Source: Candidatus Poseidoniales archaeon (GTDB lineage: Archaea; Thermoplasmatota; Poseidoniia; Poseidoniales; Poseidoniaceae). Taken from it: a stretch of 56,734 nt of DNA. The notes under the pieces were generated by a model that ran no database searches, was not told the origin of the DNA, and saw only the letters and a program-made list of their open reading frames with translations. Within the stretch, counting starts at the first letter, position 1, and every line of letters begins with the position of its first letter. Position numbers and translations under genes: made by a program. The stretch spans positions 1 through 56,734 of the forward strand of contig QQRY01000056.1 in NCBI GenBank assembly GCA_003602575.1, read 5' to 3'. Positions 1 to 56,734 of the stretch are shown piece by piece.

Positions 1-106
1 CTGACATGTCATGAGTGAAGACCATGTATCTCCCAGTACTATCTACTTCATGATTAATTCGGAACATTATTGCCGTAGGTTTGAAGTCATAAACTATCAG
101 CAGAGT

Positions 107-940
107 ATGAAAGCCATGGCCACTGAAGCGATAGGTTTGCCAGAAATTCCTCCATCTGGTCCTTGGGATTCTTATGTTCTAGTGATTATTTGGCTCCCAT
201 TAATTTTGAGGATTATATTTTTAATTGTACCATTTAGAAAGGCTATTGCAAAACTTGCACCACACACTGGATGGGCATTAAAACAACTCAAAAGTTTACC
301 AGTACGTGGTTTTGGATTACTTGCTTTGAATGAAATTTTAGCATTTATGATTCCCCCTTTACTTGTTTTATTACTCCGATTTTGGAGTGATCCTATTGGC
401 TGGCAAGAATGGTCGGAAGTCTCTAATTTAGCTGGTTCAGTATTACTTCTATGCTTATTCATTTGGATTGCAATGGATATGTTGAGAATTGCTAGAGTTA
501 GAAGGATGCTAAAGGCAGTTGAAAGGCATGATGTAAACAAATTACGGAAAGTTGCTGAAACTGGGCTTTCAGTTAGAAGTTGGTTGAGGAAGTTTGGGCG
601 TAAAAAGGATGATGAAGAACCCAAAGATAACAACGCATTGGTCAAACAAACTGGAAGTAGAGTTGCGAAATCTAGTCTGAAACTTTGGGCTGCAAGAGTT
701 TTAGTTGCCCGAAGATTAACCCCTGCGGGATTACTATCTAGTCTAGCTTATGGGGCAGCCGTTGAAGTTGCAAGAAGTGGTGCAGAACGAGCATCAGACT
801 TAGTAGATAAAAAAATGCAAGAAGAGTTTGATAAATTAGCAAACATAAATTCTAAGACACTTCTCTTACTATTTTCTAGAGATATAGCAATGGGAATAAT
901 TCCAATTTTTATTCTTTGGCTACTACCAAAAATCATGTAA
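107..940 (+). CDS. multi-pass membrane protein, unknown function
   Basis: I do not recognise this family. Counting from the ATG at 107, the 277-residue protein has hydrophobic segments near residues 22-43, 70-92, 108-126 and 253-275. A basic, partly charged region separates the third and fourth segments and contains a KKDDEEPKD stretch, so the central loop is probably cytoplasmic. The same frame stays open to an ATG at 11, but the extra 32 residues look unlike a protein N-terminus and precede the first membrane segment awkwardly, so I prefer 107; 116 is also possible. The gene is followed after 54 bases by phosphoglycerate mutase in the same direction. Coding is certain; function is not inferable. 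Confidence 0.7.
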   Translation: MKAMATEAIGLPEIPPSGPWDSYVLVIIWLPLILRIIFLIVPFRKAIAKLAPHTGWALKQLKSLPVRGFGLLALNEILAFMIPPLLVLLLRFWSDPIGWQEWSEVSNLAGSVLLLCLFIWIAMDMLRIARVRRMLKAVERHDVNKLRKVAETGLSVRSWLRKFGRKKDDEEPKDNNALVKQTGSRVAKSSLKLWAARVLVARRLTPAGLLSSLAYGAAVEVARSGAERASDLVDKKMQEEFDKLANINSKTLLLLFSRDIAMGIIPIFILWLLPKIM

Positions 941-994
941 ATCATCCATTATATTGATGTTCATTCGACTTCTGCATTGGTTTGAGGGAATGAT

Positions 995-1705
995 TTGTCA
1001 CTACTCATTTTGATGCGCCACGGCCAATCTATGTGGAATGCTGCTAAACTTTTCACCGGCTGGGTTGATGTTCCTTTAACCGATAAGGGGATCCAAGAAG
1101 CGATTACTGGCGGTAAAGAAATCTCAAAGCTACCTATTGATGAAGTCCATGTTTCCACTTTAATCCGTGCACAAATGACTGCAATGCTCGCTTTATCTCA
1201 GCATGAGGGTGGAAAAACACCAGTGTTTCAGTACAGTGAACCAGAAAATGGTTTAGATAATGTTTCAGAAAATGAAGCAAAAATGGTTGAATGGTCTCAA
1301 ATTAAGGGCGATGCTGGCCAAGAAAATATCTTGCCAGTTTATGTTTCTTGGCAACTCAATGAGAGGATGTATGGGGACCTTCAAGGTTTGAATAAAGATG
1401 CAACTAGAGAGAAATATGGCGACGAGCAAGTCCATATTTGGCGCCGTTCATATGATGTCCCGCCCCCTAATGGAGAGTCTCTTGAACTAACGGCAGAGAG
1501 AACATTACCATATCTTAACTCCTCAATTATACCAAAGATGGAGGCAGGAAAGAACATTTTTATCGCTGCCCACGGTAACTCTCTTCGAAGTATTATTATG
1601 GATTTAGAAGGCTTGTCAAGAGAACAGGTATTATCTTTAGAGGTACCAACTGGAGTTCCAATTATCTATAATTTAGAAGATTCCAAATGGACTAAATTAG
1701 ATTGA
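995..1705 (+). CDS. gpmA: 2,3-bisphosphoglycerate-dependent phosphoglycerate mutase
   Basis: Interconverts 3-phosphoglycerate and 2-phosphoglycerate in glycolysis and gluconeogenesis, in the cytosol. The histidine-phosphatase RHG motif is at residues 8-10 (phospho-acceptor His9), followed by the family's TGWVDVPLTDKG segment. LNERMYGDLQG is at about 121-131 with the acid/base Glu123, and the second catalytic histidine His193 lies in AAHGNSLR. Length is 236, usual for the dPGM family. The start is a TTG at 995, preceded at a proper distance by GAGGG (984-988). The next in-frame ATG (1013) would cut into the catalytic motif, so TTG is well supported. Many archaea use the unrelated cofactor-independent enzyme, so a bacterial-type dPGM suggests past transfer (inference). 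Confidence 0.93.
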   Translation: MSLLILMRHGQSMWNAAKLFTGWVDVPLTDKGIQEAITGGKEISKLPIDEVHVSTLIRAQMTAMLALSQHEGGKTPVFQYSEPENGLDNVSENEAKMVEWSQIKGDAGQENILPVYVSWQLNERMYGDLQGLNKDATREKYGDEQVHIWRRSYDVPPPNGESLELTAERTLPYLNSSIIPKMEAGKNIFIAAHGNSLRSIIMDLEGLSREQVLSLEVPTGVPIIYNLEDSKWTKLD

Positions 1706-1716
1706 AAAAAAACTCT

Positions 1717-1727
1717 ATTTTTTAAAT
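1717..1727 (+). promoter_or_regulatory. T-run and TATA-like element before the DUF1499 gene
   Basis: A T6 run followed by AAATT lies directly after the phosphoglycerate mutase stop and is centred about 26 bases before the ATG at 1748. It could act both as the poly-T terminator of the upstream gene and as the TATA box of a leaderless transcript. Position and composition only; not tested. Confidence 0.35.
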
Positions 1728-1747
1728 TAGAACTTTTAGTTGACTTT

Positions 1748-2242
1748 ATGCGAATGCCTCTTAGCGAAGCATCAAATCCAATAAAATTACTAGCAGTAAT
1801 TGGATTATTAATTTCACCATGGTTCTTGACCCAGGTTGGAATCGCAATATTAGCTCCTGATAAGGAAATTGAAACGATGCCTAGTTGTGAGTTGGATAGC
1901 GGAAATTGTGCCCATCTTGGCGGCGGTGAAACATATCGTATGGATTCTTCAATGGCAACTACAGTGGAACTAAATTCTTCAATTGTATGGGATAAGTTAC
2001 TAGATTACATCGAAGATAATGGTGGCGAGATACTGGTTGAGATAACTTCACAATCCTCTTACTATGTTCACTTTGTCGAGAAAACTCCATTTTGGAAATT
2101 TCCGGATGACATAGTCATTAGCATCACTGATTTTTCAGATAGTTGCGTCATAGAAATGCATTCACATTCGAGATTGGGCCGAGGCGATATTGGAGTAAAT
2201 CCAGATCGGCTGAATGCAATTCACGAAACGTTGTTCAACTGA
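1748..2242 (+). CDS. membrane-anchored DUF1499 domain protein
   Basis: A 164-residue protein with one N-terminal hydrophobic helix (about residues 12-34) and an external DUF1499-like domain. Visible family features are the CELDSGNC cysteine pair at the domain start, YYVHFVEKTPFWKFPDDIVI in the middle, and the closing HSHSRLGRGDIGVNPDRL, which matches the SASRxGxxDxGxNRxR signature of DUF1499 as I remember it. The biochemical role of DUF1499 is unknown. The gene overlaps the 3' end of the convergent JAMM gene by 8 bases. A TATA-like element sits at the right distance for a leaderless transcript, and no ribosome binding site is seen. Confidence 0.75.
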   Translation: MRMPLSEASNPIKLLAVIGLLISPWFLTQVGIAILAPDKEIETMPSCELDSGNCAHLGGGETYRMDSSMATTVELNSSIVWDKLLDYIEDNGGEILVEITSQSSYYVHFVEKTPFWKFPDDIVISITDFSDSCVIEMHSHSRLGRGDIGVNPDRLNAIHETLFN

Positions 2243-2987
2243 TTTTATTCAAATTATCCCACCCATAGGGAAGCCCTTCTGAGTCGACTAGAACAACATT
2301 TACTCCTAGTCCTGTTTTATGAAAAGCAATCAATTGAATTTCATGTATCTTATGTCCACTAGGTGCAATTCCTATCACAGATAGATTTTGTCTAGCTCCA
2401 AATTTCCTTCTTTTTGATGTTGTTGATTTTACCTGAGTTGCCTCTTCACCAAACCTCCTTCTTGTACCTTCAACATCATTGAACCAAGGCATTGGTCCTT
2501 CAGGAGAAAACCTCAATCCTAAAATCATGTCAACTCCTTGAGTTTCTTGAGCAGCATCAGCATCAGCCTCACTAGGAATTGCCGGTGCATTTGGATGGGT
2601 ATGTAGCCAATGAGTAAATCTCCCTGCTCTTGAACCTCTATTGGATGAAAACATATCATCAGTCCAGTCTTCAGGTAAATGGTGAACCGAGAATGAGTTC
2701 CCTCGATTGACTATATGGGCCTCTTTTATTTGATATCCTTGACTTTGAAATAACCCATCAACATGTTGATTACTACGAAATAAATTTTCAACTTCTAATA
2801 GATGTGGAGAATTAGAATCGATATCCATCCCTACAAGAATTTCATCGGGTAGTGATTGAAGGGCCCACCAAATCAAGTTCTCAAATAGGTCTCCATTGAG
2901 GTGAATTTGAGCAGCATAGGAATCTTTGGAATTAACAGAATCTAGATTATACGAGGCCATAAGTTCCTCTAACCACTCCTCCGCCAT
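2235..2987 (-). CDS. JAMM/MPN-domain metalloprotease-like protein
   Basis: A predicted zinc isopeptidase or peptidase of the JAB1/MPN/Mov34 fold. The JAMM signature H-x-H-x7-S-x2-D is complete: from the ATG at 2987, His129 and His131 (HTHP), Ser139 and Asp142. A plausible upstream catalytic glutamate is Glu49 in SLPDEILVG, placed as in other JAMM proteins. At about 250 residues it is longer than the minimal archaeal JAMM domain, with an extra N-terminal stretch and a C-terminal domain (about 180-250) I do not recognise. A TTG start at 2996 is possible, but the ATG at 2987 is preferred. No ubiquitin-like or E1-like gene is visible nearby, so the substrate is unknown. Confidence 0.8.
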   Translation of the reverse strand: MAEEWLEELMASYNLDSVNSKDSYAAQIHLNGDLFENLIWWALQSLPDEILVGMDIDSNSPHLLEVENLFRSNQHVDGLFQSQGYQIKEAHIVNRGNSFSVHHLPEDWTDDMFSSNRGSRAGRFTHWLHTHPNAPAIPSEADADAAQETQGVDMILGLRFSPEGPMPWFNDVEGTRRRFGEEATQVKSTTSKRRKFGARQNLSVIGIAPSGHKIHEIQLIAFHKTGLGVNVVLVDSEGLPYGWDNLNKIS

Positions 2988-3049
2988 CCCAATCAAACAT
3001 GGTAAAGGCTACTCGTTGATGAAAAGTATGTCTATTTGATGATTAAATT

Positions 3050-3057
3050 CATAATAT
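3050..3057 (+). promoter_or_regulatory. TATA box of leaderless gene at 3077
   Basis: CATAATAT is centred about 24 bases before the ATG at 3077 and no Shine-Dalgarno sequence intervenes. This fits an archaeal TATA box with transcription starting at or next to the start codon. Confidence 0.5.
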
Positions 3058-3076
3058 CCGATGGAAACCGCCTTAC

Positions 3077-3772
3077 ATGGCGAAGAAGAAGGGGCGTTTA
3101 GGTCGAATCTTCGGGGCCATCACGGGTAGCCCCTACGAACGTCTAATAAAACAGGTAGACAAATTGGTTGAGACTAGTGAGAGTGAACGAATTCTAGGTA
3201 AAAATCTTCTCAAACTTGTCAAAATTACTGGACAAAATTATGAAGAAGAAAAAATCGATGAAGAAGAACATGATTTGATTATTGAAGCAATCGAAGATGT
3301 AGATCCTCAAAATCGTGTTTTTGGAAAGGTTTCTGAAGATGAAGATTCGTTTTACATGGGCGATAGTCCTGAAGCACCTGAATTGAACCTTGGCAAGAGA
3401 AAGAATCTTGACCAATTAATGAAATCTAAGGGTAATGAATTTACTGGAAGTTATGGGAGAGAAGAATTTGAAGAATTCCGTAACAAGATGACACAAGACT
3501 TCCTTGATGAATCGGATAAAGCGGTTAGAGATGGCGATCACTCAGCAAATATTGGTACTGTAAACCGCGTATTTGCTGATGTTGATGACGAAGTTCAACA
3601 ACTGAAGAAGTCAATATCTGAAGAGACTGGAATGGAAGACCCAAATGCAGAAGAAGAACTTCCAGATGGATATTCGATTGACGAAGATGGAACTGAATGG
3701 TTTGAAGACGAAGATGGGTATTGGTGGTATCGTCTTGTTGGAGAAGACGAATGGCTCCCTCATGATGAATGA
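3077..3772 (+). CDS. acidic cytoplasmic protein with Trp-rich C-terminus, unknown function
   Basis: Not a family I can name. The protein has 231 residues, a basic N-terminus (MAKKKGRLGRIFG) and a strongly acidic, mostly helical body, and no signal peptide or membrane segment. The C-terminal 30 residues carry a compact aromatic/acidic motif, DGTEWFEDEDGYWWYR then EDEWL. It resembles the DGxxWW tail at the end of the surface protein at 36175-37494, suggesting a small recurrent binding module. The last 13 bases overlap the convergent membrane protein gene. The start is supported by a TATA-like box about 24 bases upstream. Confidence 0.75.
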   Translation: MAKKKGRLGRIFGAITGSPYERLIKQVDKLVETSESERILGKNLLKLVKITGQNYEEEKIDEEEHDLIIEAIEDVDPQNRVFGKVSEDEDSFYMGDSPEAPELNLGKRKNLDQLMKSKGNEFTGSYGREEFEEFRNKMTQDFLDESDKAVRDGDHSANIGTVNRVFADVDDEVQQLKKSISEETGMEDPNAEEELPDGYSIDEDGTEWFEDEDGYWWYRLVGEDEWLPHDE

Positions 3773-4680
3773 TTTCCTCTTTCTGGTTGTTTGAATAGTA
3801 CGACACTGTAAACGGTTATCAATAGTACAAATCCTCCAATCCACTGGTTATATTCTATCAGTAAAGATATCATCCAAATAAAGATGTAGAATATCGATAT
3901 AGTCAAGGCAAGAATAGTCATTATTATTGGTGCATACTTGATTCTTGGGTCGATGAAAGAATAAACATAGTATCCTCCTCCGAAATAAGCGTACATGTAG
4001 GCGAAGATGCAGTATAGAATACCGATTATCAAGCCAAATATTCCCAATTCCCAACTTAAGTTTGGTCTTGAAACAAAGAGATCAATAGCTAGTAAAATAA
4101 TTGTCCAGTTATGCATTACCATTTCATGGGTTTCAAATAAATGGTCGAAATTACGTTCTGAGCGAACTTCTTCAGGGACGATGACATATGTCACAACTGT
4201 CGCTGTTAGCATTGCCATACCAAGAGCCATTGGTAGCAATATACTCGAAAATAAATTTAGAAATTCAGGTGTCTTTGAATCGAATAATTGATACCAGCCA
4301 TGTATCGACATAAATAGGAAACAAAGTCCAAAAACAATTAGATTCCAACTGCTAAACGGCACCATACGTTCAACTCCCATCGTCTTATGAGGCAATGACT
4401 CTCTTTGCTTTCTAAATAATGGATTCATATATCCACCTTTTTTATTCATTATCATTAGAACGAATATTGTGTAGAATGCGAGTATAGTTGCTCCTGTGCG
4501 AAATATTGTCAAAATGGAATCTGAAATCATTGAAGATTCATAACTGATAATTTTCTCTTTTAACATAGATGAAATTTCAAACTTATAGAAAAAAACAACA
4601 GACGCGATGGCAACTAAAAAGACGATAAAGTAAGTGACCTTATCTTGATCTGTTTCCCCATAATCAAAGATTTCAGCCAT
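3760..4680 (-). CDS. multi-pass membrane protein, unknown function
   Basis: A 306-residue protein with about eight to nine hydrophobic segments spread over its length (near residues 17-33, 60-78, 110-128, 145-168, 190-205, 211-235, 250-275 and 280-298). The loops are short and there is no recognisable catalytic motif or domain. The N-terminus contains a short acidic stretch, EIFDYGETDQDK. The ATG at 4680 is preceded by a TATA box at about -26 and by a hairpin-like palindrome lying between TATA and start, so it is probably leaderless and may be regulated. It is divergent from the RND transporter gene at 4815. Confidence 0.75.
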   Translation of the reverse strand: MAEIFDYGETDQDKVTYFIVFLVAIASVVFFYKFEISSMLKEKIISYESSMISDSILTIFRTGATILAFYTIFVLMIMNKKGGYMNPLFRKQRESLPHKTMGVERMVPFSSWNLIVFGLCFLFMSIHGWYQLFDSKTPEFLNLFSSILLPMALGMAMLTATVVTYVIVPEEVRSERNFDHLFETHEMVMHNWTIILLAIDLFVSRPNLSWELGIFGLIIGILYCIFAYMYAYFGGGYYVYSFIDPRIKYAPIIMTILALTISIFYIFIWMISLLIEYNQWIGGFVLLITVYSVVLFKQPERGNHSS

Positions 4681-4681
4681 G

Positions 4682-4709
4682 AAGTCGCCTAAAAGGGCCG
4701 ACTTATAGA
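4682..4709 (-). promoter_or_regulatory. TATA box with overlapping palindromic operator candidate
   Basis: Read on the minus strand, CTATAAG (4702-4708) sits about 26 bases before the ATG at 4680. An inverted repeat, arms AAGTCG and CGACTT extended inward by CC/GG past one bulged base, fills the space between the TATA box and the start codon (4682-4704). This is the position where archaeal repressors commonly block polymerase loading. The palindrome is seen directly; the regulatory role is inference. Confidence 0.5.
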
Positions 4710-4784
4710 GTTGTATTTTTTTACGCTTCGAAATTGTTTACAGTAATGATAATTATTCATTCACGGCACGGAATTTAGCACATT

Positions 4785-4792
4785 ACTATAAG
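4785..4792 (+). promoter_or_regulatory. TATA box of the RND transporter gene
   Basis: ACTATAAG is centred about 26 bases before the ATG at 4815, with no ribosome binding site, fitting a leaderless transcript that also carries the coupled ABA4-like gene. Confidence 0.55.
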
Positions 4793-4814
4793 CACTTAAT
4801 CATGACAAGGACTT

Positions 4815-7601
4815 ATGAGAAATCCATTTTTCATGTTGACAAGTAGAAGTGTCGATAAACCAAAGTCTACATTAGCCATAATATTTGTAATAATATTAGC
4901 ATTATCTTCGGGAGCTAGTCAGCTAGTGTTTGATAATAGTGAAGACGGATTTTTCCCAGACAACGAAACAGTAACGCTACTCAATGAAATTGAGGATGAA
5001 TATCAAGCATCGGTGGATTTCATCAGAGTTATAGATGATATGGAACAAGGGGAACTTCTTGTTGGAGATACTTGGGAACAGTTGGCCTTGACAGAAGCAA
5101 TATTATTGAATGATTCAAATTTCAAAGATTATCATTACCCAATTTTTGGTTCCCAGCCTAACTTTGGAATGGCTAGTTCTGCAATTCAATGGCAAACTAT
5201 CCAAGACCCTGTAAGCGCACAAATTTGGATTTCTCAGGTTACTTCAGCCATTGAGGTTCTGAGAAATTCTAATGACAGTGCATTCAATGAGTCTTTGGAT
5301 AACCTCACTACTACGGCAAATATAATTCCGAAATTGGAACCGATTACCTCTGAAAGATTACTAGCATGGCAGCCAGGCGATGCAAATGCTTGGCTGGCGC
5401 GTCTAGATAGTGGTCAAAATTTAACAACTTCAATCAATGAAACAATTTGGAGGACTTATTCTTTATTTGGTTTCAATTCTGCAAAAACCGAGTTTCAAAA
5501 GGATTTGATGACAGATAGATTAGAACCTATGATTTCAGATCTTTATGCTTTGAAAGGTCAGCAATCAATTGATTATCGAGGTATAATGATTTCTAGCATT
5601 CCTGTTGGAGAAAGAGAGGACCCATGGAATATGTCTGGACCTGTAATTACTACCTTGGCGGTAAGTTCCGACCCTGAAGTCTATGGTTTAGAAGCAAATC
5701 AATTCCCCGTAGTTGAGAAAAACATTAACGAGTGGTCCGGTACTCTACTTGATGAATTAAAACAAGAAACAGGAGACTCCGAATTACGTACTTTTTCTTT
5801 CTCCCAATTTGGTATTGGCGCAACTGAAACTTTGGGTAAAGAAATTGGAATCTTAACAGGTTCAGCCTTCATGCTTCTAGCAATTATTTTATGGTTCAAT
5901 TTCCGAAGTGTTAGGGAAACTGCATATGTTATGATTCTAACAATTTTTGCAATTGGTGCAACCTATGGCCTATCTGGCTGGTTACAAAAGTTGGGCGTAA
6001 ATATGACCTTCAATGGTGCCATGAATTCTATTCCAGTCTTACTTCTTGCCATAGGTGTAGATTATGGCTTACACGTAGTTTTACGCATTCGAGAAGAATT
6101 AAAGGTAGCAGATTCTAAAGATGATATATCACGTCAAACAATTAGAGACTTTAGTTTAGAAGCAAGAAAAATTGCAATTAGAAGAGGTACAATCTTCACC
6201 TCTATTGCTCTTATGATTGCAATCTTCACCGATATGATAGGTTTTCTTTCCTTTAGGTTCTCGGCATTATCATTCCTCCAAGTATTTGGAACAGTTATCG
6301 CAATTGGATTATTCTTTATCTATTTGCTCAGCATCTCAGCATTACCTGCTTTGATGACAATAATCCCTCCAAAGAAACTACCTTTGGACAAGGCTAGTAA
6401 AATTGAAGTTGGCCCTATTGCAAAAGGTCTTGGAGAATTATCTACTAAACCTTGGAAGGTTGGTTTAATCGCGGTAATCCTATTGATGCCGATGTATTTT
6501 GGTTTTCAACAACTTGAAGTTGGATTTGAACAGAGAGATCAGTTTGACCCCAGTATAGAAGTAGTTGCAGATTTCATCTTACTTTCAGATGATTTCCAGA
6601 GTAGTCGTTCACCAATTTACATTGTATTCGATGGAGATATCATTTCACAAAGTGGAAGAGAATCGTGGAACTTAACAATGGCCGCAATAACTGATAGTCC
6701 AGATTCTAATGGGGTTCCAAGTGGTTTATGGAACGTATTAGATGAATCAAGATTACAGGATGAAGTTTTAGAGGAACTCATGAATGGAATCGATAATAAT
6801 AATTCTGGAAGTTGGACTGAACTCTCGGATTGGTTGTTAAATAATCAATCTGGCCGAGATTTGACAAGTGGAATTTTACATTCAAATGGTCAACAGACAT
6901 TGATCTCATTCCAAGCCAATACTTTAGATTGGCAAGCAACCGTTGACTTAGATGCCAGAATAAATGAATTATTACAACAAACAGAAGAACAATTTACCGA
7001 TGAAGGTGATTTGAGGCTTAGTGGTAGAAGTTTAATCAATGCTCAGACCACTTCTGATGTCGCGGCCTCTTCAATTCAATCTACAGCAATAGTTGCTATT
7101 GTGATATTGGTGATGTTGGTTTCAATTCATACAGTTCGACAAAAAGACCTGCAACAAGGTTTTGCTAGAGGATTTGTATCATGGATTCCACTAATGATGG
7201 TCATCGGTTGGGTATACGGTATAATGGGATACACTGGTTATCAGATAAACCCTCAAACAGTTACTATTGGTGCTCTATCTTTAGGTTTGGGCGTAGATTA
7301 TGCAGTTCATTTCACCACTAGATTGGAAGAGGAAGTAGAACATAATCCATTAGGAGGACAACAAGTTTGGGTTGAAAACGCTTCAGCCACAACTGGAAGA
7401 GCAATGTGGGGAGCAGCACTAACTACAGCAGGAGGATTTTCAGTTCTCAATCTTTCAGCATTATTGCCTTTGAGGCTCTTTGGCCAAGCCTTCGTAGTCG
7501 CAATTACCTTGGCTCTGTTATCAAGTTTGATTTTGCTTCCAGCCTTCTATACACCATTTTTGAAGAGTGATTCGAAGAAGTATATCAAGGAGGAAGAATG
7601 A
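4815..7601 (+). CDS. MMPL/RND superfamily transporter
   Basis: A large (928-residue) proton-driven exporter-like membrane protein with the two-fold repeat of the RND superfamily. One helix near residue 17-35 is followed by a large external loop, then a helix bundle at about 340-530, a second external loop, and a second bundle at about 750-920. Each bundle carries the GVDY motif in its second helix: Asp416 in AIGVDYGLH and Asp828 in GLGVDYAVH, the positions expected to relay protons. The family moves lipids, carotenoid-like or hydrophobic compounds; the substrate here is not shown. The stop overlaps the start of the next gene (ATGA), and AAGGAGGA just before it is a strong ribosome binding site for that gene. 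Confidence 0.88.
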   Translation: MRNPFFMLTSRSVDKPKSTLAIIFVIILALSSGASQLVFDNSEDGFFPDNETVTLLNEIEDEYQASVDFIRVIDDMEQGELLVGDTWEQLALTEAILLNDSNFKDYHYPIFGSQPNFGMASSAIQWQTIQDPVSAQIWISQVTSAIEVLRNSNDSAFNESLDNLTTTANIIPKLEPITSERLLAWQPGDANAWLARLDSGQNLTTSINETIWRTYSLFGFNSAKTEFQKDLMTDRLEPMISDLYALKGQQSIDYRGIMISSIPVGEREDPWNMSGPVITTLAVSSDPEVYGLEANQFPVVEKNINEWSGTLLDELKQETGDSELRTFSFSQFGIGATETLGKEIGILTGSAFMLLAIILWFNFRSVRETAYVMILTIFAIGATYGLSGWLQKLGVNMTFNGAMNSIPVLLLAIGVDYGLHVVLRIREELKVADSKDDISRQTIRDFSLEARKIAIRRGTIFTSIALMIAIFTDMIGFLSFRFSALSFLQVFGTVIAIGLFFIYLLSISALPALMTIIPPKKLPLDKASKIEVGPIAKGLGELSTKPWKVGLIAVILLMPMYFGFQQLEVGFEQRDQFDPSIEVVADFILLSDDFQSSRSPIYIVFDGDIISQSGRESWNLTMAAITDSPDSNGVPSGLWNVLDESRLQDEVLEELMNGIDNNNSGSWTELSDWLLNNQSGRDLTSGILHSNGQQTLISFQANTLDWQATVDLDARINELLQQTEEQFTDEGDLRLSGRSLINAQTTSDVAASSIQSTAIVAIVILVMLVSIHTVRQKDLQQGFARGFVSWIPLMMVIGWVYGIMGYTGYQINPQTVTIGALSLGLGVDYAVHFTTRLEEEVEHNPLGGQQVWVENASATTGRAMWGAALTTAGGFSVLNLSALLPLRLFGQAFVVAITLALLSSLILLPAFYTPFLKSDSKKYIKEEE

Positions 7602-8071
7602 TGCAACTCGTTGAAGTTATGTTTTGGTTTTCGTCACTTTGGATAATTCCACTATGGAGTTTGATGTGGTTTCTACCTAGGCACCATATTACTGCAAGAG
7701 TAATGAATGATTTACGAATATGTATTCTGCCACTATTGATTCCTTATGCAGTAATGGTTCTACCTAATTTATTAGATATTTTCATTACTCTTGGTAGCGA
7801 GATGCCGACTCCTGAATTGGTCATAGAATTTTTTCAAGAAGACGAGGTTATATTGATCGGATGGTTACATTTCTTGGCTTTTGATATTCTTGCTGGCAGA
7901 TACATTTGGAAGCGTATGCTAGCCTTTGATAGGCCAATCTATGTTTCTACGCCAATTCTAATCTTGTCGATGATGGTCGCTCCTTTAGGGTTTTTACTGG
8001 GCATAATTGCAACTTGGGATGCCAATGATTCATCAATAGAGATAAAAGATAGATTGCAGAATCATGATTAG
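7598..8071 (+). CDS. ABA4-like (DUF4281) membrane protein
   Basis: A 157-residue protein with four hydrophobic helices. The core WLHFLAFDILAGRYIW (about residues 88-103) followed by MVAPLGFLLG matches the WxHxLxxDLFxxR...GPxGxLL pattern I recall for the DUF4281/ABA4 family, whose plant member is required for neoxanthin formation from violaxanthin. Bacterial and archaeal members have no established activity. It is translationally coupled to the RND transporter (4-base overlap, strong Shine-Dalgarno AAGGAGGA), so the two probably act together, perhaps on carotenoid or other isoprenoid lipids (inference). Confidence 0.7.
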   Translation: MMQLVEVMFWFSSLWIIPLWSLMWFLPRHHITARVMNDLRICILPLLIPYAVMVLPNLLDIFITLGSEMPTPELVIEFFQEDEVILIGWLHFLAFDILAGRYIWKRMLAFDRPIYVSTPILILSMMVAPLGFLLGIIATWDANDSSIEIKDRLQNHD

Positions 8072-8077
8072 GGATAC

Positions 8078-8086
8078 ATTATATGT
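8078..8086 (+). promoter_or_regulatory. TATA box of the YHYH/TSP3 gene
   Basis: CATTATATG is centred about 26 bases before the GTG at 8108, with no Shine-Dalgarno. This supports leaderless initiation at a GTG codon. Confidence 0.55.
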
Positions 8087-8107
8087 CTTTGCAAAATGGT
8101 TTAGTCC

Positions 8108-10420
8108 GTGGACGGGAAAACCACGTTACTAACAGGAATTCTTGCTTTTATCTTAATCGGCGGCGGTTTCTTAACCTTGGTCGTCGATAATATCGAACAA
8201 GAAGAAAACAAAGATGATGATTCTGATTTGGCAGAAAACCCGGAGGATATAATTCCAGTAGATGAGATTCCACAACTATTTTTTGCTGATTTTTCTAAAT
8301 CTTGGGATGATGAAAATGTTACTTTATCTGGATTTATCACCGATGAATCACCAATTACCAGTACAGTTACTATGGAAGTTTTAGATAGTAATCTAATCAC
8401 AATAATTGACCCATTTAATATCTCGGTTTTAGCAGATGGTTCTTGGAGTACTGAAATAGCTGTTTCTACTCCAGGTGAGTGGTTTGTCAAGTCCTCAGTT
8501 GTCGATTCAGCCGGCCAAACTAGTAATTTTACGATTACTGAAATGGAAATCACTGCACCTCAAGAAAATACTGTAGTTATTACTTTCTTGTGGGATGAGC
8601 CAGAAGAGAACAGTTCAATTGGTACATTAACTGGGGTTCTAATTCATAGATTTCCTGAAACATGTTCAGTGGAATACAGACCAAAATATCAGAGCCCAAC
8701 GCTTGATGTAACAGGGGTAATGGATAATTCAACAGGCTCTTATTATATGGAATTTGATACCGATACAGTAAATGCCAATGGAACTATTTTCGCTACTTGT
8801 GGATTATTTTCAGTTTCTTCTTCAATGGTTGAAGTAATTCTACCAATTCCTCCTGAGCCAGCAGGCGATACTGATTTAGATGGTATATTAGATGATGAAG
8901 ACCAATGTGATTCAACCCCATCTGGTGAACCAGTCTATGATACTGGATGCTCAGATTCTGAGACCGATGATGACTTAGATGGTGTGATGAATAGCGACGA
9001 TCAATGTCCAAATACTCCACAAGGAGAAACAGTAGACTTCACAGGCTGTTCATTATCTCAAAAAGATAGTGATGGCGATGGAATAAGTGATGCAGTTGAC
9101 ACTTGTCCAGGGACTCCAGTAGGAGAAATAGCAGACTCAGTAGGTTGCTCAGATTCCCAAAAAGATACAGATGGTGACGGTGTTACAGATGACCTTGACC
9201 AGTGCCCCAATACCCCTGCCGGCGATGTTGTAAATTCCAATGGTTGCACAGTTCCAGATTGGGAACCTGAAGATTCGTGGCAATGTCAAAATGGCCAAGG
9301 GCCTTGGGTAAAGGATCTTAATGGAGATGGCAATTCTTACCAATCCAATACCAATGGAGTAAATAGTGCTGGAGGAGGAGGCTCAGGACCTTGGTTCCAG
9401 TGTGAAGTCTCAGTTACTATAGCGAATGGAGAAATGGTTGTCGATTCCAATGGGATTCCAAATCATGACTTTTTGTCAACTATGGGTTGCTGTGCGAATG
9501 AGGTTAATTTGGAATGGCACATTCCATTAAACCCTGTCAATGATACAAGTGGGGGCCATGATACAACCAATTGTCCAGCATCTACTGGACGCTGGGAATG
9601 TGCACCGGATAGAGGGGCTGTAGCAGTTTCAGTAAATGGAGTACCAATTTACGGGGTTGAAGAAGGCCCAGGTGGAGATGCTATTGCTTTGCATTTTGAC
9701 TATTTTGTAGAAGATAGACAACCCATCTTCTTGGGCCACTGTGCTTCTCATTCTGCCAATGTTAACTTTCACTACCATTATGATTCTCAGTGCTCTGTTT
9801 GGACGCCGGGAGTCGGTGAAACAATAGCCGATTATGATTGGACAGACTTAGATGACACTCAACATAGTCCAATAATCGGTTGGGCTTTTGATGGCTATCC
9901 AATCTATGGAATGTATGGTAATGATGGAAGTGGAGGAATCAAAGCCATTACTTCTTCATATGAAGTTGAAAGAACTCAAGAAAATGGCGACCAAGGTTAC
10001 AATGGTATCGATGATTGGAATTATGTTGCCGGTGTAGGTGATTTGGATGAGTGTAATGGAAGATGGGGCGTAACACCTGAGTATCCAGAAGGAACATATC
10101 ACTATGTTAGTACACCTCTATCCGGTTCATCAAAATTAGTTACTAATACCGATGGTAATCAAGTACCGATGATTGGTATGCCATATTTCTTACTTTGTTA
10201 CCATGGAGTTGCAGACCTTGACGCCCAGCCATCTAATGGACAAGGTGGCGGCGGCGGTGGACCCCGTACAACTCAAACAATGGTCTTGTACGAACATATG
10301 CCTGAACTTCTAGAAGAAACGGAAAATTTAGATGTTAACGGTCAAGAATTATTGTGGAATTCAAGTTTTATCTGGATCGGAATAGTAGCTCTAATTCTGT
10401 TGAGAAAACGTTCAAAGTGA
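8108..10420 (+). CDS. membrane-anchored TSP3-repeat protein with YHYH domain
   Basis: An exported 770-residue protein. In order: a signal peptide/anchor (about residues 5-24), an Ig-like region (to about 250), four TSP3 calcium repeats of the DxCPxTPxGxxVxxxGC type (about 255-385), a Cys/His-rich YHYH domain (about 400-690), a Gly-rich linker, and a C-terminal membrane helix ending RKRSK. The YHYH domain shows GHCASHS, HYHYDSQC, HSPIIGWAFDGYPIYG, LDECNGR and GTYHY, all hallmarks of the Pfam YHYH family. The His pattern suggests metal binding. The start is a GTG with a TATA box 26 bases upstream. The stop overlaps the Shine-Dalgarno of the Sco1-like gene, so the pair is an operon and points to copper (inference). 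Confidence 0.85.
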   Translation: MDGKTTLLTGILAFILIGGGFLTLVVDNIEQEENKDDDSDLAENPEDIIPVDEIPQLFFADFSKSWDDENVTLSGFITDESPITSTVTMEVLDSNLITIIDPFNISVLADGSWSTEIAVSTPGEWFVKSSVVDSAGQTSNFTITEMEITAPQENTVVITFLWDEPEENSSIGTLTGVLIHRFPETCSVEYRPKYQSPTLDVTGVMDNSTGSYYMEFDTDTVNANGTIFATCGLFSVSSSMVEVILPIPPEPAGDTDLDGILDDEDQCDSTPSGEPVYDTGCSDSETDDDLDGVMNSDDQCPNTPQGETVDFTGCSLSQKDSDGDGISDAVDTCPGTPVGEIADSVGCSDSQKDTDGDGVTDDLDQCPNTPAGDVVNSNGCTVPDWEPEDSWQCQNGQGPWVKDLNGDGNSYQSNTNGVNSAGGGGSGPWFQCEVSVTIANGEMVVDSNGIPNHDFLSTMGCCANEVNLEWHIPLNPVNDTSGGHDTTNCPASTGRWECAPDRGAVAVSVNGVPIYGVEEGPGGDAIALHFDYFVEDRQPIFLGHCASHSANVNFHYHYDSQCSVWTPGVGETIADYDWTDLDDTQHSPIIGWAFDGYPIYGMYGNDGSGGIKAITSSYEVERTQENGDQGYNGIDDWNYVAGVGDLDECNGRWGVTPEYPEGTYHYVSTPLSGSSKLVTNTDGNQVPMIGMPYFLLCYHGVADLDAQPSNGQGGGGGGPRTTQTMVLYEHMPELLEETENLDVNGQELLWNSSFIWIGIVALILLRKRSK

Positions 10421-10429
10421 GGTTTATTC

Positions 10430-11083
10430 TTGAATCATAGGATTATGGTTATTTTACTGGTCAGTAATCTGATATTTGCTGGTTGTCTAAGTTCACAAGA
10501 TGATATTTTTGAAGGTCAAGAAATCGAATCAGAGAAGTCCTTTCTGCCTTTCACATTAATCGATTCTAATAACTCAACATATAATTCCACCAATTTTAAT
10601 GGCATGGTTGTTGTTGTAAATTTCTTTTATACTAATTGTCCTGATACTTGTTCGACCGTCACTCCAGATTTGAAAATTCTTCATGATGATTTTTCGAATG
10701 AAATTGGTATTAATCTAACATTCATATCAATTACAGTAGATCCATGGAGAGATGGTCCTAACGACCTCAGTGATTACATGGCTTACTTCAATACCTCTTG
10801 GACATACTTAACCACAGAGGAATTTGTTGATGGTGATTTTTCTTTAATCGAGCAAATCTGGTCTGATTTCGGAATAGGAGTAGTCCTTACTGAAAGTGAT
10901 AATAGCACAACAATAAGTGGTAGAGGTCACACAATTTACTATGATATAGAACATACAGATGGAATAGTAATTATCGGTAAGGATGGTTATCAAAAAGTAC
11001 GCTGGGATGAAAATAATTGGAACCTTGATGGAATCAATAGCGACATCAATACGTTGCTCAAAGAACCCTCAAGTGATTCTTGA
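10430..11083 (+). CDS. Sco1/SenC-type copper chaperone, putative lipoprotein
   Basis: A thioredoxin-fold copper chaperone of the type that supplies the CuA site of cytochrome oxidase or other extracytoplasmic copper proteins. The Cu ligands are visible: Cys70 and Cys74 in CPDTC, and His167 in GRGHTIYYD. ITVDPWRDGP is the usual SCO segment after the beta sheet. The N-terminus is a short hydrophobic signal ending LIFAGC (Cys19), a bacterial-type lipobox, so it is probably lipid-anchored outside the cell. The start is a TTG at 10430 with TGAGGT six bases upstream overlapping the previous stop; ATG 10445 is a weaker alternative. Length 217 is usual for the family. Confidence 0.88.
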   Translation: MNHRIMVILLVSNLIFAGCLSSQDDIFEGQEIESEKSFLPFTLIDSNNSTYNSTNFNGMVVVVNFFYTNCPDTCSTVTPDLKILHDDFSNEIGINLTFISITVDPWRDGPNDLSDYMAYFNTSWTYLTTEEFVDGDFSLIEQIWSDFGIGVVLTESDNSTTISGRGHTIYYDIEHTDGIVIIGKDGYQKVRWDENNWNLDGINSDINTLLKEPSSDS

Positions 11084-11096
11084 TTTCAGTACTTAT

Positions 11097-11843
11097 TCAG
11101 AATGGATTTTCTGGAGAGTTCTGGTCCCAAACTGTTTGTTCAGCAGGTTGTTGCATTGTAGTTTGAGGCTGAACCGGTGTTTGGGCAACCTGTTGGTAAA
11201 CCGGCTGCTGCATTGTAGTTTGTTGCATCATTTGACCGCCTTGACCCATCTGTCCACCCATTGGCATTCCACCTTGTTGAATGACTGTAACCTTGGGTCC
11301 ACCTTCGCCGATTGCAACTCCTAAAATCAAACCAAAGACTACGAAAACTCCACCACAACATAGTAGCATTGAACCACCTAAGCCTTGTAAGAATCCACCA
11401 ACTGCTTCTCCTACTTCTTCACCAAGAACTTCCCACATTGGTAAAAGTTGTATTTCATGTGATGCATCTATGTCGTATGTTCCTTCACTAGCAAGCCATG
11501 TACTTAGTGTACCCATATGGTACCATCCTTCTGGGTCATCTTCCCATCCAACTGGTTTAGATCCATCTTCAGTGCAGTCGTCATTATAGTATACATTATT
11601 CCCATCAGAATCATCAATGGTCATTACAAATTCATCACATCTTATATTACTTCTAACTAATACCATCATATCGTCAGATGCATCGAAATAATAGGATCCT
11701 GATTGTCCACTCCAAACACTTTTGTCCATGACGTCAATCTCTCCAGCATCATCGACGTTACTACTTCCTACTGCAAGAAGAACTCCGCCAATAATCAAAA
11801 TTACGAGACCAATAGCCATGAAAACTTTACCAACTGTGTGCAT
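11097..11843 (-). CDS. membrane protein with Gln-rich cytoplasmic tail, unknown function
   Basis: About 248 residues with an N-terminal hydrophobic helix (MAIGLVILIIGGVLLAVG), an external domain of about 110 residues with Cys pairs (RCDEF, DDCTEDG) and Trp-containing segments, and a second Gly/Cys/Val-rich helix (about 170-190). A low-complexity tail of repeated MQQPxxQ, QMGQGGQMMQQ and TTMQQP follows, ending VWDQNSPENPF. I do not recognise the family. An ATG at 11858 is in frame, but a TATA box centred near 11868 lies about 25 bases from the ATG at 11843, favouring 11843 as a leaderless start. Confidence 0.7.
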   Translation of the reverse strand: MHTVGKVFMAIGLVILIIGGVLLAVGSSNVDDAGEIDVMDKSVWSGQSGSYYFDASDDMMVLVRSNIRCDEFVMTIDDSDGNNVYYNDDCTEDGSKPVGWEDDPEGWYHMGTLSTWLASEGTYDIDASHEIQLLPMWEVLGEEVGEAVGGFLQGLGGSMLLCCGGVFVVFGLILGVAIGEGGPKVTVIQQGGMPMGGQMGQGGQMMQQTTMQQPVYQQVAQTPVQPQTTMQQPAEQTVWDQNSPENPF

Positions 11844-11864
11844 GGCAAACCCTCGCATCTATAG

Positions 11865-11872
11865 CATATAAC
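11865..11872 (-). promoter_or_regulatory. TATA box of the gene starting at 11843
   Basis: GTTATATG on the minus strand is about 25 bases before the ATG at 11843 but only 10 from the ATG at 11858. Its position decides the start choice if the transcript is leaderless. Confidence 0.45.
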
Positions 11873-11889
11873 TCTGTCTAAATGAGGAA

Positions 11890-13779
11890 TTATGCAGGAA
11901 TTGGCTGATGTTCCCACCATGCAGGGGCCTCAAACCAAGCCCCATGAGATGGTGAACGGTCAATAATTGGAATACCAAATACGCCCCCATTTATACTAAG
12001 TCCACCGAAGGGATTTGTAGCACATGGGCCTGGGAGATAATCCTCTCCAGTTTCAGTTAACTCAATTCTAAGAGAGTGGCCAGCAGGGATTACAACATCT
12101 AATGGATTGAACTCCATCAACATGGTATATTGACTGGCCGGAGAGGTTGGCTTAGCATCATATCCACCATCACGGTATCGAATATCCATTGTAGCATGGC
12201 CAAGTCTTAAGTTAGCGGTTTCATCAAATAATGTAGCAAATATTTGTCCACCTTGACATGCTTGGGTAGTAACATCTAGATGCAATGTAGGTAGGCCTGA
12301 AACATGAGTTTCTTCTTCAAACACACCACTGGTTATTGTCACTGATGAACCCAGTCCATTTACAGTACCACTGGCGCCATTCCACTCAGTAGAAATATCT
12401 TGAAGTAGCCATGTCATATCTTCAGGTGGCCATGTTTCTTCAACATGCCATCTGCCATCATTGGTTTGAATTTGTACCATCGGTTCAGGCTCTTCTCCGA
12501 TATCTTTGAGATAATAGTTGAACCATTCGTATAACTCAACAGCCCAGTCCATACGACTCATATTTGGGTATGCTTCCTTACCATAACCGGATTCTAACTC
12601 GTTGTGTCTATCTGGCTGGTCAGGATAATTATGAGCCCATTGACCTGCGATCGCTCTAGCATTTATTCCTGCATCACGCATTAACTGATAGGTCGGGAAT
12701 GCATGATATGGATCTACATTCCAATCTTGAAGTCCCCACACAAGATAGACACTACCTCGATAGTTTTCTAGAACATCGGGAAGATGTCTTCTTTCATCCC
12801 AATAATCATTCCATTCTGCTCCACCAAATTCTGCTCCAGCCCATGTTGAAAATGGATTTAGTGGGCCGATTAAATCATCGGTACACATTCGCATATCATC
12901 TGTTCCCGCATCGGTAGTTGCACCTTCGTATAGTGCATCGTACAACATCGCTCTACTTTCAGAAGAGCCATTGCGGTAGAACATTTCTTGGACACCGATT
13001 GACCCTGAAATAGGGACGATGGTTTTGAGGTGTTCAGATGGTTGTTGAGCAGCTTCCCAATTTGTCGTACCTGCGTATGATTTACCCATTAGTCCAACAT
13101 TGCCGTTAGACCATTCTTGTTGACCTAACCAATCGACTACAGCCTGTATGCCAGTTTGCTCTCCAAGTCCTTTGACATCTTGGCAGTGTGTTGATTGTCC
13201 AGTGCCGAAAGTTGAGGCTTGGGCTAAAGCATAACCATGAGGAACAAAGGTATCGTAAACCCACTTTCCAACTCCACCATCAGGTACAGTATTTGGACTA
13301 GAATCTTCTCCAACAATTCCCTCTCCACCGAAGTCATAGTATGGGTGGATTGTCATAATTACAGGAACTTTGACTCCTTCTTTTACATCGGGCAACCATA
13401 AGGCCACATGCATTAGTGCTTCGCCAGGAACTCCAGCATCTTGTTCACTTGAGGGAAGTTCAACTTCTATGAAATGTTCAGTATATGGCTTCGGGTCGAT
13501 AGTGCCCTTGACTGGAAGTTGCGCCCTAAGTTGGTCCATTGGTAAATCCATTGTATGACGTAGATGAAGAGGAGTCTGCCACCATTCATACTCTTCGACT
13601 TCATCAGTCGTACTACTAACGATAGCCTCTCCAAAACTAACCGCTAATAACAAAAAGACAACTGAAATGGTAATTGTCGATAATATAGACAAATTTAGTT
13701 CTCGTCTGGAAGAGACATTTGAGGGGACAATTTCAGCTTCCAAGATTTCACCCTCTAGAAACGAATCGACCTCTGCCAT
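11890..13779 (-). CDS. membrane-anchored CocE/NonD (S15, X-Pro dipeptidyl-peptidase-like) hydrolase
   Basis: A secreted serine hydrolase of 629 residues anchored by one helix (about residues 33-54). The alpha/beta hydrolase domain follows; the nucleophile is Ser234 in GLMGKSYAGTT. The acid is the Asp in VWGLQDWNV and the His is in QWAHNYPDQ, about 350-385. From about residue 440 there is the jelly-roll PepX_C domain (TWLLQDISTEWNG, VTTQACQGGQIFATLF, PAGHSLRIELTETGEDY). The family includes cocaine esterase and Xaa-Pro dipeptidyl peptidase; whether this one cleaves esters or peptides cannot be told. It lies among other exported enzymes and is divergent from the cyclophilin gene. Confidence 0.87.
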   Translation of the reverse strand: MAEVDSFLEGEILEAEIVPSNVSSRRELNLSILSTITISVVFLLLAVSFGEAIVSSTTDEVEEYEWWQTPLHLRHTMDLPMDQLRAQLPVKGTIDPKPYTEHFIEVELPSSEQDAGVPGEALMHVALWLPDVKEGVKVPVIMTIHPYYDFGGEGIVGEDSSPNTVPDGGVGKWVYDTFVPHGYALAQASTFGTGQSTHCQDVKGLGEQTGIQAVVDWLGQQEWSNGNVGLMGKSYAGTTNWEAAQQPSEHLKTIVPISGSIGVQEMFYRNGSSESRAMLYDALYEGATTDAGTDDMRMCTDDLIGPLNPFSTWAGAEFGGAEWNDYWDERRHLPDVLENYRGSVYLVWGLQDWNVDPYHAFPTYQLMRDAGINARAIAGQWAHNYPDQPDRHNELESGYGKEAYPNMSRMDWAVELYEWFNYYLKDIGEEPEPMVQIQTNDGRWHVEETWPPEDMTWLLQDISTEWNGASGTVNGLGSSVTITSGVFEEETHVSGLPTLHLDVTTQACQGGQIFATLFDETANLRLGHATMDIRYRDGGYDAKPTSPASQYTMLMEFNPLDVVIPAGHSLRIELTETGEDYLPGPCATNPFGGLSINGGVFGIPIIDRSPSHGAWFEAPAWWEHQPIPA

Positions 13780-13823
13780 GAACCGACCAACAATTACTCC
13801 ATCATGAGTATGACGCTTTTTTG

Positions 13824-13831
13824 CATATAAT
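13824..13831 (+). promoter_or_regulatory. TATA box of the cyclophilin gene
   Basis: CATATAAT stands about 32 bases before the ATG at 13860 with no ribosome binding site between. This fits a leaderless or nearly leaderless transcript. Confidence 0.5.
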
Positions 13832-13859
13832 TCTTTGATGTGGAACTTATCGTCGCGTC

Positions 13860-14891
13860 ATGCGAGGGCGATTTGCTACATTAGCCGTCCTCAATTTTAT
13901 TTTATTATTCTTGATTCCATCTGCTATTGCACAGGAAGAAGCGCCGGAATGGAGGTCTGTGGGAATAGATCCGAGCACTTGGACAGATGGACCGGTTGAA
14001 GAAGATACACCTATGAAAGAATCATTTGAAGGCAATGCAATTGTTTCAATTGAAGTCTCATATATTGAGGGCCATGGTGACTCTAGAGAAAGCGGAATAG
14101 TTATTCTGGAATTATTTGAACAATGGGCGCCAATTACAACTGCTAATATGATAAAAAACGTTGAAGCAGGAATTTATGATGGTATTTTTTTCCATAGAGT
14201 CATTGATGACTTTGTTACTCAGGCAGGAGATCCAACATGCAAAAAGTTGGGTGTCTATCCTTTCACCAGCCCTGAATGTGGCAGTGGTGGAACAGGAACT
14301 ACAATTCCACTAGAACACCATGAAAAATTATCACATGTGGATGGTGCAATAGGGATGGCTAGAGGTGCGGACCCTGATTCTGCGGATTCACAATGGTATA
14401 TTGCAGAAACTGAAGCGCACAATCTCGATCCTGAAAATCGAGATGATGAAGGATATGCTACCTTTGGAATTGTAAGAGATGGTATGCAACATATTCGTAA
14501 TATTGCAGTAACCCCGACCAGTGATGACCCAACTGGCGATGAAGATATTCAAAATCCAGCATCATCGGCAGGTAGGCCGATATACGAAGTTCAGATTATT
14601 TCAGTTTCTATGATTGGAGTATCAGACCCATATGGAACAATCAATTCTGAAGGACCGGAATCTCAAACATACAATACCATCAGTGACTTTGACACAAGAG
14701 TAGTCACCTCGATAGCGTTCATTGTAGCGATTTTACTCATAGTAGCAATGGTTTACCAAACTCAAATAGACCCACCTTCAACATTGGATGGCCAATCTAG
14801 TATAGTTTTGGATGCTATATTATTTGATGAATCTAATGACCCTTATGAAATGAGTAATAATATTGCAATTCTCAAAGAAGATAAAGATTAG
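13860..14891 (+). CDS. exported, membrane-anchored cyclophilin-type peptidyl-prolyl isomerase
   Basis: Catalyses cis-trans isomerisation of prolyl bonds, here outside the membrane. Residues 1-24 are a signal peptide ending SAIAQ. The cyclophilin domain spans about 60-245: the ELFEQWAPITTANM start, FFHRVIDDFVTQAGDP with the catalytic Arg of FHRV, then GAIGMARG, SQWYI (core SQFFI) and YATFGIVRDGM. A single helix near 280-300 anchors the protein, leaving a short cytoplasmic tail. Two Cys in an insertion (PTCKKLG...SPECGSG) may form a disulfide. Most archaeal cyclophilins are cytosolic, so surface location suits folding of the many large exported proteins around it (inference). Confidence 0.9.
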   Translation: MRGRFATLAVLNFILLFLIPSAIAQEEAPEWRSVGIDPSTWTDGPVEEDTPMKESFEGNAIVSIEVSYIEGHGDSRESGIVILELFEQWAPITTANMIKNVEAGIYDGIFFHRVIDDFVTQAGDPTCKKLGVYPFTSPECGSGGTGTTIPLEHHEKLSHVDGAIGMARGADPDSADSQWYIAETEAHNLDPENRDDEGYATFGIVRDGMQHIRNIAVTPTSDDPTGDEDIQNPASSAGRPIYEVQIISVSMIGVSDPYGTINSEGPESQTYNTISDFDTRVVTSIAFIVAILLIVAMVYQTQIDPPSTLDGQSSIVLDAILFDESNDPYEMSNNIAILKEDKD

Positions 14892-14936
14892 TCCATAATA
14901 GGGAAGGGCTTTGAAGTTCAAGTATCTAGGCGAGTT

Positions 14937-17657
14937 ATGCGAAAGGCAATTTTTGCTATCTTATTGATGCTTTTCGTTCAGTTCAATGCACCAGTAGTAG
15001 ATGCAGACAATGGCCGTTCAGCAAATGTTGAACTTTCATTAGCAAAATATGACTGGTTTTCAAATGAGACGGTTTCGATAAGCGTTAGAGTTTCAAATAT
15101 TCCATTTGGAGTAGACCTTTATGGAAACTGGGAACTCAAAGATTTCAACAATGATATTGTCGCAAATGGCACCCATATCTTCCAAGCATCAGCCACCACC
15201 ACTCAGTTCAATGTATACATGAACTCATTTTACAATGGTGAGAACTTCTATTATTTTTCGATTGATATTATTGATTCTTCAAACTCTTTGGTGGGGGATG
15301 GAGATATTACTTTGATAGTTTTTCAAAACACTATGATGCCTCAAAGAAATAATTTACTGGTATTTGGGGACTCTCTAAGTGATATGGGTAATGCAAAAAA
15401 TTCTATCCTTAATGTACCCGACGTACCCCCTTATTGGCAAGGTAGATTTTCTAATGGCCAGGTATGGATTGAATATGTTTCACAGGCTTATGGTTTGTCT
15501 ACAACGATAGGTTCGGGAATCGATCAAGGAGATAACCGTGCCTTTGGTGGGTCTCAAACCGGAGTAGGGTATTCCTATATTTTACTGCCTAATGTTGGGA
15601 CTCAAATTTCAAATTATGTGGCCAACGTTCAATCATCATTATCTCCTAATGATGTGGTATCATTATGGTCTGGAGGTAATGATTTTCTTTATGGAACAGC
15701 CAACTCCAATACTATAGTAGCAAATATGGAGTCGCATATTAGAGAATTAGCAGCTGTTGGAGCAACAGAATTCATAATACCTAATCTGCCTCCGCTAGAA
15801 AAAACACCAGAAATACTTGGGAGAAGTCAAAATCAACAGAATTCCATAGCCTCTGAAGTAGTTTCATACAATCAAAAACTATCGTCTTTGATAGGAAATA
15901 TATCAGTCGAATTAGGGTTAGAAATTCATTTTATCGATGCATGGACGCTGTTTAACGATATAGTAGACAATAGCATGGCACTTGGTATAGTCAATACACA
16001 AGATGCAGCTTGTTCAGCATCAGCCACTTTATTGCCTCTTCCGATTTGCAATAGTGCGTCTACATTGGCCAGTAATCCAGATGAATATCTCTTCTTTGAC
16101 AAAGCACATCCAACTAGAGTTATGCATAAATTCATCTCTTATTTTGCTATCCAATCCATCGGCTATGCTGACACCGATGGTGATGGTGTAATGGATAATT
16201 ATGATTTATGTACATGGACAGAGTTTGGTAAATCGGTAGATTTAGATGGGTGTTCTTGGGAACAATTAGATGATGATGGAGACAGTATTGCTAACGGTAT
16301 TGACAAGTGCCCATCAACAGAGTTAGGCGCTGTAGTGGATGTCGATGGTTGCTCTGATGAACAAAGAGATTCTGATGATGATGGGCTAAACGATGCGATA
16401 GATCCATGTCCGTTTAGTGAATTATTAAATGATCATGATTCAGATGGTTGTACAGATAATATCGATGAAGATGATGATAATGACTATGTTTTGGATATCG
16501 ATGATAACTGTCCCAAGGGAATGATTGGAAACCATTCATTAGATTTTGATTTGGATGGATGCAGAGATATCGAAGACAATGACATGGATGGTGACCAATT
16601 ATCTAATGTTGAGGAAGCCGACATTGGTAGCAACCCCCTTGATGAAGATACAGATGATGATGGTTTCATTGATGGTATCGATGAATTTCCTTTAGATTCA
16701 ACAGAGTGGTATGATAGTGATGGAGATGGATGTGGAGATAATTCCGATGACTTCCCAACCGATTCTAGCGAATGTAGCGATTCAGATAATGATGGGTTCG
16801 GCGATAATTCTGATGCTTTCCCAACAGATGTTTCCGAGTGGTTAGATTCAGACAGTGATGGATTTGGAGATAATCGAGATGCTTGTCCAAGTAAACCAGG
16901 AAATTCACTTTCTCCCGAAGGTTGTCCCGACAGAGATGGAGATGGGTTTTCAGATGATACAGATTTATTCCCTAGTGATCCTGATGATTGGGCAGATTTT
17001 GATGGTGATGGCTATGGTGATAATTCAGATTTATTCCCAAGTGACCCAGACGACTGGGCTGATTTAGATAATGATTCATATGGTGATAATCGTGACAGAT
17101 TCGCTAGTGACCCATCGGAATGGAACGATACTGATGGGGATACAGTCGGAGATAATTCAGATTTGTTCCCACTCGATCCCAATGAGTGGTTTGATAGTGA
17201 TGGTGATGGATGTGGAGATAATTCAGATATATGGCCTTTAGACCCGTCAGAGTGCTTAGATAGAGATGTAGATGGGATAGGAGATAATTCAGACTTATTT
17301 CCCGATGATAGGTCTGAATGGAATGATACCGATGGAGATGGTCTAGGAGATAATGCAGACCTTTTCCCGAAGGACTCTAAGGCTAAATTTGATGATGATG
17401 GAGATGGTTTAGCCAATTATTATGACCCATTCCCTAACAACGAAAATATGGATTCATGGTTCGATTTGATACTTAGAATTATTTTGTTTAGTGCAATTAT
17501 TGGAGCAATAGTTTTTGCTGTAAAGAAGAATTCAGAAACCAAACAACCAATTCAATGGAATCAATACAGTGACGAGGAAATGCTAATGGCAGCAGAATCG
17601 AATAATTCTCTGTCAGAAAAGCCAACAGGTCCTCCTCCTCCAGGTTCTTTTCAATGA
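14937..17657 (+). CDS. GDSL/SGNH esterase tethered by a TSP3 calcium-repeat stalk
   Basis: A fusion of a secreted SGNH hydrolase with a long TSP3 stalk, 906 residues. Residues 1-24 are a signal peptide and a beta-sandwich region follows to about 130. The GDSL domain covers about 138-405: Ser146 in FGDSLSD, Asn248 in SGGND, and Asp388/His391 in DKAHPT, giving the full Ser-Asp-His triad with block III Asn. From about 410 to 825 there are some twenty Asp-rich TSP3 repeats, first of the CP...GC kind, then DSDGDGxGDNSDxFPxDPxEW. A membrane helix (about 840-858) and a cytoplasmic tail ending in a Pro-rich PPPPGSF segment close it. Likely an esterase or lipase displayed away from the cell; substrate unknown. 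Confidence 0.9.
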   Translation: MRKAIFAILLMLFVQFNAPVVDADNGRSANVELSLAKYDWFSNETVSISVRVSNIPFGVDLYGNWELKDFNNDIVANGTHIFQASATTTQFNVYMNSFYNGENFYYFSIDIIDSSNSLVGDGDITLIVFQNTMMPQRNNLLVFGDSLSDMGNAKNSILNVPDVPPYWQGRFSNGQVWIEYVSQAYGLSTTIGSGIDQGDNRAFGGSQTGVGYSYILLPNVGTQISNYVANVQSSLSPNDVVSLWSGGNDFLYGTANSNTIVANMESHIRELAAVGATEFIIPNLPPLEKTPEILGRSQNQQNSIASEVVSYNQKLSSLIGNISVELGLEIHFIDAWTLFNDIVDNSMALGIVNTQDAACSASATLLPLPICNSASTLASNPDEYLFFDKAHPTRVMHKFISYFAIQSIGYADTDGDGVMDNYDLCTWTEFGKSVDLDGCSWEQLDDDGDSIANGIDKCPSTELGAVVDVDGCSDEQRDSDDDGLNDAIDPCPFSELLNDHDSDGCTDNIDEDDDNDYVLDIDDNCPKGMIGNHSLDFDLDGCRDIEDNDMDGDQLSNVEEADIGSNPLDEDTDDDGFIDGIDEFPLDSTEWYDSDGDGCGDNSDDFPTDSSECSDSDNDGFGDNSDAFPTDVSEWLDSDSDGFGDNRDACPSKPGNSLSPEGCPDRDGDGFSDDTDLFPSDPDDWADFDGDGYGDNSDLFPSDPDDWADLDNDSYGDNRDRFASDPSEWNDTDGDTVGDNSDLFPLDPNEWFDSDGDGCGDNSDIWPLDPSECLDRDVDGIGDNSDLFPDDRSEWNDTDGDGLGDNADLFPKDSKAKFDDDGDGLANYYDPFPNNENMDSWFDLILRIILFSAIIGAIVFAVKKNSETKQPIQWNQYSDEEMLMAAESNNSLSEKPTGPPPPGSFQ
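16163..17430 (+). repeat. TSP3-coding degenerate tandem repeat
   Basis: The stretch encodes roughly twenty Asp/Asn-rich calcium-binding TSP3 units about 19-23 residues long, within the GDSL protein. GATGGAGATGG-type words recur but are diverged in synonymous positions, so it is a protein repeat more than a recent DNA duplication. Confidence 0.75.
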
Positions 17658-17658
17658 A

Positions 17659-18798
17659 TTATAGGTGGCAATGAACATCTAGAACGACATGTCTAATGTG
17701 CGGAGCATACCATTTAACCTTCTCAATATGTTTTGCTTCAATTTTCCAGTCCCGTCCTATATCTTGTGATATTATTTTTAGTTTAGAAATAGTTTCTTCG
17801 GCCCAAGCTGGAATTTTTTCTTCAGCCACATTCATGTGAATATGTAACCAACCACCTTCATTTTTCAAGCACTCCATCGCAGGCTTCCACACGCTTTCAG
17901 AAGAGGGTAGAATCCCTAGATGGCAACGATCAGAAATATTTCGAAGATTTGCTAGAGTGATTTTATTATCTCCTTCATGAATAGTCAATTTATGTGAAAC
18001 ATTATTCTTTTTTGCAGCCCAATGTAATGCTTCTATAGAATTTGGATTTATCTCACATGCATGTAAATGTTTAACATTACTTCTTACTAACATTGGTAAA
18101 CTATAGTATCCAATACCGGCAAATGCATCTATTACAATTTCATCTTTCATATCTATATCTCCGATTCGGTGTCGTTCAGTAACATTGCCAGATGAATACA
18201 TTACTTTTGTAGCATCAAACCCAAAATGCACCCCATGGTCTAGAAGTTCGACCCATCCCTGCTTACCAAGTAATAATTCAACTTGAGAAGTTCTCATTAT
18301 ATCATTGGAGATTTCTTGTTGTCGACCTAAGCGATTTACCCCTAGAGAATCACAAATGATTTTCCAGAGCTGATTTATTTCAGCATCTTGACAGGACGAG
18401 AGAACTTCATTCCATTCTTTCTGTGTAAAGGCATTTGACGGTAATAATGCTAAATCTCCTAGTAGCTCCCATTTTTGAGGGATATAATTTAGTAAAACGG
18501 TTTTGTCTTTCTTGGCAGCAAAATCTTCCAACCAGTCAGAAATATTCGAAAACATCAACTCAGCAGGAGTTAAATTAGGCTTATTAATCTCTAAAGTTAG
18601 TTCTTCAATAGAAATTTCAGAGTTAAGATGAGGCATTATTTTAGAAATTTCTGCGTTTATGTTCTCATAATTTTCTCGAATAGGTAATGCTAATTTTTCA
18701 GAAATTCTTCTTGGACGAAATTTATTTTCATACAGATTTTCCTCGATCAGAATTTGTTTTACCTCTGATGAAAATTCTAGAGGAATTAATAGAGCCAT
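17659..18798 (-). CDS. taw2: tRNA-Phe wyosine aminocarboxypropyltransferase Taw2 (TYW2 family)
   Basis: Transfers the aminocarboxypropyl group of S-adenosylmethionine to 4-demethylwyosine at G37 of tRNA-Phe. The 379-residue protein has a Trm5/TYW2-type N-terminal domain (PQKWELLGDLALLP, LGVNRLGRQ, LLLGKQGWVELLDHG) and a Rossmann domain with DAFAGIGYYSLP (about 224-235), HACEINPNS (246-254) and EGDN (275-278). LGILPSSE at 294-301 replaces the NPPY-like motif of Trm5 methyltransferases and matches TYW2, which favours Taw2 over Trm5. The frame is open to a GTG at 18882 and an ATG at 18831. The ATG at 18798 gives the natural N-terminus. Its tRNA-Phe target is encoded at 54299-54374 and does carry G37. 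Confidence 0.85.
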   Translation of the reverse strand: MALLIPLEFSSEVKQILIEENLYENKFRPRRISEKLALPIRENYENINAEISKIMPHLNSEISIEELTLEINKPNLTPAELMFSNISDWLEDFAAKKDKTVLLNYIPQKWELLGDLALLPSNAFTQKEWNEVLSSCQDAEINQLWKIICDSLGVNRLGRQQEISNDIMRTSQVELLLGKQGWVELLDHGVHFGFDATKVMYSSGNVTERHRIGDIDMKDEIVIDAFAGIGYYSLPMLVRSNVKHLHACEINPNSIEALHWAAKKNNVSHKLTIHEGDNKITLANLRNISDRCHLGILPSSESVWKPAMECLKNEGGWLHIHMNVAEEKIPAWAEETISKLKIISQDIGRDWKIEAKHIEKVKWYAPHIRHVVLDVHCHL

Positions 18799-18882
18799 AC
18801 AACTTGAATGTGCATGTTTTACATCGCTCATACATTGCTCACGAGGGTAATTGCTTTGAATGTCACTCACATAGCCTTGCAC

Positions 18883-21800
18883 ATGACGGTTAACAAAATC
18901 ACTAGTAGAAGAACTTCAAAAGTGATGATATTATTGATTCAAAGTATACTATTATTACAGATATTTGTTCCTTTAGCAAGTGCGGCTGGAATGACTACAT
19001 GTTCTGATTTAGGTGGTACTTGTGATGATTATAATTCATCTCAAGATCAAAGTCCTGATCATCCGGATTGGGTAAATGGAGCCTATGATTTCAAACTATT
19101 AGATACTTCAAACATACAACTCAATTTGACATGGGCGATCCATGAATTTGACCGCTCAGCTTTAGGTTTCGATAGTCTTGATTCAGCTCTAGCCGCTGAT
19201 GGATTGGGGCCTAATGATGGCGCCCCTGCAGATTTGATTCGGAATTATTTCGATGCTACCCCTGCTGGCCCGGGGACAAATACAGTTGGCGTAGAGTTAA
19301 GGAAAGAAGTTAACACTGCTCTAGAATCATCTCTAGAATCAGGTATTGGTAATGTTTCTGATATAGATACTGATTATGTTTCATCAATCACACAGGGTGG
19401 AGTGACAACAGCATGTTCAACAGACCCTTCCACGGATTCAGTATATTCATCAGAGGGTGCTTCAGAAAACAATGCATTTATGCCTCCAATCTGTATTTCA
19501 TCAACCGTTGTAATAGAGTTGACTGAGAGTGCATTTAGTCTCAATTCTTCATCATCTTTTGATTTGGAACGTACCTACCAAGGATTATTGGTAATGGGGG
19601 CTGAGATTACCACTGATTTTTCTCTACTGACTCTTCCTGGTCACCAAGGCAATTACTCCTTCTCTCCTCCTGATTATGCAGACATTATGGGAGTTGATGA
19701 AAACGGTACAATTGCTGGAAGAGCTGGTACGCCTGGTAATTCAGCATATTTTGCTGGCGAATGGGGCATAGACCATAGAAATGCTCCTGTAGGTGCTAGT
19801 GATCTTGAAACCCCAATCTCCGTTGTTATCGCTAATCGAGACAGACCATCTACAAGTACGGTCAGTATTGATAATTCCAGTAAAGCAATCGATTTGAATA
19901 TTAAATTAGACTTGACTGATGAATCAGCCGCAACATTAGATTTTGTTGTAGAGATGGCATATCTTGATGAATCAATTTTGAATGAATGGGATATATCGCT
20001 GGTGAGTGTAACAGATAAGGCCACTTTGCCAGTAATTACCTCCGATGGCATTCGTCTTGCTTATCACAATGGTCTAGTTGATTTGACAGAATTCACATCA
20101 CAATTCCCTGTAGAATCAATTGCAGATGGCATTTCTTCGACAGTTGGAGGTATTGAAGAAATCGAGATGAATGAAATGTATTGGGTCTCTGATGCCTTAA
20201 GCGATGGGCTATCATCTGCTGGTGGTTTGAACTATACTCACTCGACAGGATGCACTGAAACACCAAGTCCTGGTGTAGAATTGAATTATTGTGTTCGAGG
20301 TCCTTCGGCTATGACTGAAGAATATCCAGTATTCCTAAGAACTACTAGCCAACCATTTTCAATGCGACTTATCGATATTTTGAAAGAAAATAATGGAGAT
20401 GAAAATATTGCTAAGTTCCTTGATGTCATAACTGAAAATGATTTTAGAAGCGTATTAAATAGTGGTCTATCTATTGAAACAGCCCTTTCATCGGATTATC
20501 TAGAAGAAATCATCCCAGATAATTTACCGCCATCAGAATTAACTTTAGAAATAATTTTACCAACGTGGGTCAGGACTATCGATGGTCAAAATAAGATTAC
20601 TATGACCCATTCTCTTGATAATAATTCAGACTCTGAAATTTCATTTGCAGGCACAAATCCATACGACTGGAGAAATGAAATAAAAAATAGTGATGGAGAG
20701 GTAGTTTGTACAACATTACAGAGAACCTGTATATCAACTTCTATTGACTTTGATATTTCAGAATTTAGAATAAATGAATGGACTCAGTCAGTTTCGGTTG
20801 ATTTTGCATTGGATGCTGAACTATCTATACACAGAATAACAGTTCCTTTAGATCGTTTGGAACAATCAGGAACAACCCAAGTTCATATGGAGGCATTACC
20901 ATCTGATTTAATTCGCTTAGGTCTAGATATCGCTAGTAGAATGAGTGAGCCTCAGGTCATCGAGGGCCCTGAAAGCATTTGTAACGATGACCAAGACATG
21001 GAGGTTTGTGATGAAGATTTATCTTTCAGTTTTACCGAACAAGGCTTAACCGACTTTTCTAAAAATGTTGGAGAGGTATTGACTGCCTATATTCAACAGA
21101 TTGGTAAAGAATTACCAGAACAAGAGGATTCTCCACTAACCAATGTCGACTTAAGCGGCTTTGAAATTAAAACAGCGGTTAAGGGAATTGGCGCGCCAGA
21201 CCTCACAATTGGGGATGATGAGCCAATTACTCTTAGTGTCGAAATTCCTATGGTTGAATTCAAATTGGATATCGATGGAAATTTAGGCGAAATGATAGGT
21301 GGTGAAATGGATAGCTTAGAAGTGTCTTTCTTTGCCAATGCAATGTCCAATCAGATTTTACGTCCAATGGTTGATGTCGCTGAAGCGATGGGCGCATCAC
21401 TATCCAATGGTCTTGTTTCAGGTCAAGGAGTTACATTCCCTGACCCAGAACAATCAGAATTGAGTTATACTTTCTCAGGTAATACTTCAGTTAATGAGGA
21501 ATTTGAAGCAGAACTTAGCGGTCCAATTTCAATTACCCTTCCTAAAGGAATCACACTAAAAGATGCTAAGTCTACATCTGGAAATTTAGAAGTTAAGGAA
21601 AAAGATGGTAGGCAAGTAGTTACCTATACGATTCCCAATGGTGAATTTGAAGACACTATCACCTTTAGAGTTGAAGTTTCTTGGGGCTATATCTTAACTC
21701 AATTTTGGGTTTATCCAACAATTATAATTTCACTTCTCTTCTTAATGATACGTAGGCGTAGAAGGAAAAAGAGATTGAAGAAGCAACGTGCTGTAGTTAA

Positions 21801-21957
21801 ATCCTCTCAAGCGAGTAAGGTCGGAATTGGTGACAGTGAGTTCTCCGATTTACAAGGATTCCATAGCGGAGGGTTGCATGGTGATTTAGAACAATTCAAG
21901 GATTATTCTAATGCCTCTAAACCATCAACAGAAATAGGTGATGAATTTTTCGATTAG
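18883..21957 (+). CDS. large membrane-anchored surface protein, unknown function
   Basis: A 1024-residue exported protein with no domain I can name. Residues 1-35 form a signal peptide (basic N-region, then MILLIQSILLLQIFVPLASA). The ectodomain is beta-rich and acidic with scattered Cys (TCSDLGGTCDDY, GCTETPSPG, ESICNDDQDMEVCDED). A late beta-sandwich (about 860-950) precedes a single helix near 957-975, then a very basic RRRRRKKRLKKQR stop-transfer and an 85-residue cytoplasmic tail. Upstream in-frame codons back to 18808 would overlap the Taw2 start region and put 25 odd residues before the signal peptide, so I chose the ATG at 18883. The ATG at 18925 is also possible. Confidence 0.72.
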   Translation: MTVNKITSRRTSKVMILLIQSILLLQIFVPLASAAGMTTCSDLGGTCDDYNSSQDQSPDHPDWVNGAYDFKLLDTSNIQLNLTWAIHEFDRSALGFDSLDSALAADGLGPNDGAPADLIRNYFDATPAGPGTNTVGVELRKEVNTALESSLESGIGNVSDIDTDYVSSITQGGVTTACSTDPSTDSVYSSEGASENNAFMPPICISSTVVIELTESAFSLNSSSSFDLERTYQGLLVMGAEITTDFSLLTLPGHQGNYSFSPPDYADIMGVDENGTIAGRAGTPGNSAYFAGEWGIDHRNAPVGASDLETPISVVIANRDRPSTSTVSIDNSSKAIDLNIKLDLTDESAATLDFVVEMAYLDESILNEWDISLVSVTDKATLPVITSDGIRLAYHNGLVDLTEFTSQFPVESIADGISSTVGGIEEIEMNEMYWVSDALSDGLSSAGGLNYTHSTGCTETPSPGVELNYCVRGPSAMTEEYPVFLRTTSQPFSMRLIDILKENNGDENIAKFLDVITENDFRSVLNSGLSIETALSSDYLEEIIPDNLPPSELTLEIILPTWVRTIDGQNKITMTHSLDNNSDSEISFAGTNPYDWRNEIKNSDGEVVCTTLQRTCISTSIDFDISEFRINEWTQSVSVDFALDAELSIHRITVPLDRLEQSGTTQVHMEALPSDLIRLGLDIASRMSEPQVIEGPESICNDDQDMEVCDEDLSFSFTEQGLTDFSKNVGEVLTAYIQQIGKELPEQEDSPLTNVDLSGFEIKTAVKGIGAPDLTIGDDEPITLSVEIPMVEFKLDIDGNLGEMIGGEMDSLEVSFFANAMSNQILRPMVDVAEAMGASLSNGLVSGQGVTFPDPEQSELSYTFSGNTSVNEEFEAELSGPISITLPKGITLKDAKSTSGNLEVKEKDGRQVVTYTIPNGEFEDTITFRVEVSWGYILTQFWVYPTIIISLLFLMIRRRRRKKRLKKQRAVVKSSQASKVGIGDSEFSDLQGFHSGGLHGDLEQFKDYSNASKPSTEIGDEFFD

Positions 21958-23681
21958 GGATTAATTGCTTCATGTATTCGATTGGCCAATGAGTTTCCAA
22001 TTCCAGGGACGGTTTGAAGGTCTTTTATGCTAGCATGCTCAATCCCCTTTCGTCCACCAAAATGCCTCAGTAATGTTTGCATTTTCTTAGCACCAAGGCC
22101 AAGAACTTCCTGTAATGGATCTTTTATTTTATCACGATTTCTTTGTTTTCTATGAAATGTATTTACAAATCGGTGGGCTTCATCTCTCGAATGTATCAAT
22201 ACCCTTCCTTTTCTATCTAGGATTACTGGTTCTTTTTCTAATCTGAATAGAGTCTCTTCCCGTTTTGCGATTGCAGCGAGTTCAAATTCACCTAATACAT
22301 CGTTTTCTACAAGTATTTTGCTGATTGTTTTCAAGTGAGTTTCACCACCATCGATTAGTAGTAAATCCGGCCATTCATCTTGCCTCTTTAGCCATCTTTC
22401 AACCACTTCGCTCATCATTCTTAGATCGTCTACAGCACTGCCTTTTACAGTGTATTTTCTATATTCATTTTTATTTGGTCTTCCATTTCTAAATGATACG
22501 CTCGCTCCAACTCTATTTTCACCGATTAACTGGGCCATGTCAAAGCATACGATATGATTTAATTTCTCCATTCCTAAAAGTTCAGCACATTCGTCAGCAG
22601 CTCTTTGTTCAAGAGAACCACTCGCTTTATCGATGAAACGAGATAATTGGATTTCAGCATTTTGAGTTGCTAGATTATGAAGAGTAACCAAGTCTCCACG
22701 AGTAGGAGTTCTTACTTCAACTTGAGACTGTCTCCTTCCATTTAGCCATTCTGAAGTCCCATCAAATACAGGAGTAGGAGTCAAAAGTAACCTTGGCGGG
22801 CAGCGATTTTGATAATGTGAAGAAATAAACATTGAAATCGTTTCACCAATATCTCCTCGATAGACAATCGGCCATGCTTCTTGACCTTTTACGACACCAT
22901 CATCTGCATGAAGTACAACAATCGCCGCATGTTCTCCTCTCCATGCAATCCCTATGGCATCACAATCTCGATACACTTTACTGGAAACAACATGCTGACT
23001 GGTTGTAATTCTAACCGCCTTGATCAGATCTCTTTGTTTGGCAGCCTTTTCATATTGCATTTTTCCAGAGAAATCATCCATCTTTTTTGTTAATTCATCG
23101 ATTAATTTCCCGGCCTTGCCATCAAGGACTTCTGTTACAACATTTACGATTGAATCATATCCCTCAGGGTCTAAACAAGGCCCTCTACATAATCCAATAT
23201 GCATAGCAAGACATCCATCTTTGCCATGACAATCCTTGTCTCTGATTCCAAATTGTTTTCTTAGTAATTGCATTACTTGTTTAGCAGCACCTGCATTTGG
23301 AAATGGCCCCCAGCGCTTTGCATTTTTGGGGGGATGTCTGGTATACATAATTCGAGGAAACTCCTCATCTGTCAAAATTATGTAAGGGTATGATTTATCG
23401 TCCTTTAATCTTGAATTAAATCGTGGCTTATGCTCTTTGATAAGTTGCCTTTCCAGAATAAGTGCTTCTTTTGGAGATGTGGTGATAATATATTCAATTT
23501 TATCAGAGCGGGATACTAATTCGGTAATCATTTTCCTATCTGGGTTTGAAGAGAAATATGACCGCACTCTTTCATTGATTCTAGTTGCTTTCCCGACATA
23601 CAATACTCTTCCCTGTTCGGTTTTGAAGAGATAAACTCCAGCCTTTTTTGGGAATGAACTAGGGTCATACTCCACCGGCAT
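21954..23681 (-). CDS. uvrC: UvrC, excinuclease ABC subunit C
   Basis: The dual-incision nuclease of bacterial-type nucleotide excision repair. Domains in order: GIY-YIG 3'-incision nuclease (residues 12-95, GVYLF...LYVGKATRI), Cys-rich middle (CHGKDGCLAMHIGLCRGPC), UVR helical hairpin that binds UvrB (about 195-230), RNase H-like 5'-incision domain (about 370-500; CFDMAQLIG, LLLIDGG and DEAHRF supply the acidic and His residues), and a tandem helix-hairpin-helix (525-573, GLGAKKMQTLLRHFGG and VPGIGNSLANRI). Length 575 is near the usual 600. The gene overlaps the surface protein's stop by 4 bases. A 12-base perfect palindrome lies just before the start codon. UvrA and UvrB are not in this window. 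Confidence 0.95.
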   Translation of the reverse strand: MPVEYDPSSFPKKAGVYLFKTEQGRVLYVGKATRINERVRSYFSSNPDRKMITELVSRSDKIEYIITTSPKEALILERQLIKEHKPRFNSRLKDDKSYPYIILTDEEFPRIMYTRHPPKNAKRWGPFPNAGAAKQVMQLLRKQFGIRDKDCHGKDGCLAMHIGLCRGPCLDPEGYDSIVNVVTEVLDGKAGKLIDELTKKMDDFSGKMQYEKAAKQRDLIKAVRITTSQHVVSSKVYRDCDAIGIAWRGEHAAIVVLHADDGVVKGQEAWPIVYRGDIGETISMFISSHYQNRCPPRLLLTPTPVFDGTSEWLNGRRQSQVEVRTPTRGDLVTLHNLATQNAEIQLSRFIDKASGSLEQRAADECAELLGMEKLNHIVCFDMAQLIGENRVGASVSFRNGRPNKNEYRKYTVKGSAVDDLRMMSEVVERWLKRQDEWPDLLLIDGGETHLKTISKILVENDVLGEFELAAIAKREETLFRLEKEPVILDRKGRVLIHSRDEAHRFVNTFHRKQRNRDKIKDPLQEVLGLGAKKMQTLLRHFGGRKGIEHASIKDLQTVPGIGNSLANRIHEAINP

Positions 23682-23686
23682 ATTAT

Positions 23687-23709
23687 GCCGTTAACGGCGA
23701 TACACAAAA
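23687..23709 (-). promoter_or_regulatory. uvrC promoter: TATA-like box and 12-bp palindrome
   Basis: On the minus strand TTTTGTGTATC lies about 24 bases before the uvrC ATG. Between it and the ATG is the perfect palindrome GCCGTTAACGGC (23687-23698). It occupies the TATA-to-start interval like the palindrome at 4682-4704. Operator function is inference. Confidence 0.45.
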
Positions 23710-23789
23710 GGACAACCATGTATAGAGTAATGACTGAACGAAACTTCGTAGTATTTGATAGGGCGGAGTACTTCCCATAGGTGTTAGCC

Positions 23790-25988
23790 ATGGTGTCATC
23801 ATCTCAAAAAAGGATACTTACGTGGCTGAGTAAGTTTTCCCCTAACATTGAGAATTCCTGGGATGTAACCAGAGAAATTTCGCTTCCAGGTATTGCAGAT
23901 GGTCTTGGAATAGTCCGTTCTGCCCTAAATTTACCCCTAAAAAAACTCGAGCAATCTGAGATGGTATTCAAGCGGATGGCCCATGTAATCGGAGGGGGTT
24001 CTAGAAGAAGACAAGTATTCCATATATCTGAGAAAGGTAGAGAATATATCTCCAGTAACAAAATTAGTTCAATGAAAAAAATCAAGACTGGAATAGCTTT
24101 TGGCAATATGCCAAAACATTCTGAATTATTTGGTAGAGATGATGACTTGACAAAAATAACCGAACAACTCAACGATTCTTCAATACTGATTTGCGGCCTC
24201 CCAGGTATCGGAAAAACTGCTATCATCAGTTCTCTTTGCGAGCAATTTTTGAAACAAGAAAAGAATGTAAGATGGGCAACTGCTAGTGACTTTACCGATG
24301 TATACCAATTATGTTCTCAATGGCAAGTAAATGATTCATTACCTCAAGATTTAGCTGCTTTAGAAAATCTGATTATTGAAAATTGTAAAAATCAAATTCT
24401 AGTTATTGATGATATTCATCAAATCTCAAATAGGCATAGTTTAGCAATCGATGAGTTATTTCAAAAATTGAATGATTTAGACTTATTCAAGATTATTTTG
24501 ATTGGACGTGAGCCAATTTCAGGTTTTTCTTATTTGGAAAAAATACAAATCCTTCCTTTAGAGCAAGAATTTGGAGCCCAAATCCTTGGTGAAGATTTGC
24601 CATTAGATACCAGAATGTCAATCTCAAAGAGGTTGGGCGGACACCCTCTTGCTCTACAATTATATCAGCCAGAATCAGAGTTACCAGAACAATCAACAGA
24701 TATTCAAAACTACGTTGAGAAGACGGTTTTGTCAAATTTAACCAAGGAAGAGAAAGCGTCTTTGGACCTATTGTCATTAGAGCCGATTCCTATTAGGTCG
24801 AGCAATGCCTCTGTAAGTGAAATGATTGGGATATTTGATGACCAAGCTTTGCTTAGATGGAGTTCAGGAGATTTGAAAGTGGAATTACATCACCTTGTTA
24901 GAAATGTCAGGAGGTCTTTTATCGAACAAAGTGAACAAATAAAGATACATATTTCATTGGTAAATCATTGGGAAAGTGTAGATAGGTCTGATGATGAAGA
25001 CTTGATACTATTATATCATCAAATTGCAAGTTCTAATGAAAATTTAATTCAGTTGATTGAACAACAACTTTCCAATCTATCTCCGCATCGTTCTAACATC
25101 TTAGCGGTATTGATTGAACAGGCAATAGATCAAATTCCTGATAATTCGGATCTTCATTATTTCGCTGCTAAGGTTGCTGCCAAAAGATGTGAAGTGGATT
25201 TCCTCAAGTACCATATTGAGAAAATCAATGATGAAAGAAATATAGGATTAAAGTATGAATTAGCATTGTTTGAGGGCAGGGTTGAGGATGCTGAGAACTT
25301 ATTTTTACAAAGTTTAGAAAATTCAGATAATGATTTATCAAATCGATTATCAATTTCTGCAGCATCTAGAAGGTTAGAGGATAGAATCTTTGATGAAAAA
25401 GCAGATGATGGAATTTTCGATGAAACAAGCGAATATCTTTCCAAGGTAGATATTAGTAAAGTTAGTCAGTCTTCTAAATCAACTTTCATAATTGCTATAT
25501 CAGTGATCAAGCACTCCTTAGCACTATTAGAAAAAGACCTTACTGCTGCTCAGAAACTTACAGAAAGTGTCCAACATCTTGGTTCAGAAGCAGAAGCATT
25601 GAGTTTGAACATGCGCTCTAAAGAGATGATTTTTCAATTAAAGAACGGTGTTAAATCATCCTCAGAAGTGATCGACTTTGTTGAGAATGCCATTTTTCAT
25701 CAAACTAATCAAATTTACAGAGACTCGATAAGATTAAACCTAGTCGAAGCACTAACCTATTCTGATTTAGAATTAGCAAAGTCGCAATTTGAAATGCTTA
25801 GTAAACCTGACCATGAAGTCAGATTGAAAACATATAATCGATACGTGGCTAGATGGTGGCTATGTAATTCAATTATTTTCCCTTCTCAAAGATTGACTTC
25901 TCTAAGAGAATCAATTTCCCAGCATAAAGTTTCAGGCTGCCCAAGGGCTGCTAAGATTTTAGAGAAGAGATTGCACTCATTAATTTAG
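23790..25988 (+). CDS. winged-helix STAND-type P-loop ATPase
   Basis: A predicted signal-responsive regulator of 732 residues. An N-terminal winged-helix region (about 1-85) is followed by the linker FGRDDDLTKI and a P-loop NTPase domain: Walker A GLPGIGKTA at 136-144 (Lys142) and Walker B ILVIDDIHQI near 203-212. A winged-helix-like region (HHLVRNVRRSF) follows, and from about 380 an all-helical C-terminal half reminiscent of TPR arrays. This order (HTH, STAND NTPase, helical repeats) is that of MalT/AfsR-like regulators or, with other N-termini, defence sensors. The ATG at 23790 is preferred over a GTG at 23781. Target genes are unknown. Confidence 0.78.
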   Translation: MVSSSQKRILTWLSKFSPNIENSWDVTREISLPGIADGLGIVRSALNLPLKKLEQSEMVFKRMAHVIGGGSRRRQVFHISEKGREYISSNKISSMKKIKTGIAFGNMPKHSELFGRDDDLTKITEQLNDSSILICGLPGIGKTAIISSLCEQFLKQEKNVRWATASDFTDVYQLCSQWQVNDSLPQDLAALENLIIENCKNQILVIDDIHQISNRHSLAIDELFQKLNDLDLFKIILIGREPISGFSYLEKIQILPLEQEFGAQILGEDLPLDTRMSISKRLGGHPLALQLYQPESELPEQSTDIQNYVEKTVLSNLTKEEKASLDLLSLEPIPIRSSNASVSEMIGIFDDQALLRWSSGDLKVELHHLVRNVRRSFIEQSEQIKIHISLVNHWESVDRSDDEDLILLYHQIASSNENLIQLIEQQLSNLSPHRSNILAVLIEQAIDQIPDNSDLHYFAAKVAAKRCEVDFLKYHIEKINDERNIGLKYELALFEGRVEDAENLFLQSLENSDNDLSNRLSISAASRRLEDRIFDEKADDGIFDETSEYLSKVDISKVSQSSKSTFIIAISVIKHSLALLEKDLTAAQKLTESVQHLGSEAEALSLNMRSKEMIFQLKNGVKSSSEVIDFVENAIFHQTNQIYRDSIRLNLVEALTYSDLELAKSQFEMLSKPDHEVRLKTYNRYVARWWLCNSIIFPSQRLTSLRESISQHKVSGCPRAAKILEKRLHSLI

Positions 25989-26218
25989 AGTTCTGCGCCA
26001 ATTAGGGTTTTTGTATCAGCGATTCCATCCATTGGCCGTATCTCTTCTACAATACAACGAGTTAACTGGAATTCATCATCTGCTTGAACTCTAGCAATCA
26101 AGTCATATTCTCCAAATAATATCCAACCGGAAGTGACAAAATCTATTTTTTCAAGATTTTCTCTAACTATTTTTTCTTGTCCTGGTTTAGTTGTTATCAA
26201 TACAAATCCAATAGCCAT
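25985..26218 (-). CDS. stand-alone Lrp/AsnC ligand-binding (RAM) domain protein
   Basis: A 77-residue protein consisting only of the RAM (AsnC_trans_reg) effector-binding domain; the DNA-binding helix-turn-helix of full Lrp proteins is absent. The fold signature is visible: GFVLITTKPGQE, LFGEYDLIARVQADD, MDGIADTKTLIG. Such proteins usually bind amino acids and form octameric rings, alone or with full-length Lrp. TGAGGTGA just before the ATG is a strong Shine-Dalgarno that contains the stop codon of the paralogous gene upstream, so the two are co-translated. The 3' end overlaps the STAND ATPase gene by 4 bases. Confidence 0.88.
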   Translation of the reverse strand: MAIGFVLITTKPGQEKIVRENLEKIDFVTSGWILFGEYDLIARVQADDEFQLTRCIVEEIRPMDGIADTKTLIGAEL

Positions 26219-26227
26219 AATATCACC

Positions 26228-26461
26228 TCAATAATCCACCGCAATCAAAGTTTGAGTGTCCTTGATTCCTTCAATCTGCCTAAATTCAGCCATCAACATT
26301 CCTGATAATGTCTTAGAATCTTTAGCACTAATTCGTACAATTAAGTCATACTCTCCATATAATGCATGTACCTCTGCTACTGATGCATGATTTGTTAGGG
26401 CAAGATAGACATTTCTTTCTTGCGAAGGTAGGGTTTTGAAAAGTACAAATGCCTCTGGCAT
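26228..26461 (-). CDS. stand-alone Lrp/AsnC ligand-binding (RAM) domain protein, paralogue
   Basis: The second 77-residue RAM-only protein, parallel in every element to its neighbour (AFVLFKTLPSQE, LYGEYDLIVRISAKD, IEGIKDTQTLIA) but clearly diverged, so the pair is an old tandem duplication. It is first in the transcript: a TATA box (GATAAAAC) lies about 26 bases before the ATG with no ribosome binding site, indicating leaderless translation. It may form mixed rings with the downstream paralogue (inference). Confidence 0.88.
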   Translation of the reverse strand: MPEAFVLFKTLPSQERNVYLALTNHASVAEVHALYGEYDLIVRISAKDSKTLSGMLMAEFRQIEGIKDTQTLIAVDY

Positions 26462-26483
26462 ATTTTATTCCAACTGAACCCGA

Positions 26484-26491
26484 GTTTTATC
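26484..26491 (-). promoter_or_regulatory. TATA box of the RAM-protein pair
   Basis: GATAAAAC on the minus strand is centred about 26 bases before the ATG at 26461. It is the clearest leaderless promoter on this strand. Confidence 0.55.
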
Positions 26492-26571
26492 ACTTACTGA
26501 TGTTAATATTTGATTCTGTAGTTGTTCAATTAGACGAACCATTGAAGTGTATTACCAACTTAACACTAATT

Positions 26572-29500
26572 ATGCAGGGCGGTAAAACCTCGAGATTATT
26601 GGTTTTCTCAGTTTTATTCATACTCTTTGTAGGTCCGTTATCTGTATTTGTTGAAAATTCAGACTCCACAAATTTACAGTTTCAAGAGTCTGAAAAAACC
26701 AGCGCACGTTCTCAGATAATGTGGAGTGGAGTAGTCGAATTAACATCATCTTATACAGTCAATGTTACCGATGAATTGGTTCTCTCACCTTGTACAGTTG
26801 TCAAGTTATCGCCAAGTATTAGAATATATGTAGAAGGTAGAATTACAGCCCAAGGAACAACTTCCTGTCCTGTAATTTTCACTCAATTATCTACGGGATT
26901 ACACTACGGTATACAGTTTAATTCAAGTTCAAATGGTAGAGGTTCCTTGATGGACAATATTACTATTGAAGATTCAGTCTATGGAATTACGATGTATAAT
27001 GCCAATCCGAGAATAAATAATGCCACCATAATCAATCCCTCAAGAGTAGGTATTGATTTATTTTCCAATTCAGCACCAATTATTCATGACTTATACATCG
27101 ACCAGGCCGGTCGTGAAGTAAGTTATTCAGACTGGCGATATGGTCTTGGATTTTCGATAGGTGCTGGCTCAACTCCAATATTAGATGGAGCATATATGAC
27201 TGATTTACGGATTAGGGGATTGAATATTTGGGGTGGTTCAGGTGGAATTTTTAGGAATGTAGTAATCGATAATGTCACTGCAGAGGGTGCTAATGCTCTT
27301 TCAGCAGGCGTCTGGGTTGAAGATAGTCAACCATTGATTACAAACATTAGCGTCGATAAAGCGGATTACGGGATTTTAATTCGTCATATCGATGATGGAG
27401 GGTATACTAGAGCAGTAGTCAGAGACTGTGTAGTTTCAAATTCGATGTATAGAGGGATCTATTTAGACAAAGCAAACCATACAAATTATACAAATTATGA
27501 AACTGCAGATTTCACAAATACTGTTGTTAGAGGAACAGGAGGTAGTGGTGCTAAAACAGCAAATATAGGATATGCTGCAATCGAGGTTAATGCTACTGGA
27601 GCTTGGTTTGAAAATACTACTGTTGAAGATTCAACTACTGTAGGTGTCAGATTATATTTTGTCGATTCCTCAACAACGTTTAGAGACTTGACAATTACTA
27701 ATTCAGGAGATCCGGGACAAGGTGCGCATGAAGCGGGATTAGCCATTCGTTCATCGTTTTTTGCGCCTATTTTTGACGGCTTAGAAATTTCAGGTTCCGT
27801 TGGTCCTGCAGTTTCTTCAACATCAGGAGGAGCCATGCAAGGTAGTGATTGGTATCTGCATAATAACTCAAAACAAGGCTTATTTGTCGATTCTTCAACT
27901 TTAATTTTAGATGATTTACGTTTATCTGACAATGGTTATTCAGGCATTCATGTCTATGATGCACGTTATGTCAGCCTTTCCAATATAACTTCTTTAGGGA
28001 ACGGTATATCTGGAGTTTTAGATAGCGAGAAAGCGGGGATATATTTTGAGAAATCTAATGACTTAGAATCAAATTCTGGTGACGTAACATGTAATTTTTG
28101 TACTGTTAAGCAGTCTTTAGGTGCAGGTATTTTAGTTAAGGATTCAGTCGATTTGTGGCTTAATCATATTAATTTGGAAGATAATAATCCATCTTATGCT
28201 CCATTGTCAATAGATAACGGAGGCTTGAATCTAGGACAACAAGGCGGGCGATTACATTTACATGATATCCAAATCGATACAGAAAGAACAGGCCCACAGT
28301 CTGGTCCTGCATTGGAATTGAACAAAGCGGCAGCCAACATAGATCTAGTGATGATGAGTGGGAATCATACTGGGATTGTTTGGAATGCCGATAATAATGG
28401 CAACTTCATTTCCAGCATGAGTAGAGTTCAGTTTTCTGGTTCTTCTTGTTTAGTGCTCAGTGATCATATTGAATTATCCGGGCAAGATAACACGATTACT
28501 CCTCTTTGTACTGGCTCTTTAATGTTCCAGAATAGCAATGTAAATTGGTCGGGTTTAGTCGATTTAACATCAAATACGGTATTAAATTTAGATTCGTTCT
28601 CTTCCCTTCACTTACATCAACCCAGTCAGATTGACCTAAGTAATGCAATAATTTCTCCTTCGGCTACCATCGATGTGGCTTGGGATGTCGAAGTATGGGC
28701 TATCAATAACAATTCTAATGGTATCCCACAATCGATTATTGACTTGACATTTGACCAATTTGAGTCTTCTGCACAAGAACCAACCAACGAAATTGGATAT
28801 GTCAAATTTCCCAATTTCATAGGCCAGCAGTGGACTCAATCAGGGCCATCATCAATTACTTCGGCTACAATTTCCTGTGGATATGATGGAATTTCTAACA
28901 GTAGTTCAGTACAACTAGACCAGGATAGAGTCGTATATTGCCTACTACCTCTAGGCAATCAACCACCATTCCTAAATTGGGATACACCATTAGATTTGGA
29001 AATATTCCCTAGCGGTTCAATAGTTGAATTCAATGCAAGTAGTTCTTGGGATTTAGATGATGACCCATTAACATGGGAATGGACTTCATCTATTGATGGC
29101 ATAATTGGAACTGAATCGAATTTTACTGTCAATGAATTATCATCATCTCAAACTTTGAGCGATGGCATTCATACTATTACTGCTAAGGTTTGCGATGACT
29201 CAGGAAATTGTGTTCAAAAATCTAGGACTATAGAATTAGTAAATCAACAACCAGTATTGGTAGTAAATTTCGAACCAGGTTTGAATGCTTGGAATGATTT
29301 AGAAATGCCTAGAACTGGTTTAGTTCAAGTCAATCTCACTGGTTCATATGACCCTGAAGGGGATGACTTTTCGTGTTGGATGTCAACCTCTTATGGCTTG
29401 CAATACCCTTCTAGTCCCTCACAAACCTGTCCGTATGTATTCAATTATTCATTCCCGATAGTATCTACCACAGGAAATCCAGCTCCTCCTTCGAATTCAT

Positions 29501-31341
29501 TCTCTCTATCAATTTGGTTAGATGATGGTGTTAATGTCCCGGTAGAATGGGAATTTGATGTTGAGTTATACAATGAAATTCCAACTCCAGAATTTACAAT
29601 TATTCGCGATTCTAATTTCAGCGAAGACGTTGTTACTTTAGATGGTTCACTTACTGTTGATCCAGAAGGTGATAATTTAGAAATTGAATTTTGGTCTAGC
29701 ATTGATGGAGTTTTGCAATGGTCGGATCAAGAATCTGGAAAGGTTTGGCAAGGACATCTATCTAGAGGATTCCATAATATCGAAATGCGAGTAGGTGACG
29801 ATGTTTTAGAGCATGTCAACCAAACTAAGGTGACTTCTAAGCAGATTCTAGTTGAAAATTCTTATCCTAAATCGATTATTGCAACTCCGGTATCCTCCCA
29901 AACCTATGATTCCTCTGAGTTGATTCAGTTCTCTGCTAATGGCTCTGGAGATTATGATTCTGAATGTTCCACGTTCCCTGCCGAAGGGTTCTGGCACTGT
30001 TCTCAACTAGAACCCAGTGCGGGTTCAGAGTATCTCCTTGTATCATGGGAAAGCGATTTAGATGGACGATTAATCCCAGCCAATGAAGATTGGTTGATGT
30101 TCGAAGGCAGGCTTTCAGCAGGCACTCATGTCGTGACATTGTCTGTTGATGATGGTATACATCAGCCTGTTGAGACTTCTATCACTATTCAGGTCGAGCA
30201 ATCTGCTCCTTACTTGGAATTAGCAACTCCAACTGACAGTCAAATTTTCAATTCTTCAGACTACATATTCTGGAATGCAGTTAATTCTCAAGACTTTGAT
30301 GGCGATAATTTCACGATGACAGTTAGAAGTGATTTGCTTAATGAACCACTTCTTGATTCAGTTTCAACATCGGAAACTCATATTTCACAATTACCGGCAG
30401 GGACCCATTCAATTGAAATTCAACTCACTGATGAAACAGGAAAATCAAAGTCTACTTTCATTACTTTACTGATACGAACCTCTGCACCAAATGCTGTTAT
30501 AGATTCGCCATTAAATCTTCAATCTTTCCTTGGTGGTGATGAAATAACTCTTGAAGAATCATCTTCTGATGCTGATAATGACATTATTTACCGGGAATGG
30601 AGAGTATTTGAAATCGGTAATTTCACTCCATTAGTAACTTACTCTGCGAGTTTAGAAAAGATTACATTGCCGCCAGGAGATTATGATGTTCAGTTAGTAG
30701 TAAGAGATAGTTTGGGTGAACAAGACCAAGAACAAGTCAGGATAACAATCCAAGATACAGACCCTGAATTTGATGACCAATCTCTCACTATTTCTCCAAC
30801 CGAGATGATAACAGATGAATTGGTATTATTTGAGGTCAGCATAATTTTACTGGACCCTGATGGGACTACGAAAGATGTTAGCGCTACGCTTATTCACAAT
30901 TTACAGGTTTGGAATTTTAACCTTAGTGATGATGACAATGATGATATTTGGGAGGGTAGCATAAAGATTAGACCAGATCAATCAGGAAGGCCTAGCCTGA
31001 AGATTATAGCCCGAGATGGAATTGGAGATGACGCCAACATCGATCAAATATCTAGGACAGTAGTTGTTAATGATTTAGAACAAGAAAGCAGTTCAATGAC
31101 ATTTATTGCGATGGGGTCTGGAGTAGTTGTTTTACTAGTAATAATTACTCTGCTGGCAGTTAGAAGAAGAAAGAAATTTGATGAATTAGAACTGCTGGAA
31201 TCGTGGCCTGCGTTTGGGCGTAATCAAGAACAGAGCAACCAAACTAAAGAAATTCCAAAATTAGAAGGTGGGATAATCGATGGTGCTGCTGAAGTACAAT
31301 CTGAGCAAGAGAAATTTACTATTGATGAATTAATAGAATAG
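26572..31341 (+). CDS. giant membrane-anchored surface protein with beta-helix and Ig/PKD-like domains
   Basis: An exported protein of about 1589 residues. The ATG at 26572 gives a clean signal peptide (MQGGKTSRLLVFSVLFILF); the open frame back to 26449 overlaps the RAM gene and is rejected. Residues about 60-640 form a right-handed parallel beta-helix with repeated short units of the kind xxNxTIEDSVYGI and DNVTAEGANALSAGV, as in carbohydrate-active or adhesive beta-helix proteins. From about 830 on there are several Ig/PKD-like sandwiches marked by D.DGD and W.S..DG motifs (WDLDDDPLTWEW, SYDPEGDDF, DPEGDNLEI). A helix near 1510-1530 is followed by RRRKK and a 55-residue acidic tail. Function could be adhesion or polysaccharide binding; no catalytic motif seen. 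Confidence 0.82.
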   Translation: MQGGKTSRLLVFSVLFILFVGPLSVFVENSDSTNLQFQESEKTSARSQIMWSGVVELTSSYTVNVTDELVLSPCTVVKLSPSIRIYVEGRITAQGTTSCPVIFTQLSTGLHYGIQFNSSSNGRGSLMDNITIEDSVYGITMYNANPRINNATIINPSRVGIDLFSNSAPIIHDLYIDQAGREVSYSDWRYGLGFSIGAGSTPILDGAYMTDLRIRGLNIWGGSGGIFRNVVIDNVTAEGANALSAGVWVEDSQPLITNISVDKADYGILIRHIDDGGYTRAVVRDCVVSNSMYRGIYLDKANHTNYTNYETADFTNTVVRGTGGSGAKTANIGYAAIEVNATGAWFENTTVEDSTTVGVRLYFVDSSTTFRDLTITNSGDPGQGAHEAGLAIRSSFFAPIFDGLEISGSVGPAVSSTSGGAMQGSDWYLHNNSKQGLFVDSSTLILDDLRLSDNGYSGIHVYDARYVSLSNITSLGNGISGVLDSEKAGIYFEKSNDLESNSGDVTCNFCTVKQSLGAGILVKDSVDLWLNHINLEDNNPSYAPLSIDNGGLNLGQQGGRLHLHDIQIDTERTGPQSGPALELNKAAANIDLVMMSGNHTGIVWNADNNGNFISSMSRVQFSGSSCLVLSDHIELSGQDNTITPLCTGSLMFQNSNVNWSGLVDLTSNTVLNLDSFSSLHLHQPSQIDLSNAIISPSATIDVAWDVEVWAINNNSNGIPQSIIDLTFDQFESSAQEPTNEIGYVKFPNFIGQQWTQSGPSSITSATISCGYDGISNSSSVQLDQDRVVYCLLPLGNQPPFLNWDTPLDLEIFPSGSIVEFNASSSWDLDDDPLTWEWTSSIDGIIGTESNFTVNELSSSQTLSDGIHTITAKVCDDSGNCVQKSRTIELVNQQPVLVVNFEPGLNAWNDLEMPRTGLVQVNLTGSYDPEGDDFSCWMSTSYGLQYPSSPSQTCPYVFNYSFPIVSTTGNPAPPSNSFSLSIWLDDGVNVPVEWEFDVELYNEIPTPEFTIIRDSNFSEDVVTLDGSLTVDPEGDNLEIEFWSSIDGVLQWSDQESGKVWQGHLSRGFHNIEMRVGDDVLEHVNQTKVTSKQILVENSYPKSIIATPVSSQTYDSSELIQFSANGSGDYDSECSTFPAEGFWHCSQLEPSAGSEYLLVSWESDLDGRLIPANEDWLMFEGRLSAGTHVVTLSVDDGIHQPVETSITIQVEQSAPYLELATPTDSQIFNSSDYIFWNAVNSQDFDGDNFTMTVRSDLLNEPLLDSVSTSETHISQLPAGTHSIEIQLTDETGKSKSTFITLLIRTSAPNAVIDSPLNLQSFLGGDEITLEESSSDADNDIIYREWRVFEIGNFTPLVTYSASLEKITLPPGDYDVQLVVRDSLGEQDQEQVRITIQDTDPEFDDQSLTISPTEMITDELVLFEVSIILLDPDGTTKDVSATLIHNLQVWNFNLSDDDNDDIWEGSIKIRPDQSGRPSLKIIARDGIGDDANIDQISRTVVVNDLEQESSSMTFIAMGSGVVVLLVIITLLAVRRRKKFDELELLESWPAFGRNQEQSNQTKEIPKLEGGIIDGAAEVQSEQEKFTIDELIE

Positions 31342-31345
31342 TGAC

Positions 31346-32116
31346 TCATTGTTCTGGCAAATTCTTCTTGGTCGAATCGGGATTTGAATCTCTTCCGCCC
31401 CATGGCGTCTTAGTTCTGTTTAGGCCCAATCTCTTTGCAAAAAGAAACTTGAAATTTTTCCATCCATCTCCCCAAGTATGAATTTCAGCATCACCGACTC
31501 TTGGTCTATAAGGAACCGAGATTTCAATAGCTTTGCTCTTTCCTAAATGCTTTCTAGCAAGAATTTTCATCTCTTCAGAAAGTGGCATACCGTCATTGGA
31601 AGGCTTCATTTTTTCATTTTTGAAAATCGATTTTCTAAATACCCACATTCCTGATTGTGAATCTTTTATGCCATAGCCAAATAGAAGTCTAGCGGTGAAT
31701 GATAACGCCCAATTTCCAAAGCCATGAAGTCCAGACATAGAACCACTTTCTGCGAGTGATAACCGGTCACATGTAATGAAGTCTAAATCATCATCTAATA
31801 ATCTCTTTACTAATTTTGGAACTAACTCGGCAGGATAAGTACAATCAGCATCCATTGTGACGATAATATCATTTTTTGCAACATCAAAACCGGTTCTATA
31901 TGCTCTACCGTAACCTCTTCGGTCCTCTAGGTGAACCCTTGCACCCTTCTTTAGCGCAAGTTCCCTAGTTCTATCACTTGAATTTCCATCGACAATCATA
32001 ATCTCAAGATTTTTACACCATCCTCTCGGAATGGAATCAATAGTGGGTTCAATCGCTTCTTCTTCATTTCTAGTAGGAAGAATTACTGTGACGGTCACTG
32101 GCAGTGAATCGGCCAT
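31346..32116 (-). CDS. family 2 glycosyltransferase (dolichyl-phosphate sugar transferase-like)
   Basis: A GT-A fold glycosyltransferase of 257 residues. VTVTVILPTRNEEEAI opens the nucleotide-binding fold, IMIVDGNSSDRT follows, and MDADCTYP holds the metal-binding DxD motif. DSQSGMWVFRK and the late Glu-rich EEMKILARK match the dolichol-phosphate mannose/glucose synthase group. It lacks membrane helices, like the catalytic-only DPM1 type. The open frame extends 40 codons further upstream, but that stretch looks non-coding, so the ATG at 32116 is chosen. Together with the divergent GT4 gene it probably serves glycosylation of surface proteins or polysaccharide synthesis (inference). Confidence 0.87.
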   Translation of the reverse strand: MADSLPVTVTVILPTRNEEEAIEPTIDSIPRGWCKNLEIMIVDGNSSDRTRELALKKGARVHLEDRRGYGRAYRTGFDVAKNDIIVTMDADCTYPAELVPKLVKRLLDDDLDFITCDRLSLAESGSMSGLHGFGNWALSFTARLLFGYGIKDSQSGMWVFRKSIFKNEKMKPSNDGMPLSEEMKILARKHLGKSKAIEISVPYRPRVGDAEIHTWGDGWKNFKFLFAKRLGLNRTKTPWGGRDSNPDSTKKNLPEQ

Positions 32117-32222
32117 AACATTGCCAATTAGCGAACAGTATTGAAAGCATTGGCTAAAGAATTCAAATTTTAACACTCCAATTATGGAGACATTCAAACG
32201 CAGGACGCATGTGGAGAACATA

Positions 32223-33488
32223 ATGCACATCGCCATGATTGCTGGAGAATACCCTCCAAGGTGGGGTGGTATAGGTTCTGTAGTATTTCACCTAGCTGGC
32301 CATTTAGCATCATGTGGCCATCATGTAAGTGTTATCACGCGTTCACACAAAGGTAAAACTCCAACACAATCAGGAGTTTCAATTATCGAAGTGCCATGGC
32401 TTAAGGCTCCGATGGCCTTCACACGTTCTTATGCAAAAAACGCTCTAAAGGCTCTAAAGCACTTACATGAATTAGATCCAGTAGATGTAATTCATATTCA
32501 TCTTCCACTAGCTTCTTTTTCTAGGAAAGAATTTAGATTCATGGAAGACAACATCGCTCCAGTTTGTTCATCATTGCATGGTTCTTGGTTAGGTGAGAAA
32601 CAAGGTGTAATCAGGGCATCTAAGGCTAAGGAATCGGCTACGTGGAGGAATCCAAATGACCTTGCTATTAGGCTGACTGCAAAATATTATTCTAAATTTG
32701 AAAGGGCCGGAATTCTTGAATCAAGCATTTGTGTATCCAACTCCAAATCAACACTTTCTGAATTTGAAAATTGGTATCAACCCTCTGATGATTTCTCATG
32801 CGAAGTTGTATTGTGGGGTTGTGACCACAAGGTATTCAGGCCACCAAATCAAGATGATGAGGATGAGCAGTTAACTCATGAGAAGATCCGTTCGACCTAT
32901 GATTGTGGTGATGAGAGTGCACTAAATTATTTACCCGATACAAAAACTCCAATGATATTAGCGGTTGGTAGATTAGTTGCAAGGAAAGGTTACATGACCT
33001 TGATTAGAGCACTGCCAGAAATTTTAGACAAACATCCTGGAGCGAGATTGGTTATCGTAGGTAGGGGTCACATGAAGAAGAGATTACTGAAAAACGCCCG
33101 TAAGTTAGGAGTTGAACATGCATTATTCATTCGAAGTAGTATGTCCTTTGATGATTTAGCACAACATTTTCGTTCTGCAGATTTAGTGGTTTATCCTTCA
33201 TATTACGAAGGACAAGGTTTGATTCCATTAGAATCATTGGCGAGTGGGACTCCTGTAGTAACTGTGAATCAACCGCCATTGACTGAGATGATTGACCTTT
33301 CAGTCGGCGACCTTTTCAATTCTGGAGACCCTGGAGATTTAGCAAAATCAGTATGTCGAATTTTAGATTCTCCCGAGGATAGAATTCAAAAAGCCAAGTC
33401 TGGCAGAGAGAGAGTTCTTTCTAAGTATACATATGAGCATAATGCTGAGGATTTTGAAAGAATTTACAAATCCATTCTGAGAAATTAG
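32223..33488 (+). CDS. family 4 glycosyltransferase
   Basis: A GT-B fold, retaining glycosyltransferase of 421 residues. The N-terminal domain starts MHIAMIAGEYPPRWGGIGSV, the usual EYPP..GG glycine-rich acceptor loop. The C-terminal domain shows ILAVGRLVARKGYMTLIRALP, LVIVGRGHM, the FIRSSMSFDDLAQHF segment, and SYYEGQGLIPLESLASGTPVV with the donor-binding E-x7-E. Start: the frame is open to an ATG at 32184, but GGAGA six to seven bases before the ATG at 32223 and the family N-terminus favour 32223. Donor and acceptor sugars cannot be told. Confidence 0.9.
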   Translation: MHIAMIAGEYPPRWGGIGSVVFHLAGHLASCGHHVSVITRSHKGKTPTQSGVSIIEVPWLKAPMAFTRSYAKNALKALKHLHELDPVDVIHIHLPLASFSRKEFRFMEDNIAPVCSSLHGSWLGEKQGVIRASKAKESATWRNPNDLAIRLTAKYYSKFERAGILESSICVSNSKSTLSEFENWYQPSDDFSCEVVLWGCDHKVFRPPNQDDEDEQLTHEKIRSTYDCGDESALNYLPDTKTPMILAVGRLVARKGYMTLIRALPEILDKHPGARLVIVGRGHMKKRLLKNARKLGVEHALFIRSSMSFDDLAQHFRSADLVVYPSYYEGQGLIPLESLASGTPVVTVNQPPLTEMIDLSVGDLFNSGDPGDLAKSVCRILDSPEDRIQKAKSGRERVLSKYTYEHNAEDFERIYKSILRN

Positions 33489-33626
33489 AATTTGTTCAGG
33501 GTAATCTAGAAAATCCCCTGATTTGAGCCAAATCACTTGATTATTGCATACATAATGTGATTTTTCAATATTTTTACCAAATTCAAACAAGCGGGTATTT
33601 CATAGGTGGTATGCCGATTAGCCAGC

Positions 33627-36182
33627 ATGGTCGCGAAGCGATTCATTGTGCTGGCTTTGGCCGCGCTGATGATTTCATTTACGCCACCAGTTTCGGCAGA
33701 CAACAGTCTTCAAAGCGCTAATATCCTTGCTGAAGGTGTATCTTCGGGGGGCTATGTTTGTTATGATGATGGCTGTTCACCAACGGATGAAGTTGATTGG
33801 TGGAAAATTTATGCCTACAAAGGAGATATTGTCAGTATAGCATTCTCCGGAAACATACCAAACCCTGAATTTTGGTGCATTGATGATGGATGGGAAGGTG
33901 ATTACTCAATTCACGATTCTGGTGGTGGACAAATAGCATCTCTGTCTATGAGTGATGATAACCCATCAGGAACTCTGAGTAAAACTATGTCTTCTGCAGA
34001 TTGGGTTTATGTAAAAATTAAGGGCAAAGATAGTTGGTGTAATGATGCAATTCAATATACGTTAACTGCATCGATTGATTCTGGCGATAGAGATACCGAT
34101 GAAGATGGATTTATCGATACAGAAGATGATTGCGACAATGTCCCAGGCACTTCCCTCTATGATAGGAAGGGATGTACAGATTCTGATTCAGACGGTTACT
34201 CTAATCCAGAATTAGGATGGGGTACAAATAACGGTGCTGATGCTTTTGCAAACGAGCCTACACAATGGCAAGATACCGACAATGACGGTTATGGAGACAA
34301 CGTAGATGGTTTCCAAGGAGATTTCTGCCCCTTCAAGAGAGGATATTCATCATTAGATAGATTTGGTTGTCTAGATAATGATGGTGATGGATATTCTGAT
34401 GCAGACCCTGGCGGCCTAGATGGAATCACTGAATGGTTTGCCCATCCTGTTGGTCTAGCCGATGCATTCCCTTATGATGAAACTCAATGGACCGATACTG
34501 ATGGTGATGGATATGGAGATAATTGGGAAGATGGGAGTTGGAATGAGACCCATCAAGCTTGGGGAATTGGCCAGTGGCTGATCAATGCAACTCAGCCAGA
34601 TGCCTGTCCATTTATCACAGGTACATCATATAGCGATAGATTTGGATGTACAGATTCAGATTCTGATTCGTATTCAGATGGTGATGTCAATTGGACTGTA
34701 GAAAACGGTTCAGATGCATTCCCTACCGAGCCATCTCAATGGAATGATAGAGATTATGATGGCTGGGGAGATAACCAAACCTTTGGAGCATTATTCATCG
34801 ATGACTTCCCTGATAACCCAACTCAATGGAGGGATACAGACAAAGATGGTTGGGGCGACAATCAAACCTATGGAGCAACCCAAATCGACGATTTCCCGTT
34901 TGTTGAATCACAGTATAGAGATACAGATGGCGATGGTTATGGAGATAATTTGTTTGGCTTTGAAGGAGATGTATGTGTCTATTCTACTCCAGAAGAAGTT
35001 GAATCTGGCTGGATCTCTATGTTTGATAGATTAGGATGTAGAGACGTAGACAAGGATGGTTATTCCAACCCTACAGAAGATTGGATTGCTCATCCTGATG
35101 GATTTGCTGATGCTTTCCCTGATGAGAGAAGCCAATGGCACGATACAGATTCCGACGGTTTTGGCGACCAAATGGAATATTTTGATGGTCAAACATGGCG
35201 TGAATCATTTAGAGGAGACGGCTGTAAAACCACAGTAGGTTCTTCCACTTTTGATAGATGGGGCTGTCCAGATACAGACCTTGACGGATGGTCAGATTCT
35301 ACATCTACTTGGCTAGCAAGTCCCGGAGGTTCGGGAGATGCTTGGCCTGAGGACTCCACACAATGGCATGATAGAGATGGCGATGGAAGAGGCGACAATC
35401 CTCTAGGTACTACTGCTGATGTTTGCCCAGATGATGCTGGAACTTCGGTCGGGCCTGCTGAAGGTGGAGATAGTTGGGGCTGCATCGATACTGATGGCGA
35501 TGGTTGGTCGGACCTAGGCGATATGTTTGATCATGAACCAACTCAGTGGAGAGATAGTGATCGTGATGGATATGGTGACGAAATAAATGGAAACCAAGGT
35601 GATGCCTGTCCTGAATTACCTGGAACTTCAATCCTAGACCGCTTAGGTTGTAAAGATACAGATGGCGATGGTTGGTCAGATCCAACTGATTCATGGCAAG
35701 CCCATCCATTTGGCGCTGCGGACTCTTTCCCCAATGAAGCATTACAATGGCGAGATAGTGATGGTGATGGTTTTGGTGATGTTGCTTTAGGCTCGATGAG
35801 GGATGATTGTCCTTCTGAGGCTGGTGATTCAGTTAGAGATTTACAGGGCTGCCCTGACGCTAATGGCGATGGTTGGTCGGATGATTACGGTGGCTTGAAA
35901 GCAGCGATTGCAATTTTAGGAGAAGACCCAGCAGCCTCTTGGCTAACCTATCTTATTATTGGATTTGGTTTCATTATTGGAGCATTATTGGCATTACTAG
36001 TCAAGATGTCTAGGGAAGAAGATGTACTTACCGAAGAAGAATTGTTTGAATCAAAACAACCTGCTGATTTTGAAACATTGACCCAAGAGAATATTCCTTC
36101 TGAGGGGATGATTCCATTAGAGCAATTACCTCCCTTACCCTTACCTCAACAAGATTTACCAGGAGGTGAAATGAATGAGTGA
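33627..36182 (+). CDS. surface protein with PPC-like domain and TSP3-type repeats
   Basis: An exported 851-residue protein, first gene of a coupled three-gene operon. Signal peptide residues 1-24 (LALAALMISFTPPVSA). Residues about 28-155 resemble a PPC (pre-peptidase C-terminal) beta-sandwich: DEVDWWKIYAYKGDIVSI then ADWVYVKI. Residues about 155-760 are long TSP3-like modules with the consensus DTDGDGYGDN then CP...GTS..DR.GC.D.D.DGYSD, in which two cysteines per module probably pair. A single helix near 772-792 and a 55-residue acidic tail follow. A GTG at 33606 is in frame, but the ATG at 33627 gives the natural signal peptide. An interrupted palindrome lies at 33530-33563. Confidence 0.85.
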   Translation: MVAKRFIVLALAALMISFTPPVSADNSLQSANILAEGVSSGGYVCYDDGCSPTDEVDWWKIYAYKGDIVSIAFSGNIPNPEFWCIDDGWEGDYSIHDSGGGQIASLSMSDDNPSGTLSKTMSSADWVYVKIKGKDSWCNDAIQYTLTASIDSGDRDTDEDGFIDTEDDCDNVPGTSLYDRKGCTDSDSDGYSNPELGWGTNNGADAFANEPTQWQDTDNDGYGDNVDGFQGDFCPFKRGYSSLDRFGCLDNDGDGYSDADPGGLDGITEWFAHPVGLADAFPYDETQWTDTDGDGYGDNWEDGSWNETHQAWGIGQWLINATQPDACPFITGTSYSDRFGCTDSDSDSYSDGDVNWTVENGSDAFPTEPSQWNDRDYDGWGDNQTFGALFIDDFPDNPTQWRDTDKDGWGDNQTYGATQIDDFPFVESQYRDTDGDGYGDNLFGFEGDVCVYSTPEEVESGWISMFDRLGCRDVDKDGYSNPTEDWIAHPDGFADAFPDERSQWHDTDSDGFGDQMEYFDGQTWRESFRGDGCKTTVGSSTFDRWGCPDTDLDGWSDSTSTWLASPGGSGDAWPEDSTQWHDRDGDGRGDNPLGTTADVCPDDAGTSVGPAEGGDSWGCIDTDGDGWSDLGDMFDHEPTQWRDSDRDGYGDEINGNQGDACPELPGTSILDRLGCKDTDGDGWSDPTDSWQAHPFGAADSFPNEALQWRDSDGDGFGDVALGSMRDDCPSEAGDSVRDLQGCPDANGDGWSDDYGGLKAAIAILGEDPAASWLTYLIIGFGFIIGALLALLVKMSREEDVLTEEELFESKQPADFETLTQENIPSEGMIPLEQLPPLPLPQQDLPGGEMNE
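34087..35890 (+). repeat. TSP3-like long-module repeat region
   Basis: About a dozen repeating modules of roughly 40-60 residues, each with one or two calcium-loop words (DxDGDGxGD) and a CP...GC cysteine pair. The same module type recurs in the FG-GAP protein at 39100-45381, so the two genes share a domain family. Confidence 0.7.
36162..36169 (+). promoter_or_regulatory. strong Shine-Dalgarno sequence before the gene at 36175
   Basis: GGAGGTGA is a full match to the archaeal 16S rRNA 3' end and lies five bases before the ATG inside the end of the preceding gene. It shows that internal operon genes use ribosome binding sites, unlike the leaderless first genes. Confidence 0.7.
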
Positions 36183-37494
36183 GAATAAAATTAGTAAGAG
36201 TTTGATGATACTCATGATTTTACTAACTTCTCTAATGGTTCCTCAAATTTCTGGTAGTGTATTTGCCGAGGAGAATGATGAAGAAGATCCGCTCGGCGAT
36301 GCTGGGTTGACATTAATTGCGCTTCGAAATGACACATTGGATACTAATCAAGATGGAGATATAGATTCGATTAGAGTCGTTGTTGTCATGTCTACAACAA
36401 ATGATTTTGTAAATCTAGAATTAAGACTATTTGGAGTGCATAAGGGGCAGCAAGTAGTTGAAACCCAAATAATGTCTTTTAGTGGCCAATCAAATGCTAG
36501 TCTTACTTATGATTCATGGGCTAATGGCGAACATGAATTGAGTCTTGCTATAATTGATGAAGCGGGTGATGAGATCACTACTTTTGAATTACCAACTTAC
36601 TTGCTAAAGCCTGCATTGAAAACACCAAGAGTAATGTTGGCATTAAATGCTCCAGAAAACATTGAAACTGGCGATCAATGTACTATTAACAGGATTTTTG
36701 ATGATGAAACAGGTCCTAGATATGGCGCTGATGGAACTAGAACATTTTCGGGGGCACCATTCACGGTATTAGATTCTCAAGATGTTTTAGATTGTTCTCA
36801 CTGGCCAGCTGGCGATTATACGCTAAGAGAGACTTATCGTAATGATCTATCACAAACAGCAGAAGACTGGTTGAATTTAACAATCTCGAATCGTCCTGCT
36901 CCTGCATTTTCTTTACTAACCGAAGGAAACGGTAATTCTACAGATACAGATTGTTCAGTCACTATAATTCCCGATTCCCCTGACATTGATTTCACTCCAT
37001 TCGTTAAGATTTGGAGAATCCAAGGAGTAATTTTCCAAGATTATAATTCATCAAATTTCGATTGTTCGATACTTCCTGCAGGAGTTCATCTGGTTTCTAT
37101 TGAAGTAATCAATAATGAATTGATTCAAACAATCCATGCGATTAACATGGTTAGACTCCCTGGATTGAATTTGACTGAGGAAGAAGCAGAGGTATTACCA
37201 TCTCGTTCCTTTGGAGAGGATACTGAAACCGATTCAGTGGGATGGATTTCAATAGGTATCCTTTGTTTTGTAGTCGCTTTATTGGCATTTGTTTTCTTGG
37301 TAAGAGTCAAAGACGAAAAGGATATTTTTGAAATGCGGGATTTAGGTCCAGAACCTATGATTCTAGCAGATGGATCACCTGATTCTCAAGGCCTACCAAC
37401 TACTGTTGATGATGAAGGAGTTCTTTGGCGACAACACCCAGATGGGGCCCACGATTGGTGGGACCAAGACCTAAGAATCTGGAATAGGTGGTGA
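36175..37494 (+). CDS. membrane-anchored surface protein with Trp-rich cytoplasmic tail
   Basis: A 439-residue exported protein, second in the operon. Signal peptide residues 1-31 (LMILMILLTSLMVPQISGSVFA), three or more beta-sandwich-like domains with paired Cys (QCTINR/LDCSHW, TDCSV/FDCSIL), a helix near 355-378 and a cytoplasmic tail of about 60 residues. The tail ends with GVLWRQHPDGAHDWWDQDLRIWNRW-like Trp spacing (cores GVLW, DGAHDWW, WNRW), which resembles the C-terminus of the soluble protein at 3077-3772. A near-perfect Shine-Dalgarno GGAGGTGA (36162-36169) lies five bases before the ATG, and the gene overlaps the previous stop by 8 bases. Function unknown. Confidence 0.8.
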   Translation: MSENKISKSLMILMILLTSLMVPQISGSVFAEENDEEDPLGDAGLTLIALRNDTLDTNQDGDIDSIRVVVVMSTTNDFVNLELRLFGVHKGQQVVETQIMSFSGQSNASLTYDSWANGEHELSLAIIDEAGDEITTFELPTYLLKPALKTPRVMLALNAPENIETGDQCTINRIFDDETGPRYGADGTRTFSGAPFTVLDSQDVLDCSHWPAGDYTLRETYRNDLSQTAEDWLNLTISNRPAPAFSLLTEGNGNSTDTDCSVTIIPDSPDIDFTPFVKIWRIQGVIFQDYNSSNFDCSILPAGVHLVSIEVINNELIQTIHAINMVRLPGLNLTEEEAEVLPSRSFGEDTETDSVGWISIGILCFVVALLAFVFLVRVKDEKDIFEMRDLGPEPMILADGSPDSQGLPTTVDDEGVLWRQHPDGAHDWWDQDLRIWNRW

Positions 37495-37498
37495 AGTT

Positions 37499-38380
37499 CT
37501 GGAAGTTCTTGGCATCGATGTTCTAGGTAGTATTTGGTCAATAATTCTAATATCTTTCATCGGTATTTTTCTTTTATGTCTACTTATTTGGGTCGTCAAA
37601 GTTTTACCAAAAAAACCCCGTGAAGGCGTGGTATGGAATACAGACTGTGAATTCCAATCAAGGGCAATAGTTGACGGTGACAATGTCACTTTTACTAAAG
37701 TTAGAAACTTTTTTTGGAGAACTACAAGAGATAGAGACGAAAATTGGGATGATAATATTACTGTTAATGTCGAGGAGATCAAAGATGTATGGTTTGTAGT
37801 AGACCATTTCCATAAGATTCATGGCTTAGCACACACCTTTCTAACGATAGAATTCAATGATGGAACTTGTCTTTCCTTTTCGTTTGAGGCAAGAAGAATC
37901 AAGGGTCAAAGATATCACCCTTGGGATGGAATGTGGAGAAATTATGAGTTATTTCTATTGGTTGGACATGAAAGTGATTTACTCGGACTGAGAACTAATG
38001 CTCGGGGGAATAAAGATTACATGTTTAGAGCAATAACCCCGCCTGGAAAAGAAAAACAATTACTGAAGGGATTGGCCAAGAGTATGAATTCATTAATTGA
38101 CGACCCAATTTGGTATCACTCTCTACTCACTACATGTAATACATCAATAGTCAAATTAGTGAACAAAGTGACTCCAGGAAGAATTCCTTTCTTCCTTAGG
38201 AATTTCTTACCAGGATATACCCCTAAAGTAGCTTTTAAGCTGGCCTTAATTGAGGATTGGGGCGGCTTTGAAAAGACTCTAGAACTAGCAAGAATAGATC
38301 AAAAAGCAATGCTCTGGGATGGAAAGGGCGACTACTCTGAAATGATTCGCTCTCACTTACCGGCTTCTAAAAATAAGTAA
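37499..38380 (+). CDS. DUF4105 (Lnb N-terminal-like) membrane protein with apparent CTG start
   Basis: Third gene of the operon. The first ATG/GTG/TTG in frame is a GTG at 37628 (250 residues), but the open frame upstream encodes an obvious membrane helix (SIWSIILISFIGIF then LLCLLIWVVKVLPKKP) that belongs to the protein. Between the stop at 37472-37474 and 37628 the only plausible start is CTG at 37499. GGTGGTGA lies four bases before it and overlaps the previous gene's TGA. That gives 294 codons. The domain matches DUF4105: DNVTFTKVRNFFWRT, HTFLTIEFNDGTCLSFSFEARRIKGQ and YELFLLVGHESDLLGLRT. The family includes the N-terminal domain of lipoprotein acyltransferase Lnb; activity here is unknown. 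A sequencing error at the start codon is the alternative. Confidence 0.7.
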   Translation: MEVLGIDVLGSIWSIILISFIGIFLLCLLIWVVKVLPKKPREGVVWNTDCEFQSRAIVDGDNVTFTKVRNFFWRTTRDRDENWDDNITVNVEEIKDVWFVVDHFHKIHGLAHTFLTIEFNDGTCLSFSFEARRIKGQRYHPWDGMWRNYELFLLVGHESDLLGLRTNARGNKDYMFRAITPPGKEKQLLKGLAKSMNSLIDDPIWYHSLLTTCNTSIVKLVNKVTPGRIPFFLRNFLPGYTPKVAFKLALIEDWGGFEKTLELARIDQKAMLWDGKGDYSEMIRSHLPASKNK

Positions 38381-38977
38381 TTGTCCATCTCTACAAGATA
38401 TTTCAATTTCTCTTTCGATAGCGACATTATGCAATCCTCGGGAACTTGGATTGATTTCCTCATTATCAACTACCCATTTAGAACCACTAACACATACTCC
38501 TTTACAATGGCCAATAGGAAATACTGAAAAGGTGCCCCCTATTTCTATAGAATAACTTGCAGAAGAACAATCAATAGTGGAAACTATAGAATCTTCTAGA
38601 TGAATATAAGACTCAATTGGACAATCTAGTAACGACCAATAAGATGCGAATTGGTGCTGATTACTACCTCCTTCAACACCGATAATATCGATTTGTTTAG
38701 CCCCCAAATCGCAAGCAAAATTTATTGATTTTGATAAGTCATTATCATTTTGATCTTCAATTTTGATAACTTGGAGATTTAATTGTTCTAAATCACGAAT
38801 GCTGATATTGTTCAAGCTATCCATATCGCCAATTACATAATCAACTTCTAATGATTTATCTATGCATTGTTCGATTGCACCATCGCATGCGATTATCATG
38901 TTAGAATTTTCAACCAGAGTTTCAGTAATTGCATTGCTTGGGAATTTCGAGTTTCCAATGATAAGAACTCTAACCAT
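38357..38977 (-). CDS. thiN: thiamine pyrophosphokinase
   Basis: Transfers pyrophosphate from ATP to thiamine to give thiamine diphosphate. The catalytic N-terminal domain shows ACDGAIEQC, the acidic YVIGDMDSL (residues 48-55) and EDQNDNDLSKSI in place of the usual DQ..TDL. The C-terminal binding domain closes with GGTFSVFPIG, SGSKWVV, HNVAIEREIEIS and GQLLIF. The segment usually GGRxDH reads GGSNQHQ, so one catalytic-site position is altered. Length 206 is usual. GDMDS distinguishes it from the archaeal pterin kinase MptE, which has a DLDG-type motif. It is convergent with the DUF4105 gene (24-base overlap) and divergent from the giant FG-GAP gene. Confidence 0.82.
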   Translation of the reverse strand: MVRVLIIGNSKFPSNAITETLVENSNMIIACDGAIEQCIDKSLEVDYVIGDMDSLNNISIRDLEQLNLQVIKIEDQNDNDLSKSINFACDLGAKQIDIIGVEGGSNQHQFASYWSLLDCPIESYIHLEDSIVSTIDCSSASYSIEIGGTFSVFPIGHCKGVCVSGSKWVVDNEEINPSSRGLHNVAIEREIEISCRDGQLLIFRSR

Positions 38978-39028
38978 ATCATGGGCAAATGTTGTTAGTT
39001 TGTCAAGGATTCTACCTGATGGTTCAAA

Positions 39029-39049
39029 TTGACCCCCTTAGGGGGTCAA
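39029..39049. promoter_or_regulatory. 21-bp palindrome between divergent genes, operator candidate
   Basis: Perfect 9-base arms TTGACCCCC and GGGGGTCAA around TTA, in the 122-base space between thiN and the 2093-residue surface protein gene. Its C/G runs stand out from the AT-rich surroundings. It cannot terminate either flanking gene because both start here. It is about 20 bases upstream of a TATA-like GTATTTTT for the rightward gene. A regulator binding site is inferred. Confidence 0.5.
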
Positions 39050-39066
39050 ATAGGATAATTGCACAA

Positions 39067-39074
39067 GTATTTTT
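39067..39074 (+). promoter_or_regulatory. TATA-like element of the FG-GAP/TSP3 gene
   Basis: GTATTTTT is about 30 bases before the ATG at 39100 and no ribosome binding site intervenes. It is weaker than the other TATA boxes here. Confidence 0.35.
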
Positions 39075-39099
39075 GAAGTATCTGTGATGTCGCAAGTTT

Positions 39100-42000
39100 A
39101 TGGCGAGTGTTAACAAGGGCAAAACCTCGCTAGTTCCCAGCCTGATAGTGATTATTTTTTTACTTCAATTGATGTCTCCCTTGATGATTCAAAACTCTAA
39201 TGAAGATAGTAATTTGACTCAATCAGAAGCATCTTTCACTCATCCATATGCGAATGTTGATACAATTCTATATGGTCATGATTTTGCGGGAAGTGAAATC
39301 TCTATCGATGGATTAGATAATGCAAAAGTAAGGGCAGAATCAGCTCTAGATCTTTGGGAGAGTCATTTGATATTGAATGCTAATAATCAAACACCAGGGA
39401 CTCCCGATATTGAATTTACAGGATATCAACAAATCGAGATATGCTGGAGCACCCTTGAAGGACAAGTTAGGACTTATTCACGAAACATATCCGGTTTTGA
39501 AACTTTGATGCACGTCGATGATGTAGGTGCGTCATCCAACTTGGAAGAACTAGTTGACTGTGCTCTTGCTGTCAAGAAAAATGGTAGAAAAACCCTCCTT
39601 TATGCAGATGGAACAAATTTGAAGGCAGCTCAACTCGCACTCCAGAGTTCTTTGTATTCTCAAGGAGATACTTGGCATACTAGGACAATTTTAGAAAATG
39701 TTAACGTCACACATATTGAATTAGCAGTATCTTCTTCTGATTTGGAATGGGGTGTATACAGAAATGATCTAGGTCAATTAATCGAAATCAGTTTTACTGG
39801 CACTTTTTGGCAAACTAGATTACTGGATAACGGACCCATCGGCCAAGATATCGAATTACACATCGATGAAAGCGATATGATCAGTATTCTTTATTCTAAA
39901 TCAAACGATGCAATGATGATTAATATTGATTCAACAGTAAATGGCACAATCTCAAGAGAAGCGATTCTAACCGATGTAGAACTTCATTCACAAATCGGTC
40001 TAGATTTTGACGGTGATGGGTTGGCCCAAATTTCAACATCAACGTTTGATGGAAACAACTCTACAATTACTCTTAAGCGAAGTTTGGCCAATAATAAAAA
40101 TCAAATCGACCCAATACCAGATTTGTCTCTTTGGGCAGGAGCAGTATCTTTGGGGCAAGTCGCAGGAAATACTGTTCATGGTGATTTTAATCAAGACGGG
40201 TTTAGTGATTTAGTTATCTCTCAACCTGAACTGAGTACGTGGATTTCATCAGATCCATCGAATTCTTTAGTCGGTTCATCTAATGGCCAAGTAGATGTAT
40301 ACTATGGTTCCCAAAACGGACTTCATAACAATACAGATTTGGAATACTATGGTGAGCAAGATAACCAAGAAATGGGACATGGCCTTACTGTTGGAGACTT
40401 TAATGGCGACGGATTTAGTGATTTAGCGGTTGGTTCACCAGGCTATAATCAAGACGATGGAATGGTTGAAATTTTCTTCGGCTCTTCATCAGGTTTAGCC
40501 ACGACTTCAGAAATAATTCCTGGGGTTTCTATACCCTCAACTAGTGGCCAAGAATATGGCTCTTTACTAAGAACTGTTGAAGATTTAGACGGAGATGGAA
40601 ATGATGAGTTGCTGATTCTTTCGCTTGGAGATGATAGTTTCGGGCAACTAGAATTATTCCACGGGTCATCACAAAGTGATAGTTGGGGGACACTACAATC
40701 TCCCGCGCAATCTACGCAAGCTTCATTCTTTGGGCGTTCAATGTCAACTTCAGGAGATATTAACAATGATGGCTTCGATGATTTAATTGTTGGAAATACA
40801 GGCAATTTAGATAGTCCAACAGGGTATTCCTCGGTTGAAATTTTCCATGGTACCTCAAATGGATTTTCATCTCAGAGTAACAGTCATGTCCAGTCTAATC
40901 TTCAGGGAACTTTATTTGGCTATGAAGTCGAAATTGTGGCTGATATTAATGGAGATGATTATGACGATGTATTCATCTCTGAACCATATAATGGCTCGAA
41001 TGCTTATCAAAGTGGCAAGGTGTGGGTATATTTGGGTAATTCCTTAGGTGTAGCCGGTCTGCCCGATCTAAATCTTACCGGGCAGATAAACGAACTAATT
41101 GGCTTGAATGTATTATCAGCGGGAGATACAAATTCTGATGGTTTTAATGATGTATTTATCACTCATTCAGGTTCATACACAACCGGTAGCGCTGAATTAT
41201 ATCTCGGTTCTTCATCAGGCTTGCAATCTCAACATTATACTGTTGTAGAGGGCGGTGGTAATGCTGCATTAAGTGCAATTTCAGGTGCAGATTTCGATGG
41301 TGATAGTGTTGAAGACTTTGTATTTAGTCAAGAGGTTACAGATTCCTTGAATGGCCAATATGTCGTCTACAATATCCATTCTCGTAATTTATGGGAAAAT
41401 CGAGAATTTTCTGTTGTTGGAGAGTTAGAAAGTCTTGACTTAGCCTCATCATCCTCAGGTAAAACAAATATTTTATTGTCATCTAATGTACAAAATTCTA
41501 CGATTACCACTCTGCTGGAAAATGCTTTTGATGGCTCATCCTCAGGAGATTGGTTAGAACATACATTGACTGATTTGAATCATAATAACTCATCGAGTTC
41601 TTTGGCAGTATCTTCATCAGGTCTTCCATACGTGGTCATTTCTGATGACCATAATGGAGTAGTTCTCAGAATGCCTAAATCTATGACTGCTTTAGAAAAT
41701 AATATACAAAATTTAGGTACCATGCCTCAATTCATCGGTCAAGCAATAGATTTGTCTAACAGACAACATATCGCTTATTCTACTACATCTAATACTCAGG
41801 TTTTTGTCAATAAAGAAACTACTTCTGGATGGACCTTTGAAAATATTAGAAGTTCTGTTTCAATTGCATCACCAATAGATGTATTGACAGATAGTAATAA
41901 TTCATCTCATATAATTTACAGAGATTCTGCTAATCAACAATTAGAATATGCATTTTACCTAAATGGATGGAACATCCAAAATTTAGGCACTTCGGGACAA

Positions 42001-45000
42001 GCAGCATCGACATCACATACCTCAATATGGTTGCCAAATGGTGATTTAGCGATTGGATTGATTGAGTTTGATGGTAATAATCACAATCTTAGTATGTGGA
42101 CTTGGAATGGTACAGTTCTCAATAGTTCAGTAATTAGGTCAGAAGCGGACTTGGCGACAAATATTCAAATTCGTATGACAGATGATGGTACGATTATACT
42201 AGCAGCATTAACCTCATCTGGCTCTCTTAGCCTATATGAGCGAATGTGGGATCAAACAACATGGAATGGAGTTTTAATCGATCAACCTAGTGGTGATAGT
42301 TCAGATATGTCATTTGATTTAATCGGCGGTCAAAATCCAGCTATGGCTGTAAGGTCTGATTCAAATTCAATCTATGTAAGACAGGCTTCACAAACATGGA
42401 TTTCAATGATAAGCCAACCGAATTCTTCACCTCAAGGGACATGGAGTTTATCTCAAATAGATACCCATTATATATTGTTTACAACCGACTCTGATTCAGG
42501 ACAGTTACAATGGAATTCAGTTGAAAAGAACGGCATTCATGATAATTTTGCTCCCTGGTTTAGTCAAACCTTTAATGGATTGATTACAGACTCAAAGGTT
42601 ACGCCTCTATTTGATGGAAATGGTACATTGAAAGTGGCTACTATTGATGAAATACAAAATAAGATTATTTCACTAAACCTTTACTTAGATTCCGATAGAG
42701 ACTTAGTGTTTGATAGAATTGACGACCTTCCTTACTTATCTGGGCAATGGTCTGATGGCGATGGAGATGGTTATGGAGATAGTATTCTTGGTCCACAATA
42801 TGACTCTTGTCCTCAAGAAAATAGAACTTCATCTCTAATTGTATTTGGCTGCAATGATTATGATGATGATGGTTATGCTGATACAATAGACACTTGTAAT
42901 AACATTCGCGGATTTTCATGGTTAGGGAGAACTGGATGTGGTGATTTTGACCAAGACGGTTGGTCAGATAACAAGATATCATATCAGGGTGGAGACATAT
43001 TCACCAATAATTGGAAACAGGTCTTTGATAGCGATGGAGATGGTTATGGCGACAACCATGGCCCTGATTGTTGTACCACCTGGTATGACGCTAATGCTCA
43101 ACCTGGTGATGCATTCCCATATGATTACAAGCAATACTTAGATTGGGACGGTGATGGATTTGGAGATAATACATCGGACTTAATTGGAGGAGATAGATGT
43201 AGATTTGAATTTGGTACTTCAATGTATGACAGAAATGGATGTTTAGATTCTGACTTTGATGGATATTCAGATCCAAGGCCAGATTGGACATTAGAAGATG
43301 GCGCAGACATGTGGCCATTCGATCCTACTCAATGGGCTGATAGTGATGGAGATGGATATGGAGACAATAGTTCACTTGATGCAACTAATCCAGATGCCTT
43401 CCCGAATAATATTGCAATAGTTAACGATTCGGATGGTGACGGCTATCCTGATAACTTCACATCATTTTACAATGGAAGCAATGCTAACGGAATCTATCTT
43501 GATGGTTGCCCTCTAGTGTTCGGGAATTCTTCCGACCCGTTATTTGGCTGCCAAGATAGCGACGGCGATGGTTTCATGGATTTGTATTCTTATGACTTAA
43601 ATTCAACAACCAATCTAAGAGAAAATCAATCCGGTGATGCATTCCCGTTAGATGATACTCAGTGGAAAGATACTGATGGCGATGGCTTTGGCGACCAGCA
43701 ATTTGGTTTCCAACCAGATATTTGTCCTTATGAATTTGGAGTCCTAGATGGCACTCTCGGAGTAGGTTGTCGTTTGATTGATGGCAATGATGATGATGGT
43801 GATTTCGTGATCAATGATGAAGACACATGTCCAAATACAGATGCAGGATTAATTGTTGACTCTTTTGGTTGTGCTCAAAATCAAATTGATGATGACGGAG
43901 ATGGAGTTTTCAATGATGCAGATTTATGTGATTTAACACCTGTAGGGGAAACAGTCGACTCTATTGGTTGTACTCAAGCTCAAAGGGAAGTAGATGATGA
44001 TGGAGATGGTGTTTTCAATTTCGAAGATTCTTGTTCAAATACTCCATCAGGAGAAGTAGCAAACCAGTTTGGATGTTCGCCATCACAGCGTGATACAGAT
44101 GCAGATGGAGTATTGGATTCTGTTGACAGCTGTCCTGAAACACCACAGAGTTACCCAGTTGATGAATTTGGATGTACAGATAATAATGCTCTAAACTTTG
44201 ATTGGGACGGTGATGGCCGTCTAGGAGTTTACCAATATGATTTAGAGGAAAATTCGACTATTAGAATTAATCAGCAAGGCGATTTATATCCATTTGACGA
44301 GACTCAATGGTGGGATAGCGATGGCGATGGTTATGGAGATGAACCAGATGGTACAAATGCTGATGATTGTAAATTAGAGAATGGGACCTCATTTGAAGAT
44401 AGAGTTGGTTGTTTAGATTCAGATGGAGATGGATGGTCTGATCCAAACTCTAATGATAATTGGTTCGCCCACCCCAGTGGCCAAGCAGATGCCTTTGCCG
44501 ATGATGAAACTCAGTGGCGCGATAGCGACGGTGATGGATATGGTGATAATCAATCTGGAAATAATCCGGACCTTTGTTTCGATAAATCGAAGCCGAACAA
44601 TTTTGTTGGCGAAGTTGACTCAAATGGTTGTAAAGCCAATGAGAGAGATACTGACTCTGATGGAGTACCTGATAGTCTTGACAACTGCCCTAATGATGCT
44701 AAAGGAATAAACGGATACGTTGATGGTTGCCCACTGGAAACTCAAGATAATGCCAATGAATCAATCGAAATATTAGGGATGGGTATCTTAACTTTCATTC
44801 TTGTTTGTGTATCTTCTCTTGTTGGAATTATTATTGTCATCTCCTTTATTCGAAGAAGAGGCGAAGAGGATTGGTTTGATGATGACGAAGAAGACGATGA
44901 TTATGAAGAAGATTATCAAGAAGATAGACTGAGTTTCCTTAAAGACTTACGTTCCAATAGAAATTCTGCCACTTCAAACCCAGGTCCTTCTGGAGGACCG

Positions 45001-45381
45001 CCAAGAAATATTCCCTCTGCTAGCAGAAATGGCCCTTCAGGCGGCCCACCTAAGCAAAGACCCATGCCTATGCAAGAGCAACGCAGCTCAATCTCACAGC
45101 CAGTTAGTTACCCTAGAGAAAGGTTTCAAAGCGATGTTAGCACTTCTACGAAAGAAAAATCTGCTACAAAAACAGGAAAGAAGGTTCGTAAAGCTAAATT
45201 AGAAGTTGATTTGGATATTTTTGAAGGAGTTGAAGATAGCCATAGAGATTCTGCTGTTGATTGGGTCTTAGAATCACTTTCTGAAGACGCTTCTGAGCGA
45301 GAAATATTGATGCGGCTTCAGGGTAATGGTTGGAATGCCCCTCAATCTCGGGCGATAATTAATCTTGCTAAAAACAGATGA
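39100..45381 (+). CDS. giant FG-GAP and TSP3 surface protein with long cytoplasmic tail
   Basis: 2093 residues, the largest gene here. Signal peptide residues 1-35. The N-terminal domain (to about 340) is followed by about seven FG-GAP/integrin-alpha-like blades (345-760) with calcium loops: GDFNQDGFSDLVI, GDFNGDGFSDLAVG, GDINNDGFDDLIVG, ADINGDDYDDVFI, GDTNSDGFNDVFI. A second beta-propeller-like stretch reaches about 1200. TSP3 modules with CP...GC cysteines run to about 1885, then a helix (1893-1915). The roughly 175-residue cytoplasmic tail has an acidic run, SGGPP repeats, a Lys-rich part and a C-terminal helical domain (VDWVLESLSE, ILMRLQGNGWNAPQSRAI). Likely adhesion or substrate capture; the tail suggests an inside partner. 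Leaderless start plausible. Confidence 0.87.
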   Translation: MASVNKGKTSLVPSLIVIIFLLQLMSPLMIQNSNEDSNLTQSEASFTHPYANVDTILYGHDFAGSEISIDGLDNAKVRAESALDLWESHLILNANNQTPGTPDIEFTGYQQIEICWSTLEGQVRTYSRNISGFETLMHVDDVGASSNLEELVDCALAVKKNGRKTLLYADGTNLKAAQLALQSSLYSQGDTWHTRTILENVNVTHIELAVSSSDLEWGVYRNDLGQLIEISFTGTFWQTRLLDNGPIGQDIELHIDESDMISILYSKSNDAMMINIDSTVNGTISREAILTDVELHSQIGLDFDGDGLAQISTSTFDGNNSTITLKRSLANNKNQIDPIPDLSLWAGAVSLGQVAGNTVHGDFNQDGFSDLVISQPELSTWISSDPSNSLVGSSNGQVDVYYGSQNGLHNNTDLEYYGEQDNQEMGHGLTVGDFNGDGFSDLAVGSPGYNQDDGMVEIFFGSSSGLATTSEIIPGVSIPSTSGQEYGSLLRTVEDLDGDGNDELLILSLGDDSFGQLELFHGSSQSDSWGTLQSPAQSTQASFFGRSMSTSGDINNDGFDDLIVGNTGNLDSPTGYSSVEIFHGTSNGFSSQSNSHVQSNLQGTLFGYEVEIVADINGDDYDDVFISEPYNGSNAYQSGKVWVYLGNSLGVAGLPDLNLTGQINELIGLNVLSAGDTNSDGFNDVFITHSGSYTTGSAELYLGSSSGLQSQHYTVVEGGGNAALSAISGADFDGDSVEDFVFSQEVTDSLNGQYVVYNIHSRNLWENREFSVVGELESLDLASSSSGKTNILLSSNVQNSTITTLLENAFDGSSSGDWLEHTLTDLNHNNSSSSLAVSSSGLPYVVISDDHNGVVLRMPKSMTALENNIQNLGTMPQFIGQAIDLSNRQHIAYSTTSNTQVFVNKETTSGWTFENIRSSVSIASPIDVLTDSNNSSHIIYRDSANQQLEYAFYLNGWNIQNLGTSGQAASTSHTSIWLPNGDLAIGLIEFDGNNHNLSMWTWNGTVLNSSVIRSEADLATNIQIRMTDDGTIILAALTSSGSLSLYERMWDQTTWNGVLIDQPSGDSSDMSFDLIGGQNPAMAVRSDSNSIYVRQASQTWISMISQPNSSPQGTWSLSQIDTHYILFTTDSDSGQLQWNSVEKNGIHDNFAPWFSQTFNGLITDSKVTPLFDGNGTLKVATIDEIQNKIISLNLYLDSDRDLVFDRIDDLPYLSGQWSDGDGDGYGDSILGPQYDSCPQENRTSSLIVFGCNDYDDDGYADTIDTCNNIRGFSWLGRTGCGDFDQDGWSDNKISYQGGDIFTNNWKQVFDSDGDGYGDNHGPDCCTTWYDANAQPGDAFPYDYKQYLDWDGDGFGDNTSDLIGGDRCRFEFGTSMYDRNGCLDSDFDGYSDPRPDWTLEDGADMWPFDPTQWADSDGDGYGDNSSLDATNPDAFPNNIAIVNDSDGDGYPDNFTSFYNGSNANGIYLDGCPLVFGNSSDPLFGCQDSDGDGFMDLYSYDLNSTTNLRENQSGDAFPLDDTQWKDTDGDGFGDQQFGFQPDICPYEFGVLDGTLGVGCRLIDGNDDDGDFVINDEDTCPNTDAGLIVDSFGCAQNQIDDDGDGVFNDADLCDLTPVGETVDSIGCTQAQREVDDDGDGVFNFEDSCSNTPSGEVANQFGCSPSQRDTDADGVLDSVDSCPETPQSYPVDEFGCTDNNALNFDWDGDGRLGVYQYDLEENSTIRINQQGDLYPFDETQWWDSDGDGYGDEPDGTNADDCKLENGTSFEDRVGCLDSDGDGWSDPNSNDNWFAHPSGQADAFADDETQWRDSDGDGYGDNQSGNNPDLCFDKSKPNNFVGEVDSNGCKANERDTDSDGVPDSLDNCPNDAKGINGYVDGCPLETQDNANESIEILGMGILTFILVCVSSLVGIIIVISFIRRRGEEDWFDDDEEDDDYEEDYQEDRLSFLKDLRSNRNSATSNPGPSGGPPRNIPSASRNGPSGGPPKQRPMPMQEQRSSISQPVSYPRERFQSDVSTSTKEKSATKTGKKVRKAKLEVDLDIFEGVEDSHRDSAVDWVLESLSEDASEREILMRLQGNGWNAPQSRAIINLAKNR
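42757..44735 (+). repeat. TSP3 repeat region of the FG-GAP protein
   Basis: Some fifteen TSP3 modules. Most are the long kind with GTS..DR.GC spacing shared with the gene at 33627. Four consecutive short modules (about 43800-44170) are the TPxGxxVxxxGC kind shared with the YHYH protein. One gene thus mixes both subtypes. Confidence 0.65.
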
Positions 45382-45447
45382 ATAGGTTTACTGGTAGACA
45401 TGGTTTTCATAAGATGAGCATTCAGCGTGGGTTAGTGAGGGATTGTT

Positions 45448-46953
45448 ATGGCTGGTGATGTTCTTGAAGGTGCTTCTTTACCAGATGGTATTGAGGTCGA
45501 CGAGACAGCAGCATATTTCGGTATCACAGAATCTTCAGACATAGTTCACCAATTGATGGAGATGGATTTTTCAAATGCGTTGACTAAATTCTTTGAGAAG
45601 GTTTCTGACATTGTTTTACTGCCAGGGGAATTTGATTTTGAAGCAGCGAGTGAACGTATGAATTGTGAGGGAGGTGAAATTTACTTCTTAGTTGCAGGGC
45701 ACTTAGGTTTGATGAGTTTCACCGATCCACTTCTTGGATTTATTGGATTGCCAAATTCACTTGGAGAAGAATCATCTAACTCTAAGCCAGATGTGAGCGA
45801 TTCCGAGTTTGAGTCTTTAACTCGCTTAGCAGATCCTATGAGGATTTTGAAACTGCTAGCAATTGCTCAAGAAACAGGAGGTAGCGATGAGATTTTGAAA
45901 TATTATCATTCACTCAATGATATGTTTTCCAATCCACAAGATAATCTCCAATCAATTATTCAAGTCGCTGACCAATTGGACGCCTCATTGGATGTTATTG
46001 GTCATGCAATACCAGTAACGGAATTATCTCAATCTTCGGTATCAGTACCTAAAGCAGCACCATCGGTATCCCCGGAACCTCAGCCAACCATTGTTGCTGA
46101 TGTTCCTACAAAGTCTAGTGAAATTCCGCTTCCAAATAAATCATCATCTTTAGATTCTCAAGAATCGGTACCTTTGCCAAATTTTAGTCAGCCAAAAGTA
46201 GTCGAAGTTGAATCCAAACCTGTAATTCAAGAAGATGTTACAGATAGAAAGGCGGCTAAAGTCACACAAGATGCTTTTGATGGTGCATTTGGAGTTGATA
46301 TCCCTATCCAGAGTTCTCCAAATTCAGAGCCAGAACCGGAGCCAGAACTGGAACCAGAACCAGAACCGGAACCAGAACCGGAACCGGAACCAGAACCGGA
46401 ACCCGAGCCAGAGCCAGAGCCAGAACCTGAGCCAGAACCTGAACCGGAACCATTTGTTAGCGTAGCAGAACAATTTATCGAGGCTGATACTGACAAGGAT
46501 GGAACACTATCTGTAGAGGAACTTTCCGAAGCTACAGGCTTATCGATTGAAGACTCTCAAGAATTACATTCTAAAGCGGACTTAGATAATGATGGTTCTT
46601 TATCACTTTCTGAAGTATTAGCGTCTCCTGCTGCAGAGAAATTATCTTCCCTGCCAAGACCAGTATCCCCTGTTCGCAGGCCGGTAAACAAGAGAGAACC
46701 AGAACCTTCTCCTGAACCAATTATCCAATCTCCTCAACAACCGGTCCAAAGAAGTCAACCGATTCAGCAACACCCGCAATATCCACAGCCTCAACCACAA
46801 CCTATCCAAAGACCACAACCTGTTAATCAACAACCTTGGAATCAACCAGTTCAACCTACTATTCGTTCGGGAGTAATGTGTCGAGCATGTGGCATTGGCC
46901 TTGACCCATACTGGAGATATTGCCCAGTATGTGGCGGACAAAATCTTGGCTGA
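45448..46953 (+). CDS. soluble EF-hand / Glu-Pro repeat / zinc-ribbon protein
   Basis: A 501-residue cytoplasmic protein with no signal peptide or helix in the membrane. Residues 1-180 are a helical domain I do not recognise, and 180-290 are a Pro/Ser-rich linker. Residues 294-335 are 21 Glu-Pro dipeptides (one is Glu-Leu). Residues about 345-395 hold two EF-hands, [12 protein letters not shown] and [12 protein letters not shown], with all calcium ligand positions filled. A Pro/Gln-rich stretch follows, and the C-terminus is a zinc ribbon ([20 protein letters not shown]). GAGGG about seven bases before the ATG is a ribosome binding site. It follows the giant FG-GAP gene by 66 bases and may be its calcium-sensing cytoplasmic partner (inference). 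Confidence 0.82.
46327..46452 (+). repeat. Glu-Pro coding hexanucleotide tandem repeat
   Basis: 21 copies of a GARCCN unit (GAACCA, GAACCG, GAGCCA, GAACCT), 126 bases. Third-position variation shows it is partly aged. Such tracts change length by slippage, so strain-to-strain length variation is expected. Confidence 0.9.
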
Positions 46954-48081
46954 TTATAATTCAAGGATGAACTTTCCATCATCCAAAATCTGGGTATCAT
47001 CAAGCCATACACTAGGCGATTTCAGTACTCCAGGGATATGGATTCCTACAGATGAACTACCTCCTAAGGCGGTATTATCTCCTATAGCAATATAGCATGT
47101 CCCTAGTCGCTTTTCATCTTCTAAGACATTACCACCTAACCTTGCTTGATCATTTACTCCAAAGCCAAATTCAGCAATAGTCCAAACATTCTCTCTATCT
47201 TTGGAACGAAGTTTTCTTGCAACTTCTCCAAACTCTTGTCGGATATTTGCTGCAGTAGTACCTCCCTTAACATCAATTACAATTCCATTTTCAATTTCCA
47301 ATTCTATTTCTTCATTTAGAAGAGTAGAATCCCAAGAACCGTCGATTATCACTTTTCCATTCATTGAACCTTCTCTAGGCATGATGAAAGCCTTGCCAGC
47401 AGGTAGATTGGTAAGCATCTTAGGGCGATTACATATTCCATTATCGTCCAACTTCCAGTCTCTCCAATTAACTTCAAAGGTAATATCAGTGCCTTGTTTA
47501 GACTTGACATTGATGATTCTTCTCCTTCTTAGATACGGGCCAAGATTACTAATTTTCCTTTTGATTTCATTAAAATTAGCAGACATACCTCCATGAGTGA
47601 ACATCTCTTGTGTCATACCAGGCATTGTAGCAACTCGTGCTCCATCTTTCAAGGCCTGTCTAATTGCTTTAGTATGAGTTAGAGAGTATTTTGTTGGCGC
47701 AAGAATAACTTGCTGCTGTCGCATTAAACTTGCAACAGGTGAAGGAGGTTCTTCGCCATGATGCCGACCTTTTGGCATCACAATTAGTAATACTCTTTCT
47801 GAGCGGTTTGTAACAGCCTCGTGTAAAGCTTGACCAATTTCTCCAGTGGTTGGGTCGCAAACGATGAGGACATTTTCACCTCGTCTTATATCCATACATG
47901 TTTCCACGACCATCTTTGCACTTGTAGCAAGTAATTGCTCGCTGGATTGTTCGGAATCATGCTCTTCTATTTTCGTTGATTTATCCGATGAAGTATTTAT
48001 CACAGAATCAACGACATCGACTAATTCGTCATCATCAATATCAGGGTTGTCAGCATCCTTTACTTCAGATGACTTGCCCAT
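46954..48081 (-). CDS. aminopeptidase T-like (leucyl aminopeptidase, NicX/M29-like) protein
   Basis: 375 residues. The first about 50 are acidic and Ser-rich, probably disordered. Then comes the fold seen in archaeal proteins annotated as leucyl aminopeptidase/aminopeptidase T: RRGENVLIVCDP, KDGARVATMPGMTQEM, GTDITFEV, EGSMNGKVIIDGS, and the conserved metal-site segment AEFGFGVNDQARLGGNVLEDEKRLGTCYIAIGDN (cores AEFGFG, EDEK, HIPGV). The family binds divalent metal and either cleaves N-terminal residues or acts as a ring-opening dioxygenase (NicX), so the activity is uncertain. The gene ends exactly at the stop of the convergent EF-hand protein gene. Confidence 0.75.
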   Translation of the reverse strand: MGKSSEVKDADNPDIDDDELVDVVDSVINTSSDKSTKIEEHDSEQSSEQLLATSAKMVVETCMDIRRGENVLIVCDPTTGEIGQALHEAVTNRSERVLLIVMPKGRHHGEEPPSPVASLMRQQQVILAPTKYSLTHTKAIRQALKDGARVATMPGMTQEMFTHGGMSANFNEIKRKISNLGPYLRRRRIINVKSKQGTDITFEVNWRDWKLDDNGICNRPKMLTNLPAGKAFIMPREGSMNGKVIIDGSWDSTLLNEEIELEIENGIVIDVKGGTTAANIRQEFGEVARKLRSKDRENVWTIAEFGFGVNDQARLGGNVLEDEKRLGTCYIAIGDNTALGGSSSVGIHIPGVLKSPSVWLDDTQILDDGKFILEL

Positions 48082-48187
48082 GATAGCCGGATAAAGTAGT
48101 CAGTCTTGAATGTGTGGCCGTAATCATAGAATTTTGATTCCCAAAAAACATGAAAGTATTGATGAATAACCGGTGTGTCCCGGAGGT

Positions 48188-49687
48188 ATGGACGATTATG
48201 AAGAATTCATTTCAAGGGTCAAAGATATCCACAAAATCGGAGCACTACAAGGCCATCTTGGTTGGGACCAAGAAACTATTATGCCTGCAAAAGGAGCTCA
48301 ATCTAGAGGAGAAATACTTTCTTGGCTTGCTAAAGAGCAGCATTCAAGAACAATAGACCCAAGTTTGGGTGAACTGATAGAAAGATTATCAAAAAATACT
48401 AATTTGAATCAAGATCAAAAATCTAACTTGAAAGAGATAAAGCGAAGATATGAGAAGGCTAGAAAACTACCATCCGATTTCGTTGCTCAGTTTGCTAAAA
48501 CCAAGTCAGAGGCATTATTGTCATGGCAACAAGCAAGAGCTGAGTCGGATTTTTCAATGTTTCAAGATAAGCTTCAGGAACTTGTTGATATGACCAAAAA
48601 GAAAATTCAGTACTATGGTGTTGAAACAACTCCTTACGACGTATTATTGGATGAGTTCGAGGTCGGTATGACAGTCGAAGATTACGATCCACTTTTCGAT
48701 GGATTAAAGAAGCGTTTAGTACCTCTATTACAAAAAATAATCAATGCTAAAAAGACTAATCCAGATCCAGAATTACCAAAAGAAATGGTATTCTCCATCG
48801 AAGGCCAAACTGAATTTTGTACCAAGGTTTCACAGGCTATGGGTTTTGACTTTGAAGCGGGAAGGATGGATGCATCAACTCATCCGTTTTCTGCTGGCTT
48901 ATGGCCTGGTGATACAAGGTTTACAACCAGATTTGATGAAAAAGATCCATTCTCATGCCTGTATGCAGTCATGCATGAGACTGGCCATGCATTATATGAG
49001 CAAGGACTTTCACTAGAGCATTCTTTCACCCCTAGAGGAGATGCAGTATCACTTGGAGTTCATGAATCGCAAAGTAGATTTTGGGAAAACCAAATTGGTA
49101 GAACTCCTTCGTTTTGGCAGGTAGCACTGCCTTGGTTCAAGGAACAATTTCCAGACTCTCCAGATTGGAGCCCTGAGGACTTGAACAAGATAGCCAACAG
49201 TGTAACTCCTGGATTCATTAGAGTTGAAGCAGATGAAGTAACCTATAATCTGCATGTAATGTTGAGGTATGAAATAGAGAAAAAAATATTCAATGAGGGA
49301 TTAAAGGTTGAAGATTTACCTAAGGCTTGGAATTCTATGTTTGAAGAATGGTTTGATATTAAAGTACCAAATGATACCTTAGGTTGTCTACAAGACATTC
49401 ATTGGTCAATGGCTGCTTTCGGCTATTTCCCGACCTATACCTTAGGAAATCTATATGCTTCTCAGTTATTGCAAGCAATGTCTCGAGAACTTGGAGATAT
49501 TGATGAAATAATTCAATCTGGAGACTGGTCTAGTTTACTAGATTGGCTAAGACCTAAAATCCATCACCAAGGAAGTAAGTGGACACCTAGCGAGTTAATT
49601 GAAAAAGCAACAGGTATGCCTCCTTCTCCTGAACCTTTCTTACAGTATGTTGAAGAAAAGTATTCTAATCTCTATAATTTAGGTTAA
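48188..49687 (+). CDS. M32 family metallocarboxypeptidase (carboxypeptidase Taq)
   Basis: A zinc carboxypeptidase that removes C-terminal residues with broad specificity, in the cytosol. The zinc site HExxH is at 263-267 (MHETGHALYEQG), with the third ligand in GVHESQSRFWEN. Other family segments are GWDQETIMP near the N-terminus, HPFSAGLWPGDTRFTTRF before the zinc site, and the C-terminal YFPTYTLGNLYASQ. About 499 residues, the usual length. A GTG at 48173 is in frame, but the ATG at 48188 gives the usual N-terminus; GGAGGT abuts this ATG and would be too close to serve it. Next to the aminopeptidase gene, suggesting peptide recycling (inference). Confidence 0.92.
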   Translation: MDDYEEFISRVKDIHKIGALQGHLGWDQETIMPAKGAQSRGEILSWLAKEQHSRTIDPSLGELIERLSKNTNLNQDQKSNLKEIKRRYEKARKLPSDFVAQFAKTKSEALLSWQQARAESDFSMFQDKLQELVDMTKKKIQYYGVETTPYDVLLDEFEVGMTVEDYDPLFDGLKKRLVPLLQKIINAKKTNPDPELPKEMVFSIEGQTEFCTKVSQAMGFDFEAGRMDASTHPFSAGLWPGDTRFTTRFDEKDPFSCLYAVMHETGHALYEQGLSLEHSFTPRGDAVSLGVHESQSRFWENQIGRTPSFWQVALPWFKEQFPDSPDWSPEDLNKIANSVTPGFIRVEADEVTYNLHVMLRYEIEKKIFNEGLKVEDLPKAWNSMFEEWFDIKVPNDTLGCLQDIHWSMAAFGYFPTYTLGNLYASQLLQAMSRELGDIDEIIQSGDWSSLLDWLRPKIHHQGSKWTPSELIEKATGMPPSPEPFLQYVEEKYSNLYNLG

Positions 49688-49984
49688 TTATTCTTCAGAA
49701 CCATCGTCAGAACCAATCATGGATTCCATTCTTGCAGTTAATTCATTAATTGCATCCATTAAATCATTAGTCCTGTCCTCTTCGTTTTCAGTTCCAAAGG
49801 AAATACCTAGCATAGTGATCATTGCACCAGCTAACATTGTGAATGCTGGCCAATATATATCTGATGCAGTCATATCTCCATCGGCTTGTATTCCGCCCCA
49901 AATAGCCCCAATAATGAATACTATAAATCCAATAATAATTTGTTGATATCCGCTTCCAAGTGTTTCTTCTAATCCTTCGCTCAT
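49688..49984 (-). CDS. small two-helix membrane protein
   Basis: 98 residues with two membrane helices (about residues 15-33 and 44-64) and an acidic cytoplasmic helix that may form a coiled coil (LMDAINELTARMESMIG). No family recognised. The ATG at 49984 is chosen over a TTG at 49999 because GAGGAGA lies six bases before it. The gene directly abuts the M32 peptidase stop. Confidence 0.75.
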   Translation of the reverse strand: MSEGLEETLGSGYQQIIIGFIVFIIGAIWGGIQADGDMTASDIYWPAFTMLAGAMITMLGISFGTENEEDRTNDLMDAINELTARMESMIGSDDGSEE

Positions 49985-50062
49985 AATAAGTCTCCTCAAA
50001 GTAATTATTACACTGAGACTTTTAATCTATTTCCCTATTATTTGCTCAAAATAAGGGTTTTA

Positions 50063-51475
50063 CTATTTCCATGGGTTCATCAAGATAGGTTTTCCAGTAG
50101 TTCCAGGTTCAACCAGTATCTTTCCTTTTTGCCCAGTGATTTGATTTCTTTCAAAGACAGGAATTCCTTCTACGACCGTCATAACAGGCCATCCAACTAA
50201 TTCCCTTCCAGCAAATGGATTCCAACCTACTCTGGTCCAAGCATCCTCATCCTTAACCACTGCACTATGCTTCATATCAACAAGAACAATATCTCCATCA
50301 TAGCCAACTTCTAGTTTTCCTTTACCTATCATTTGGTAGCAATCGGCAACATTTGTTGACATCCAGCGCACCACATCTTCTAAGGTGCATTTTCCTTTAT
50401 TTACATTGGTCAACATTACTGCTAGTGAGGTTTCAACGCCCGGCATTCCACTTGGAGCATCCGGGAATCCCTTTGATTTTGCATCGAGAGTATGAGGTGC
50501 GTGGTCAGTAGCAATGCATTGAATAGTTCCATCAACTAATCTATTCCACAATCTGTCTCTATCTGCAGAATATCTAATCGGGGGATTCATTTGTAAGCGA
50601 ACTCCTTGCTCGTCGACGTCCGTCTCGTCAAAAGTGAGGTGCTGAGGCAAAACTTCAGTAGTAATTATTGGATATTGTTCAGTTTTTGATGGTAGTTTAC
50701 AATAGTCAGCCAAATAATCTGCTTCTATTCCAGAGGTTAAGTGAAGAATGTGTAATCTATGTCCGGTTTTTACTGCTAATTCAACTGATAATTTGGTCGC
50801 TAGAAGAGCGGTAATGTCATCTCTATAATATGCATGAGCAGCAACGTCAGTCCGCCCCTTAATCAATTTTCTACGTTCATTCATTCTGTCCTCATCTTCA
50901 GCATGAACGGCAATTAATCCTGATGTTTCACTAAAGATTCGTTCTAGTGCAACTTTATCTGAAACTAGTAGAGTACCTGTTGATACGCCCATGAAAATTT
51001 TGATACCACAAATACCGGGAATGGCAATAGGATTATCTCGAGTTCCCACTGCTTCTTGTAAATCTTCGACATTATTCTCTGTAGCACCGATAAAGAACCC
51101 ATAATTGGTTATACACTTATTCGCTGCAGTATCCAGTTTACCTTGCATTCCTTCTAGATTTGTGATTGAAGGAACATTATTTGGCATATCCAAGAAGGAG
51201 GTAATACCTCCACTTGCTGCTGCTACTGAACCACTGCCTAAATCTTCCCTTTCAGGTTGCCCAGGATCTCTAAAATGTACTTGCGGATCTATACAACCTG
51301 GCAATAAATGAAGGCCAGTACCATCTACAAACATTTCATCATCTAGATTTTCCAATGTTCCTGATTCTCCAATCTCAGAAATTATACCATCAGTAATTCG
51401 TAAATCTCCTAGTTTGGTTATCTCTGGTAGAACCATAGTGGCGCCGCTGATTAGTAAATTGCCGTTATTTTCCAT
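50063..51475 (-). CDS. pyrC: dihydroorotase (class I amidohydrolase)
   Basis: Closes carbamoyl-aspartate to dihydroorotate in pyrimidine synthesis. 470 residues. Metal-site motifs: DPQVHFRDPG (His67), the carboxylated Lys in CGIKIFMG, IAVHAED, ILHLTSG and the catalytic Asp in CIATDHAPHT. The first metal histidine of the usual DxHxH is replaced by Gln (DPQVH), a variant I recall from Bacteroidota-type dihydroorotases. C-terminal GKLEVGYDGDIVLVD and NPFAGRELVGWP are typical. Allantoinase or hydantoinase is less likely given the DPG motif. The ATG at 51475 is preferred over a TTG at 51484. It is probably transcribed with mogA upstream (48-base gap). Confidence 0.87.
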   Translation of the reverse strand: MENNGNLLISGATMVLPEITKLGDLRITDGIISEIGESGTLENLDDEMFVDGTGLHLLPGCIDPQVHFRDPGQPEREDLGSGSVAAASGGITSFLDMPNNVPSITNLEGMQGKLDTAANKCITNYGFFIGATENNVEDLQEAVGTRDNPIAIPGICGIKIFMGVSTGTLLVSDKVALERIFSETSGLIAVHAEDEDRMNERRKLIKGRTDVAAHAYYRDDITALLATKLSVELAVKTGHRLHILHLTSGIEADYLADYCKLPSKTEQYPIITTEVLPQHLTFDETDVDEQGVRLQMNPPIRYSADRDRLWNRLVDGTIQCIATDHAPHTLDAKSKGFPDAPSGMPGVETSLAVMLTNVNKGKCTLEDVVRWMSTNVADCYQMIGKGKLEVGYDGDIVLVDMKHSAVVKDEDAWTRVGWNPFAGRELVGWPVMTVVEGIPVFERNQITGQKGKILVEPGTTGKPILMNPWK

Positions 51476-51523
51476 CTTTATCAATTCCTTGCATTTCTAT
51501 TCAATGAATGAACTTTGAGGTTG

Positions 51524-52114
51524 TTAGCGCCGTCTTGCATCTCTTGGGCGAAACGCATTACATACCTCATCATCCATGTCCATATATGGTCCGCCAAGTA
51601 AATCAACGCAATAAGGAACTGCTTCCCAAATTTTGTCAATAGTTTCTCGAATTGCCTTTGGTCTTCCAGGCAGATTAAATATCAAACACTTATCTCTAGT
51701 TCCTCCAACCTGCCTAGAAAGAATAGCAGTAGGCACATATTCTAGTGAAATATTTCTCATTTGCTCACCAAAGCCATCCAAAATTCTATCACACACAGAA
51801 ATTGTCGCTTCAGGAGTAACATCTCTTTTTGCAGGACCAGTGCCGCCTGTGGTTACGATTACATTGCAATCAAAATCATCGGATAATTCGATCATTGTTT
51901 GCTTGATAATATCCAAATCATCTGGGATACATCTGTAGATTATTTCAGCAGGGCTTACAAGTGCTTCTTCAAAGAATTGTAAAATTGCAGGCCCCCCTTC
52001 ATCGACATATTCTCCACTACTAGCTCTATCACTCACCGTGATAATACCTAATGTTACTTTATCGCCGCATGTATCTTTAGAGCCGCCGATGATAGAATTG
52101 GCTTGCAAGCTCAT
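51524..52114 (-). CDS. mogA: MogA, molybdopterin adenylyltransferase
   Basis: Adenylates molybdopterin before molybdenum insertion, in molybdenum cofactor synthesis. 196 residues, almost exactly the length of E. coli MogA. Motifs: ISxSDRASSGEY-like start (ITVSDRASSGEY), TTGGTGPAKRDVTPEAT, FGEQMRNISLEYVPTAILSRQVGG, NLPGRPKAIRET, and the C-terminal VPYCVDLLGGPYM and AFRPRDARR. These features are those of the bacterial MogA branch rather than MoaB, pointing to transfer from bacteria. The ATG at 52114 is preferred; a GTG at 52117 is possible. It starts seven bases after the stop of the large membrane protein gene. Confidence 0.93.
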   Translation of the reverse strand: MSLQANSIIGGSKDTCGDKVTLGIITVSDRASSGEYVDEGGPAILQFFEEALVSPAEIIYRCIPDDLDIIKQTMIELSDDFDCNVIVTTGGTGPAKRDVTPEATISVCDRILDGFGEQMRNISLEYVPTAILSRQVGGTRDKCLIFNLPGRPKAIRETIDKIWEAVPYCVDLLGGPYMDMDDEVCNAFRPRDARRR

Positions 52115-52120
52115 CACCGC

Positions 52121-54214
52121 TCAATTCTCACCATACTTTGCATGAACATCAGCATGGAAATTATCTAGCAAAGTATCTTCAAATAACTCAGTCTGTCTTC
52201 TAACCTTTGTAGACCTAATGTGGAGGAATGCTGCTCCAATGAATACGATTATGATAAGAGGAATTACAGCTTCGAGTTTATACTGGTGCATGAATTTAAC
52301 AATTCCTTCTGCAGTATAAGCCCACGTTACAGAAGCAATAGCGCCTCCGATGAAAGTTGCTGCAAGCACTCTAGAGAATTTCATTCTAGATAGCAATCCT
52401 AGCATAGCACCTACAAGAACACCAGATGCCATGAACGGAATCCAGACGAAAACAATTAATCCCCAAAATCCCCATTTATTTATCATTTCACGCTTTTCAT
52501 TGGCCATATATTCGACAGTGGAAAGTGTGTTACCTAGGAATTTAGTCTGTAACATCTTACCGCCAAGACCATCCTGCTTGGCCACTGCAACAATTCTATC
52601 ATCGTCTTTACCACCGCTCTCAACTCTACCTGCTCCAGAACGATCCGCTAGAGTTGAAATTTGATTTCTCGCCTTTACAATCAGTTCTTGGCTACCTAGT
52701 AGGTCTTGATTTCTCTCAGAAATATATCTATAAAGTTCGATTTCAACTTCATCGGTAGTTTTCTTGAATCTAAAGAAAGCAAATTTCTGTGTAGGTCTAT
52801 AAATTACTGAAACAAAAATAACACTATCATCGCTTGTTACAACTGCGCCTTCCATCTGAACATCACTTCTGCGGGTAAAGAAAAGGTCTAGACTATCTCT
52901 GACTTCATCTTCAACTCTAGAGAGCGTGTGAAGTTCGGAAAAGAAACTAGAATAATCCTGTTCATCTTCTAATTCAGCACCCTCTGCTCCAGTGCCTATC
53001 CCAACACCACTATCAAAGTCAATAGCTTGGTTAATTCCAATAGTTCTAACAGTTAGTTGAACTGGTTTGAATACACGGAATATTGCGAATTCTTCCAAAA
53101 TTTCTCGAAGAACTTCGGCTCGAACATCTTTGCTGTCAGAAAGGGTTGCATCCGTATTTTTGTATGGAACCATGATGTCGATAGAAAGCTCACGCGACTC
53201 AATTTTGTATAATTCCCAGTCGACTAATATGTTCAATCTTTTTGCAGTCTTATTCAAAGAGTCTTCAACTAGACGTGAAATATGAGTTCTAGATAATACA
53301 TCATCAGTATCTTGGTGGTATATTTTGTACATTATTGGATAAATAACTAGTAATGTAACTGCAGATAATGATAGAGAAATAAATGCCATCCACCATGCGG
53401 GTATTCCAGCAGTGCCACCGGTAAGCATTGCTGTTTCTCTTCCACCACCCAACTCAGCAGCCATGAGAATGTATCCCCAATCTCCCAAGTCCTTAGTAGT
53501 CCAACATGTACGACTTCCAGAATCAGTAATTCTGACTTCACTTTTTGTATCAGAATCTACAAATGGTAAGAAAGAGAAAAATCCTCCATCTGTAATTTCT
53601 AATTCGAAGTCAATAGTTTTAGTTATTTTTGCTCCATCTTCGACTATGCTAGCATTTGTAATATCGCTATTATTGAAAATAGTTACTTCGAAATATATTT
53701 GATATTCACCGACACCTAGTGTTTCATAGGGTGCTTCAAAGTATGCTCTGCCATCTTCAACTTCCTTGACTAATTCTTCACTGATACCGGCCCAAGTATT
53801 GTCCACTTCAGTTATAGAGTAGTTCATCAAGGCATAACCATCAACTAGATTATGACCTGCCAATGAGAAATATTCCAAGTCATTCTCTGGGAATATGTGT
53901 ATCCATGGAGTGTCTTCAATATCTTCACATTCCTCTCCGGTATCTAGGAAAGTCTGAGATGCTTTGTGATCAAGGGTTGTCGATGAACCAAAAATACCGC
54001 TTGACATACAAAATATAACCAATGCAAATAATGCTCCATAGCCAAAACCAGCAAATAAAACATAATCTTCTTTGTTGGTTAGAAAACGTTTCTTTTCACT
54101 TTTAGTTCGACGGCGCCTGATTTCGCTAATTTCTTTGGCGACTTTATCACGCGCTTTTTGCTCGACATCGACCTCTTCGATGTCCTCGGCGTCATCAATC
54201 ATTTCATCGCCCAT
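52121..54214 (-). CDS. large membrane protein with C-terminal small-multidrug-export-like region
   Basis: About 697 residues. An acidic then Lys/Arg-rich cytoplasmic start (KARDKVAKEISEIRRRRTK) leads to a helix at about 52-72. An external domain (about 85-270) is followed by a helix near 272-296, a soluble domain of about 290 residues, and a C-terminal group of three helices (WGFWGLIVFVWIPFMASG, VLAATFIGGAIASVTWAY, VIPLIIIVFIGAAFLHI). This resembles the small multidrug export (COG2426) membrane region as I remember it; the match is suggestive only. The ATG at 54214 is preferred over a GTG at 54238. It is the first gene of a set with mogA and pyrC. Confidence 0.7.
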   Translation of the reverse strand: MGDEMIDDAEDIEEVDVEQKARDKVAKEISEIRRRRTKSEKKRFLTNKEDYVLFAGFGYGALFALVIFCMSSGIFGSSTTLDHKASQTFLDTGEECEDIEDTPWIHIFPENDLEYFSLAGHNLVDGYALMNYSITEVDNTWAGISEELVKEVEDGRAYFEAPYETLGVGEYQIYFEVTIFNNSDITNASIVEDGAKITKTIDFELEITDGGFFSFLPFVDSDTKSEVRITDSGSRTCWTTKDLGDWGYILMAAELGGGRETAMLTGGTAGIPAWWMAFISLSLSAVTLLVIYPIMYKIYHQDTDDVLSRTHISRLVEDSLNKTAKRLNILVDWELYKIESRELSIDIMVPYKNTDATLSDSKDVRAEVLREILEEFAIFRVFKPVQLTVRTIGINQAIDFDSGVGIGTGAEGAELEDEQDYSSFFSELHTLSRVEDEVRDSLDLFFTRRSDVQMEGAVVTSDDSVIFVSVIYRPTQKFAFFRFKKTTDEVEIELYRYISERNQDLLGSQELIVKARNQISTLADRSGAGRVESGGKDDDRIVAVAKQDGLGGKMLQTKFLGNTLSTVEYMANEKREMINKWGFWGLIVFVWIPFMASGVLVGAMLGLLSRMKFSRVLAATFIGGAIASVTWAYTAEGIVKFMHQYKLEAVIPLIIIVFIGAAFLHIRSTKVRRQTELFEDTLLDNFHADVHAKYGEN

Positions 54215-54272
54215 GACGCGCAGAAAGGTCACTAGCACATGAACCCAACGATTGATAAATCATAGAAGTATG

Positions 54273-54297
54273 AAAAAAACCTCTAAAATAGTAAAAA
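54273..54297 (-). terminator. poly-T terminator after tRNA-Phe
   Basis: On the minus strand, directly after the tRNA's CCA, there are runs of T5 (54293-54297) and T7 (54273-54279). Such T-rich tracts end transcription in archaea. Confidence 0.5.
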
Positions 54298-54298
54298 T

Positions 54299-54374
54299 TG
54301 GTGGGTAGGGCCGGACTTGAACCGGCGACCTCAGCATCTTCAGTGCTGCGCTCTCCCAACTAAGCTACCTACCC
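54299..54374 (-). tRNA. tRNA-Phe (anticodon GAA), CCA encoded
   Basis: A complete cloverleaf on the minus strand. The acceptor stem GGGTAGG/CCTACCC is perfect. The D arm is GCTT/GAGC. The anticodon stem CAGCA/TGCTG encloses the loop CTGAAGA, so the anticodon is GAA (54339-54341) and the base at position 37 is G, the wyosine precursor. The T arm is GCCGG/CCGGC around TTCAAGT. Discriminator A73 is followed by an encoded CCA (54299-54301). There is no intron. It lies 61 bases downstream of the RNase PH gene on the same strand. Confidence 0.97.
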
Positions 54375-54435
54375 AGTAATCGTGGCGATGTCAACTGGCA
54401 TTTCAAGCCTTCCGAGAAATGAATCTCATAAAGGT

Positions 54436-55260
54436 TCATTCTATTCCATCTAAAATGGCTACCTGTGCTTCGAATAAAGCCTCAAGTCCAGCGTCTGCTT
54501 GCGAAAGTAATGCCGAAAGTTCTTCCTTAGAAAACGTAGATTCTTCACCTGTTCCTTGAATTTCAACATATTTTCCATCACTAGTTTTTACTACATTCAT
54601 GTCAACATCTGCATTGGAATCTAAGACATAGTCTAGGTCGAGATATACATTACCATCTATCAATCCTACAGATAATGCTGCTAAATCGTGAGGAATTACA
54701 TCATTCTCATGATTGATTCTTTCAGTCTCTGAAAGTTTTGGAGCGGTCCAACCGGACTTTCTTTCTTCATCGGTTGGTCGTAAATCTAGAGGCAAACAGA
54801 TTCCTTGGGCTATCATTCTTCTAACCGCTAATCTCAATGCGATATTTGCAGCGGTAATTGAAGCACACCTAGTCCCTCCATCAGCGTTTAGGACATCACA
54901 GTCGATGTTTAAAGCGATAGGACCGAGTGCTTCAAGGTCTACAGCAGCACGTAGTGAACGAGCAATCAACCTTTCAATTTCTTGAGTACGTCCTTTAGCG
55001 CCGCGTCTTTCTCTTCTAAATCTAGAATCTGTAGAGCCCGGTAGAAGAGAATATTCAGCGTGAACCCATCCTTTAGTTGAGTCTCTGGGGAACCAACCAG
55101 GTAGTCTAGATTCTTTTGTACAACATACTAAAATCACAGTATCTCCTTGCCTGTAAAGTATAGACGCGAGTGCATTTGGTGTAAAATCAATCTCAACCTC
55201 TACATGTCGCATTTGGTTGGGTTCTCTCTCGGTTTCAAAATCGGTTTTGAATTTGGCCAT
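54436..55260 (-). CDS. rph: RNase PH, bacterial-type phosphorolytic exoribonuclease
   Basis: Removes nucleotides 3' of the mature end of tRNA precursors using phosphate. 274 residues. Hallmarks: HAEYSLLPGST, the basic RRERRGAKGRTQEIERLIARSL (cores RRERRG, GRTQEI), DCDVLNADGGTR, AALSVGLIDG, DLDYVLDSNADVDMNVV and the late EIQGTGEESTFS. These are RNase PH features and not those of archaeal exosome subunit Rrp41. The family's N-terminal RxDGR is replaced by EREPNQMR. With the tRNA-Phe gene 61 bases downstream on the same strand, enzyme and substrate may share a transcript (inference). The ATG at 55260 is chosen. Confidence 0.9.
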   Translation of the reverse strand: MAKFKTDFETEREPNQMRHVEVEIDFTPNALASILYRQGDTVILVCCTKESRLPGWFPRDSTKGWVHAEYSLLPGSTDSRFRRERRGAKGRTQEIERLIARSLRAAVDLEALGPIALNIDCDVLNADGGTRCASITAANIALRLAVRRMIAQGICLPLDLRPTDEERKSGWTAPKLSETERINHENDVIPHDLAALSVGLIDGNVYLDLDYVLDSNADVDMNVVKTSDGKYVEIQGTGEESTFSKEELSALLSQADAGLEALFEAQVAILDGIE

Positions 55261-55355
55261 GACACTCGCAGAACTTTTCTTTCATCAACTCTTCTCATGA
55301 ATCAGACGATAATTTAGATGCACACATTCAAGATAAGTATCCTTTTAGCCAATTT

Positions 55356-56549
55356 ATGGGAGAATCAAAAGTAGTAATCTGTGCAGTATCTAGAACTCCT
55401 ATTGGTTCTTTCATGGGTTCTTTTTCTTCTTTGTCAGCTGTTGATTTAGGAGTTTTAGCCGTTAAAGAATTATGTTCAAGAGTTGGATTAGATCCTGCGA
55501 GTGGAATTGTTGATGATTTTCTATTTGGACAAGTACTTCAAGCAGGGTGTGGTCAAAATCCAGCCAGGCAAGTCGCCCTTGGCTCAGGTTTACCAGTATC
55601 GACACCTGCGACAACCATCAACAAAGTATGTGGCAGTTCTCTCGAAGCGGCAATGCTTGCGTCAAACAGTATCCGAGCAGGACACAGCAAAGTTGTAATC
55701 GCTGGAGGAATGGAGAGTATGTCCAATGCCCCTCAACTTTTGATGGGACAAAGACGCGGTAAGAAAATGGGTGATTCCAAGTTAGTCGACTCCATGATAC
55801 ATGATGGTTTGTGGGATGTATACAACGATATTCACATGGGTAATACAGGCGAAACAGTTGCAAATGTAAGTGGAATTTCGAGAAGTAATTCAGATGAATT
55901 TGCTGTTCAAAGCCATCATAGGGCTGCCAAGGCTTGGGAATCTGGATGGTTTGATTGGGAATCATTTTCTGTAGAGGTTCCTCAAAGAAGAGGGGATCCC
56001 ATAATAGTCTCAAAAGACGAAGGAGTAAAGCCAAATACTTCCATAGATATACTTTCTAAACTACGCCCAGTCTTTAACAAAGAAGGACAAGTTACAGCAG
56101 GAAATGCTAGTACACTCAACGATGGAGCAAGTGCAGTTTTACTTGCTGATGAAGAATTTGCAAAGCAGCAAGGCTGGGAAATAATTGCCCATGTTGAAGA
56201 TTATTGCACAAGTGGAGTTGCTCCAGACCAAGTTATGAGCGCTCCAATTCCAGCAATTAAAATGCTTTTAGAAAGAAATTCTCTAGATGTTTTAGATGTT
56301 GATGTCTACGAACATAACGAAGCATTTGCTTCAGCGTCCTGTGCAGTGGCAAAAGAAGTAGGTATTCCAAATGATAGATTCAATCTACATGGCGGCGCAG
56401 TAAGCCTTGGTCATCCACTTGGGAGCAGTGGGACTAGATGTCTAATCACCATGCTTGGCGTAATGCGAAGAGTTGATGCCAAATCAGGTATTGTGACATT
56501 ATGCCTCGGTGGAGGTAATGCTGTTGCAATGTTGGTTAAGATGGACTAA
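55356..56549 (+). CDS. acetyl-CoA C-acetyltransferase (thiolase)
   Basis: Condenses or cleaves acyl-CoA in beta-oxidation or acetoacetyl-CoA formation. 397 residues, the usual length. The acyl-accepting Cys92 lies in INKVCGSSLEAAM, followed by GGMESMSNAP. The catalytic His353 is in GGAVSLGHPLGSSGTR and Cys383 in TLCLGGGNAVAM. EHNEAFA is the NEAF motif. All catalytic residues are present, in the bacterial-type thiolase order and unlike the archaeal thiolases that act with a DUF35 partner. In archaea a thiolase can also start the mevalonate route; which role applies here cannot be told. Confidence 0.93.
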   Translation: MGESKVVICAVSRTPIGSFMGSFSSLSAVDLGVLAVKELCSRVGLDPASGIVDDFLFGQVLQAGCGQNPARQVALGSGLPVSTPATTINKVCGSSLEAAMLASNSIRAGHSKVVIAGGMESMSNAPQLLMGQRRGKKMGDSKLVDSMIHDGLWDVYNDIHMGNTGETVANVSGISRSNSDEFAVQSHHRAAKAWESGWFDWESFSVEVPQRRGDPIIVSKDEGVKPNTSIDILSKLRPVFNKEGQVTAGNASTLNDGASAVLLADEEFAKQQGWEIIAHVEDYCTSGVAPDQVMSAPIPAIKMLLERNSLDVLDVDVYEHNEAFASASCAVAKEVGIPNDRFNLHGGAVSLGHPLGSSGTRCLITMLGVMRRVDAKSGIVTLCLGGGNAVAMLVKMD

Positions 56550-56652
56550 ACTGTTTCGAACGGTGTGCAATCTTGGATAATTTACTGATTTAGGCACTAT
56601 TACTACTGTGGGTATCAAATAGGGTTGCAAGACGGCCACAAGTGGGGAGAGC

Positions 56653-56734
56653 ATGGTTTCATTTCCAGATCTGGCCATAGGCGGGAGGTTAGTCAATGCT
56701 TTGCGCCAGCAAGGAATCGAGGAACCTTTCGAGG
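56653..56734 (+). CDS. probable DEAD-box RNA helicase, N-terminus only
   Basis: An ATG at 56653 begins an open frame running off the window. The 27 visible residues have the DEAD-box Q-motif layout: an aromatic Phe (VSFPDLAIG), then LVNALRQQGIEEPFE, i.e. F..L.....L..AL...GI..P. GGGGAGAG just before the ATG is a good ribosome binding site. The conserved Gln of the Q motif would fall just past the end, so the call is tentative. Confidence 0.6.
   Translation, partial: MVSFPDLAIGGRLVNALRQQGIEEPFE

Follow-up and report, generated by a model that had tools for sequence, protein, structure and literature searches.

The locus described here lies in a window (the whole stretch of DNA analyzed, 56,734 nucleotides) taken from a draft genome of 1.97 Mb in 59 contigs, G000. 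It consists of two neighboring genes on the forward strand, the first of which encodes a surface protein carrying a YHYH domain behind a stalk of TSP3 repeats, and the second a lipoprotein of the Sco1/SenC type. Open reading frames were called mechanically, and the features to which the text refers are the following, numbered from the first letter of the window:

8108..10420, + strand: YHYH/TSP3 surface protein, 770 aa, GTG start (PF14240 and PF02412)
8129..8185, + strand: N-terminal hydrophobic segment (signal or anchor), aa 8-26, from hydropathy
8867..9247, + strand: TSP3 repeat stalk of about four units, aa 254-380 (PF02412 and the repeat pattern in the sequence)
9434..10207, + strand: YHYH domain, Pfam match aa 470-669, wider conserved domain aa 443-700
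9464..9466, + strand: His453, invariant in 126/126 alignment rows
9749..9751, + strand: His548, invariant in 126/126 alignment rows
9770..9778, + strand: His555-Tyr-His557 of the YHYH motif, both His invariant in 126/126 rows
9890..9910, + strand: DGYPIYG motif with the conserved Asp595
10349..10417, + strand: C-terminal hydrophobic anchor with basic tail, aa 748-770, from hydropathy
10418..10429, + strand: YHYH stop codon overlapping the Sco1 Shine-Dalgarno sequence (GAGGT, 10419-10423), and the short gap
10430..11083, + strand: Sco1/SenC-type lipoprotein, 217 aa, TTG start (PF02630)
10484..10486, + strand: Cys19 of the lipobox-like LIFAGC, from the sequence
10637..10651, + strand: CPDTC (aa 70-74), the CxxxC copper/thiol motif of Sco1, from sequence and alignment
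10952..10954, + strand: His175 (EHT), at the position of the third Sco1 copper ligand, from sequence and alignment

The domain assignments come from Pfam profiles. The YHYH match (PF14240) reaches 114.3 bits against a cut-off of 25 and covers profile positions 2-181 of 193, the TSP3 match (PF02412) reaches 44.5 bits against a cut-off of 25 (E 1.2e-11), and the SCO1-SenC match (PF02630) reaches 81.6 bits against a cut-off of 22.8 (E 6.4e-23). The closest solved structure to the Sco1 of the window is 2b7j, a SCO1 protein (E 3.4e-9), and Pfam also returned weak matches of this protein to Redoxin/AhpC-TSA; its CPDTC motif and His175 are what we take to be the copper ligands of SCO1/SenC proteins. 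The first-pass annotation had opened the YHYH reading frame at 8078, which is impossible because an in-frame TAG (8102-8104) precedes the GTG at 8108. The motifs it quoted are indeed there (GHCASHS at aa 543-549 and HYHYDSQC at aa 555-562), and it was also right in placing the stop codon of the YHYH gene within the Shine-Dalgarno sequence of Sco1, where TGA (10418-10420) overlaps GAGGT (10419-10423) ahead of the TTG at 10430. The distance between the two genes is 9 nt, and because of the overlap between stop codon and Shine-Dalgarno sequence they are probably translated together.

The archaeal identity of the host rests on an archaeal SRP RNA, found in the window genome above its cut-off, since an archaeal 16S gene was not found in this draft assembly. 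Judging by the size and content of its genome, the host is probably a member of Marine Group II (Poseidoniales), and archaea of this kind have a single membrane. The two proteins had been proposed to share the same outer membrane face, and an outward orientation of both does agree with hydropathy and with the lipobox-like motif, as the YHYH protein has hydrophobic segments at both its N- and C-terminus and the Sco1 protein a lipobox-like AGC with Cys19. In an archaeal host, however, there is no separate outer membrane, and the expression can therefore only mean the outer face of the single membrane, which is where both proteins are predicted to sit.

Within the phylum sample of 389 genomes, PF14240 matches were found in 76 and SCO1-SenC matches in 214 (172 of them above the cut-off), and the archaeal working set comprised 78 YHYH loci, with the window included. 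The proximity of Sco1 and YHYH genes in these archaea exceeds chance: a Sco1 gene on the same strand, either adjoining or one to two genes away, accompanies YHYH at 45 of the 78 loci, as opposed to well under one expected by rough arithmetic from about two Sco1 genes per genome of 1.3-2 Mb. Sco1 lies downstream at 17 of these 45 loci, directly after YHYH and mostly with a gap of about 10 nt, and upstream at the other 28, where two tandem Sco1 genes are often found. The 33 loci that lack Sco1 include several at contig edges. Two of the unlinked loci, L091 and L092, look like misbinned bacterial contigs; L091 resembles a Rhodobacterales protein, and L092 stands beside it in the YHYH tree.

This YHYH domain tree, a quick one of 80 rows from which short rows were omitted, groups the window with 23 others in a clade of 24 rows, with Sco1 downstream in 17, upstream in 2, absent in 4 and at a contig edge in 1. 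A second clade of 29 rows, mainly from family f2, has Sco1 upstream in 24, absent in 2 and at a contig edge in 3. The downstream and upstream arrangements thus fall into separate clades of the quick tree, and in between lies a family-f1 clade of 17 rows without Sco1 (11 with none, 6 at contig edges). In a quick tree of the Sco1 proteins (98 rows), the downstream Sco1 of family f1 form a single clade of 24 rows with support 97, the larger member of the f2 upstream pair adjoins the COX-type Sco1, and the Sco1 of L055 and L060 are placed elsewhere. Because YHYH is partnered by Sco1 of different lineages, plain inheritance is no easy explanation for the pairing. That two surface-protein genes simply stayed together by descent in one archaeal order, and share no function, is in our opinion quite improbable. 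Related genomes are admittedly not independent, and in f2 genomes without a YHYH match Sco1 persists at 11 loci beside LVIVD or N-terminal-His genes (17 f2 Sco1 loci were fetched, the remaining 6 being from genomes with YHYH elsewhere), but mere descent sits poorly with two gene orders, with different Sco1 clades beside YHYH, with a short downstream gap that is near-constant, and with a Sco1 lineage in f1 that has no YHYH-free copies.

That lineage was identified by comparing 170 genomes of family f1, which yielded 44 rows of window-type YHYH with at least 63 percent identity, once partial rows of G457 and one of G347 were omitted. In 38 of the 44, the domain match is followed by Sco1 at a distance of 190-271 nt. 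Of the six exceptions, four belong to genus g9 and lack Sco1, the fifth is L214, where Sco1 is present 5 nt downstream and is broken into two frames, and the sixth is L215, where YHYH is at a contig end. Seen from the side of the chaperone, 38 of 42 window-type Sco1 in f1 directly follow YHYH; in L207 and L208 the contig breaks off a short way upstream of Sco1, in a C-terminal tail that resembles YHYH, and the Sco1 genes of L209 and L210 are themselves truncated by contig ends. YHYH-free copies of this lineage were not found among the 42 Sco1. The window genome encodes two more Sco1 proteins, one of them 10 nt after an LVIVD-propeller gene and the other after cox2-cox1-cox3, and both arrangements recur, with the smaller-type Sco1 following the LVIVD gene at 17/17 sampled loci and the large-type Sco1 following cox genes at 8/8, own genome included in each case. 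We acknowledge that these loci were chosen for the length of their Sco1 (close to 220 aa and to 500 aa, respectively), and that L211, L212 and L213 joined the LVIVD count after their neighbors were seen. Our reading of such distribution is that each Sco1 may serve one client. As aligned, the ligand triad is kept in 86 of the 98 Sco1 rows, the rest being mostly misaligned, masked or truncated.

Outside the archaea, we analyzed the neighborhoods of the best 80 of 567 confirmed bacterial YHYH candidates, a set obtained with a Deinococcus query that may miss YHYH domains nearer to that of the window. Sco1 was in the same operon at 0/80 of these loci. Two Erythrobacter loci have Sco1 about 2.9 kb away on the opposite strand, and a Sco1 HMM match at L190 was rejected, as the protein is TlpA-like on reading. 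Because Sco1 is absent from these bacterial operons, its linkage characterizes this archaeal order, whereas the YHYH family as a whole does not show it. The enrichment of Sco1 at YHYH genes, whose absence the first-pass annotation had named as a refutation, is real within the order, where it spans two gene orders and several Sco1 clades and where the f1 Sco1 lineage is not seen away from YHYH, but it does not extend to the best 80 of 567 bacterial loci or to one of the archaeal clades.

The commonest neighbor among these best 80 of 567 bacterial loci, present at 41, is instead a secreted protein with a predicted mature N-terminal His, either free-standing or fused to HupE_UreJ_2 (PF13795). Thirty of these genes begin within 200 nt downstream, according to mechanical ORF starts, and the rest mostly overlap the end of the YHYH gene; Ala-His is invariant in 10/10 of the proteins that were aligned. 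In their architecture they appear to resemble the copper-binding anglerases, of which RbAng-1a has a Kd of 73.6 nM for Cu2+ and 220 nM for Ni2+ and a copper-bound structure at 1.9 A, according to the accessible parts of the report (PMC12537917), in which YHYH is not mentioned. The bacterial N-terminal-His protein had no PDB match at E below 0.4, which leaves homology to RbAng-1a itself conjectural. In the archaea, Sco1 is accompanied by a small secreted protein for which a pattern search predicts an N-terminal His in 56/58 rows, a count in which the first row of L244 seems to be spurious and cleavage of the signal was assessed visually. The archaeal secreted protein of cluster c4 had been considered cupredoxin-like, an assignment that was dropped; because Pfam finds nothing in it, the label used here goes no further than secretion and a predicted N-terminal His.

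To look at individual residues, 126 YHYH domains were aligned (24 from the window clade, 16 unlinked, 27 from f2 and 59 bacterial). H453, H548, H555 and H557 are invariant in all 126, archaeal and bacterial alike, and a cyanophage member keeps the equivalents of H548, H555 and H557. H544 is not conserved, and C545 and C562 are confined to archaeal YHYH domains, where they are present with or without a neighboring Sco1; the C461/C462 and C489/C498 pairs are likewise archaeal and independent of Sco1 linkage. As they are found only in archaea and are kept regardless of a Sco1 neighbor, C545 and C562 look like a disulfide pair. The His- and Cys-rich motifs had been put forward as an argument for copper binding, but the residues quoted differ in their conservation, and the Cys component of the argument finds no support. 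The invariant His residues, in turn, are alike in Sco1-linked and unlinked clades and hence are no pointer to copper.

Alternatively, the Sco1-like protein could be a thiol-disulfide oxidoreductase that helps fold a Cys-rich TSP3-YHYH protein, with no copper involved. The window YHYH protein does contain 20 Cys, archaeal YHYH domains have about 7-8 each as opposed to 3.6 in bacterial ones, the Sco1 proteins are thioredoxin-like with weak Redoxin/AhpC-TSA matches, and two YHYH-linked Sco1 (L052 and L053) have lost the canonical copper His. We nonetheless consider this explanation unlikely, as the unlinked archaeal clade B1 is as rich in Cys (7.8) as the linked clades (7.3 and 8.0), the third copper ligand is kept by most linked Sco1, and the neighbors of bacterial YHYH are metal-binding and not thiol proteins.

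Structural modeling gave a poor result for the YHYH domain of the window (pLDDT 65.3) and a far better one for a bacterial homologue (pLDDT 94.6), in which the first of the three His and the HYH are on strands 129-131 and 137-139. As read from secondary structure, this would place the three invariant His on one beta-hairpin, on short facing strands, in a manner similar to known three-His sites. Neither of the two models found a fold match in the PDB, so that known folds offer no metal site as a template; the YHYH profile had no match among PDB sequences, and strong viral fold matches were mostly to other YHYH proteins or to phage structural proteins. For phage members, a Zn site made of three His and an Asp, as well as a role as tail-associated hydrolase, have been predicted, as far as the available text of that study goes (PMC7824862), and the same three His and Asp are conserved in the YHYH domains analyzed here. 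The domain might accordingly be regarded as a zinc-dependent hydrolase next to which Sco1 is a merely co-regulated neighbor, a notion that also suits the presence of YHYH among phage baseplate genes. We doubt it, however, because no zinc-handling neighbor was recognized at the loci studied, hydrolase folds in the PDB gave no match, and neither the repeated, dedicated Sco1 link nor the N-terminal-His proteins would be explained.

The interpretation we favor, with chances that we consider about even, is that YHYH is a copper protein outside the cell and receives its metal from a Sco1 of its own. Its starting points are the gene anatomy, the conserved linkage, the dedicated Sco1 lineage and the invariant His residues that were observed. 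The YHYH protein would be anchored in the archaeal membrane and, by way of a TSP3 stalk of the calcium type, would project its YHYH domain to the exterior, while the co-translated lipoprotein Sco1, with its CxxxC and His, would be exposed on the same membrane face. Sco1 would then deliver copper into the His-rich site of the domain, formed by His548, His555, His557 and perhaps His453, and the loaded domain would serve as an extracellular copper-binding or copper-redox protein. What we infer is that both proteins face outward, which metal is bound, that Sco1 passes it on, and whatever catalysis might follow. Because archaeal and bacterial relatives keep similar copper-handling neighbors, the orphan YHYH domain is probably a copper (or other transition-metal) protein, and the conserved, dedicated linkage together with the bacterial neighbors strengthens the idea of copper, even though the connection is not general through Sco1. 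Counting against copper are the best 80 of 567 bacterial loci, none with Sco1 in the operon, the 33 of 78 archaeal YHYH loci that lack Sco1, the 11 archaeal Sco1 loci without YHYH, the missing canonical His in the Sco1 of L052 and L053, and the occurrence of YHYH in phage baseplate proteins, where a copper role is not obvious, as well as the binding of Ni2+ by RbAng-1a, reported in the anglerase paper cited above (PMC12537917).

YHYH proteins are found in bacteria and archaea, in cyanophages and further viruses, and also in diatoms, as mentioned in the sections at hand of another study (PMC11992049). More tentatively, and with somewhat less than even expectations, one could envision YHYH as a copper protein of a novel extracellular class, whose metal site of three or four His would be built on a fold without solved relatives. 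Its partners would be secreted N-terminal-His copper-capturing proteins in bacteria and one or more dedicated Sco1 in these archaea, and the whole family, including the members from phages, giant viruses and diatoms, would then act at the surface as an enzyme dependent on copper or as a module for handling it. In the portion of the open-licence literature accessible to us, a link between YHYH and copper or Sco1 was not found, and neither this literature nor the PDB provided a function or a solved relative for the family. A Sco1 devoted to YHYH in one lineage, and metal proteins with an N-terminal His in others, would provide a concrete metal hypothesis for this orphan domain and, if the hypothesis is true, the role of Sco1 would not be confined to cytochrome oxidase but would include other extracellular clients of marine archaea.

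Several known systems offer a comparison. The secreted N-terminal-His architecture of the anglerases (Ang-1/Ang-2 with HupE/UreJ-2), in some cases with HupE_UreJ_2, recurs beside bacterial YHYH genes (41 of the best 80 of 567), whereas the window locus has no such gene. The phage proteins for which a Zn hydrolase was predicted belong to the same PF14240 family and have the conserved His set, but the domain of the window is part of a TSP3-stalked archaeal membrane protein with a Sco1 and not of a baseplate protein. The mtoX-SCO1/senC-mauG clusters of methanethiol oxidase (SBP56) serve as a precedent: in them, according to the excerpts available, a Sco1-type gene adjoins that of an enzyme for which copper has been proposed or shown, and Sco1 is proposed to mature the mtoX product (PMC5739008); at our locus the client would be the YHYH domain, a putative copper protein, instead of an SBP56 propeller, and no mauG was seen there. 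Finally, the Sco1 found beside cytochrome c oxidase genes and involved in CuA assembly is of the same chaperone family, and the window genome has one after cox2-cox1-cox3, but the Sco1 of the window belongs to a different clade and stands beside YHYH.

The second Sco1 gene of the window's genome resides at a separate locus (L089), where it follows an LVIVD-propeller gene and where a secreted N-terminal-His protein is encoded divergently beside the pair. Invariant His residues are numerous in the LVIVD protein, and it may be that this protein is another Sco1 client.

L089:7202-10406, LVIVD-propeller gene and second Sco1, the latter starting 10 nt 3' of the former
Window 7598-8071, ABA4-like gene (PF14108), immediately 5' of the YHYH gene
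Window 14937-17657, protein resembling GDSL lipases and carrying long TSP3-like repeats

The ABA4-like gene is also found directly upstream of YHYH at two related loci (L057 and L058). The GDSL lipase-like protein is a second surface protein of TSP3-repeat design besides the YHYH protein, and in a Sco1 protein (L043:6377-7105) a TSP3-like insert separates the CxxxC half from the His half.

Two short contigs of two archaeal drafts (L091 and L092) carry YHYH genes with bacterial-type similarity, in L091 reaching 54.5% to a Rhodobacterales plasmid protein; both contigs are probably misbinned.

Among the bacterial loci (the best 80 of 567 confirmed candidates), two-component genes are common near YHYH (18 and 16 loci), and in a Formosa algae protein (L190:1416-3434), judging by its sequence, the YHYH domain seems to be joined to a part resembling metallo-beta-lactamases and to motifs of EF-hand type. 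In 41 of the 80, YHYH is adjoined by an N-terminal-His protein resembling the anglerases, in some cases fused to HupE_UreJ_2.

Follow-up and report, generated by a model that had tools for sequence, protein, structure and literature searches.

The window analysed here, a stretch of 56,734 nucleotides from Ca. Poseidoniales, encodes a giant surface protein and, next to it, a soluble adaptor-like protein. Our preferred reading, which we hold at about an even chance, is that they make up a lineage-specific, vertically inherited surface-adhesion locus, in which the giant ends in a portable cytosolic module and its cytosolic partner, the adaptor, is a probable tether at the inner face of the membrane. 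The giant would bind particles, other cells or the organism's own surface layer in a calcium-dependent manner, a role proposed for its outside part because of what its domains do elsewhere. The adaptor would lie at the inner membrane face as the cytosolic partner that tethers or clusters the giant, a role suggested because the two are co-inherited, adjacent and co-divergent; the contact itself may, more tentatively, be made between the giant's end module and the adaptor's N-terminal domain. Such a combination of a conserved adhesin-like protein, a cytosolic module and a partner family would amount to a concrete link from the cell surface to the interior. It would also offer a testable entry into the attachment to particles and cells of the Poseidoniales, which rank with the most abundant surface-ocean archaea and had no cultured members when described in 2018 (PMC6461757).

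The strongest evidence for the pairing comes from its distribution. Of 319 genomes from the order, 180 have the adaptor domain, 181 the tail end module and 175 both, such that 175 of the 186 genomes holding either hold both. The exceptions are confined to two genera: five genomes with the adaptor domain and no end module all belong to g11, and six with the end module and no adaptor domain all belong to g2. A class-wide profile search for the adaptor domain returned the same 180 genomes and none of the 21 outside the order; likewise, for 390 genomes drawn across the phylum, the end module was not among the matches listed from outside the order. Relatives picked up with the adaptor domain belong to Ca. 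Poseidoniales (Marine Group II), and the MG-II chromosome CM001443 (L151) is one of them. The tree of the adaptor-domain gene mirrors the split into two families, f1, read as Ca. Poseidoniaceae, and f2, which would correspond to Ca. Thalassarchaeaceae. In 59 of the 60 loci read, spanning both families, the end module terminates the gene directly upstream of the adaptor on the same strand, usually with a gap of 50–90 bp. Thus, the adjacency on which the preliminary description depended holds in the relatives, and the recurrence of the same two proteins in the same layout is not due to chance. Linkage and vertical descent alone can nevertheless explain much of it. A contig labelled as an uncultured Rhodobiaceae bacterium (L182) bears a Poseidoniales adaptor gene and is probably from a mislabelled bin, and two bins contain two giants or two adaptors each (G002:C56 and C71; G102:C1 and C54), with contamination as the likely cause.

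The giant has the following layout:

39100..45381 (+): giant surface protein, 2093 aa, predicted type I single-pass membrane protein (ORF, Pfam, hydropathy, orthologues)
39133..39189 (+): signal-peptide-like hydrophobic segment, residues 12-30 (hydropathy)
39997..41199 (+): FG-GAP blades, about residues 300-700, with six DxDxDG calcium loops (Pfam, motif count)
42754..44709 (+): TSP3-like rod, about residues 1219-1870, with 18 DxDxDG loops (Pfam, motif count)
44785..44841 (+): transmembrane helix, residues 1896-1914 (hydropathy)
44863..44925 (+): acidic run next to the membrane, residues 1922-1942, shared by orthologues from both families (orthologues)
44926..45198 (+): flexible linker, Pro/Gly/Ser-rich and then Lys/Arg-rich, residues 1943-2033 (orthologues)
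45199..45378 (+): helical cytosolic end module, residues 2034-2093 (alignment, structure prediction)

By its repeated DxDxDG loops and significant Pfam matches (FG-GAP, 1.2e-16; FG-GAP_3, 4e-10; TSP_3, 1.6e-6), the giant is classed with the TSP3/FG-GAP surface proteins. The loops number 6 in residues 1-1200, 18 in 1200-1890 and zero in the tail, and the hydropathy profile displays a hydrophobic N-terminus (12-30) and one transmembrane segment (1896-1914). Along the 180-residue cytosolic tail there are an acidic run, a pair of SGGPP repeats and a Lys/Arg-rich stretch, and its end domain is helical. The ORF, Pfam and hydropathy therefore agree with the earlier picture of an FG-GAP/TSP3 protein with a long tail of just this composition. 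TSP3-type surface proteins of Ca. Poseidoniales have been proposed to function in adhesion in passages of Rinke et al. 2018 (PMC6461757), and the giant is probably one of the thrombospondin-type proteins counted there; the passages searched make no mention of EF-hands, cytoplasmic domains or a partner gene. No paper describing the giant-adaptor pair was found in the mostly open-access literature covered, including work on integrin-like and archaeal EF-hand proteins.

A parallel might be struck with the integrin alpha chains, which likewise combine FG-GAP blades bearing outside calcium loops with a single transmembrane segment and an inside tail, and whose talin-type cytosolic partners resemble the inner-face role envisaged for the adaptor. 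Unlike integrin alpha, the giant has no GFFKR-type motif after its transmembrane segment, where the tail reads VISFIRRRGEEDWF; it bears a TSP3-like rod rather than thigh and calf domains; and the end module and adaptor domain resemble no known fold found here. An identification of the giant as an integrin was rejected on the grounds of the missing GFFKR motif and the different outside domains, and the likeness is used as an analogy only.

The order of the tail elements, namely transmembrane segment, acidic run, Pro/Gly-rich and basic linker, and end module, is common to both families, with the linker conserved between relatives in composition and not in sequence. The end module has eight residues invariant in 60 sequences (F8, L40, Q41, G44, W45, Q49, S50 and I53), is predicted by AlphaFold2 to be helical in the relative L061 (pLDDT about 80-91) and has no significant match to a known family in sequence searches against Pfam and PDB profiles. 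Its retention by orthologues, on which the preliminary description had staked its proposal, is seen on every complete giant orthologue read. In two g9 genomes a broader module profile crosses one TAG (G051:C58:23062-23244 and G207:C101:17894-18076); in the first of these (L046), the giant's frame stops at that TAG within the profile match, and because the frame ends just there the TAG is probably the true end.

The adaptor is a multidomain protein:

45448..46953 (+): cytosolic adaptor-like protein, 501 aa, with no transmembrane segment or signal (ORF, Pfam, hydropathy)
45448..46050 (+): N-terminal all-helical domain, found only in Poseidoniales (profile searches, AlphaFold2)
46306..46455 (+): Glu-Pro repeat rod, about residues 287-336, varying between relatives (ORF, relatives)
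46468..46620 (+): EF-hand pair, residues 341-391, missing from three lineages (Pfam)
46873..46938 (+): C-terminal zinc ribbon, residues 476-497, conserved in both families (Pfam, relatives)

With zero transmembrane segments by hydropathy and EF-hand matches above the Pfam cut-offs (EF-hand_5, 3e-8; EF-hand_1, 2.5e-7; two stretches each), it accords with the earlier depiction of a soluble protein with two intact EF-hands, a Glu-Pro rod and a zinc ribbon, the ribbon matching weakly (DZR, 0.018; Zn_Ribbon_1, 0.046) and its CxxC...CxxC pattern being kept in almost every complete relative. Conservation across both families is seen for the N-terminal domain and the ribbon; the Glu-Pro rod is the part that varies most, and many relatives of the same genus lack it altogether. 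The N-terminal domain is all-helical by AlphaFold2 (pLDDT 85, pTM 0.79), and neither PDB nor Pfam profiles yielded anything significant for it (best PDB profile E 0.036; best Foldseek hit against PDB at E 0.48, probability 0.20). Matches to Rotamase_2 and TAL effectors were dismissed as weak and covering parts only, those to NCBIfam models and Trypan_PARP as below cut-off and lying within the Glu-Pro rod, repeats or EF-hands, and two weak PHROGs matches as falling over or next to the rod.

The docking of the end module on the adaptor's N-terminal domain was approached through a linked chain of the two, with the intergenic stop codons read as Ser, which is a computing device and not a real protein; the same frame is present in the window and 21 relatives, and the row folded was L061. 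The resulting model (22-row alignment, no PAE) had a pTM of 0.60, with a disordered linker (pLDDT <50) and well-predicted helical module and domain. This value is about what two unlinked domains would give and therefore lends docking no support; with only 22 rows and no PAE, it does not exclude it either. Thus, the complex prediction, proposed as a check on the coupling, did not come out in its favour, in that no confident interface emerged from this single chain. A fold search with the linked model gave a best E of 0.22. The structure and binding of these two small domains would be measurable from synthetic genes.

Co-divergence offers a second line of evidence. Given two neighbouring control genes, the pairwise distances of the giant's outside part correlate with those of the adaptor domain at partial r 0.64 (n=40) and 0.70 (n=25), and those of the tail at 0.51 and 0.54. 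With the peptidase as covariate, the kinase control likewise correlates with the adaptor or the giant (partial r 0.29-0.47, p 0.001), and therefore the permutation p values are not to be taken at face value. The giant and adaptor co-diverge more than the neighbouring controls, against a null that is not clean.

Further surface genes lie upstream of the pair:

33606..36182 (+): single-pass surface protein of 858 aa, rich in DxDxDG, with synteny across both families (synteny, hydropathy)
36175..37494 (+): single-pass surface protein of 439 aa, with synteny across both families, co-occurring with the adaptor (synteny)
37372..37491 (+): WW-like motif at the cytosolic end of the 439-aa protein, LPTxxDExGxLWRQHPDGxxDWWDxxxxxWxxW (conservation)

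Both families have the 858-aa and 439-aa genes and a kinase upstream and a peptidase-like gene downstream. It is conceivable, though unlikely, that the adaptor acts for this surface cluster as a whole, or chiefly for the 858-aa and 439-aa proteins. The giant would then be a common client that can be done without, and Pro-rich segments of the adaptor would be contacted by the WW-like end of the 439-aa protein. The five g11 genomes fit this: they retain the adaptor along with the 439-aa protein and flanking genes, the end module was not found in them, and their listed matches to the giant are confined to its repeat region, with none in the N-terminal half. In one of them (L051) the adaptor directly follows a thiamin pyrophosphokinase gene, with the 439-aa and 858-aa genes kept upstream. 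Moreover, among the tested f2 genomes, those without the cluster also lack the 439-aa gene (G039 excepted), its WW-like cytosolic end is strongly conserved, and adaptor relatives keep Pro-rich and Gln/Pro-rich segments. However, no co-divergence with the adaptor beyond the controls is seen for the 439-aa protein (partial r 0.14), its gene is placed several genes upstream of the adaptor while that of the giant is immediately adjacent, and the WW-like motif is not its own, recurring at the cytosolic C-termini of other surface proteins in this genome and in G094. These ends, W...DGS..WW......W and variants, occur on several TSP3-type and other surface proteins (L193, L194 and L195 in G000; L197 in G094), where they follow one transmembrane segment and a Gln/Pro-rich linker. 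Between the surface genes and the kinase, 37628-38380 (+) encodes a Lnb_N-domain protein (1e-17), with similarity in part of the loci. Scans for sigma-70 promoters and terminators gave chance levels, sigma-70 being the wrong promoter type for an archaeon.

Genus g2 speaks most directly to the autonomy of the end module. In the loci read there, it caps a membrane subtilase (L091, L092) and a surface protein of about 840 aa (L109, L110, L112), in each case after a transmembrane segment, and the adaptor was found in none of the six g2 genomes bearing it. Judged by these copies, the module is portable between surface proteins in g2 and, because it caps these other proteins, may be able to act without the adaptor. 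In a tree of the short module (about 62 positions) the g2 copies nest among sequences of the f1 genus g12, which tentatively suggests that it moved laterally into g2 from a g12-like source. The same observations could be accommodated if there were no coupling at all, the giant and adaptor being neighbours by common descent and the module a general sorting, stability or membrane-insertion tag, and the recurrence of a different small end motif on several surface proteins is of a piece with this. We consider it improbable in view of the nearly constant joint presence or absence of adaptor and module, the adjacency kept in both families, and the co-divergence of giant and adaptor beyond their neighbours. 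Extending the preferred reading of an inner-face tether, the interchangeable end modules of Poseidoniales surface proteins (the LQxxGW..QSR type and the WW-like type) might dock to dedicated scaffolds like the adaptor; this is a doubtful proposal which, if true, would mean that archaea have a transmembrane adhesion system that uses adaptors on the inner face and consists of domains without known relatives. In G194, a second surface protein (L111, 1-1476) also has a distant copy of the module (E 3.5e-5) at its C-terminus.

The place of calcium inside the cell can be judged from the EF-hands. The adaptor is comparable to prokaryotic EF-hand proteins of the calmodulin kind in being soluble with a canonical pair of EF-hand loops, and differs from them in that the pair sits between a helical domain lacking known relatives and a zinc ribbon and is evolutionarily dispensable. 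Most f1 genera have the pair, as do the f2 genera g5 and g7, while no Pfam EF-hands were detected in the adaptors of g9 (L046, L082), g19 (L076, L078) and g11 (L051). Since g9 and g19 keep the giant, the EF-hands are not needed for the function of the pair there. From these comparisons calcium sensing appears not to be the core function, the EF-hands acting rather as an optional regulatory add-on to the adaptor, and calcium signalling is the least supported step of the mechanism. The original proposal of an outside calcium adhesin coupled to an inside calcium adaptor thus survives in part: the pair is co-inherited and adjacent, but the inside calcium half fails in three genera, and the coupling is qualified by the adaptor without a giant in g11 and by the module on unrelated proteins in g2. 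True calcium signalling along the lines first envisaged, in which binding outside leads to a rise in cytosolic calcium that the EF-hand adaptor passes on, is the least probable account, for although the window's adaptor and those of most genera have two canonical EF-hand loops and the giant's outside part has calcium-loop motifs, the EF-hands are lost as above and no kinase, channel or chemotaxis-like partner for such a relay is seen in the locus. Several genomes of the same genus also encode another protein, of about 420 aa, whose EF-hand pair resembles that of the adaptor (e.g., G004:C94:21199-21399 and G020:C7:49145-49354).
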